Source: Bacteroidales bacterium (lineage in GTDB: Bacteria > Bacteroidota > Bacteroidia > Bacteroidales > JAAUTT01). From it: a stretch of DNA of 34,413 nucleotides. Both the position numbers and the translations under genes were made by a program. Below the pieces are notes generated by a model, which searched no databases, had not been told where the DNA came from, and worked only from the letters and a program-made list of their open reading frames with translations. Where the stretch lies: NCBI GenBank assembly GCA_025361285.1, contig JANYAP010000148.1, positions 1 to 34,413 on the forward strand, written 5' to 3'. This document shows, one piece after another, positions 1 to 34,413 of the stretch (the first letter of the stretch is position 1; the number at the start of each line of letters is the position of its first letter).

Positions 1-216
1 TGTATGGTATTGAGTATTTAGTATTAAGTACTTAGTAATTAGTATATAGTACTTAAAAAAATCTCTACAATTTGTTACAAAAGTTTCCTGCCTGCGGTCG
101 GAATGACGAATTTTGCGGTTTGGATTTGGGATTGGAATTGCTCAATTCCATTCCCATTCTCCCACATACTCTAAATTTTGTTTATTTTATTTACATTAAA
201 ATATTTACATTAAAAT
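1..216. repeat. Repeat-rich non-coding stretch at the left edge
   Basis: No credible coding frame is visible. The first 60 bases are degenerate copies of a TAGTAnTTAGTA-type sequence. The 13-mer TAGTACTTAAAAA occurs at 47-59 and again at 429-441, so the copies flank the truncated DJ-1 fragment. Positions 97-107 carry GTCGGAATGAC, also found at 21443-21453 in a palindromic repeat cluster. Positions 127-140 and 143-156 form a 14-bp inverted repeat with one mismatch and a 2-base loop. Positions 190-216 hold a short tandem TTTACATTAAAAT repeat. Together these look like accumulated small intergenic repeats rather than a gene. Confidence 0.6.
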
Positions 217-360
217 TTACCGAACTATTGTTTTTAATCCACACGTAAACAACTCGGTAGAATTATCGCCTTCAACAAGATTCCAACCAATTACATCGAT
301 AAATACGCTTGCTTCAAATGTTTCGAATCCATCGGCTAAGAGTAGTAATACTTTTTTCAT
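217..360 (-). pseudogene. Truncated DJ-1/PfpI family protein (N-terminal fragment)
   Basis: Reading leftward from the ATG at 358-360 gives 47 codons and a TAA at 217-219. The product begins MKKVLLLLADGFETFEAS and continues with an IDVIGWNL segment, which is the first beta-alpha-beta unit of DJ-1/PfpI (ThiJ) proteins, including the Glu-containing ADGFE motif. Family members are usually about 180-200 residues, and the nucleophile-elbow cysteine, which lies around residue 100, is absent. Beyond the stop there is only repeat sequence, so the rest of the gene was replaced or deleted. It lies 86 bases from the end of the GH97 gene on the same strand. The family call rests on the N-terminal motif alone. 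A functional 47-residue protein is unlikely. Confidence 0.7.
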
Positions 361-446
361 ACTAAACTAGATATTAGTTTAATTGCAGTTACATGGCACC
401 GTTTACAAAGCGCTAATTACTAAATACTTAGTACTTAAAAACAATT

Positions 447-2330
447 CTATTTTACCAAATTAAAATATGCAGCAAAACCACCTCCAGAAAACATTTTAAT
501 TTTTAGTTTCGTAGCTGAGGTAACGTTTGTTTTAGTTTCGGTAATACTTTTAAAATCAGGAGTATCGGAAAACAAATTACCTTCGAATTTACCAGTTCCT
601 AAAAAGTCGAGTGGTAATTCAATATCTCGGGCATCGCCGTTGGTAATTGCACCCACAAACCATAGGCTACCAGCCTTGCGAGCTGTAATTATATATTCAT
701 CGGGCTTAGCCTTTAAAACTTTTGTGTCGTCCCAACTATTTGGTAAGGCTTTTACAAAATTGAATTTAGGGGTATTGAAAACGGTGTCTCGACTATCGCA
801 AACTATTGATGTAGAGCCATCGTAAACAACGAACATGGCTAATTTATTGCAAAGTGTGTTTATTGTATCGGTAGGCAATTGAGTTGTTGGTAATAACAAA
901 TTTCGACTAAACATACTCGTTGAACCAGCCAACATACTTGTAAATGTGTAGTTTACATTGTTTTCGAGCTTAATTGATGGCGAATTTTTATTATCTATAC
1001 CTTTTAATCCATTGCTTAACAGCACATTCGGATATGTACGTTGAATGCCATCTGCTTTAAATGATCCTAAAAAGTTAATCATCAGTCGATAACGTGCTGC
1101 CTCGCTAATAATTTTTCTATAAATATTCCCCATTTGCTTGTCATCCTGCACTTTACAATCAACAGTAATTCCAGCAACGCCCCATTGTGCAAAAATTGGA
1201 AATGCTTCCTTGTATAATTTCTCAATATCGGCATAATTAACATACAACCAACATCTTACCTTTTTTTCTTTTGCATACCGAAGTACCTCAGGCATATCAA
1301 TAGCCGAATCGGGTTTAGAAATTTCGACCCTATGTAGTTGATTACCAATAAGCATATAAGGGAAATCAAGTTTGGAAGTATAATCAATATGGTTTTTCAC
1401 CAAATCGGTATTTACTGTTAAAGTAGTATCCAAGGTGTTAAATGAAATAATTTTGCCAGGTTTAATCCACAACGAGTTGGCTAAAACAGAGGGTTCGTTC
1501 AAATTCAGTATCATTTCCGACTCAATTATTCGTCCGGGTTCGTTTCCAATAATTATTACGCGCCATGGCGAAAAGAAATCGTTACTAAGTTGCTCTTTAA
1601 CATGTTCGTTTTGATCTGGCTCGTCTAGTTGCTTTATATTCAACAATACGCCAGCTTCTTTTCCTTCGGCAATTCCACATAAATTAATACCGCTAAAATT
1701 ATTGGTATTTGCTTCGGCAATAGTTACATAGCACTGTTCATCTACTTTTACAAATAATGGTAATGCTGCGTTACTTTTCTCGGTTAAATCGCCAATTGCA
1801 CCCGATGCAGTTTCCGTATTACCTGAACTTTTGAAACAATTATTTGATGCCCATGCCTTTAGGTTTTTAGGAAATCTAAAACCTGTTACTTCTTTTGCAA
1901 TTTCGGGAGATGAAATGCCGTTTTGCATAGGCAAAAAATACCTAAAAGCCACGCCATCATTGTAAAGACGGAATAAAATATCAATTCGGCGCTGAGGCTC
2001 GTGGCTTTCTTTAAGCTGAAGATGTATTTCGTTACAAATATCGAATGCAAACTTATGTTTTCCAGCCACTTGCGTCCATTTTTCGTTCACAACCGATCGG
2101 GTACTATCAACAATACTCATTGCATTTCCAATCGATTGATTATTATCGAATTCGAAACCCAATGGCGACTCGAGCAGCACTGTTGTTCGACCTATTTTTA
2201 CGGAATAAGTAATTTTTACGGCGTTTTTAATTTCAACCATGATTTTTTTGTCGGGCGACGATAACTGAATTCGCTGAGAATCAGCCGAATAAGTGATAAA
2301 TAATAATACAAATGCTAAAATGTTCTTCAT
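447..2330 (-). CDS. GH97-like glycoside hydrolase, divergent active site
   Basis: A 627-residue exported protein. I chose the ATG at 2328-2330 because it gives a signal peptide (about residues 1-19, ending SADSQ); the frame is open for 31 codons further upstream but without signal character. Residues 20-280 resemble the GH97 N-terminal beta-sandwich (PDKKIMVEI, GVAFRYFLP, FSPWRVIIIG). Residues 285-480 are the barrel, with WIKPGK, WGVAGITVDC (Asp391 at the place of the retaining-type nucleophile) and RTYPNVL. The C-terminal sandwich ends at 627. GH97 enzymes are periplasmic alpha-glucosidases or alpha-galactosidases. Several landmarks expected after WIKPGK (a WDWWN-like block and a DEGW-like strand) are missing, and the acidic residue after the RTYPN block is not obvious. 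It may therefore be inactive or have changed specificity. The start faces the gene at 2430 across about 100 bases. Confidence 0.75.
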   Translation of the reverse strand: MKNILAFVLLFITYSADSQRIQLSSPDKKIMVEIKNAVKITYSVKIGRTTVLLESPLGFEFDNNQSIGNAMSIVDSTRSVVNEKWTQVAGKHKFAFDICNEIHLQLKESHEPQRRIDILFRLYNDGVAFRYFLPMQNGISSPEIAKEVTGFRFPKNLKAWASNNCFKSSGNTETASGAIGDLTEKSNAALPLFVKVDEQCYVTIAEANTNNFSGINLCGIAEGKEAGVLLNIKQLDEPDQNEHVKEQLSNDFFSPWRVIIIGNEPGRIIESEMILNLNEPSVLANSLWIKPGKIISFNTLDTTLTVNTDLVKNHIDYTSKLDFPYMLIGNQLHRVEISKPDSAIDMPEVLRYAKEKKVRCWLYVNYADIEKLYKEAFPIFAQWGVAGITVDCKVQDDKQMGNIYRKIISEAARYRLMINFLGSFKADGIQRTYPNVLLSNGLKGIDNKNSPSIKLENNVNYTFTSMLAGSTSMFSRNLLLPTTQLPTDTINTLCNKLAMFVVYDGSTSIVCDSRDTVFNTPKFNFVKALPNSWDDTKVLKAKPDEYIITARKAGSLWFVGAITNGDARDIELPLDFLGTGKFEGNLFSDTPDFKSITETKTNVTSATKLKIKMFSGGGFAAYFNLVK

Positions 2331-2429
2331 GTTGGTTTTATTACTTAATAATGCAATATTACAAATAAAGGTATTTTTATTTTTATAAAATATTATAAAT
2401 TTATGCTGAATATTTAACCCCACAACATT

Positions 2430-3110
2430 ATGCTACAGCGATTATTGAAAAGTATTATATTGGCAATTTGTATATTAAACTCATATTCATTTGTTTATGC
2501 TCAGGATAGTTCGTTAAAAATTAAAACAATTATTTTCAATGACAATTTCTCAACCGATTCAATTAACTCATTTCCAAAGCATTGGAATGGAAATGTAAAA
2601 GCCGTTGTGGAAACAATTAATGCATTTTCGGGCAATTGGTTGAAACTTAATTCGCAAGGTACGTACTTGCCAATTATCGAAAACCCTTTGCCAGAGGTGT
2701 TTACCGTAGAATTCGACTATATCCTCTATACAAACAGAAGCGGAAACAATTCAACAGAACTAACATTTTTCGATAGGGAAGAGCAATCGCCTTTCGACGC
2801 CGATTTTCCTGGTAAACAGGGCGTTAAAATATTTTTTGGCGATTTTATAGTAAGTTATCTATGCTATAACAATGCAAACATTCTCGATAAAACAGCTGGT
2901 GAAAACCGAAGCGTAACAATTGAACAACAAAAGGTTACAAAAGTTCGATTAGACATTGCGAAGGAACTTGTTACACTTCGCCTAAATGGTATTTTAGTAC
3001 TCGAAATACCACGAAGCCCAAGCAATTGGAATACTTTCAATACCCTTCGCTTTAATTTGTGGGGCTCGGTGGCCGAACCATGGATTGGAAATTTTATGGT
3101 TTACAAATAA
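2430..3110 (+). CDS. Secreted LamG-like/carbohydrate-binding-type protein
   Basis: A 226-residue protein with an N-terminal signal peptide (residues 1-24, cleavage after FVYAQ). The mature part contains DNFSTDSINSFPKHW, a block ending GNWLKL, PLPEVFTVEFDYILY and a C-terminal NWNTFNTLRFNLWG strand. That pattern matches the concanavalin-like beta-sandwich module found ahead of OmpA domains in some Bacteroidota envelope proteins. Here no OmpA domain follows, so the module stands alone. The gene is divergent from the GH97 gene and convergent with the lipoprotein gene, whose stop lies 9 bases away. A role in binding glycan or another surface ligand is inference from the fold. Confidence 0.55.
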   Translation: MLQRLLKSIILAICILNSYSFVYAQDSSLKIKTIIFNDNFSTDSINSFPKHWNGNVKAVVETINAFSGNWLKLNSQGTYLPIIENPLPEVFTVEFDYILYTNRSGNNSTELTFFDREEQSPFDADFPGKQGVKIFFGDFIVSYLCYNNANILDKTAGENRSVTIEQQKVTKVRLDIAKELVTLRLNGILVLEIPRSPSNWNTFNTLRFNLWGSVAEPWIGNFMVYK

Positions 3111-3119
3111 ATGTCCTAG

Positions 3120-3554
3120 CTACAACTTCAACATACAATTCATTGTTCCACCCTTTATTATCCAACAATACTCATTACAAGTCGATTGAATACTATATGC
3201 GTGTAACTCGCTGCCATCCACAACAGTATATTTTTTGCCGTCTTTAATATATTCTGCAACAACCGAATAGTATTCGTTCACATCTACTTCCACTTCAAAT
3301 GGTGTGTAGGTTGCTGTATCGGCATAAATCCAATCATTATCCTTACTCGAATTGTACTTACCTTTATAAACCCTAATAGGCACACGCTGCTGCGGATTTG
3401 ATATATCTATTAAAATGCTACTCGTGGCAGGCTTGGGAGAGATGCAATCGTTGCAATCCTCCTGACTAGCAAATGGATACTCTTCACCACACGAAATAGG
3501 TACTAACACCGCTGTAATGGTAAATAATAATGCAAGTATTTGTTTGGTATTCAT
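3120..3554 (-). CDS. Hypothetical lipoprotein
   Basis: A 144-residue protein I do not recognise. It starts with a hydrophobic signal segment and a likely lipobox ending at Cys22 (VPISCGEE); the -3 proline makes this lipobox imperfect. The mature part has a CNDC pair and two further cysteines near the C-terminus (STCNEYC), which could form disulfides in the periplasm. Its ATG overlaps the TGA of the ankyrin/barrel gene by four bases (ATGA at 3551-3554), so the two are probably translationally coupled and may work together at the outer membrane. No catalytic motif is visible. Confidence 0.6.
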   Translation of the reverse strand: MNTKQILALLFTITAVLVPISCGEEYPFASQEDCNDCISPKPATSSILIDISNPQQRVPIRVYKGKYNSSKDNDWIYADTATYTPFEVEVDVNEYYSVVAEYIKDGKKYTVVDGSELHAYSIQSTCNEYCWIIKGGTMNCMLKL

Positions 3555-4957
3555 TCGGTTATATTCAAATATTTGTTAATTTTTTCGGGCTTTGCAAACA
3601 ACCTGTACATTACGGAAAACCCAACATACCAGTTTGTTAACCCATTAGTTTTGTAGTTGGTATAGTTGCACGACAGCTTGGTAACTAATTCGTTGCTTTT
3701 GTAATAGAAACCTACATAAGGCGATGGATAGAGCCCTTGATTAATCGACATAGTTGTTCCTCGATAATTGCCAAAATGCATATCGAAGCTTGTTCCAATA
3801 AAGCCCCCAGCCGATTGATAGTTTCCAGTATAAAATGAGAACGACTTACTTAACGATAGCCCAACTCTGTGGCGTCGCTCCCAATATTGAAAGTAAGTAT
3901 TTTCGCCAGTTTTCTTAAAAACAGGAATAGCCGTTGGCCGGAAATAATAATGCGCCGCTAGCTCAAAATTATATTTTAAATCGGTTTTGGCAATCGATAT
4001 GCCAGCAAGCATATCTTTATCGTTAAACAAAATTGCAATTTCGGGACTAAATCCCACAAAATAAGGCAAGTAATTAGGTTTTGCTTCCCATCCTTTTAAC
4101 GAATCGGAAATGGTTTTCTTGTTAAACGATTTTGCAATACCCAAAGGATTAAGGCTTAACGTATTCTGCTCGTTTACATTAGCTCCATTAAGTATCAATA
4201 ATTCGGCAATATCGCCATATCCATTGGCAATTGCTAGCGACAATGCCGAAAATCCTCGTTTGTTTTGCCAGTTAATATCAGCCCAATTTTCAATTAATTT
4301 TAATGCAATGTAGTAATGCCCATTCTGCGCTGCCGCCATAAGCGGTGTATAACCTTTATTGTCGTTCAATTCCACTTTAGCTAAGTTGTTAAGTAGAATA
4401 TCAAAAACCTGATTACTACCATTATAAGCTGCTAAAAGAAGTGGCGTTTCTCCTTCTAACGTTATTTCGTTGGTATTTACCTCATAATTAAGTAGTAAAT
4501 GCGCCATAATTGTATCGTTATAAAGTGCTGCATAATGCAACGCACTCGCACCAATGTAATCGCTCACCGTAACATCGGCTTTGTATTTAAGTAGCAAGCT
4601 GGCAATATCGGTATAACCAAGTTTTGCAGCCATAATAAGAGGTGGCGCATTGCGGTAGTTAGTGGGTTTCTGGTTAGCATCGGCACCATACGAAAGAAGA
4701 AGTTCAACTATTTTAACATCCTTCTTTTCAATAGCATATATTAATGGAGTAAATCCGCTATAATCGCGAGTGTTAACCTTTGCTCCTTTGTTAATAAACT
4801 GAAGCGCTTTGGGGTAATCGCGGTTATAAACCGAAATAATAAGGTTTTCGTCGAGTATATTTCCGTAAGGAATTGTATCGTTAAACACCGAGGTTTGACT
4901 TTTTACTTCCGGAATAACCAATAGAACAAATACATATATCAATAAATATCGAAACAT
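3551..4957 (-). CDS. Exported ankyrin-repeat protein with C-terminal beta-barrel-like domain
   Basis: The ATG at 4955-4957 gives a 468-residue product with a clean signal peptide (MFRYLLIYVFVLLVIPEVKS); the frame is open for 23 more codons upstream, without signal character. Residues about 34-290 form roughly eight ankyrin repeats with the usual GxTPLxxA and VxxLLLxxGAD signatures. Residues about 295-460 switch to alternating aromatic/polar strands with turns (YYFRPTAIP, RRHRVGLSLSKSFSF, YVGFSVMYRLF), as in a small outer-membrane beta-barrel. Ankyrin repeats bind proteins; here they would face the periplasm if the last part is a barrel. The downstream lipoprotein overlaps it by four bases. 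Domain order is seen directly, while the barrel assignment is inference from strand pattern. Confidence 0.7.
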   Translation of the reverse strand: MFRYLLIYVFVLLVIPEVKSQTSVFNDTIPYGNILDENLIISVYNRDYPKALQFINKGAKVNTRDYSGFTPLIYAIEKKDVKIVELLLSYGADANQKPTNYRNAPPLIMAAKLGYTDIASLLLKYKADVTVSDYIGASALHYAALYNDTIMAHLLLNYEVNTNEITLEGETPLLLAAYNGSNQVFDILLNNLAKVELNDNKGYTPLMAAAQNGHYYIALKLIENWADINWQNKRGFSALSLAIANGYGDIAELLILNGANVNEQNTLSLNPLGIAKSFNKKTISDSLKGWEAKPNYLPYFVGFSPEIAILFNDKDMLAGISIAKTDLKYNFELAAHYYFRPTAIPVFKKTGENTYFQYWERRHRVGLSLSKSFSFYTGNYQSAGGFIGTSFDMHFGNYRGTTMSINQGLYPSPYVGFYYKSNELVTKLSCNYTNYKTNGLTNWYVGFSVMYRLFAKPEKINKYLNITE

Positions 4958-5096
4958 AAATAAGGCTGATATAAAAACTTTAATATTTAAGATTGCCTCC
5001 AAAATACACAAAAGACAAATAATCAAAACATTAAATTTGGTGAGATTTAGTGCTTTGGTAGCTATAAGTTGCTTATTATACTGAACTCATAAATAG

Positions 5097-5993
5097 TTAT
5101 TTTATTGGTTTAAACCCATGTCCAATAATTTCGTTGGCATCAATTACTGTTACAAATGCATTAGGGTCAATTTCCTTAATATAATCGATTAATGTTGACA
5201 ATTCTCTTCTGCTTATATTGGTGTAAATCACTTTTTTAGGTCGCCCGGCATGCATTCCTTCTCCCAAAAAATAGGTTCCTCCCCTATCCATATCAATCAG
5301 TAGCTTATCTCTAATTTTTTCGTATTTATCCGAAATAATAATTACCGTTTTATCGTAGCTCATGCCCTGCATAATGCCATCGATAACTTTTCCGGTAATA
5401 AAAATTACAATCCACGAATATAGTGGTATTTTCCAGTCGCGAAAAGCTATTAAACCAATAAGCACAACGCACGAATCGACATAAATAAGTAATTGCCCCA
5501 AAGGCAACCTGGTGTGCTTAGCAATTATCATGGCAATAGTATCGGTTCCGCCGGTAGCTCCTTTGGCCTTAAAAATAAGTCCAAGCCCAACACCAAAAAG
5601 TACTCCGCCAAAAATACACGACAGCAACGTGTCGTTTGTTACAAGAGGTTCGTAGCCCCAAAAATAAGTTAGCGTATCGATGCATACCGATGTCATTACC
5701 AGCCCAAACACGTTTTTCATACCAAAACGCGGACCAAGCAGTTTCATGCCTATAATCGTTAACGGAATGTCGAGTATAAGCCCCATCGCTCCTACTGGCA
5801 AACCTTGTGGAGCAAAGTCGAACATCCCTTTTGTAAGGTGGTGAATTACAATACTTACGCCATAAATACCACCAGGAACAATTTTATATGGAGTTATAAA
5901 CAAAACATACCCCGAAGCCAGTATAAACGAGCCTATTGCTACAACCAAATAGCTGTAAAAAGGATGCGATGCTTTGTTATTACGCTTTCTCAT
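5097..5993 (-). CDS. YitT family membrane protein
   Basis: A 298-residue integral membrane protein. The N-terminal two thirds have about five or six hydrophobic helices with the family segments GGIYGVSIVIHHLT and FKAKGATGGTDTIAMIIAKH. The C-terminal cytoplasmic part, from YDKTVIIISDKYEKI to VTVIDANEIIGHGF, fits the DUF2179 domain that follows the membrane part in this family. Length and domain order are normal. The substrate is not established for most members, so transport is only presumed. The start faces the metallophosphoesterase gene across about 240 bases, and the gene appears monocistronic. Confidence 0.85.
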   Translation of the reverse strand: MRKRNNKASHPFYSYLVVAIGSFILASGYVLFITPYKIVPGGIYGVSIVIHHLTKGMFDFAPQGLPVGAMGLILDIPLTIIGMKLLGPRFGMKNVFGLVMTSVCIDTLTYFWGYEPLVTNDTLLSCIFGGVLFGVGLGLIFKAKGATGGTDTIAMIIAKHTRLPLGQLLIYVDSCVVLIGLIAFRDWKIPLYSWIVIFITGKVIDGIMQGMSYDKTVIIISDKYEKIRDKLLIDMDRGGTYFLGEGMHAGRPKKVIYTNISRRELSTLIDYIKEIDPNAFVTVIDANEIIGHGFKPIK

Positions 5994-6131
5994 TTTAAAA
6001 ACAAAAATGACATTTAGGCAAGAAAAAATGCTAATCGTGATTCAAAGTCGTTTTTTTAAGCCTGAAGGGCTTTCAAAATCTTAGATAAACAACATTGATT
6101 AATATTACAAAAAAAGCGAAAATAAACGATA

Positions 6132-6139
6132 TATCTTTC
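6132..6139 (+). promoter_or_regulatory. Possible -7 box for the metallophosphoesterase gene
   Basis: TATCTTTC matches the Bacteroidota -7 consensus TAnnTTTG at all but the last defined base. No clear -33 element is visible at the usual spacing, so this is tentative. It lies about 100 bases before the chosen ATG. Confidence 0.3.
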
Positions 6140-6236
6140 TAAACATCTTAATTTTCGAGCTATCTTGTTTCAAAACATAAAAGCAAAGACGAACATTCTA
6201 TCGTATTATTTGTTCTATACACCTAAAACATTAAAC

Positions 6237-7139
6237 ATGAGAAACATACTGCTGCAAACATTACTATTCATTTTTACTAGTAGTTTGTCTATCGGTCAGA
6301 TAGCTAAGCCATTAAACGAACAACAAAACAATATTTTTTCGTTTGCCTTTATTACCGACATTCATTTACAGCCCGAATTGCGTGCCGTAGAAGGCTTTTC
6401 GAAAGCTATCGATACACTTAACAAACTAAATCCCGACTTTGTAATTGCTGGTGGCGATTTAATTATGGACGCACTAGCACAAACCGAAGCGCGATCCGAT
6501 TCCCTTTATAATCTGTACATTAAAACTTCGGCTTTAATAAAGCCACCAGTTTATAATACCGTTGGAAACCACGACCTTTTTGGCTTGCAGCTAAAACACG
6601 GCATAAAGGCAACAAATCCTTTATTTGGCGTTAAAATGTTCGAATCGAAATTAGGGAAGCAATATCAAACATTCACTCACAAAGGATGGAAATTCTTTAT
6701 TTTAAACGATATTGATGAAAGTGCTGTTGGCAAATACAAAGGAGGTGTCGATTCAACTCAACTGCAATGGATTAGGCACGAACTAGCAAAAACCGACAAA
6801 AGTACACCTATTGTTATAGCCCTTCACATTCCCCTTATTACCTCCATAACACAGTTCGAACAAGGTGCTTATGCCGCTAGCACTGAAGGTTTGGTAGTAG
6901 CCAACTCGAAACAGGTACTCGATATTTTTAAAGAATACAACCTAAAAATTGTGCTGCAAGGTCACCTACATATTTTGGAAGATAATTACATTCAAGGTAT
7001 TCACTTTATTACTGGCGGGGCGGTTTGTGGAGCTTGGTGGAAGGGAGCCAACAAAAAAACTGAGGAAGGCTTTTTAATGCTTCACATAAACAATAACTTA
7101 TTTTCGTGGGAATATATTGATTATAAGTGGAATCCGTAA
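6237..7139 (+). CDS. Exported metallophosphoesterase
   Basis: The ATG at 6237 gives a 300-residue product with a signal peptide (MRNILLQTLLFIFTSSLSIG); 24 upstream in-frame codons lack signal character. The metallophosphoesterase motifs appear in order: ITDIHL (Asp41, His43), GGDLIMD (Asp74), VGNHDLFG (Asn111, His112), ALHIPL and GHLHI, giving the usual two-metal site. Such enzymes hydrolyse phosphomonoesters or phosphodiesters; the exact substrate cannot be read from sequence. The signal peptide places it in the periplasm or outside. It is followed by a 150-base gap that carries the promoter of the next gene. Confidence 0.85.
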   Translation: MRNILLQTLLFIFTSSLSIGQIAKPLNEQQNNIFSFAFITDIHLQPELRAVEGFSKAIDTLNKLNPDFVIAGGDLIMDALAQTEARSDSLYNLYIKTSALIKPPVYNTVGNHDLFGLQLKHGIKATNPLFGVKMFESKLGKQYQTFTHKGWKFFILNDIDESAVGKYKGGVDSTQLQWIRHELAKTDKSTPIVIALHIPLITSITQFEQGAYAASTEGLVVANSKQVLDIFKEYNLKIVLQGHLHILEDNYIQGIHFITGGAVCGAWWKGANKKTEEGFLMLHINNNLFSWEYIDYKWNP

Positions 7140-7212
7140 AATTTTCGATTATGGTTATTTCGAATAAGTTACTTTTCGAATTTGCTCTAAACAAACAAAA
7201 CCCTTCAACATA

Positions 7213-7243
7213 TTCGTTACTATCATTTTTTTTAATATATTTG
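7213..7243 (+). promoter_or_regulatory. Predicted promoter of the receiver/Ton block
   Basis: TATATTTG at 7236-7243 is a full match to the Bacteroidota -7 consensus TAnnTTTG. TTCG at 7213-7216, 19 bases upstream, is a three-of-four match to the -33 element. The expected start near 7250 leaves a leader of about 40 bases before the ATG at 7291. Confidence 0.5.
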
Positions 7244-7290
7244 ATTATCAGCATGCCGTAATCAAAATTTCATCAACCAAAATTTAAACA

Positions 7291-7773
7291 ATGTCGAAAA
7301 AAAATTACCCATTAATATTTATTGTTGAGGATAATTTAGCGTATAGCAAAGTGTTGGAAAGGCATTTAATAGCATATAATTATGCCAACATAGTAAAATT
7401 TATAACGGGCGAAGAATGTTTGAATAATTTGTATCGAAAACCAAATATCATCATACAAGACTATAAACTTCAAGGAATTAGCGGCTTAAATGTTCTTCAA
7501 CGAACAAAAAAAGTTTTACCCCAAACCGAATTTATATTTCTCTCAACATTAAGCGATATCGACATAGCAATCAATACAATAAAGGCAGGGGCATATTGTT
7601 ATATATCAAAAAATAATAACGAATTAAATAAACTGATACAGAAAATTGATGAAATTACTGTTTTTCAAGTACTTAATAATAATAGGAAAAAGAAAAAGAA
7701 AAGGTATTTGATAATACTATTTGCATTGATAATCAGTGCTATATCGGCACTAATTATAACAAACATACCATAA
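7291..7773 (+). CDS. Response-regulator receiver domain with C-terminal membrane anchor
   Basis: A 160-residue protein. Residues 6-125 are a complete receiver domain: acidic pair Glu13/Asp14, phospho-acceptor Asp57 in IIIQDYKL, switch Ser85/Thr86 in FLSTLSD, and Lys107 in YISKNN. There is no output domain. A lysine/arginine-rich linker (RKKKKKRY, about 132-139) leads into a single hydrophobic helix at about 140-158, after which the protein ends. This predicts a tail-anchored, cytosol-facing receiver in the inner membrane. No histidine kinase is encoded nearby. It lies upstream of a small membrane protein and the PstS-like/TPR/Ton block in the same direction. A signalling role by docking to a membrane partner is inference. 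Confidence 0.85.
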   Translation: MSKKNYPLIFIVEDNLAYSKVLERHLIAYNYANIVKFITGEECLNNLYRKPNIIIQDYKLQGISGLNVLQRTKKVLPQTEFIFLSTLSDIDIAINTIKAGAYCYISKNNNELNKLIQKIDEITVFQVLNNNRKKKKKRYLIILFALIISAISALIITNIP

Positions 7774-7884
7774 TCAGCACAAAACATTGCATTTCGAGAG
7801 TAAAAAATGTTTTTATCGTAATCAAAAAATAAAAATATTGTTTAATATTGTCGCTCTTAAAAAAACCTTAGTGTGATTAAAAAT

Positions 7885-8097
7885 ATGCCTGTATATACGT
7901 GGGACAATATTTCGAAGCTTTTTGGTATAATTGTTGTAATACTAATTTTAGTTTTAGGAATTGTAGTAGCCACTTCGCAATACTTTGAGTACATACCAAA
8001 AAATTACCGATTAATATTTTCATTTTTTATAATTGCTTATGCAGCATTTCGTTTGGTAACTATTTATAATAAACCCAAATACAATAAAAATGAATAA
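7885..8097 (+). CDS. Small two-helix membrane protein
   Basis: A 70-residue protein read from the ATG at 7885; an in-frame GTG at 7873 would add four residues. It has two hydrophobic segments, roughly residues 14-32 and 43-56, and a charged, lysine-rich tail. I do not recognise a named family. It lies about 110 bases after the receiver gene, and its last eight bases overlap the start of the PstS-like lipoprotein gene (ATG at 8090), which points to translational coupling. A role as a membrane partner or assembly factor of the neighbouring proteins is inference from position. Confidence 0.6.
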   Translation: MPVYTWDNISKLFGIIVVILILVLGIVVATSQYFEYIPKNYRLIFSFFIIAYAAFRLVTIYNKPKYNKNE

Positions 8098-9055
8098 AAG
8101 TATCAGTAAACGTAATTACATTGCAACAGCTTCATTGATAGCACTTATTCTAATGGCTGGATGCATCAGATCTACTCCTTTTAAATTTACCAACGAAACG
8201 CCAACCTCTGGCAATGTGAAAGTTGGAGTCGACGAATCGTTTCAATTACTGCTAGATACCGAAATATTCACCTTCCAATCGATATATAAAGATGCCAAAA
8301 TAACACCATTATATAAACCCGAACTTGGCATACTCGACGATTTTATGAAGGACTCGGTGCGATTTATAGTTACAACCCGTAATTTAACAGCAAACGAAGA
8401 CGCCTATCTGAAAAGTAAGCAAATAATACCACGTACCACAAAAATTGCATACGATGCTCTTGCTTTGATAATTAACCCAAAAAATAGCGATTCGTTAATA
8501 CAATACACAAAAGTTAGAGACATATTTTTGAGCAAAATTACTAACTGGAATCAAATTAGCGCAAAATCGCAATCCAATAATATTTCACTTGTTTTCGATA
8601 ACGAAAAATCGGGTAATGTTCGTTATTTCATCGAAAAATTCAATCTCCCAAACAAATTGCCAAAAAACTTTTATGCCGTTAATAATAACGAAGAAGTAAT
8701 AAATTATGTTGAAAAACATATAAACTCAATTGGCATTATAAGCGTAAACTGGGTGAGCGATAAGCACGATAGCGTTTCTCATTCATTTCTTAAACGCATT
8801 AAGGTTATGGCAATTACGTCGGAATTCGATCCGGAAGGTAACGACTATTATCGCCCATACCAAGGATACATTGCCGACAAATCATATCCATTCATTCGCG
8901 ATGTGTATATTATTAACCGCGAATCGTTTACAGGCCTTGGCTCTGGTTTATTATCGTTTATTGCTGGCGATAAAGGACAACGTATTATATTAAAATCGAA
9001 ACTTGTGCCAGCAACAATGCCAGTTCGCTTGGTACAAATAAAAAAAAGTTATTAA
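8090..9055 (+). CDS. PstS-like substrate-binding lipoprotein
   Basis: A 321-residue lipoprotein with a clear lipobox, LMAGC, lipidated at Cys25. It shows the periplasmic phosphate-binding-protein fold signatures: a TRNLT segment in the first lobe, a KVRDIFLSKITNW block, and VFDNEKSGNVRYF resembling the second ligand loop of PstS. The expected N-terminal loop rich in Ser/Thr that also contacts phosphate is not evident; the equivalent stretch reads VGVDESFQLLL. No ABC permease or ATPase genes follow. Instead it precedes a TPR protein and the ExbB/ExbD/TonB genes, an arrangement I recall from other Bacteroidota. Phosphate binding is uncertain, and the fold assignment is fairly secure. Confidence 0.75.
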   Translation: MNKSISKRNYIATASLIALILMAGCIRSTPFKFTNETPTSGNVKVGVDESFQLLLDTEIFTFQSIYKDAKITPLYKPELGILDDFMKDSVRFIVTTRNLTANEDAYLKSKQIIPRTTKIAYDALALIINPKNSDSLIQYTKVRDIFLSKITNWNQISAKSQSNNISLVFDNEKSGNVRYFIEKFNLPNKLPKNFYAVNNNEEVINYVEKHINSIGIISVNWVSDKHDSVSHSFLKRIKVMAITSEFDPEGNDYYRPYQGYIADKSYPFIRDVYIINRESFTGLGSGLLSFIAGDKGQRIILKSKLVPATMPVRLVQIKKSY

Positions 9056-9101
9056 TTTGCACAGTAACATAAATATTAATGCATTAACACCAAAATAAAT
9101 T

Positions 9102-10919
9102 ATGAGTATGGTTTCTAACATTTCGAGAACTAAATTAGTATTGTTTATTAGTTTTATAGTATACTGTTCAACAGCAAGTTATGCTCAAGATTTAATTTTG
9201 GCTGAAAAGTTATCGTTAAGTGAGCGCTACGAGGACGCCAATGAAATGTATAAGGAATTGATTAAAACTCAGCCTAATAATGGCGATATATACTTTTATT
9301 ATGGCGAAAATATTTTGAAAAGCTATTTAGCCGATCGCTATTCAAACACGCTTTCTGGCGTTACATCGCAGGCAAAAACTATTTTTGAAGCAGGCTTAAA
9401 GGCCGATACTATCAATAAAATAAATGCTATTGGGCTTGGTATGATTGTTTTACAACTAACAAACGACACATCGGCAGCCGATAAATATTTTAATTTGGCC
9501 GAACAAATGCTTCCCAAAAAACAGAAAAAGTATCTAGACGTGCATTATCAATTACTTATTAAACTTGCTACTGCACAATTGTATGCAAAAGATCCTCGAT
9601 ATAAAAAGGCAATTGCATATTTAACAAAAGGAAAGGAATTTGCACCAAACAACCCTAATATTCCAAATGCGCTTGGCGACGTTTATATGCAAAAAAACGA
9701 GGTTTCCAATGCCATTGCTAATTACAACCGAGCATTGTTCCTTAACCCCACCAACCCTGTATATAAGGTTAAAATAGGAAATATATACATAGGTGCCAAA
9801 AACCCTAATGCGGCGCGTCCACTTTTCGATGAGGCAAAATCGATCGATTCCTCTTATGCACCTATTTATAAGTCTATGGGAGCCATGTGGTATTTGGCAG
9901 GTCAAAATAATCTATCAAAAATAAATTACAAGCGATTCCTCGAATTATCGGGCAACAACATTCCCGCCAAGGTAAGTTATGCTAACTCACTTTTCCGTTC
10001 AAAAGATTATACCGAAACACTTAACGTTGTTGAAGAAATCTTAACTATCGATAAATCAAGAAATTACCTTAATCGATTAGCTGCCTACTCATCGTTCGAT
10101 AAAAAGCCTGCCGATTACGAAAAAGCGCTCATCTACAGCGAATTGTTTTTCAAAAATACCACTCCCAATCAAATTATTTTACGCGATTATTTATACTATG
10201 GTAATACACTTTTAAAGCTTAAAAAAGATACTGCTCAGATTGATAAAGGCTTGCAGAATTTGCTTAAAGCCTACCAAATGGATACTACTGATTATGAATT
10301 GTTTTCGAATATTGCTACATTCGCATACCAATATAATCGCTTTGCATTTGCTTCAGAGGTAATATCGAAAAAAATTGCAATGGGTAAAGCCAATTCGGCA
10401 GATTACTTAAATTTAGGAAAAGTGTATTATAAAACCAAACAATACGGAAAAGCCGACACCACTTTTACTCAACTTACAAAGATAGATTCTACTAATATTC
10501 AAGCATATATGTGGCTAGCAAATACATACGCAAGCAACGAAATTGACAATAAACTACCTGGGATAGCAAAGCTCAAATTCGAAAAATTAGCTGAAATAGG
10601 TGCTATGGACTCGGTTAAATTCAAAAACGAACTTTTTCAAGCTTATTCTTATTTAGGTGCATATTACCTATTAACAGTAAAGCCTACAAACAATGGGAAA
10701 GCATCTACCTATTTTGAAAAATTAACAACTCTCGATCCTAAAAACAAACAGTGGTTAAGTAAAGGATTCCAAGGCTTGGCGGCTGTTTTTCAAAACAAGA
10801 AAGATTACCCAAAGGCTATTGAGTATTGTAATAAGGTATTAGAAATTGAACCTAATAACCTTGGTATTAAAACAATGAAGGAAAGTTTAAAAAAGGCAAT
10901 TGCGCCACCTAAAAACTAA
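9102..10919 (+). CDS. Exported tetratricopeptide-repeat protein
   Basis: A 605-residue protein with an N-terminal signal peptide (residues about 1-29, ending ASYAQ). Nearly all the rest is helical TPR sequence, with repeat signatures such as ALGDVYMQKNEVSNAIANYN, YLNLGKVYYKTKQYGKADTT and DYPKAIEYCNKVLEIEPNN. TPR arrays act as protein-docking scaffolds. Its place between the PstS-like lipoprotein and exbB suggests a periplasmic scaffold for the Ton motor or its clients, which is inference. It starts 46 bases after the previous gene, so it is probably in the same operon. A second in-frame ATG two codons downstream is an equally possible start. Confidence 0.8.
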   Translation: MSMVSNISRTKLVLFISFIVYCSTASYAQDLILAEKLSLSERYEDANEMYKELIKTQPNNGDIYFYYGENILKSYLADRYSNTLSGVTSQAKTIFEAGLKADTINKINAIGLGMIVLQLTNDTSAADKYFNLAEQMLPKKQKKYLDVHYQLLIKLATAQLYAKDPRYKKAIAYLTKGKEFAPNNPNIPNALGDVYMQKNEVSNAIANYNRALFLNPTNPVYKVKIGNIYIGAKNPNAARPLFDEAKSIDSSYAPIYKSMGAMWYLAGQNNLSKINYKRFLELSGNNIPAKVSYANSLFRSKDYTETLNVVEEILTIDKSRNYLNRLAAYSSFDKKPADYEKALIYSELFFKNTTPNQIILRDYLYYGNTLLKLKKDTAQIDKGLQNLLKAYQMDTTDYELFSNIATFAYQYNRFAFASEVISKKIAMGKANSADYLNLGKVYYKTKQYGKADTTFTQLTKIDSTNIQAYMWLANTYASNEIDNKLPGIAKLKFEKLAEIGAMDSVKFKNELFQAYSYLGAYYLLTVKPTNNGKASTYFEKLTTLDPKNKQWLSKGFQGLAAVFQNKKDYPKAIEYCNKVLEIEPNNLGIKTMKESLKKAIAPPKN

Positions 10920-11091
10920 ATATTTTCGAAATTTCAGTAATTTGCAATTTGTTGGTATTTTCAATACTTAATTAACAAATTAAGAGCTATATTCGACCCT
11001 TATTTTTTAGGTGCTGTTTTATTAAAAAATGCATTAACATTCAAACCAAATAATTAATATATTTATTCATTTTATAACAAAATTTAAACGT

Positions 11092-11904
11092 ATGAGTACT
11101 AAAGGACAATCAATTAAAGATGTATTATCATCAATTTTTGCAACTTCGGTGATATTGATTTGTATAGCTGTTGGGTTTGCAATTTTCTATTTCGTTTTAG
11201 GCGACCCTATTAATTTCGAAGGTGGAAACGTTGAAAAAGGCCACGCTCTTGGTTATTTAGGTATAGTTTATCGAGGCGGTATTATTGTGCCTATTCTTAT
11301 TTCAGTTATTCTTATTCTTATTACGTTTTCAATTGAACGTGGCGTTTCGTTAGCTAAGGCTAGTGGTAAAGGTCGTTTAAGTGCCTTTGTTGGAAATATT
11401 CGTTCGCTACTTAAAGAAGACAAAATTGAAGAAGCCATTACAGCTTGCGACAATCAAAAAGGTTCGTTAGCTAACGTTGCAAAAGCTGGTTTACACCGCT
11501 ACCGCGATTTGCAAACCGACAATACATTGCCTAACGATCAGAAAGTTCTTGCTTTTCAAAAGGAATTAGAAGAAGCAACAGCACTTGAGTTACCAATGTT
11601 ATCGAAGAATTTAGTCGTTCTTTCTACAATTTCTTCTGTATCAGTTTTAATAGGTCTTATCGGTACTGTACTTGGTATGATAAAGGCTTTCCGCGAACTG
11701 GCTAGTGCTGGCTCGCCCGATGCTCTTGCATTATCAAACGCAATTGCTGAAGCACTTATAAATACTGCGTTTGGTATTACAGGATCGACCATTGCACTTA
11801 TTCTTTACAATTATTACTCGTCTAAAATTGATGCAATGACATTTAAAATCGATGAATCTAACTTTAGTCTTTCTCAAACTTTTGCTTCTACATTAAAGAA
11901 GTAA
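11092..11904 (+). CDS. exbB: MotA/TolQ/ExbB proton channel family protein
   Basis: A 270-residue inner-membrane protein. Hydrophobic helices lie near residues 15-38, 62-80, 170-195 and 208-240. The last two carry the family core (LSTISSVSVLIGLIGTVLGM and NTAFGITGSTIALILYNYY) that lines the proton path, and a charged cytoplasmic stretch lies between helices 2 and 3. With ExbD and TonB it couples proton-motive force to outer-membrane transport. It is followed by two exbD genes and tonB with short gaps, consistent with one operon. The 172-base gap before it may hold its own promoter, but I found no full consensus box there. Confidence 0.9.
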   Translation: MSTKGQSIKDVLSSIFATSVILICIAVGFAIFYFVLGDPINFEGGNVEKGHALGYLGIVYRGGIIVPILISVILILITFSIERGVSLAKASGKGRLSAFVGNIRSLLKEDKIEEAITACDNQKGSLANVAKAGLHRYRDLQTDNTLPNDQKVLAFQKELEEATALELPMLSKNLVVLSTISSVSVLIGLIGTVLGMIKAFRELASAGSPDALALSNAIAEALINTAFGITGSTIALILYNYYSSKIDAMTFKIDESNFSLSQTFASTLKK

Positions 11905-11959
11905 TTAGTTTTCGGACAATTATTTAGACTGTTGATTTTAATAATTTCAAAAATATATT

Positions 11960-12580
11960 ATGTCGAAAATTAAATTACCATCGAAACCGCCCAGGATTGA
12001 CATGACGCCGATGGTTGACCTATTCTTCCTGTTGCTAACATTCTTTATGTTAACAACATCGTTTAAGCCACAGGAAGCTGTTCAGGTTGACACACCTAAT
12101 TCGATATCCGATAAAACAACACCCGAAAAGGATGTTATTACCGTATTCGTTGGCAAGGACAATAAAGTGTTCTTTAACATTGATAATGGCAAGGATAGCT
12201 CGTCGCATATCCGACGAAAAGTACTTGTTAAGGTAGCCGAGCAATATAAGGTTAAATTTACACCAGCTCAAATTAAAAGATTTGAGACGTTAGCCTCTTT
12301 CGGTATGCCAATTAAAGACATGCCTGCCTGGATAAGTGCTACCGATCCGAAAGTTCGCGACGAAATGCAAGTTGGCGTGCCAATGGACTCTCTGAACAAC
12401 CAGTTGGAAATGTGGATACTTATATCTAGAAACGAAAATAGTAATGCCGAGGTTGCTGTTAAAGGCGATTATGCTTCGGATTATAAGGTAGTAAAAAAGG
12501 TAATGGATCTGTTTCAGAAATATAACATGAACAAGTTTAACCTTACCACCACACTCGAAAAGGTTGAAGTTAAACTATAA
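11960..12580 (+). CDS. exbD: Biopolymer transport protein ExbD (first copy)
   Basis: A 206-residue protein. The N-terminal cytoplasmic tail leads into the ExbD transmembrane helix with the family motif RIDMTPMVDLFFLLLTFFML, where the Asp in PMVD is the conserved protonatable residue. The periplasmic part is longer than the roughly 140-residue proteobacterial ExbD, with an insertion at about residues 75-130, and ends in a segment like the usual periplasmic dimer domain (GDYASDYKVVKKVMDLFQKY). It lies 55 bases after exbB and 18 bases before the second exbD. Confidence 0.9.
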   Translation: MSKIKLPSKPPRIDMTPMVDLFFLLLTFFMLTTSFKPQEAVQVDTPNSISDKTTPEKDVITVFVGKDNKVFFNIDNGKDSSSHIRRKVLVKVAEQYKVKFTPAQIKRFETLASFGMPIKDMPAWISATDPKVRDEMQVGVPMDSLNNQLEMWILISRNENSNAEVAVKGDYASDYKVVKKVMDLFQKYNMNKFNLTTTLEKVEVKL

Positions 12581-12598
12581 TATCTAATAAAACGAAAC

Positions 12599-13243
12599 AT
12601 GGCAGAAATAATTGCAAACGAAGGTGGTGGCAAGCATAAAGGAAAACGACGCGCCAAAAAACTTTCCACTCATATCGACATGACTCCGATGGTGGATTTG
12701 GCTTGTCTTCTGTTAACCTTTTTTATGTTAACTACAGCCTTTAGCAAACCAAAAGTTATGGAGATTGCGCTTCCCGATAAGAAGCCTATTAAAGATCCTC
12801 CAAAACTTGATCAAGATAAAGTTATAACTGTAATTCTTGATGAGAATGACAAAGTTTATTATTACAATAAACTTGCCGATCCAGCTAAACTCCCTCTACC
12901 AGAACTTGTTGAGTCGAATTTCAGTAAGGACGGACTTAGAAAACTATTTCTCAACAGAAATAAGGATTTATTTGCAAAAGTGGCAAATTATAACGATTCC
13001 ATAATGAAAGTTAAGGATGCTATGCCTCCTGATACACTGAGAAGTAGAATTAAGGCTATGGGGAAAGCAGATAAGGTAGGTCCTTTTGTTATGATTAAAG
13101 CTACCGACAAGGCTAAGTATGGCAACGTAGTTAATGTAATTGACGAATTAGCAATTACTAACGTTGTTAGATATGCTATAGTCGATTTGAATCCTATCGA
13201 AATTAAAATGCTTGAGGCAAAGAAAAATACATCTAAACCATAA
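12599..13243 (+). CDS. exbD: Biopolymer transport protein ExbD (second copy)
   Basis: A 214-residue paralogue of the preceding gene. A basic N-terminus (KHKGKRRAKKLS) precedes HIDMTPMVDLACLLLTFFML, again with the conserved Asp. The periplasmic domain carries an insertion like that of the first copy and ends KYGNVVNVIDELAITNVVRY. Two different exbD genes suggest a hetero-dimeric ExbD in the motor, as seen in many Bacteroidota clusters. It lies 18 bases after the first copy and 20 before tonB. Confidence 0.9.
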   Translation: MAEIIANEGGGKHKGKRRAKKLSTHIDMTPMVDLACLLLTFFMLTTAFSKPKVMEIALPDKKPIKDPPKLDQDKVITVILDENDKVYYYNKLADPAKLPLPELVESNFSKDGLRKLFLNRNKDLFAKVANYNDSIMKVKDAMPPDTLRSRIKAMGKADKVGPFVMIKATDKAKYGNVVNVIDELAITNVVRYAIVDLNPIEIKMLEAKKNTSKP

Positions 13244-13263
13244 CCTTTCAAAACCTTCTTATT

Positions 13264-14049
13264 ATGACAAAAAACAATGAAATAGATATACAAGAAAGGG
13301 CTGATAGTTTTGATGAAATTGTATTTGTAGGGCGTAATAGGGAATATGGAGCCTATTATTTGCGAAAAAAATACAATAAATACATTCTTATTGCCTTTTT
13401 GTTTGGTTTTTCAATTGTATCTACCGCGGTGGTTACCCCATTGGTGTATAGCTATTATAACAGAGATAAGCTAAAACGGGCTTTGGAGAATATTGTTACT
13501 GCCGAACTCGAAAATATTAAAAACGAAGAACCACCACCACCGCCGCCGCCGCCGCCACCACCTGCCGAAATTGTGCAGCAAATTAAGTTTGTGGCGCCTG
13601 AGGTTGTCGATACGGTAAAAGACGAAGTGGAAATAGCTACTGCCGATGATTTGGTATCGGTAATAAACGAACCTCCACCAACAGAAATTGTTGTTGAGGA
13701 AAAGAAAGACGAAGTTATTGTTGAAGAAAAGATATTCTTTGCCGTAGAGGAGAGTGCAACCTTTATGGGTGGCGATATTGAAAGCTTTCGAGGTTGGATT
13801 CAGGAACACATGAAATTTCCCGAAAGTGCTATCGAAATGGGTATCGAAGGAAAAGTTATACTTTCGTTTGTAATTAACTCACGCGGGGCTGTTGAGAATG
13901 CCAAAATTTTGCGTGGTGTAGATCCAGCGCTCGATCAGGAAGTTATTCGTGTTATACAGAGTTCGCCTAAATGGATACCAGGAAAACAAGGCGGAAAGGC
14001 TGTAAAACAACAGTTTACGATTCCTATTGCATTTAAACTTCAAAAATAA
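13264..14049 (+). CDS. tonB: Energy transducer TonB
   Basis: A 261-residue protein. Residues 1-36 are a cytoplasmic tail containing the Bacteroidota segment VGRNREYGAYYLRKKY. A transmembrane helix at about 39-62 follows, then a periplasmic linker with eleven consecutive prolines (13531-13563, codons CCA/CCG/CCT) and acidic stretches. The C-terminal TonB domain (about 180-260) contains FPESAIEMGIEGKVILSFVI, GVDPALDQEVIRVI and KWIPGKQGGK. It carries energy from ExbB/ExbD to TonB-dependent receptors. It is the last gene of the block and is followed 38 bases later by a strong hairpin terminator. Confidence 0.93.
   Translation: MTKNNEIDIQERADSFDEIVFVGRNREYGAYYLRKKYNKYILIAFLFGFSIVSTAVVTPLVYSYYNRDKLKRALENIVTAELENIKNEEPPPPPPPPPPPAEIVQQIKFVAPEVVDTVKDEVEIATADDLVSVINEPPPTEIVVEEKKDEVIVEEKIFFAVEESATFMGGDIESFRGWIQEHMKFPESAIEMGIEGKVILSFVINSRGAVENAKILRGVDPALDQEVIRVIQSSPKWIPGKQGGKAVKQQFTIPIAFKLQK
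13531..13563 (+). repeat. Proline-codon microsatellite in tonB
   Basis: Eleven consecutive proline codons: three CCA, five CCG, two CCA and one CCT. The five identical CCG units form a 15-base trinucleotide run that could change length by slippage without breaking the frame. Confidence 0.85.
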
Positions 14050-14086
14050 GTTTTAGTTTAAAAGCTTCATCATTAGTAAATTAAGT

Positions 14087-14136
14087 AAAAGCAAAGAAAG
14101 CAAAGAATAAAATCTTTGTGTTCTTTGCTTTTTTGC
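14087..14136 (+). terminator. Intrinsic terminator after tonB
   Basis: AAAAGCAAAGAA at 14087-14098 pairs perfectly with TTCTTTGCTTTT at 14121-14132. An inner CAAAGA/TCTTTG stem (14101-14106 with 14113-14118) extends the hairpin, and a run of six T follows the TTCTTTGC segment. It closes the Ton operon. Confidence 0.8.
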
Positions 14137-14150
14137 ATTTAAAACCGTTC

Positions 14151-14235
14151 GCAGCAATGCTGCTTTTTTTAGTTGCAAAGCAACGACATGTTTGTAGCAA
14201 GATCTATAATTTTTTCAATTAAGCCACTTCGTGGC
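14151..14235. repeat. Cluster of three short palindromes
   Basis: Three small perfect hairpins lie in a row: GCAGCA/TGCTGC (14151-14163, followed by seven T), GTTGC/GCAAC (14072 is not part; positions 14172-14184) and GCCAC/GTGGC (14223-14235). The middle one leads into CGACATGTTTGTAGCAAG. This arrangement resembles the short palindromic intergenic repeats scattered through many Bacteroidota genomes. The first could also act as a backup terminator. Confidence 0.55.
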
Positions 14236-14514
14236 GGTTTGTTTGATGGTATTACCAATTTTTATATGAACAAATTCACTTTTACTGAACAACAATGAAA
14301 ATAAATTTAAAAAAGTATTGCATATATAAAAAACATGTTTACCATTGCACCGCTTTTAAGAAAATGAAAAGCAGTATAAAAATCTGATTAATAGATTTTT
14401 AAAAAAATATACAGCAAAATTATTATATATACACTTGTATATCAATATAAAAATAAATAGTAGTTTTTCATAAATTAGTTAGTTAGTTAGTAGTTTTAAA
14501 TGTTAGTAATGTGG
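14236..14514. other. AT-rich non-coding stretch
   Basis: No convincing gene. A perfect 8-bp hairpin AAAAATCT/AGATTTTT lies at 14378-14400, and four tandem TTAG units lie near 14477-14492. The only ATG-initiated frame noticed on the + strand is 30 codons (14295-14387) with no recognisable features. Confidence 0.5.
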
Positions 14515-14545
14515 AAAAGGGCCATTCGTGAGAATCGCCCTTTTT
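14515..14545 (+). terminator. Orphan intrinsic terminator
   Basis: AAAAGGGC (14515-14522) pairs with GCCCTTTT (14537-14544), with an inner ATTC/GAAT stem and a GTGA loop, followed by T. It is a textbook terminator, yet the nearest upstream coding gene already has its own terminator about 400 bases earlier. It may end an unannotated small RNA. Confidence 0.7.
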
Positions 14546-14617
14546 GATTTTAAGTAATTGACATCATCACTTCCGAATATTTTTGTTACTTATTTATAAT
14601 AAATACGTTGAAATACA

Positions 14618-14660
14618 TAGAAATACTTTGGAATATGTATTATATTTCAAAGTATTTCTA
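14618..14660 (+). repeat. Long 19-bp hairpin between converging units
   Basis: Positions 14618-14636 pair with 14642-14660 around a 5-base loop. The only imperfect position is a G-T (14631 with 14647), which is a wobble pair if the + strand is transcribed. It lies about 47 bases past the anmK stop. It may be a miniature repeat or a transcript-end structure. Confidence 0.6.
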
Positions 14661-14706
14661 GAATATTAAATATAAATGATTTGTGAAATATTTACCGAAC
14701 TATTTA

Positions 14707-15798
14707 TTAATCTACTTGAAGTCTAGTAAGAGGTGTGTCCATTTTATAAACCACACCACCACAAGAATCGGTTTTTGCACCGGTAACCGAATGAAGGCAA
14801 TTTACTTCGTTGCGAAAACGTAACACTCCAAGAAACGCAAATACAACGGCTTCTTTAAAATCTACTATATCCTTCTCGGGCACAACACATTGCACATGTA
14901 ATAATTCACGAAAAAGCTCCATCAAAAATAGGTTATTAGCTCCACCACCAGTAATAAGCATTTTGTAATTTTTATCTCTATTAACTACACTTGCAATTTG
15001 GTACGTAATATGCAGATAATATGTGCGTAATTTATCTTCCAATGAAATTGAATATTTGTTAACTACGGGAACAATGTTCGCCATAACCCACTCTTTACCA
15101 AGCGACTTTGGTCCTGTAAGTTTATAAAACGGTAAACTGTTAAGCTCCTCTAATAAATTTGTATTTATGTTCCCGCTACGGGCCAGGTTGCCATTGTAAT
15201 CGAGCAGTAAATTGCGCTCTGCCACCAAGTAGTTAATAACAATATTTACGGGACAAATGTCGAAAGCTATTCTGCCATAGGAGTTTTCGAACGAAATGTT
15301 ACTAAAACCTCCTAAGTTAAGGCAATAATTATAATCGGAAAACAAAAATATATCGCCAATAGGCACCAGTGGTGCACCCTGACCGCCAAGTGCTACGTCC
15401 AAAGTTCGAAAATCGCAAATGGTGGTTATGCCAGTTTGCGATGCAATAAAGGCTCCGTTGCCAATTTGAGTAGTAAGTCCGATTTCGGGTTGGTGAAATA
15501 TTGTATGACCATGCGAAGCAATAAAATCGATACTTTCGGAACTATCAAGCATAAACTTGTTGCAATAGTCGCCTAAAAGCCTACCGTATTCGTTGTTTAA
15601 CATCATAAAATCGATCCCCGATAGGTTTTCGGCTGTTGTAAGTTTATTCTTCCAAATGTTGCTATAACTGAAGGTTTTAGCACGTTCAATATTATATTGC
15701 CATTTTTCGTTGGAAAAGATAAAATTGCATTGAGCAATATCTAAACCATCGAGCGATGTGCCCGACATTAGTCCTAAAGCTCTATATTTGTTTGACAT
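14707..15798 (-). CDS. anmK: Anhydro-N-acetylmuramic acid kinase
   Basis: A 363-residue protein of normal family length. The N-terminal GLMSGTSLDGLD (residues 9-20) is the family's phosphate-binding signature. SHGHTIFHQP (96-104) and DFRTLDVALGGQGAPLVPIGD (129-149) follow, and AFDICPVNIVINYL (178-191) carries Asp180 at the catalytic position. The enzyme opens and phosphorylates 1,6-anhydro-MurNAc to MurNAc-6-phosphate during murein recycling. It lies 8 bases downstream of the M23 peptidase gene, so the two are probably cotranscribed, linking wall cleavage to recycling. Confidence 0.92.
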   Translation of the reverse strand: MSNKYRALGLMSGTSLDGLDIAQCNFIFSNEKWQYNIERAKTFSYSNIWKNKLTTAENLSGIDFMMLNNEYGRLLGDYCNKFMLDSSESIDFIASHGHTIFHQPEIGLTTQIGNGAFIASQTGITTICDFRTLDVALGGQGAPLVPIGDIFLFSDYNYCLNLGGFSNISFENSYGRIAFDICPVNIVINYLVAERNLLLDYNGNLARSGNINTNLLEELNSLPFYKLTGPKSLGKEWVMANIVPVVNKYSISLEDKLRTYYLHITYQIASVVNRDKNYKMLITGGGANNLFLMELFRELLHVQCVVPEKDIVDFKEAVVFAFLGVLRFRNEVNCLHSVTGAKTDSCGGVVYKMDTPLTRLQVD

Positions 15799-15806
15799 AC
15801 TAGCTG

Positions 15807-17555
15807 CTATTTATAAAACGTTAATTGATAGTTCGATATGTTGCCTTTTTTATCTATTGCCTCAAAACTAAGCGAATGCATAACATTCGACTTAAGACGC
15901 TTTAAATTAAATCGATAATAAATTAAATCCTGTATTTCATCGTATTCAAAAAGAACCCATTTGCCATCAATTTTTCCGCTAAAACTCGATAATCCTGATT
16001 GTGAATCCTTTACAGTAAAAGCAATTTTATCCCAATCGGTAAAATTTTTATCCTTAACAAATGCAGTAATAAGCTCAATAACAGGTGCAACGGTATCTAC
16101 AACAATAGCATACTTGCCAAAAGAACGGATAGGTGCCGAAACATACCCATCGGCATATACTCCACCATACCAATCAATTACACCCCTATTGTCTAATCTA
16201 CACAACAATGCTTTATGATGAAGTTTTAGCGGCAAATTTTTGGGTTTAATCTTTAAAATAATCGCTTTGTTTATTGGTACATCCTCATTATTAACGTAAT
16301 GTATGTCCGAATTTAATCCATACGTTTTTGGCAATTGTTGGTAACGAAGTGTAAAATTGTCGAACACCGAAAGAGCGGGGAAATTTATTTCCATTTGGTT
16401 GTTTCGGAAAAAATTAGATGTAGTACAATCTATTCGTTTAGTAACTTCCTTATTTACAGTTGTTTTTAAAGCCTTGCTTTTATCTTTAACGAAACCTTTA
16501 ATGTTAAATTTAATTTCGGAAACGTTTAAATTATTATCGCACAAGCGAATACGAATATTACTAACCGAAAGGTCGTTAATTGCAATAACCCCTCCATTTC
16601 GCACATTATTGTAAATAGGCAGTTTATTGTTTGGTTGCACGTATAATCGGTTAATTCTTTTCTTATTACTAAAATAATAGCCATAATCGATTAAGCTATT
16701 TACGCTTCGGTTTTCCGAAAACAAAATTCGATCAATTACTTGACTGAATTCCAATATGTTATTTCGGAAAAGTTCGATAGAATATACCCCCAAAGTATTC
16801 ATCGACGAATTCATAAAATCCAGTGTTTCAATACCAAACGATATATTGCCTTGTACAATAATAGGTTGCTCCGCTTCTAAAATTGCTTTGCCATACTTTT
16901 CTTTAACCTTAAAACGTTGAGGCACATTTAAATGGTTAACAAAGCTGGTGGAATCCATTGGGTATATCCACACATTAAAAATTGTTGGAGGTATTGTGTC
17001 AGTAATAGTTAACGAAAAAAAGCGTTGTATATTAACTGGCATCTGCGAATTTGTTTCGCGAATTTCGAAATGCAAATGAGGTCCCATGGAACCGCCAGAA
17101 TTGCCTGCAAGCGCAACAAATTCGCCCTTTTTTACCCTATATTTATTGGGTTTCGTAAAAATTTCTACACCAAATTTATTGTTCGAGTAATGATAATCAT
17201 CACATAACGAGTCTATATCAGCGCTTAAGCTCAATAAATGCCCATAAACGCTAGTGTATCCATTGGCGTGATTTATATAAATGGCCTTACCAAAACCTCC
17301 CTGTTCAATTTTTATTCGCGATATATACCCATCGTCGATAGCGTAAACATTAAGCCCAGGTAAGCCGTAAGTCTTAAAATCTAAGCCCGAATGAAGGTGA
17401 TTCGTACGAATCTCGCCAAAATTTCCGGAAAGCAATAAAGGAATTTTTAACGGCGGAGCAATGTCAATTTTTTTCGATGGTTGAGCCAATACCCATAATG
17501 GCCATATAGTTATAATTATTAAAACAATACACGTGCAAAAACCTTTTAATTTCAT
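15807..17555 (-). CDS. M23 family metallopeptidase (LytM-like)
   Basis: A 582-residue exported protein. A hydrophobic signal segment covers residues 5-24. The lysostaphin-type domain lies at about 40-175, with the complete zinc/catalytic set: LHSGLD (His55, Asp59), YGHL (His106) and GPHLHFE (His160, His162). The remaining 400 residues are beta-rich and unassigned, probably Ig-like, ending with YRFNLKRLKSNVMHSLSFEA and a final strand. M23 enzymes cut peptide cross-bridges of peptidoglycan. All metal ligands are present, so activity is expected, unlike the degenerate EnvC/NlpD type. anmK follows after 8 bases, and the start faces the cell-division gene pair. Confidence 0.88.
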   Translation of the reverse strand: MKLKGFCTCIVLIIITIWPLWVLAQPSKKIDIAPPLKIPLLLSGNFGEIRTNHLHSGLDFKTYGLPGLNVYAIDDGYISRIKIEQGGFGKAIYINHANGYTSVYGHLLSLSADIDSLCDDYHYSNNKFGVEIFTKPNKYRVKKGEFVALAGNSGGSMGPHLHFEIRETNSQMPVNIQRFFSLTITDTIPPTIFNVWIYPMDSTSFVNHLNVPQRFKVKEKYGKAILEAEQPIIVQGNISFGIETLDFMNSSMNTLGVYSIELFRNNILEFSQVIDRILFSENRSVNSLIDYGYYFSNKKRINRLYVQPNNKLPIYNNVRNGGVIAINDLSVSNIRIRLCDNNLNVSEIKFNIKGFVKDKSKALKTTVNKEVTKRIDCTTSNFFRNNQMEINFPALSVFDNFTLRYQQLPKTYGLNSDIHYVNNEDVPINKAIILKIKPKNLPLKLHHKALLCRLDNRGVIDWYGGVYADGYVSAPIRSFGKYAIVVDTVAPVIELITAFVKDKNFTDWDKIAFTVKDSQSGLSSFSGKIDGKWVLFEYDEIQDLIYYRFNLKRLKSNVMHSLSFEAIDKKGNISNYQLTFYK

Positions 17556-17654
17556 TTAAAATAGTATGTTTTAAAACGTTGCATAAAATTACTTAGATAT
17601 TTACAGATTGCCTCTATTTTATCAACATAATTTTTTTAATTCTTAAACCATTGT

Positions 17655-17662
17655 TATATTTG
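17655..17662 (+). promoter_or_regulatory. Predicted -7 box for the zapB-like/zapA unit
   Basis: TATATTTG is a full match to TAnnTTTG. The expected transcript start near 17668 leaves about 14 bases before the ATG at 17682. The -33 region is only T-rich, without a clear TTTG. Confidence 0.5.
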
Positions 17663-17681
17663 TAGTAAATTAAATTGATGC

Positions 17682-17972
17682 ATGACAGAGCAAGAAGCCA
17701 TAATAACCCAACTGGACGAGAAGATTACAAAATTAATATCACTCCACGAGGAGCTTAAAATTGGTAATAACCGATTGATAGGTGAAAAGGACGAACTCAA
17801 TAAAGTTATCAGTTTAAAAGACAATGAAATAGTGGGACTTCATAACAAATACGAACAGTTAAAGTTAGCGAAGGGTCTGGTTTCTGGTAGCGAGGACGTA
17901 CATTCGACCAAACTTAAGGTAAACAAAATGATGCGGGAAATTGATAGATGTGTAGCTCTTTTAAATAAATAG
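17682..17972 (+). CDS. Short coiled-coil protein, ZapB-like
   Basis: A 96-residue, highly charged protein with an almost continuous heptad pattern (ITQLDEKITKLISLHEEL and onward to about residue 65), so a long coiled coil. The C-terminal part ends KMMREIDRCVALLNK. It has no signal or membrane segment. It lies 7 bases before zapA, where Bacteroidota commonly carry a ZapB-sized coiled-coil gene, which suggests a division-ring partner of ZapA. Homology to E. coli ZapB cannot be claimed from sequence; the call is by position and shape. Confidence 0.65.
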   Translation: MTEQEAIITQLDEKITKLISLHEELKIGNNRLIGEKDELNKVISLKDNEIVGLHNKYEQLKLAKGLVSGSEDVHSTKLKVNKMMREIDRCVALLNK

Positions 17973-17979
17973 GTAGAAA

Positions 17980-18306
17980 ATGGAAGAAAAACTATCCATA
18001 CGGGTAAACATAGCCGACAGATACTACCCTCTTAAGATAGAAAGAGATGAAGAAGAAAAAATTCGAAAAGCTGCTAAGTTAATCAACGACAAGGTGTTTC
18101 AGTATAAAACAAAATATGCTGATAAAGACATTCAAGATTTTTTAGCCATGGCAGCATTGCAATTTGTTATTCGCCTTATTGAAATGGAAGATAAAACCGA
18201 GGAACCCAATATATTGGAGAGGTTGCAAAAACTTAACGATGCTCTCGATGAAGTGGTTAACAATGGTAAAACTAACAACAACGTTCTTTTACATACGATT
18301 GAATAA
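17980..18306 (+). CDS. zapA: Cell division protein ZapA
   Basis: A 108-residue protein of the usual ZapA size. The N-terminal globular part reads LSIRVNIADRYYPLKI, followed by EEEKIRKAAKLINDKVFQYK and a C-terminal coiled coil. ZapA bundles FtsZ filaments at the division site. It follows the coiled-coil gene by 7 bases and precedes the 6S RNA, the same zapA-ssrS neighbourhood known from gammaproteobacteria. Confidence 0.85.
   Translation: MEEKLSIRVNIADRYYPLKIERDEEEKIRKAAKLINDKVFQYKTKYADKDIQDFLAMAALQFVIRLIEMEDKTEEPNILERLQKLNDALDEVVNNGKTNNNVLLHTIE
18294..18301 (+). promoter_or_regulatory. Possible -7 box for the 6S RNA
   Basis: TACGATTG, at the very end of zapA, matches TAnnTTTG at all but one defined base and would place a transcript start near 18308, just before the closing stem. 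No clear -33 element is seen. Confidence 0.35.
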
Positions 18307-18312
18307 GATATT

Positions 18313-18510
18313 GCCCGCATAGTTTCTTCAATCCTTTTGAAACTCAACATTTAATAAATCGGCGTAAGTCTCAGGATATCAATGTCAGGCCTCGCCCCGA
18401 ACAATCGGGTTTCGCATTACGCGAACAGTGGACGACTGCGCTTTTCTGGCTTCGCTTCCCATGTTACATTGGGGTTTTTAAAAGCTTAAGAAACCTATGC
18501 GGGTTTTTTT
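18313..18510 (+). ncRNA. ssrS: 6S RNA
   Basis: A stretch of about 200 bases that is not open in any frame and folds like 6S RNA. The ends pair over 15 bp: CCCGCATAG (18314-18322) with CTATGCGGG (18495-18503), and TTTCTT (18323-18328) with AAGAAA (18488-18493), broken by one bulged C (18494). Seven T follow at 18504-18510. The apical part holds two small perfect hairpins, CCCGA/TCGGG (18396-18409) and TTCGC/GCGAA (18411-18425). Length, closed ends, a large internal region and the position right after zapA all fit. 6S RNA mimics an open promoter and holds RNA polymerase in slow growth. A search with the Rfam 6S and 6S-Flavo models would settle it. Confidence 0.82.
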
Positions 18511-18548
18511 ATATACAACAATTTAATAATTAAATCATTAAAACAAAT

Positions 18549-20114
18549 ATGACAATCGAAATAATAACAGGTCTAATCCCCACTAGTGCTATTGCAGCCT
18601 TTGCCAGCGCACTAATTATTGGAGGAACAGCGGCCTATTTCCTCTTCTTTTTTGTACTTCGGAAGAAACGAGCGAATATGTTAAAAGATGCTGAGGCTGA
18701 AGCAGAAGTAATGAAAAAGGAACGAATACTTCAAGCCAAAGAACGCTTTCTACAGTTAAAAACCGAACACGAAAGAGTTGTAAACGATAGAAATTCGAAA
18801 TTAGTTTTTGCCGAAAACAGAATTAAACAGAAGGAACTTACAATTTCGCAGAAATTAGAAGAAATACAACGTAGTAAAAATGAAGTAGATGCAATTCGCG
18901 AAAACCTAAATATTCAGCTCGAAGTGGTTGACAAAAAGCACGACGAGCTCGAAAAACTTCATAAACATCAAGTTGAACAACTCGAAGTAATATCGGGAAT
19001 TTCGGCGGAAGAAGCTAAAAATCAATTAACTGAGTCGCTAAAGGCCGAGGCCAAAACCGATGCAATGTCGTTTATTAACGATGCTGTTGAGGAAGCTAAA
19101 ATGACCGCCAACAAGGAAGCCAAGCGCATTGTAATTCAAACAATTCAACGTGTTGCTACCGAGGCAGCTGTTGAAAATTCGGTAACAGTTTTCCATATCG
19201 ATAGCGACGAAATTAAAGGACGTATTATTGGTCGCGAAGGACGAAACATTCGAGCACTCGAAGCTGCCACTGGCGTTGAAATTATTGTTGACGATACACC
19301 CGAGGCCATCATTCTATCAGCTTTCGACCCCGTTCGCCGCGAAATTGCACGATTATCACTGCATCAGCTAGTTACCGATGGTAGAATTCACCCTGCTCGT
19401 ATTGAAGAAGTAGTAGCTAAAGTTACCAAACAGGTTGAAGAAGAAGTAATTGAAGTAGGAAAACGCACAACCATCGATTTGGGAATACACGGTTTACACC
19501 CCGAACTGATACGTTTGATAGGTAAAATGAAATACCGCTCATCGTACGGTCAGAATTTGCTACAACACTCCCGCGAAGTTGCAAACCTTTGTGCTATAAT
19601 GGCTTCGGAACTTGGCTTAAACCCTAAACTAGCAAAACGCGCTGGTTTACTTCACGATATTGGAAAGGTTCCCGACGACGAGCCAGAATTGCCGCACGCC
19701 ATTTTAGGTATGAAGCTTGCCGAACGCTTTAAAGAAAAACCTGAAATATGCAATGCCATTGGTTCTCACCACGACGAAACCGAAATGACAACGCTTTTGG
19801 CTCCAATAGTGCAAGTTTGCGATGCAATTTCGGGAGCTCGCCCAGGTGCACGCCGCGAAGTTGTTGACGCATATATTAAGCGGTTAAAAGATTTGGAAGC
19901 TATGGCCCTCTCCTACCCTGGTGTAACAAAAACTTATGCCATACAGGCTGGTCGCGAACTTAGGGTTATTGTTGGAAGCGAACGAGTTAACGATAAAGAT
20001 GCAGAAAATTTATCGACTGAAATTGCTAAAAAAATTCAAAGTGAAATGACTTACCCCGGACAAGTAAAAATTACTGTAATTCGCGAAACTAGAGCTATAA
20101 GTTACGCAAAATAA
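18549..20114 (+). CDS. rny: Ribonuclease Y
   Basis: A 521-residue protein of standard RNase Y length and order. An N-terminal membrane helix lies at about 15-37. A long charged coiled coil runs to about residue 190. The KH domain reads [18 protein letters not shown] (about 222-239), and the HD domain has QHSREVA and LLHDIGKV with the metal-binding HD pair, followed by GSHHDE. It is a membrane-anchored endoribonuclease that starts decay of many mRNAs. It is separated from zapA by the 6S RNA and followed by a strong terminator. Confidence 0.95.
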
Positions 20115-20130
20115 ATAAGTTACATACCAC

Positions 20131-20164
20131 AAAATGTCATTTCCGAATACGAAATGACATTTTT
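20131..20164 (+). terminator. Intrinsic terminator after rny
   Basis: AAAATGTCATTTC (20131-20143) pairs perfectly with GAAATGACATTTT (20151-20163) around the 7-base loop CGAATAC. The symmetric A/T flanks mean it could work in both directions, though the neighbouring gene runs the same way. Confidence 0.8.
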
Positions 20165-20197
20165 GATTAATACAATTACATCTAAAAAATATATGAA

Positions 20198-21250
20198 ATG
20201 AAAATATTAGTTACTGGAACCGCTGGCTTTATCGGATTTCATCTTTCAAATAAACTTATTGCACGAGGCGACGATGTTATTGGTTTAGACTGCATTAACG
20301 ATTATTACGATGTAAACGTAAAATACGGTCGTTTGGGTTTAGCAGGTATTGAAAAAGATAAAGTAGAATACAATAAGCTTATAACCAGCTCTAAACACAA
20401 TAATTACAAATTCATTAAGCTTAAACTCGAGGACAAAGAAAATATCGACAAGCTTTTTAAAACCGAGAAATTCGATAAAGTATGCAACTTGGCTGCTCAA
20501 GCCGGCGTACGATACAGTCTTACAAACCCATACGCTTACATCGATAGCAATATTACAGGCTTTCTAAATATTCTTGAAGCCTGCCGCCATTTCGATGTAA
20601 AGCATTTGGCTTATGCCAGTAGCTCAAGTGTTTATGGTATTAACGAAAAGCAACCTTTTTCTACGCGAGATAACGTTGATCATCCTATAAGTTTGTATGC
20701 TGCAAGCAAAAAGGCCAACGAACTTATGGCGCATACTTACAGTAACCTATTTGGAATACCAACAACTGGGCTTAGGTTTTTTACTGTTTATGGACCTTGG
20801 GGACGACCCGATATGGCTTTGTTCCTATTTACCAAAGCTATTTTGGAGGGAAAACCTATCGATGTATTTAATAACGGCAATATGAGGCGCGACTTTACCT
20901 ATGTTGCTGATATTGTTGAAGGTATAACCCGTGTAATAGATAATCCACCAGTACCAAACCCAAACTGGACAGAGAAAGATTTAGATCCTTCAACATCGAG
21001 CGCGCCATACAAAATTTATAACATTGGCAATAGCAACCCTGTAAGGTTAATGGATTTTATTGAAGCCATTGAAAAAGAACTTGGTATGAAGGCTACTAAA
21101 AACCTTTTACCAATGCAGCCTGGCGACGTTCCTGCAACCTCGGCCGACGTAACCGATTTGGTTGCAAACCTTCATTATAAACCCGATACTACAATTACCG
21201 AAGGAATTAAGAATTTTATTGCTTGGTACAGAGAATTTTATAAAGCATAG
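20198..21250 (+). CDS. NAD-dependent nucleotide-sugar epimerase (UDP-glucuronate 4-epimerase type)
   Basis: A 350-residue extended short-chain dehydrogenase. The Rossmann signature GTAGFIG is at residues 7-13. The catalytic SSSSVYG (141-147) and YAASK (Tyr167, Lys171) are intact. [17 protein letters not shown] (193-209) is typical of UDP-glucuronate epimerases, which interconvert UDP-GlcA and UDP-GalA for capsule or LPS sugars. Related dehydratases and epimerases share most motifs, so the substrate is the less certain part. It stands alone between the rny terminator and a repeat cluster. Confidence 0.85.
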
Positions 21251-21304
21251 GGCATTCGTATTACAACGAAGGTCGTCAGCATAGATAATCCATAAAAGTA
21301 TGCT

Positions 21305-21453
21305 GTCATTCCGACGCAGTGTCGGAACGGCGAAGCCCTCACCGAAGGTAATCCATAATAGCAGATTATTGAATTGTAGCTCGTTCGTTTTAGATCCCGA
21401 CCTACGTCGGGATGACAACGCCACTAATGCGATTCAACCTACGTCGGAATGAC
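21305..21453. repeat. Cluster of palindromic intergenic repeats
   Basis: The gap after the epimerase gene holds several related units. TTCCGAC/GTCGGAA pair at 21309-21327, TCCCGAC/GTCGGGA at 21395-21412, and a half copy ending GTCGGAATGAC lies at 21443-21453 (also at 97-107). Positions 21326-21352 are a 27-base segment repeated identically at 30871-30897. Such GTCATTCCGAC-type palindromes are widespread between genes in Bacteroidota. The apparent open frame through this stretch into the DUF4293 gene is probably fortuitous. Confidence 0.75.
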
Positions 21454-21549
21454 CCTAAATCCTTTTCGGATACATACTTATTAAACATTAATACAGTTCT
21501 CTATTGTACATATTATTTTAAACAAAGCCTGAATACAATTTATTTACCA

Positions 21550-22011
21550 ATGATTCAACGAAAACAATCACTTTATTTATTAGCGGCACTTATATTGCTA
21601 ATTAGCAGTTTTTTAACTCCATTAGCTACATTAATTGGTAGTGATGGTAGTTCATTTATAGTGTCGCTGAAGGCTTTATATAATATCGAAATTGAAAGTA
21701 TTGCTGGCAATATCTTTAAATCGGCCCAAATAATATCGATATTAATTGCTGTATTGCTGATAATTACAATTTTCGCATATCGTAAACGATTGGTACAGAT
21801 TAAACTATGCTCGTATAGTATACTTCTACTAATTTTGCAAACCGTGCTTATTACCTTTGCGCTATTTTTTGCAAAAACATCGCTTAACTATTTAGTTTCG
21901 TACAACATAACCATAATATTTCCTCTTATTAGTGCAGTTATGGTGTATTTGGCAAGCAAGAGCATTAAAAAGGACGAAGAATTGGTTCGTTCGTTGGATA
22001 GACTTCGATAA
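21550..22011 (+). CDS. DUF4293 family membrane protein
   Basis: A 153-residue protein starting at the ATG at 21550, where MIQRKQSLYLLAALILL matches the family's typical start; the 46 upstream in-frame codons lie in repeat sequence and were rejected. It has four hydrophobic helices (about 7-24, 54-76, 88-109 and 117-136) and a charged C-terminal tail. The function of DUF4293 is unknown. The family is largely confined to Bacteroidota, which supports the taxonomic call. It converges on pyrI, whose stop is 9 bases away. Confidence 0.8.
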   Translation: MIQRKQSLYLLAALILLISSFLTPLATLIGSDGSSFIVSLKALYNIEIESIAGNIFKSAQIISILIAVLLIITIFAYRKRLVQIKLCSYSILLLILQTVLITFALFFAKTSLNYLVSYNITIIFPLISAVMVYLASKSIKKDEELVRSLDRLR

Positions 22012-22020
22012 AAAGCTAAT

Positions 22021-22491
22021 CTACTGATTATTTACATTATAAATAGCCATCTGATCCTGGTGAGTTATTTTTTCGCAATAATAGCATTTTAGCGATACTT
22101 CGTTTTTTGAGAGTACGCTAAATTTAGTTTTAACTTCTTCCTTATTTGTAATACACTTAGGATTAACGCATTTAACAATTCCAATAATAGAATCTGGTAC
22201 TTCAACTACTCGCTTTTCAATTACCTCGTAATCGCGAATAATATTCAACTTCGCCTGTGGCGCTACTAAAGCAATTCGATTAATTTCCTCATCGAGAAAA
22301 TATTTGTCCGATATTTTTATAATTGCCTTACTACCAAGCTTTTTGCTTTCTAAATTTGTGCCAAAAGTAATTTGCGAATCAATTTTATCGAGGTTTAAAA
22401 TAGTAATAACCTTAAACAGATTTTTTGCTGGAACATGGTCGATTACGGTACCATTCTTTATAGCGTTAACAATTAATTGTTTATCTTTCAT
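22021..22491 (-). CDS. pyrI: Aspartate carbamoyltransferase regulatory subunit
   Basis: A 156-residue protein of normal PyrI length. The N-terminal allosteric domain (LIVNAIKNGTVIDHVPAKN and IALVAPQAKLNIIRDYEV) binds nucleotides. The C-terminal zinc domain has four cysteines, Cys108, Cys113, Cys136 and Cys139, in the expected C-x4-C...C-x2-C pattern. It pairs with PyrB to make allosterically controlled aspartate transcarbamoylase. It follows pyrB by 9 bases on the same strand. Confidence 0.93.
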   Translation of the reverse strand: MKDKQLIVNAIKNGTVIDHVPAKNLFKVITILNLDKIDSQITFGTNLESKKLGSKAIIKISDKYFLDEEINRIALVAPQAKLNIIRDYEVIEKRVVEVPDSIIGIVKCVNPKCITNKEEVKTKFSVLSKNEVSLKCYYCEKITHQDQMAIYNVNNQ

Positions 22492-22500
22492 CAGGTTAGG

Positions 22501-23415
22501 TTATTTATTGTTTATGCCTAAAATAGAAGTTATTATGGCTTGGCGCACAAAAACTCCGTTAAGGGCTTGAGTAAAGTAATATGCTTTTGGGTTGTCGTCA
22601 ACATCGAGGTTTATCTCGTTCACCCTCGGTAATGGATGCAGTATCTTCATGTTAGGGCGGGTATGCTCAAGCATAGCATTTTGTAAAACGTAGGCGTTTT
22701 TAGTTTTTTCGTATTCTATTGGGTCCGAAAACCTTTCCTTCTGAACACGTGTCATATACACAATATCGGCTTGAGATATTATAGGCATAAACTCCTTATA
22801 CTCAAAGTATTTAATTTTATGCTGATCGAGAAAAAGAAGGTATTCGCGCGGCATTTTAAGTTCGTCGGGCGAAATAAAATAAAAGGTGGGATTAAAGTTC
22901 GACATAGCCATTAACAGCGAATGAACTGTTCTGCCGTACTTTAGGTCGCCAATCATAACAATATTTAAATTTTCGAGTGTATTTTGTGTTTTACGAATTG
23001 AGTATAAGTCGAGTAGCGTTTGCGTAGGATGCTGGTTTGCGCCATCGCCAGCGTTTATTACTGGCACGGTGGCTATTTCGCTAGCATAACGTGCTGCACC
23101 CTCGGTTGGGTGGCGCATAACAATTAAATCGGCATAGCTGGTTACCATTTTTATTGTGTCCTTAAGCGATTCGCCTTTGGTAACGCTCGACGAATTTACA
23201 TCGGCAAAACCAATAACACGACCTCCAAGCCTGCTTATTGCTGCTTCGAAGCTTAGCCTTGTACGAGTTGACGGTTCAAAAAAAAGAGTTGCAACTAGCT
23301 TACCCTGTAACAATTCCTGATTTGGGTTTTGCTCAAATTGCGCCGCAAGATCTAATATTTTAATATATTCCTCTTTGCTGTAATCGGTTATAGAAACTAA
23401 ACTTTTATTATGCAT
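22501..23415 (-). CDS. pyrB: Aspartate carbamoyltransferase catalytic subunit
   Basis: A 304-residue protein with the complete family signature. The carbamoyl-phosphate loop [13 protein letters not shown] (about 48-60) is followed by [36 protein letters not shown] and HPLPRVNEI. It makes carbamoyl-aspartate, the committed step of pyrimidine synthesis. With pyrI it forms a two-gene operon. The upstream 105 bases contain three tandem ATTTTAT units at 23474-23494 but no convincing promoter box. Confidence 0.95.
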
Positions 23416-23520
23416 AGGAAATACTTTTTTGAAGTTGTTTTTAGGTAAAGATATAATGTCCTATTAATTTTTGATTTTATATTTTATATTTTATATTCTG
23501 AAAAATGGCATTTTAATTCA

Positions 23521-24141
23521 TTAATTATCAATAATTTTTGCATTTAATCCTACTATACTTAATAATTTTTGCACTACTATATCGGTTTTACTAAGTTTAA
23601 TGTTAATTACCATATTACAAGCCATTTCGAATCGATTATCGGATGTTTCTAATTCATAATCCTTTACAATTTTCATTACCTGATTCATTTGATTATAATC
23701 GAAACTTATTAAGTATGATACATATACAAATTTATCAATAATTTCGGCATTTGCAATTACATCGGCGGCGGCTAGTTTATATGCATTTATTAAGCCCGAC
23801 GTTCCCAAAAGTGTTCCGCCAAAATACCTAATAACTATAACTAAAACATTTGTAAGATTGTTCGAAACAAGCTGGCCTAATATAGGCTTACCAGCAGTAC
23901 CCGAAGGCTCTCCATCGTCGTTCGACCTGAACACCAACTTTTCGGCACCCAACCGGTAAGCAAAACAATGGTGGCTTGCATCGAAATATTCCTTTTTTAC
24001 GTTCGCGATAATGTCCTTAATCGCAACTTCTTCATTTACAGGATAGGCAAACGATAGAAATTTACTTCCTCTATCTTTAAAACTGCCTTTAGATAGTTGA
24101 CTAATGGTACGATATGAATCCTGTTGTTCAATCAAAATCAA
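23521..24141 (-). CDS. YigZ/IMPACT family protein
   Basis: A 206-residue protein. The N-terminal domain has the family hallmark DDGEPSGTAGKPIL (about 74-87), preceded by FDASHHCFAYRLG and followed by VIVIRYFGGTLLGTSGLI. The C-terminal part is a ferredoxin-like fold. The family is conserved from bacteria to human IMPACT. In bacteria its role is not settled, with proposed links to translation. It lies downstream of dnaA on the same strand, separated by a dnaA terminator. Confidence 0.88.
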   Translation of the reverse strand: MILIEQQDSYRTISQLSKGSFKDRGSKFLSFAYPVNEEVAIKDIIANVKKEYFDASHHCFAYRLGAEKLVFRSNDDGEPSGTAGKPILGQLVSNNLTNVLVIVIRYFGGTLLGTSGLINAYKLAAADVIANAEIIDKFVYVSYLISFDYNQMNQVMKIVKDYELETSDNRFEMACNMVINIKLSKTDIVVQKLLSIVGLNAKIIDN

Positions 24142-24152
24142 TGTCTTAAATC

Positions 24153-24182
24153 AAAAAAAAAGGTTCCTCAACGAGAAACCTT
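24153..24182 (-). terminator. Intrinsic terminator after dnaA
   Basis: Read on the minus strand, AAGGTT-t-CTC (24182 down to 24173) pairs with GAG-g-AACCTT (down to 24160) and is followed by eight to nine T (24153-24160 on the + strand are A). The dnaA stop is just upstream. Confidence 0.75.
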
Positions 24183-24188
24183 CATGAA

Positions 24189-25610
24189 TTATATTTTTAA
24201 CCGTTTTTCAATTTCGTCTATTTGAAACTTAAATCGCTTATCGGTTTCCAATAAATTATTTACTGTTTTACAAGCATGTAGCACTGTTGCATGATCCTTA
24301 TCCCCTATTTGCGACCCAATAGTTGCCAACGACGATTTAGTTAAGCTCTTCGAAAAGAACATTGCAATTTGCCTTGCTTGCACAATTTCGCGCTTTCGGG
24401 TTGTTGATATTAACATCTCAACTGGCACATTAAAATAACTGCAAACTACTTTTTGAATATAATCGATTGATAATTCTCTTTTGGTATTCTTTATAAGCTT
24501 ATCAATCACCTCCTTAGCAAGGTCGAGGTTTATTTCGCGCTTATTAAGAGTTGCTTGAGCTAAAAGTGATATTTTGGCACCTTCTAATTCACGTATGTTG
24601 CTGGTAATGTGCGTAGCAACATAATCAATTACGTCGTCATTCATTTCAATGCCATCGAGGTAAGCTTTGTGCTTAAGAATGGCAACACGCGTTTCGAAAT
24701 CGGGTGGTTGCAAATCGGCCGATAAGCCCCACTTAAACCTCGACAATAAGCGCTGCTCAAGTCCCTGTAATTCAACAGGTGGTTTATCGGATGTAAGTAT
24801 AAGTTGCTTACCCGATTGGTGCAAATGATTGAAAATATGGAAGAAAATTTCTTGAGTTTTTTCTTTACCAGCAAATTCCTGAACATCGTCAATAATCAAC
24901 AAATCAATCATTTGATAGAAATGGAGAAAATCATTTTTGTTGTTGTTACGAATTGCATCGGTAAATTGCGTTCCAAATTTATTGGCATTTACATAAAGCA
25001 CTACTTTATCAGGAAGCTTCTCCTTAACTCGAATACCAATAGATTGGGCTAAATGTGTTTTCCCAAGACCCGAATCGCCATATAAAAACAACGGATTGAA
25101 GGCAGTACCACCAGGGTTGTTTCCTACAGCACAACCTGCCGAACGAGCTAAACGGTTACAATCGCCTTCAATAAAGTTTGTAAACGAATTGTCGGGGTTT
25201 AACTGCGGATCGATATTAAGCTTTTTAATGCCCGGAATAATAAAAGGGTTTTTAATGGAGTGTTCGCCCTCGCCCATCGGCATTTGTACCGATCGGTTTT
25301 TAAGATCGGGATTATTTTTACCTGGTAACTTAACTGTATAAGGCTTTTCGTTTGTTACCGAGCTATTTTCCATAACCACCGAATATTCCAGCTTGGCTTC
25401 GTTACCCAATTCCTTGCGCAAAGTTTTCCGAAGTATATCGATGTATTGTTCTTCCAGATATTCGTAAAAAAACGGACTGGGCACCTGAATGGTAAGTATA
25501 TTCTTATCGAGCCTTATAGGAACTATAGGCTCAAACCATGTTCTGAAACTTACAGAAGGAACATTGTCTCTGATCACTTTTAAGCAATTATCCCAAACTG
25601 TTTGGTACAT
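24189..25610 (-). CDS. dnaA: Chromosomal replication initiator protein DnaA
   Basis: A 473-residue protein with all four DnaA domains. Domain I starts VWDNCLKVIRDNVPSVSFRTWF. Domain II is a short linker (about 85-125). Domain III is the AAA+ part with Walker A GDSGLGKT (178-185) and Walker B LLIIDD (237-242), plus SRFKWGL. Domain IV carries the DNA-binding signature GDKDHATVLHACKTV near the end. It opens the replication origin. The 400-base AT-rich region upstream contains iterated boxes that DnaA may bind, so autoregulation or an origin is plausible there. Confidence 0.97.
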   Translation of the reverse strand: MYQTVWDNCLKVIRDNVPSVSFRTWFEPIVPIRLDKNILTIQVPSPFFYEYLEEQYIDILRKTLRKELGNEAKLEYSVVMENSSVTNEKPYTVKLPGKNNPDLKNRSVQMPMGEGEHSIKNPFIIPGIKKLNIDPQLNPDNSFTNFIEGDCNRLARSAGCAVGNNPGGTAFNPLFLYGDSGLGKTHLAQSIGIRVKEKLPDKVVLYVNANKFGTQFTDAIRNNNKNDFLHFYQMIDLLIIDDVQEFAGKEKTQEIFFHIFNHLHQSGKQLILTSDKPPVELQGLEQRLLSRFKWGLSADLQPPDFETRVAILKHKAYLDGIEMNDDVIDYVATHITSNIRELEGAKISLLAQATLNKREINLDLAKEVIDKLIKNTKRELSIDYIQKVVCSYFNVPVEMLISTTRKREIVQARQIAMFFSKSLTKSSLATIGSQIGDKDHATVLHACKTVNNLLETDKRFKFQIDEIEKRLKI

Positions 25611-26018
25611 TTTTTTATTATTTTTAAAATGAGTAACTTAAATATTGAAATGGTCTCAAAATTTACTCAAGCAATTTTTGCATAAAATACCGAATAAAAA
25701 AGTTTTTTATGCTTGTATTTTCGAAGTAATAGTTATTGTTTTTATAGTCAGGCAATTATTTTTTCAGATTGTTAATAAAAATCCAACATCCTTATTTATA
25801 ATTACTTACAAACAATAATTTCACATCTCTTTAGCTACTTGCGAGTTGATAACTTGTTGATAACTTTTTAATAACTTTTTAAAAATAAATTAGTAATATT
25901 CCGTAATATATTAAACAGCTATTAATAAACTACATGTACATCATAAATCGATAATACCTTAATTATGAATTACCCGAACGTAACCTATTGAATTTATTGC
26001 TTTTATAAAAATTATAGA
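25611..26018. other. AT-rich non-coding region upstream of dnaA, candidate oriC or autoregulatory region
   Basis: 408 bases with no open frame of note. The main feature is the 11-bp repeat set at 25844-25876. A further DnaA-box-like site TGTTAATAA (two differences from the reverse consensus) lies at 25770-25778. The stretch 25877-25935 is almost pure A/T, as expected of an unwinding region. The dnaA promoter should be here, but I found no full TAnnTTTG on the minus strand. In Bacteroidota the origin is not always beside dnaA, so origin function is a hypothesis. Confidence 0.5.
25844..25876. repeat. Three tandem 11-bp DnaA-box-like repeats
   Basis: AGTTGATAACT (25844-25854), TGTTGATAACT (25855-25865) and TTTTAATAACT (25866-25876) follow one another without a gap. 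The middle unit contains TGTTGATAA, whose reverse complement TTATCAACA differs from the DnaA consensus TTATCCACA at one base; the first differs at two and the third at three. An 11-bp spacing puts successive sites on nearly the same face of the helix. Confidence 0.7.
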
Positions 26019-26939
26019 CTAATTTTTAGCCGCTGCTTCTTTTTTCCCAAAAACCGAGAAATGAACATAACGTTTAGGGTTTTTATTTAAATCGATAAGA
26101 AGCTTGTCGAGGCTGTTAATAGTATGTTCCAGAGCGGTATATAGCGAATCGTTATTTACTAACTGCCCTATTGTGCCTTTACCTTTATTAATTTTTACCA
26201 AAATTTCGTTCGACTGCGCCAACGCGAAATTAGTTTGGTCTATAACTTTTTTTAAATCGGTTTTGGCCAACGAATCCGATACCGTCGATAAATTGTTAAC
26301 TATATTGGTAACAGCTTTATTACTATTGGCAAAATTATTCGATATCGACTCTAAATGATTGAGTATTAGGGCAATTTTGTTTTTTTGCGAAACAATTAAA
26401 TCGTTCATTGCGGCAACGCTATGTTGCACATTTCGTTGAGTTTCGGCATTAAATGTGTTGCGAACAATAGCCATTACCGAATCGATGGAAACTATCAGAT
26501 TTTCAGCCTTATCCTTAAGCGGTGCAATTTTATTCATCATATCGCCTTCGTACCGCGAGGTAAGTGTATCGTGGTCTTGTGCAAATTCAGTCGAATTGCC
26601 AAGCACCAGATTTACTGCTTTAGAACCCATAAAATCGGAGCTATACACCTCTATAACAGTATTTTTAGGCAACTTAAATTTCCTATCAACCGAAATTTCA
26701 ACTAATATCAAATTATAATTGCCAGGGGAAAAAGCTATATCGCTAACTACGCCTAATGTATAGCCATTTGCACCAACTTTGGCCGATTTTTCGAGACCCC
26801 CAATAGTGTTAAAAACCGCATAATACTGGTTAGATGTAGTAAATAGGTTACGACCCTTTAAAAAATTAAGTCCCCAAATAAAAACTACTAATACTAAGGT
26901 AATAATAAGCCCAATTTTGGCTTCTTTTGGAATTTTCAT
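26019..26939 (-). CDS. MCE (MlaD) domain protein
   Basis: A 306-residue protein. An N-terminal membrane helix (about residues 8-26) is followed by a single MCE domain (about 37-115; YYAVFNTIGGLEKSAKVGANG and LGVVSDIAF), then a long helical, coiled-coil-like region (about 130-290). MCE proteins form hexameric rings that pass phospholipids across the periplasm. No MlaE permease or MlaF ATPase gene is in the window, so its ABC partners must be elsewhere. It lies 31 bases after the amidase gene on the same strand and is probably cotranscribed. Confidence 0.85.
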   Translation of the reverse strand: MKIPKEAKIGLIITLVLVVFIWGLNFLKGRNLFTTSNQYYAVFNTIGGLEKSAKVGANGYTLGVVSDIAFSPGNYNLILVEISVDRKFKLPKNTVIEVYSSDFMGSKAVNLVLGNSTEFAQDHDTLTSRYEGDMMNKIAPLKDKAENLIVSIDSVMAIVRNTFNAETQRNVQHSVAAMNDLIVSQKNKIALILNHLESISNNFANSNKAVTNIVNNLSTVSDSLAKTDLKKVIDQTNFALAQSNEILVKINKGKGTIGQLVNNDSLYTALEHTINSLDKLLIDLNKNPKRYVHFSVFGKKEAAAKN

Positions 26940-26970
26940 GACAGGCTTTAGGTGTGTTTAGTGCGCAAAA

Positions 26971-28155
26971 TTAATCGTTTATTTCTTTTAATGCCTCCCG
27001 AACTGGAATTATTTTGCCATTACGAAGCGCAATTACAAAAGCATCTGGGAAATAATTCTTTACTATTTTCGAATATTCAACAATTTCGGAATACGACGAT
27101 TTTCGACCAACCATGTATTTATAACCCTCGTTTACCTTTATCTCTTCAACGTTATCGAGCCCTTTAAAGTTCTCTTTCTTAGTTACTAATGGCTTTTTAG
27201 AAGATGAAATTTGCACCATAAATTCTAGAATTGGCTTAACTGCCGAAGTGTCGTTGCTGGTAGAAGTAGCTTTTTCAACTGCAGTTCCTTTGTTGGCCAA
27301 TGAAGTATCGCTTTTACCATTATTTGTGGGTGCGTACATGCTACGGCTCTCAATATCAACCTTATATTTTTTAAACGCACGGTATATGGAGGTTGCAAGT
27401 ATTTCCTGACCTTCGTTGGACTTTAAGAATTTCCCTTCGTTATGGTTCGAAACAAACCCAACTTCTACCAAAACACTGGGCATTACAGTTTTCCAAAGTA
27501 CTAAAAAGCTGGCTTGCTTAACACCTCTGTCAACCCGCTTGCCGTGATCTTTAAACTGGCTTTGTACGTACGAAGCAAAATTTAAACTCTGTGCCTGAAA
27601 TGCTTTTTGAAATAGCGAAAATATAATGAACGATTCCGATGAATTTGGGTCGTATCCTTCGTATTTTGTAGAATAATTGTCCTCAATTAAAATTACATCG
27701 TTCTCTTTTTTAGCTACTTCCAAGTTTTCTTTTGTTTTGGCTTCGCCCATAAAATATGTTTCAACTCCATCGGGTGTTGCGCTAGGGTTCGAATTTGCAT
27801 GAATAGATATAAATAAATCGGCTTGATTTTTGTTAGCTATTTCGGCACGCTGAAACAATTCGATAAAAACATCGGTTTCGCGAGTATAAATAACCTTAAC
27901 ATCGGGTATGTTTCGCTTAATTAAACCACCAAGCTTCAATGCTATGCATAGTGCTACGTCCTTTTCGCAAATTTTATCGCCTAGCGCGCCAGGATCCTTA
28001 CCTCCATGGCCAGCATCGATAACAACTACCGAAATTTTCTTTTTACTCTGGCAATAACAATTGCTTATATTCATTAAACAACTTATAACCAGCATTAACA
28101 TGAAAACTTTTGCAATAAAGGAAGGAAAAAATAAATTATATGGCGACCTGTTCAT
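26971..28155 (-). CDS. N-acetylmuramoyl-L-alanine amidase
   Basis: A 394-residue exported protein with a signal segment at about 12-35. The Amidase_3 domain (about 42-255) has the zinc and catalytic residues His50 (DAGHGGKD), Glu105 (RAEIAN), His119 (SIHANS) and Glu231 (VLVEVGFVSN). A linker rich in Ser/Thr/Asn leads to a C-terminal domain (about 310-390; FMVQISSS and a final IALRNGKIIPV) that looks SPOR-like and may bind denuded septal murein. It removes stem peptides from peptidoglycan, mainly during daughter-cell separation. It is divergent from the LptD-like gene and followed by the MCE gene. Confidence 0.9.
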   Translation of the reverse strand: MNRSPYNLFFPSFIAKVFMLMLVISCLMNISNCYCQSKKKISVVVIDAGHGGKDPGALGDKICEKDVALCIALKLGGLIKRNIPDVKVIYTRETDVFIELFQRAEIANKNQADLFISIHANSNPSATPDGVETYFMGEAKTKENLEVAKKENDVILIEDNYSTKYEGYDPNSSESFIIFSLFQKAFQAQSLNFASYVQSQFKDHGKRVDRGVKQASFLVLWKTVMPSVLVEVGFVSNHNEGKFLKSNEGQEILATSIYRAFKKYKVDIESRSMYAPTNNGKSDTSLANKGTAVEKATSTSNDTSAVKPILEFMVQISSSKKPLVTKKENFKGLDNVEEIKVNEGYKYMVGRKSSYSEIVEYSKIVKNYFPDAFVIALRNGKIIPVREALKEIND

Positions 28156-28176
28156 TATCTAAAACGGAAATTTATA

Positions 28177-28184
28177 TAGTTTTG
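28177..28184 (+). promoter_or_regulatory. Predicted -7 box of the lptD-like gene
   Basis: TAGTTTTG is a full match to TAnnTTTG. A start near 28190 would leave a leader of about 43 bases before the TTG at 28233. The -33 region is weak. Confidence 0.45.
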
Positions 28185-28214
28185 GAGATTTATTTTATCA
28201 AGTAAATATCGCAT

Positions 28215-28222
28215 CAAAAATA
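28215..28222 (-). promoter_or_regulatory. Predicted -7 box of the amidase gene
   Basis: Read on the minus strand this is TATTTTTG, a full match to TAnnTTTG, about 60 bases before the amidase ATG. Its start would lie near 28209, so transcripts from this and the lptD box would overlap by about 20 bases. Confidence 0.4.
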
Positions 28223-28232
28223 ACATTAAAAA

Positions 28233-30839
28233 TTGTTAATAAACCTTCGTGTAAATCTTTTTGTAATAGTATTTGCCTGTATTGGGGTGGAATACAGCTA
28301 TGCACAAATTGCCAGTAAGCCCGATTCTCTTGTGGTAAAAGCCGATACCTTACTAAATGATAGTTTAAAGGTAAAAAAACAGAAGAAGAGAAAAGACGAT
28401 ATTAAATCGAAAATTATTTACTCGGCAAAGGATTCGATCATTTATTCGGCCGACTATAAAAAAGCCTATATGTATGGCGAGGCTAAAATAACTTATAGCG
28501 ACATTGAACTTAATGCAGCCTTTATTGAATACGACACGCAGCACAATTTAGTTTTTGCATCGGGTTTAAAAGATACTACTGGTGTTACCATTGGCAAGCC
28601 CGATTTTAAACAAGGTAGCCAGCAGTTTACCTCCGATACTATGCGGTACAACTTCAAAACCCAGAAAGGTGCATCGCTTGGCATTATTACTAAGCAGGAC
28701 GATGGCTACCTGCATGCCGAAAAAACCAAGCGCGAAGCCAACGGAAACATCAATATTAAAAATGGTAAATACACTACCTGCGATGCCGAGCACCCTCATT
28801 TCTACCTAGCTCTTACGAAAGGGGTTGTTATACCGAATAATAAAATTGTGTCGGGTCCGGCGTACTTGGTTTTCGAAGATGTACCACTGCCTATTGGCAT
28901 ACCTTTTGGCTTTTTTCCCAATAAACGCGAAAGTACATCGGGCATATTAATACCATCGTACGGCGAAGAAATTACGCGAGGCTTTTACTTAAGCAATGGC
29001 GGTTATTATTTCGCCTTTAGCGATTATTTCGATGCTCGTGTAACTGGCGATATATATTCGAAAGGCACGTGGGGAATGGCTCTAGCATCGAACTACCGCA
29101 AACGATATAGGTATAGCGGTAATTTAAATTTGCGATATTACGTTAATAAATCGGGCGAAAAAGGTGTTGAATTTGGCAATGATATACCTAACAACTCACG
29201 CGATTTTTCTATTAACTGGTCACATAGTCAGGACCCAAAATCGAGCCCTTCAACACGATTCAATGCAAGTGTAAATTACACAACATCGTCGTTCGACCGC
29301 AACTTCAATTACACCGACCCACAGGCTATGATTACCAACACTAAGCAATCGAACATATCGTACGGCAAAGATTGGGATAAATTACACCTATCAATTAACA
29401 TGAGCCATAGCCAAAATAGCCGAACTAAAAGTGTAATAATGAGCGCGCCGTCTGCTCAGTTTAGTGCCGATAGAATAAATCCGTTCGGCAATAAAAACGG
29501 CACCGGCGATAAATGGTATCAGAAAATTACTATTAATTACACAGCCAATTTAACCAACGATATTACTGCTACCGACAGCACAATATTCACAGCTGCAGCT
29601 TTGCGCGAAGCAAAAAAAGGATTTCAGCATAGCATTCCACTAAGTGCCAATTTTAAGGTGTTGAAGTATTTAAATATTTCGCCAACGCTAAATTATACTG
29701 GTATGGTTAAAACAAGCTTTATTGAGCGAACCGCTTATGACAGTACAAATGCCAAGGGCAATCGCTTTTTTTACTTTCACGATAGTATAAAACAACGTAT
29801 AGCTTATATTCATGGTATTACTCCATCGATAAATTTCAACCTAAACCCTACCATTTACGGTATGTACTCCTTTAGTAAGAATGCGAAAGTGCAGGCTATA
29901 CGCCATGTAATAACGCCTTCGGTGGGTTTTAATTTTGTGCCTGGTATCGAAAAGCTAGTACCTGAATATTTTGGAAAATATGCCACAGGATTGCAAACTA
30001 ATGGCGATACTATAAAAAACTCCTATTCGTTTTACGAAGGAACACAATATGGAACTCCTTCGGTACCACGCCGATCGGGAAGCTTTTCGTTCGGGTTAAA
30101 CAACAGTTTGGAAATGAAAGTAAAATCGGATAAAGACACGGTTACCGGCGTAAAGAAGGTTAAAATACTTCAATCGTTAAATTTTAGCAGTAGCTACGAT
30201 ATTTACAAGGAAACCATGAAGCTTGCGCCTATTCGCTTTAGCGGAACGGCACCAATTACCGAAGGTATCGATATTTCGTTTAGCGGTACAATAAACCCTT
30301 ACGAAAATGATGAATATGGGCGCGATATAAACAAAATATACTGGAAAAGCCACAGCATGCCTGGCCGATTAACCGATTTTCAAACTGGCTTGGGCTACAA
30401 TTTTAAATCGGCACAGGGCAAGAAAACTGCCGAAACCGACGACAAAACCAAAAAACCTGAGACCAAAACACCTACCACCGACTATGGCTACTACGATGTT
30501 CCTTGGAATTTTCGATTCAATTATATATTTAATTACCGGAACAACGGCGTTGGAAAAAATGTATCGCAAACACTTCAGTTTAGTGGCGATGTTAAGCTTA
30601 CCCCAAAATGGGGAACTACGTTTTCGTCGGGTTACGATTTTAAAACCAAACTCTTCTCGTACACTGCCTTTTCGATAACCCGCGATTTGCATTGCTGGGA
30701 TTTAACTGTAAACTTCTGTCCGTTTGGTAACTTTAAGTTTTATAACTTTACCATTCGCCCTAAATCGTCTATATTACGCGATTTGAAATACGAGAAACGT
30801 AAAGACTACCGCGATTTTTCGGGATATAACCCTTACTAA
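28233..30839 (+). CDS. LptD-like outer-membrane LPS assembly protein
   Basis: An 868-residue protein starting at a TTG (28233). An in-frame stop lies two codons upstream, and no ATG exists before the signal peptide (about residues 1-25, ending YSYAQ), so TTG is the only start that keeps the signal. Residues about 55-200 form the OstA-type jellyroll (IIYSADYKKAYMYGEAKITY, GVVIPNNKIVSGPAYLVFED). From about 210 on, alternating strands with many aromatic residues make the large C-terminal barrel (FFPNKRESTSGILIPSYGEE, NLNPTIYGMYSFSKN, FCPFGNFKFYNF). It delivers lipopolysaccharide to the outer leaflet. The cysteine arrangement of E. coli LptD is not seen. Confidence 0.87.
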   Translation: MLINLRVNLFVIVFACIGVEYSYAQIASKPDSLVVKADTLLNDSLKVKKQKKRKDDIKSKIIYSAKDSIIYSADYKKAYMYGEAKITYSDIELNAAFIEYDTQHNLVFASGLKDTTGVTIGKPDFKQGSQQFTSDTMRYNFKTQKGASLGIITKQDDGYLHAEKTKREANGNINIKNGKYTTCDAEHPHFYLALTKGVVIPNNKIVSGPAYLVFEDVPLPIGIPFGFFPNKRESTSGILIPSYGEEITRGFYLSNGGYYFAFSDYFDARVTGDIYSKGTWGMALASNYRKRYRYSGNLNLRYYVNKSGEKGVEFGNDIPNNSRDFSINWSHSQDPKSSPSTRFNASVNYTTSSFDRNFNYTDPQAMITNTKQSNISYGKDWDKLHLSINMSHSQNSRTKSVIMSAPSAQFSADRINPFGNKNGTGDKWYQKITINYTANLTNDITATDSTIFTAAALREAKKGFQHSIPLSANFKVLKYLNISPTLNYTGMVKTSFIERTAYDSTNAKGNRFFYFHDSIKQRIAYIHGITPSINFNLNPTIYGMYSFSKNAKVQAIRHVITPSVGFNFVPGIEKLVPEYFGKYATGLQTNGDTIKNSYSFYEGTQYGTPSVPRRSGSFSFGLNNSLEMKVKSDKDTVTGVKKVKILQSLNFSSSYDIYKETMKLAPIRFSGTAPITEGIDISFSGTINPYENDEYGRDINKIYWKSHSMPGRLTDFQTGLGYNFKSAQGKKTAETDDKTKKPETKTPTTDYGYYDVPWNFRFNYIFNYRNNGVGKNVSQTLQFSGDVKLTPKWGTTFSSGYDFKTKLFSYTAFSITRDLHCWDLTVNFCPFGNFKFYNFTIRPKSSILRDLKYEKRKDYRDFSGYNPY

Positions 30840-30870
30840 AACCAAATACTAACAAACAATTTTGCCAACT

Positions 30871-30897
30871 AACGGCGAAGCCCTCACCGAAGGTAAT
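30871..30897. repeat. 27-bp dispersed repeat, second copy
   Basis: This segment, which contains GCGAAGCCCTCACCGAAGG, is identical over 27 bases to 21326-21352. It lies 31 bases past the lptD-like stop, at the left end of the toxin-antitoxin patch. Here it is not attached to the GTCGGAA palindrome that precedes the other copy. Confidence 0.9.
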
Positions 30898-30991
30898 TAC
30901 ACGAATTTATAGTTCAATAAATAGCTAAATTATAATTGATAATTAGGCTGTTGCCCCAATAGATAAGTGAGATTTTAACTAACAATTTCTT

Positions 30992-31022
30992 TTAGGTTAA
31001 ACTCATAAAAACCGTATCTTTG
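30992..31022 (+). promoter_or_regulatory. Predicted promoter of the antitoxin/PIN toxin pair
   Basis: TATCTTTG at 31015-31022 is a full match to the -7 consensus TAnnTTTG. TTAG at 30992-30995 lies 19 bases upstream as a three-of-four -33 element. A start near 31028 leaves about 9 bases before the antitoxin ATG. Confidence 0.6.
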
Positions 31023-31036
31023 GAAAAACTATTGAT

Positions 31037-31192
31037 ATGATAATTGAACGACAAAATAATGATTTGTTGGTGCGAATTTCTGGGAATATGAAATCTTCTA
31101 GGATTCAGTCAATTGTTGACTATTTGAGATATGAGGATTTGACCTCAGATTCAATAGCATCTGAAACGATGTTGATAAACTCACTACAATAG
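31037..31192 (+). pseudogene. Antitoxin of a PIN-domain module, apparently frameshifted
   Basis: From the ATG at 31037 the frame gives 51 residues (starting MIIERQNNDLLVRISGNMKS) and stops at TAG 31190-31192. A shift to the -1 frame at GAAAC (31163-31167) reads ENDVDKLTTIAKKGRWIKI and runs on to a TGA at 31237-31239, which overlaps the ATG of the toxin. The restored product of about 67 residues has the size and coupling expected of a Bacteroidota PIN antitoxin. So the antitoxin has either lost one base in the A run or is made by -1 frameshifting. The unshifted 51-residue product may keep DNA binding but would lack the C-terminal part, which in many such antitoxins holds the toxin. Confidence 0.6.
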
Positions 31193-31238
31193 CTAAAAAA
31201 GGAAGGTGGATTAAAATTAAACATGAAATAGGATTCTG

Positions 31239-31697
31239 ATGAACCGGATTGTAGTCGATACTAATATTGCCTTTAGTGCATTTCTTAATATAAATAGCAA
31301 TATTGGTCAGATTCTTATTAATGGAGGGAAACATTACCAGTTCTATTCTCCTGCGTATATTCGAATAGAATTGATTGAGCATAAGGATCGTATTAAAGAA
31401 ATTGGCAAATTAAACGACAACCGTTTCATTGAGTTGTTCGAACTAATTTTGCGAAACGCACATGTGCTTGATCATGCAATTGTTCCTAATACATATTATC
31501 ACAATGCGTTAATTATTTGTGAGAATATTGACATTGATGGTGTTGCTTTTATTGCAGTAGCGGATTATATTAGAGGTAGATTATGGACTGGTGACAATAA
31601 ATTGAAAGACGGCTTAGTTTTAAAGGGTTATAGTCGTCTCATAAATACAAACGAATTGTATATGGATTTTATTGAAAAGGATAGGAAATTTAAATAA
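31239..31697 (+). CDS. PIN-domain toxin (predicted ribonuclease)
   Basis: A 152-residue protein with the acidic PIN-domain set intact: Asp7 (VVDTN), Glu44 (RIELIEH), Asp100 (NIDIDGVAF) and Asp119 (LWTGDNKL). PIN toxins are magnesium-dependent RNases held in check by a cognate antitoxin. The ATG overlaps by one base the stop of the restored antitoxin frame, so the two genes were probably translationally coupled. No inactivating change is visible, which is notable beside a broken antitoxin. The substrate RNA is unknown. Confidence 0.82.
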   Translation: MNRIVVDTNIAFSAFLNINSNIGQILINGGKHYQFYSPAYIRIELIEHKDRIKEIGKLNDNRFIELFELILRNAHVLDHAIVPNTYYHNALIICENIDIDGVAFIAVADYIRGRLWTGDNKLKDGLVLKGYSRLINTNELYMDFIEKDRKFK

Positions 31698-32031
31698 TTG
31701 CTGACACACGTATCGGCTTATTAAGCATGGCGGGTTAGTCTAAGTTTGCATTTACCAACAAACGACAAACAGGCATAGAATGTTGACTGTGAAAGGCATC
31801 GTAAGTCCGCAACGCTTAGTAATGTGTAGGAAATAAGTTCCTACAAGGCGCGCAAAAACTTTAATACCGGAGCTTACTACAGTAAGTGAGAACTCAGCGA
31901 AGCGTTCACGAACACCATTAAAACAAATGGATTTGTGAGTAATTTAAAATTTTTGCAGCAATGCAGTAGGAGCTTATTTAATACATATTACTTAATAACA
32001 TTTTCGATATAATTGCTAATACAAATCTACC
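31698..32031. repeat. Structured non-coding stretch after the PIN toxin, probable dispersed repeat
   Basis: 334 bases without a gene. Several short stems lie in sequence: TGTAGGAA/TTCCTACA (31825-31845), CTTAC/GTAAG with loop TACA (31873-31886), GAAC/GTTC around AGCGAAGCG (near 31890-31907), ACAAAT/ATTTGT (near 31923-31936) and TGCA/TGCA with a GCAA loop (near 31954-31965). The base composition is richer in G+C than the surrounding gaps. I have a recollection of similar sequence in other Bacteroidota intergenic regions but cannot confirm it here. It could be a dispersed repeat or an RNA. Confidence 0.4.
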
Positions 32032-32409
32032 ATGAAACGAATTATTAATACCGACAAGGCACCTGCCGCCATTGGCCCATACAGCCAAGCCATTGAAGCC
32101 GGAAGCACACTTTATGTATCGGGTCAAATACCAATCGACCCCGCAACTGGCAAACTGGTTGAAGGTTCTATTAAAGAGCAAACCACACAAGTACTTAAAA
32201 ACATAGGTGCAATACTCGAAGCAGCTGGTTACACATTCAACGATGTAGTTAAAAGCACATGCCTGCTTGCCAATATGGACGATTTTAAGGAGATGAATGA
32301 AGTGTATGCAAGTGTATATTCGAATAATCCGCCAGCGCGTGCTGCTTATGGCGTTGTACGTTTGCCATTTGGCGCATTAGTGGAAATAGAAACTATTGCG
32401 GTTAAATAG
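32032..32409 (+). CDS. ridA: RidA family enamine/imine deaminase
   Basis: A 125-residue protein of standard Rid length. [10 protein letters not shown] (11-21), [11 protein letters not shown] and the C-terminal [21 protein letters not shown] carry the family signature, with Arg103 at the active-site position and a following acidic residue. RidA hydrolyses reactive 2-aminoacrylate and related enamines released by PLP enzymes. It converges on the glycosyltransferase gene and the two stops overlap by eight bases. In other Bacteroidota I recall it sitting directly after the LptD-like gene; here about 1.2 kb lies between. Confidence 0.92.
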
Positions 32410-33694
32410 CGCCGGTTCGCGCCTTCTCATAAACCGCTAGCATCCTCTGGGCCAATGTGGCACTGTTAAACTTATTTTCAACCGATAACCGCCCATTATC
32501 GCTCATTAGCTTAAGCTTTTCGGGATTAGAAAGCAACTCAGCAAGCGCACTACACAATGCCTTTGGTGTGTTTGGATGGTATATTACTATGCCACCAGTC
32601 TCTTGGGCAATTTCGGGAAAAGCTCCCAATGCTGGTTGAACTACTGGTATGCCCGAAGCCAAAGCCTCAAGCTGATATAGCCCAAATGCCTCGCCCTTCA
32701 ATACTGGTACCGAAAGAACTGTTAAACCATCGAAAAACTTTTGTATAGCTTCGGGTTCAAAATGGTCGATAAATTCTACATCGCCCCAATAGCCTTTCTT
32801 TTTTAGCTTATGTATTTGTTTATTAACAAACTTATTATCGTCGTTAGTTTTTCCGCCCGAAAGGCGAAGTTTTGTTGCTTTAAAGGCGGAATTGCTTTTT
32901 AAATCGATATAGGCATCAACAAGAATTTCCAATCCATTTTCTTCACAAAGCCTCGAAAGATAGCCAATAATAGGTGGGTTTAGCGAAGGTTTATATACGG
33001 CGTAATTGTCGGGTTTAACCCCAATATGTACAACATTCATTTTATAATTGGGAATGTTAAGGTTGTTTTTCATCACCTGGGCATAAAAATCGCTCACGGC
33101 AACAAAGCAATCCACATATTTACCTTTTTCGGCCATCAATTGCCACACTAATGTGCGGTAATGAGGTTGCATTGCATCAACCCAAACGTCTTCGTCCTGT
33201 AACGAACAAATTACAGGTATGCCAAGGTCGTTGTGTATTTTTTCGGCCAAGCCTAAAAGTAATGCATTTGATAGATGAACAATATCGGGCTTTTCGTTGT
33301 GTTTTAAAAAGTCGACAAGCTGCTGTAGCTCGTATGCCTGATACCCTTGGCTACCTTTAAGCATCGAAATGGTCATTTCCTCGAGACCTTCGGCACGTGT
33401 GCTTCCGGCCTTTTTGGCGGCATATCGCAATATAGGTTTCGAATCGAAGAAACGATTTAACCATTTGGGCATGTGGCGCAAAAAAGGCACTTTTTGTTTG
33501 AGATAAATATTTACAGCACCATAAAAAACCTGATCGTTTGACACATTATCGGCCGATGCAAGCGGAAGGTATATTGGTAATAAAACAGCATCGTGCCCCA
33601 TAGCTTTTAGCGTTTTCACAAAACTACTATCGCGCAAACAATTGCCGCAATAAAATGCCCCGCCAAAACCTGGAACGATGTTAATTATTTTCAT
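32402..33694 (-). CDS. Family 4 glycosyltransferase
   Basis: A 430-residue GT-B enzyme. The N-terminal half opens with [17 protein letters not shown] and contains [13 protein letters not shown] and [11 protein letters not shown]. The C-terminal half has [20 protein letters not shown] and the retaining GT4 signature [15 protein letters not shown] with its Glu-x7-Glu pair, then [13 protein letters not shown]. It transfers a sugar from a nucleotide donor; the acceptor is unknown. It is not in a visible polysaccharide cluster. Its 3' end overlaps ridA by eight bases on the opposite strand. Confidence 0.87.
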
Positions 33695-33776
33695 CTGTTA
33701 GTTGAGATTATGAAAGGTAAACAACTAGAAATCGATTTTTAATGAGACAAATTTATAAAAATGTTGTGATTAAAAA

Positions 33777-33913
33777 AGGCTGGAGGCTAGAGGCGGAACG
33801 GATAAAAAGAATTACAAGTTCGTATTTACATTAAATGCACTTTATTATAGCCTACAACGAAGTTCCTACAGCCTACAGCCTCCCGCCTAAATCCTAAATC
33901 CTAATTCCTAAAC
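33777..33913. repeat. Heptamer arrays forming an inverted repeat
   Basis: At 33865-33913 seven 7-base units follow without a break: CCTACAG twice, CCTCCCG, CCTAAAT twice, CCTAATT and CCTAAAC. On the opposite strand three related units lie at 33777-33797 (AGGCTGG, AGGCTAG, AGGCGGA). Positions 33777-33794 and 33871-33888 match as an inverted repeat at 15 of 18 bases around about 76 bases. The last two units run into the coding end of the propeller gene. Confidence 0.75.
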
Positions 33914-34413
33914 CCATATACCGTTCCGTCGGAAGTGGCAATTACAAGCAAATTACTAGTAACGGCAGGGGTGCTCACCGAGGGACTTCCGGTGTCGAAC
34001 GTCCAAATTTTACTTCCAGTATTTAGGTCGAGAATATAAACTCGTCCATCCCCTGAGGTAACCACAACGCTACTACCAGCAATTACAGCCGAACTTGTAA
34101 CCTTTCCGAGAGTTTTAAACGTCCACAATATTTTACCGTCGGTTTTATTAAAACAATAAATGCTTTTATTTTCGGAACCTACAACTATTTTGCTTCCCGA
34201 AACTGCTGGCGAAGCAGTGAATACACCACCTACCGTTCTATTCCATAAAATTTTATTGGTTGCATAATCAACACAGTAAAATACGCCATCGTAATTTCCG
34301 AAAAATGCATTATTTCCATCGATAGCAGCCGACGAGGCTATATATGTACCAATGTAAATCTTACGAACAATCCTTCCAGTATGTACATCAACAACATGTA
34401 GTTGCCCATCGCA
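33901..34413 (-). CDS. PQQ-type beta-propeller protein (3' part, runs off the window)
   Basis: The frame is open from the window edge (34413) to a TAG at 33901-33903, 170 residues, so the start lies outside. It shows four or more beta-propeller blades of the PQQ/BamB type, with repeats such as GVFYCVDYATNKILWN, IYCFNKTDGKILWTF and VYILDLNTGSKIWTF, each about 40 residues with the Trp near the end. These may be quinoprotein-like or BamB-like scaffolds; a role cannot be chosen from this fragment. The last residues and the stop codon are encoded in a 7-base tandem repeat. Confidence 0.8.
   Translation of the reverse strand, partial: CDGQLHVVDVHTGRIVRKIYIGTYIASSAAIDGNNAFFGNYDGVFYCVDYATNKILWNRTVGGVFTASPAVSGSKIVVGSENKSIYCFNKTDGKILWTFKTLGKVTSSAVIAGSSVVVTSGDGRVYILDLNTGSKIWTFDTGSPSVSTPAVTSNLLVIATSDGTVYGFRN

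Follow-up and report, generated by a model that had tools for sequence, protein, structure and literature searches.

A predicted tail-anchored single-domain receiver from a Bacteroidales bacterium belongs to a recurrent family in Bacteroidota

The window (the whole stretch of 34,413 nucleotides of Bacteroidales DNA that we analysed) encodes a response-regulator receiver that is predicted to be tethered to the inner membrane by its own C-terminal helix. We think it reasonably probable that this protein is a membrane-tethered phospho-acceptor of a His-Asp phosphorelay, acting by protein contacts at the inner membrane, with its kinase or HPt protein encoded elsewhere. Several observations speak for this reading: the receiver is intact, the hydrophobic tail is terminal, the family is conserved, some of its loci hold kinase and HPt genes, and Hpt domains occur in the protein's own genome. 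Against it count the lack of a kinase gene beside this copy or its orthologue, the position of the kinase-HPt loci in another clade, a weak structure model, an asparagine at the phosphorylation site of two family members (L129 and L140), and a membrane insertion read from hydropathy only. The gene and its parts are as follows.

7236..7243, + strand: -7 promoter motif TAnnTTTG (Bacteroidota), perfect match, ~50 bases upstream of the start codon
7291..7773, + strand: predicted tail-anchored single-domain receiver, 160 amino acids (open reading frame; PF00072, 55.6 bits; tail kept in the closest orthologue, 57% identical)
7315..7647, + strand: receiver domain, residues 9-119, with E13/D14, D57, S85 and K107 (Pfam; conservation in 42 members)
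7669..7704, + strand: basic juxtamembrane linker, residues 127-138, including RKKKKKR (translation; charge across 42 members)
7705..7761, + strand: predicted C-terminal transmembrane helix, residues 139-157, with 3 residues after it (hydropathy 2.7; low-confidence model)

The reading frame opens with an ATG at 7291 and closes with a TAA that ends at 7773. The promoter motif in front of it is weak evidence (25 matches lie on the same strand of the window). A Pfam search of the 160-residue product identified the receiver (Response_reg, cut-off 30.2) and no domain besides it, and by domain content the protein is a single-domain response regulator. The initial annotation had described a receiver with a complete phosphorylation site and without an output domain. 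In the translation each residue that it had named is where it had placed it: the acidic pair E13/D14, the phospho-acceptor D57, K107, and, from its Ser85/Thr86, the canonical S85 with T86 as the position after. The residue that follows K107 is an asparagine, as opposed to the proline usual in receivers. The missing output domain agrees with the Pfam result, and is better worded as the lack of a soluble one.

Behind the receiver, the basic linker leads into a single hydrophobic helix that ends the protein (RKKKKKRYLIILFALIISAISALIITNIP), again as the initial annotation had it. The best 19-residue stretch, residues 139-157, has a mean Kyte-Doolittle hydropathy of 2.7 and is the sole such segment in the protein. 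When the whole protein was shuffled 20,000 times, an equally hydrophobic stretch fell within the last 12 residues in 18 of the shuffles. The protein thus has what defines a tail anchor, namely a single predicted transmembrane segment, placed no more than ~30 residues from the C-terminus, and by hydropathy prediction it departs from the solubility expected of single-domain response regulators. Across the 42 family members described below, the net charge of the 15 residues that precede the hydrophobic segment averages +3.6, and ~6 residues come after the segment. By the positive-inside rule, this basic stretch and the short end behind the segment place the receiver on the cytoplasmic side. We infer that the window receiver is inserted into the inner membrane with its N-terminus and receiver in the cytoplasm, a predicted topology with which the basic linker is consistent. 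A Pro-x-x-aromatic ending (FPNLF, FPNIF, YPDLF) recurs in 16 of the 42 anchored receivers (for example in L143, L141 and L126), directly after the membrane helix and on its predicted outer side.

A structure model of the window protein, built from a two-sequence input, is weak (pLDDT 60.6), and its fold matches are receivers, with RssB on top. In this model, alpha-5 and the tail form one continuous helix (residues 109-157), which suggests that alpha-5 probably leads straight into the membrane helix. Alpha-5 is part of the usual phosphorylation-sensitive switch face of receivers. A direct connection between alpha-5 and the membrane helix would thus offer a simple route for the signal.

The hydrophobic tail is not unique to the window gene; the closest orthologue, a paralogue in the same genome and a wider family all carry one. 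The only close orthologue (G001; contig JANXXY010000150.1 of a Bacteroidales MAG, placed in the same genus by search grouping) is 57% identical over its length, and was the only hit when the named genome collection was scanned with the single protein. The same scan of a viral collection found no relative. Between the two orthologues, identity is 65% in the receiver part and 32% in the tail part, and the orthologue's tail is still hydrophobic and sits behind a KKRKR linker. Thus, it is the hydrophobicity that has been kept, and not the individual residues. Of ~22 short proteins with nothing but a receiver that were read in the window's own genome, only the window protein and one paralogue have the tail; the genome also encodes many long receiver-bearing proteins, and Hpt domains occur in seven places, six of them above the Pfam cut-off. 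The paralogue lies on another contig.

Contig C170, L045 9370-9855: second tail-anchored receiver of the own genome, 162 amino acids

About 4 kb upstream of the paralogue (L045 3-5314), a phosphatase of the SpoIIE type is encoded together with a DUF6272 protein and a TerB-domain ABC transporter; genes of the first two kinds are found near the anchored receiver in L038 as well. The paralogue is also apparently close to a TonB gene (L045 7176-7862), but an HflX-like GTPase gene intervenes and the arrangement is absent from the other loci.

Homologues with the same tail, whose absence the initial annotation had named as grounds for giving up its proposal, were found in number: we collected 42 tail-anchored receivers from 32 Bacteroidota genomes. 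With a profile search, anchored relatives turned up in at least 27 of the 295 genomes sampled from the same order; others came from the same class and from a second class of the phylum. The position of the phospho-acceptor, D57, is aspartate in 40 of the 42 members and asparagine in two (L129 and L140), so not all members work by phosphorylation. The position of D14 is invariably aspartate, position 85 is serine or threonine and K107 is conserved in all 42, and in none of them does a proline follow the conserved lysine. On a tree of 112 receivers, in which the domain is short and many forks are unresolved, the anchored label requires 10 changes compared with 34 for shuffled labels and is thus strongly clustered. 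These 10 changes indicate that the tail probably arose or disappeared on several occasions. The window protein belongs to a clade of eight rows, all of them anchored (SH-aLRT 93). Judged from these sequences, a scattered but recurrent family of tail-anchored receivers exists in Bacteroidota.

No single set of neighbours is common to all anchored receivers; we looked for one and rejected it, as each subclade keeps its own company. In an anchored-receiver subclade represented by five loci (L044, L136, L139, L141 and L147), a gene for HtpG (HSP90) lies directly downstream, and some of these loci have a DUF4476 protein upstream. The two receivers with asparagine at the phospho-acceptor position are each followed, on the same strand, by an MFS-type transporter gene; they are perhaps phosphorylation-independent regulators.

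L136 7971-8510: HtpG-associated anchored receiver
L139 1703-2269: HtpG-associated anchored receiver
L129 7730-8224, - strand: anchored receiver with Asn for the phospho-Asp
L140 7963-8460, - strand: anchored receiver with Asn for the phospho-Asp

Elsewhere in the family, the recurrent neighbours are kinase genes. Four loci from three bacterial families (L130, L131, L132 and L134) encode a two-transmembrane hybrid kinase followed by an HPt protein, with one or two anchored receivers behind it; for the proteins of L130, Pfam confirmed the HisKA, HATPase_c, Response_reg and Hpt domains. In a locus of a fourth family (L042), a short kinase frame or fragment and an HPt protein accompany the anchored receiver, and in one from another class (L151) a kinase with REC and Hpt domains lies directly downstream of it. 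The anchored receivers of these six loci fall outside the clade of the window protein. Within the window clade, L038 carries on one strand a soluble receiver, an anchored receiver, a soluble hybrid kinase and a REC-kinase protein, and the run also includes a phosphatase of the SpoIIE type, which has TPRs and membrane segments, and a DUF6272 protein. Neither the window copy nor its orthologue is adjoined by a kinase gene, and the window copy is an orphan in this sense.

From the intact site and the company that its relatives keep, we infer that the window copy is phosphorylated and takes part in a phosphorelay. The C-terminal transmembrane helix would hold the receiver at the cytoplasmic face of the inner membrane, where Asp57 would take the phosphoryl group from a histidine kinase or an HPt protein encoded elsewhere in the genome. 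The phosphorylated form would then alter its contacts with itself, with a kinase or with another membrane protein, and the switch would be read within the plane of the membrane, through alpha-5 joined to the membrane helix. The gene runs of L131, L132 and L134 also include a soluble receiver from the same clade as the anchored ones, and these operons lend themselves to testing for a branched phosphorelay. Bacteroidota may use an undescribed class of tethered receivers as a separate branch of this kind, in which a single HPt protein supplies a soluble receiver and an anchored one alike, the latter signalling to a membrane target through the helix that enters the bilayer; we put this forward tentatively, as a possibility on the doubtful side.

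The main rival to the phosphorelay output, with which it overlaps, is that the anchored receiver is a local phosphate sink or a kinase brake at the membrane, which draws phosphoryl groups away from membrane or soluble kinases, or blocks these, and lacks a target of its own. The three loci with anchored and soluble sisters in tandem behind the same kinase and HPt protein suit this idea, as the two would be competing acceptors. Single-domain response regulators are known as receiver-only proteins that act by protein contacts, and inhibition of kinases by some of them has been described (PMC12471899). However, no kinase adjoins the window copy, and we regard a sink or brake as rather unlikely.

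A different partner was proposed by the initial annotation, which had placed the receiver in the service of the genes that follow it on the same strand.

7873-8097, + strand: small two-transmembrane protein, upstream of the PstS-like gene; no family match above cut-off
8090-14049, + strand: module of PstS-like, TPR, ExbB, ExbD, ExbD and TonB genes

The receiver would, in that proposal, regulate the small membrane protein or the ExbB/ExbD/TonB motor. The arrangement in the window lends itself to this: the receiver gene lies on the same strand, 99 to 111 bases upstream of the small-protein gene, and a search for terminator-like sites in the gap found none. Yet the neighbourhood is not conserved. 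When we examined what lies around the PstS-like gene in 15 further genomes, the majority had the same module, either as ExbB-ExbD-ExbD-TonB-small protein-PstS-TPR or as small protein-PstS-TPR-ExbB-ExbD-ExbD-TonB, and in none of the 15 did a receiver of the window type stand beside the PstS/Ton genes (some of these loci are cut by contig ends). One of them (L198) has a receiver protein upstream, but a different one of 252 amino acids. PstS and TPR thus come before or after the motor genes, varying by genome. The small protein is conserved in the modules of these relatives and usually adjoins PstS, which assigns it to the Ton/PstS module. The orthologue of the receiver, its tail intact, is located elsewhere. 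In the orientation of the window, its gene order is YitT-like, photolyase, receiver and a convergent LysM gene, compared with YitT-like, metallophosphoesterase, receiver and PstS module in the window; synteny is thus preserved towards the YitT-like gene and lost towards the Ton genes. The PstS/Ton genes of that genome are on another contig, which ends directly upstream of the small protein. Among five genomes of the genus, two have the anchored receiver, whereas all five have the PstS-like gene. By gene order, then, the window receiver does not belong to the Ton/PstS operon next to it, and a regulatory link to the small membrane protein or the motor is very unlikely. What the initial annotation had said of a phosphorylation that acts on a membrane partner survives in part: the tail anchor and the intact site are borne out and contacts in the membrane are expected, and the Ton motor or small protein as that partner finds no support.

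It is also highly improbable that an intramembrane or other membrane protease releases the tail or turns it over, the receiver being a stored regulator that becomes soluble afterwards: a single-pass tail with a short outer end would make a plausible protease substrate, but no protease was noted among the neighbours. That the protein is a decaying response regulator with a lost output domain and an accidental hydrophobic end is scarcely credible, and although its closest solved relatives are receivers of NtrC-type regulators, the idea is largely refuted by the conservation of the tail (in the orthologue, throughout the window clade and in the second copy of the own genome) and of the window receiver's active site.

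In two-component signalling, response regulators are taken to be the soluble partner. If the phosphorelay reading is true, there are phosphorelays whose output is delivered within the membrane. The tandem loci of soluble and anchored receivers make such branching directly testable: does one HPt protein serve both, and what does the anchored receiver contact?

Among systems already described, a search of the open literature, outside which most subscription journals lie, found no description of membrane-anchored bacterial single-domain receivers, a silence that counts as weak evidence. The nearest thing on record is a 'membrane-anchored MetOD3' output domain in archaeal response regulators (PMC5847659). 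Likened by description only, they too tie a receiver to a membrane segment; unlike the window protein, they have a named output domain and are confined to one or two methanogen genera. RssB of Pseudomonas, the top fold match, likewise has a receiver followed by a long helix, in a match that comes from the weak model, but its C-terminal domain is soluble and it has no membrane segment. NtrC-family regulators of Bacteroidota are among the closest receiver sequences, and NtrC1 of that family is the best match among solved structures; these proteins, however, extend over about 450 amino acids with AAA+ and DNA-binding domains, which the window protein lacks. The closest parallel in domain content is with single-domain response regulators of the CheY and Spo0F type, which likewise consist of one receiver with a complete phosphorylation site and have neither a DNA-binding nor an enzymatic output. 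The known ones are soluble, whereas the window protein has a predicted C-terminal membrane anchor, and the membrane-tethered receiver is best read as a new variant of single-domain response regulators, with a mechanism that is unproven and open to test.
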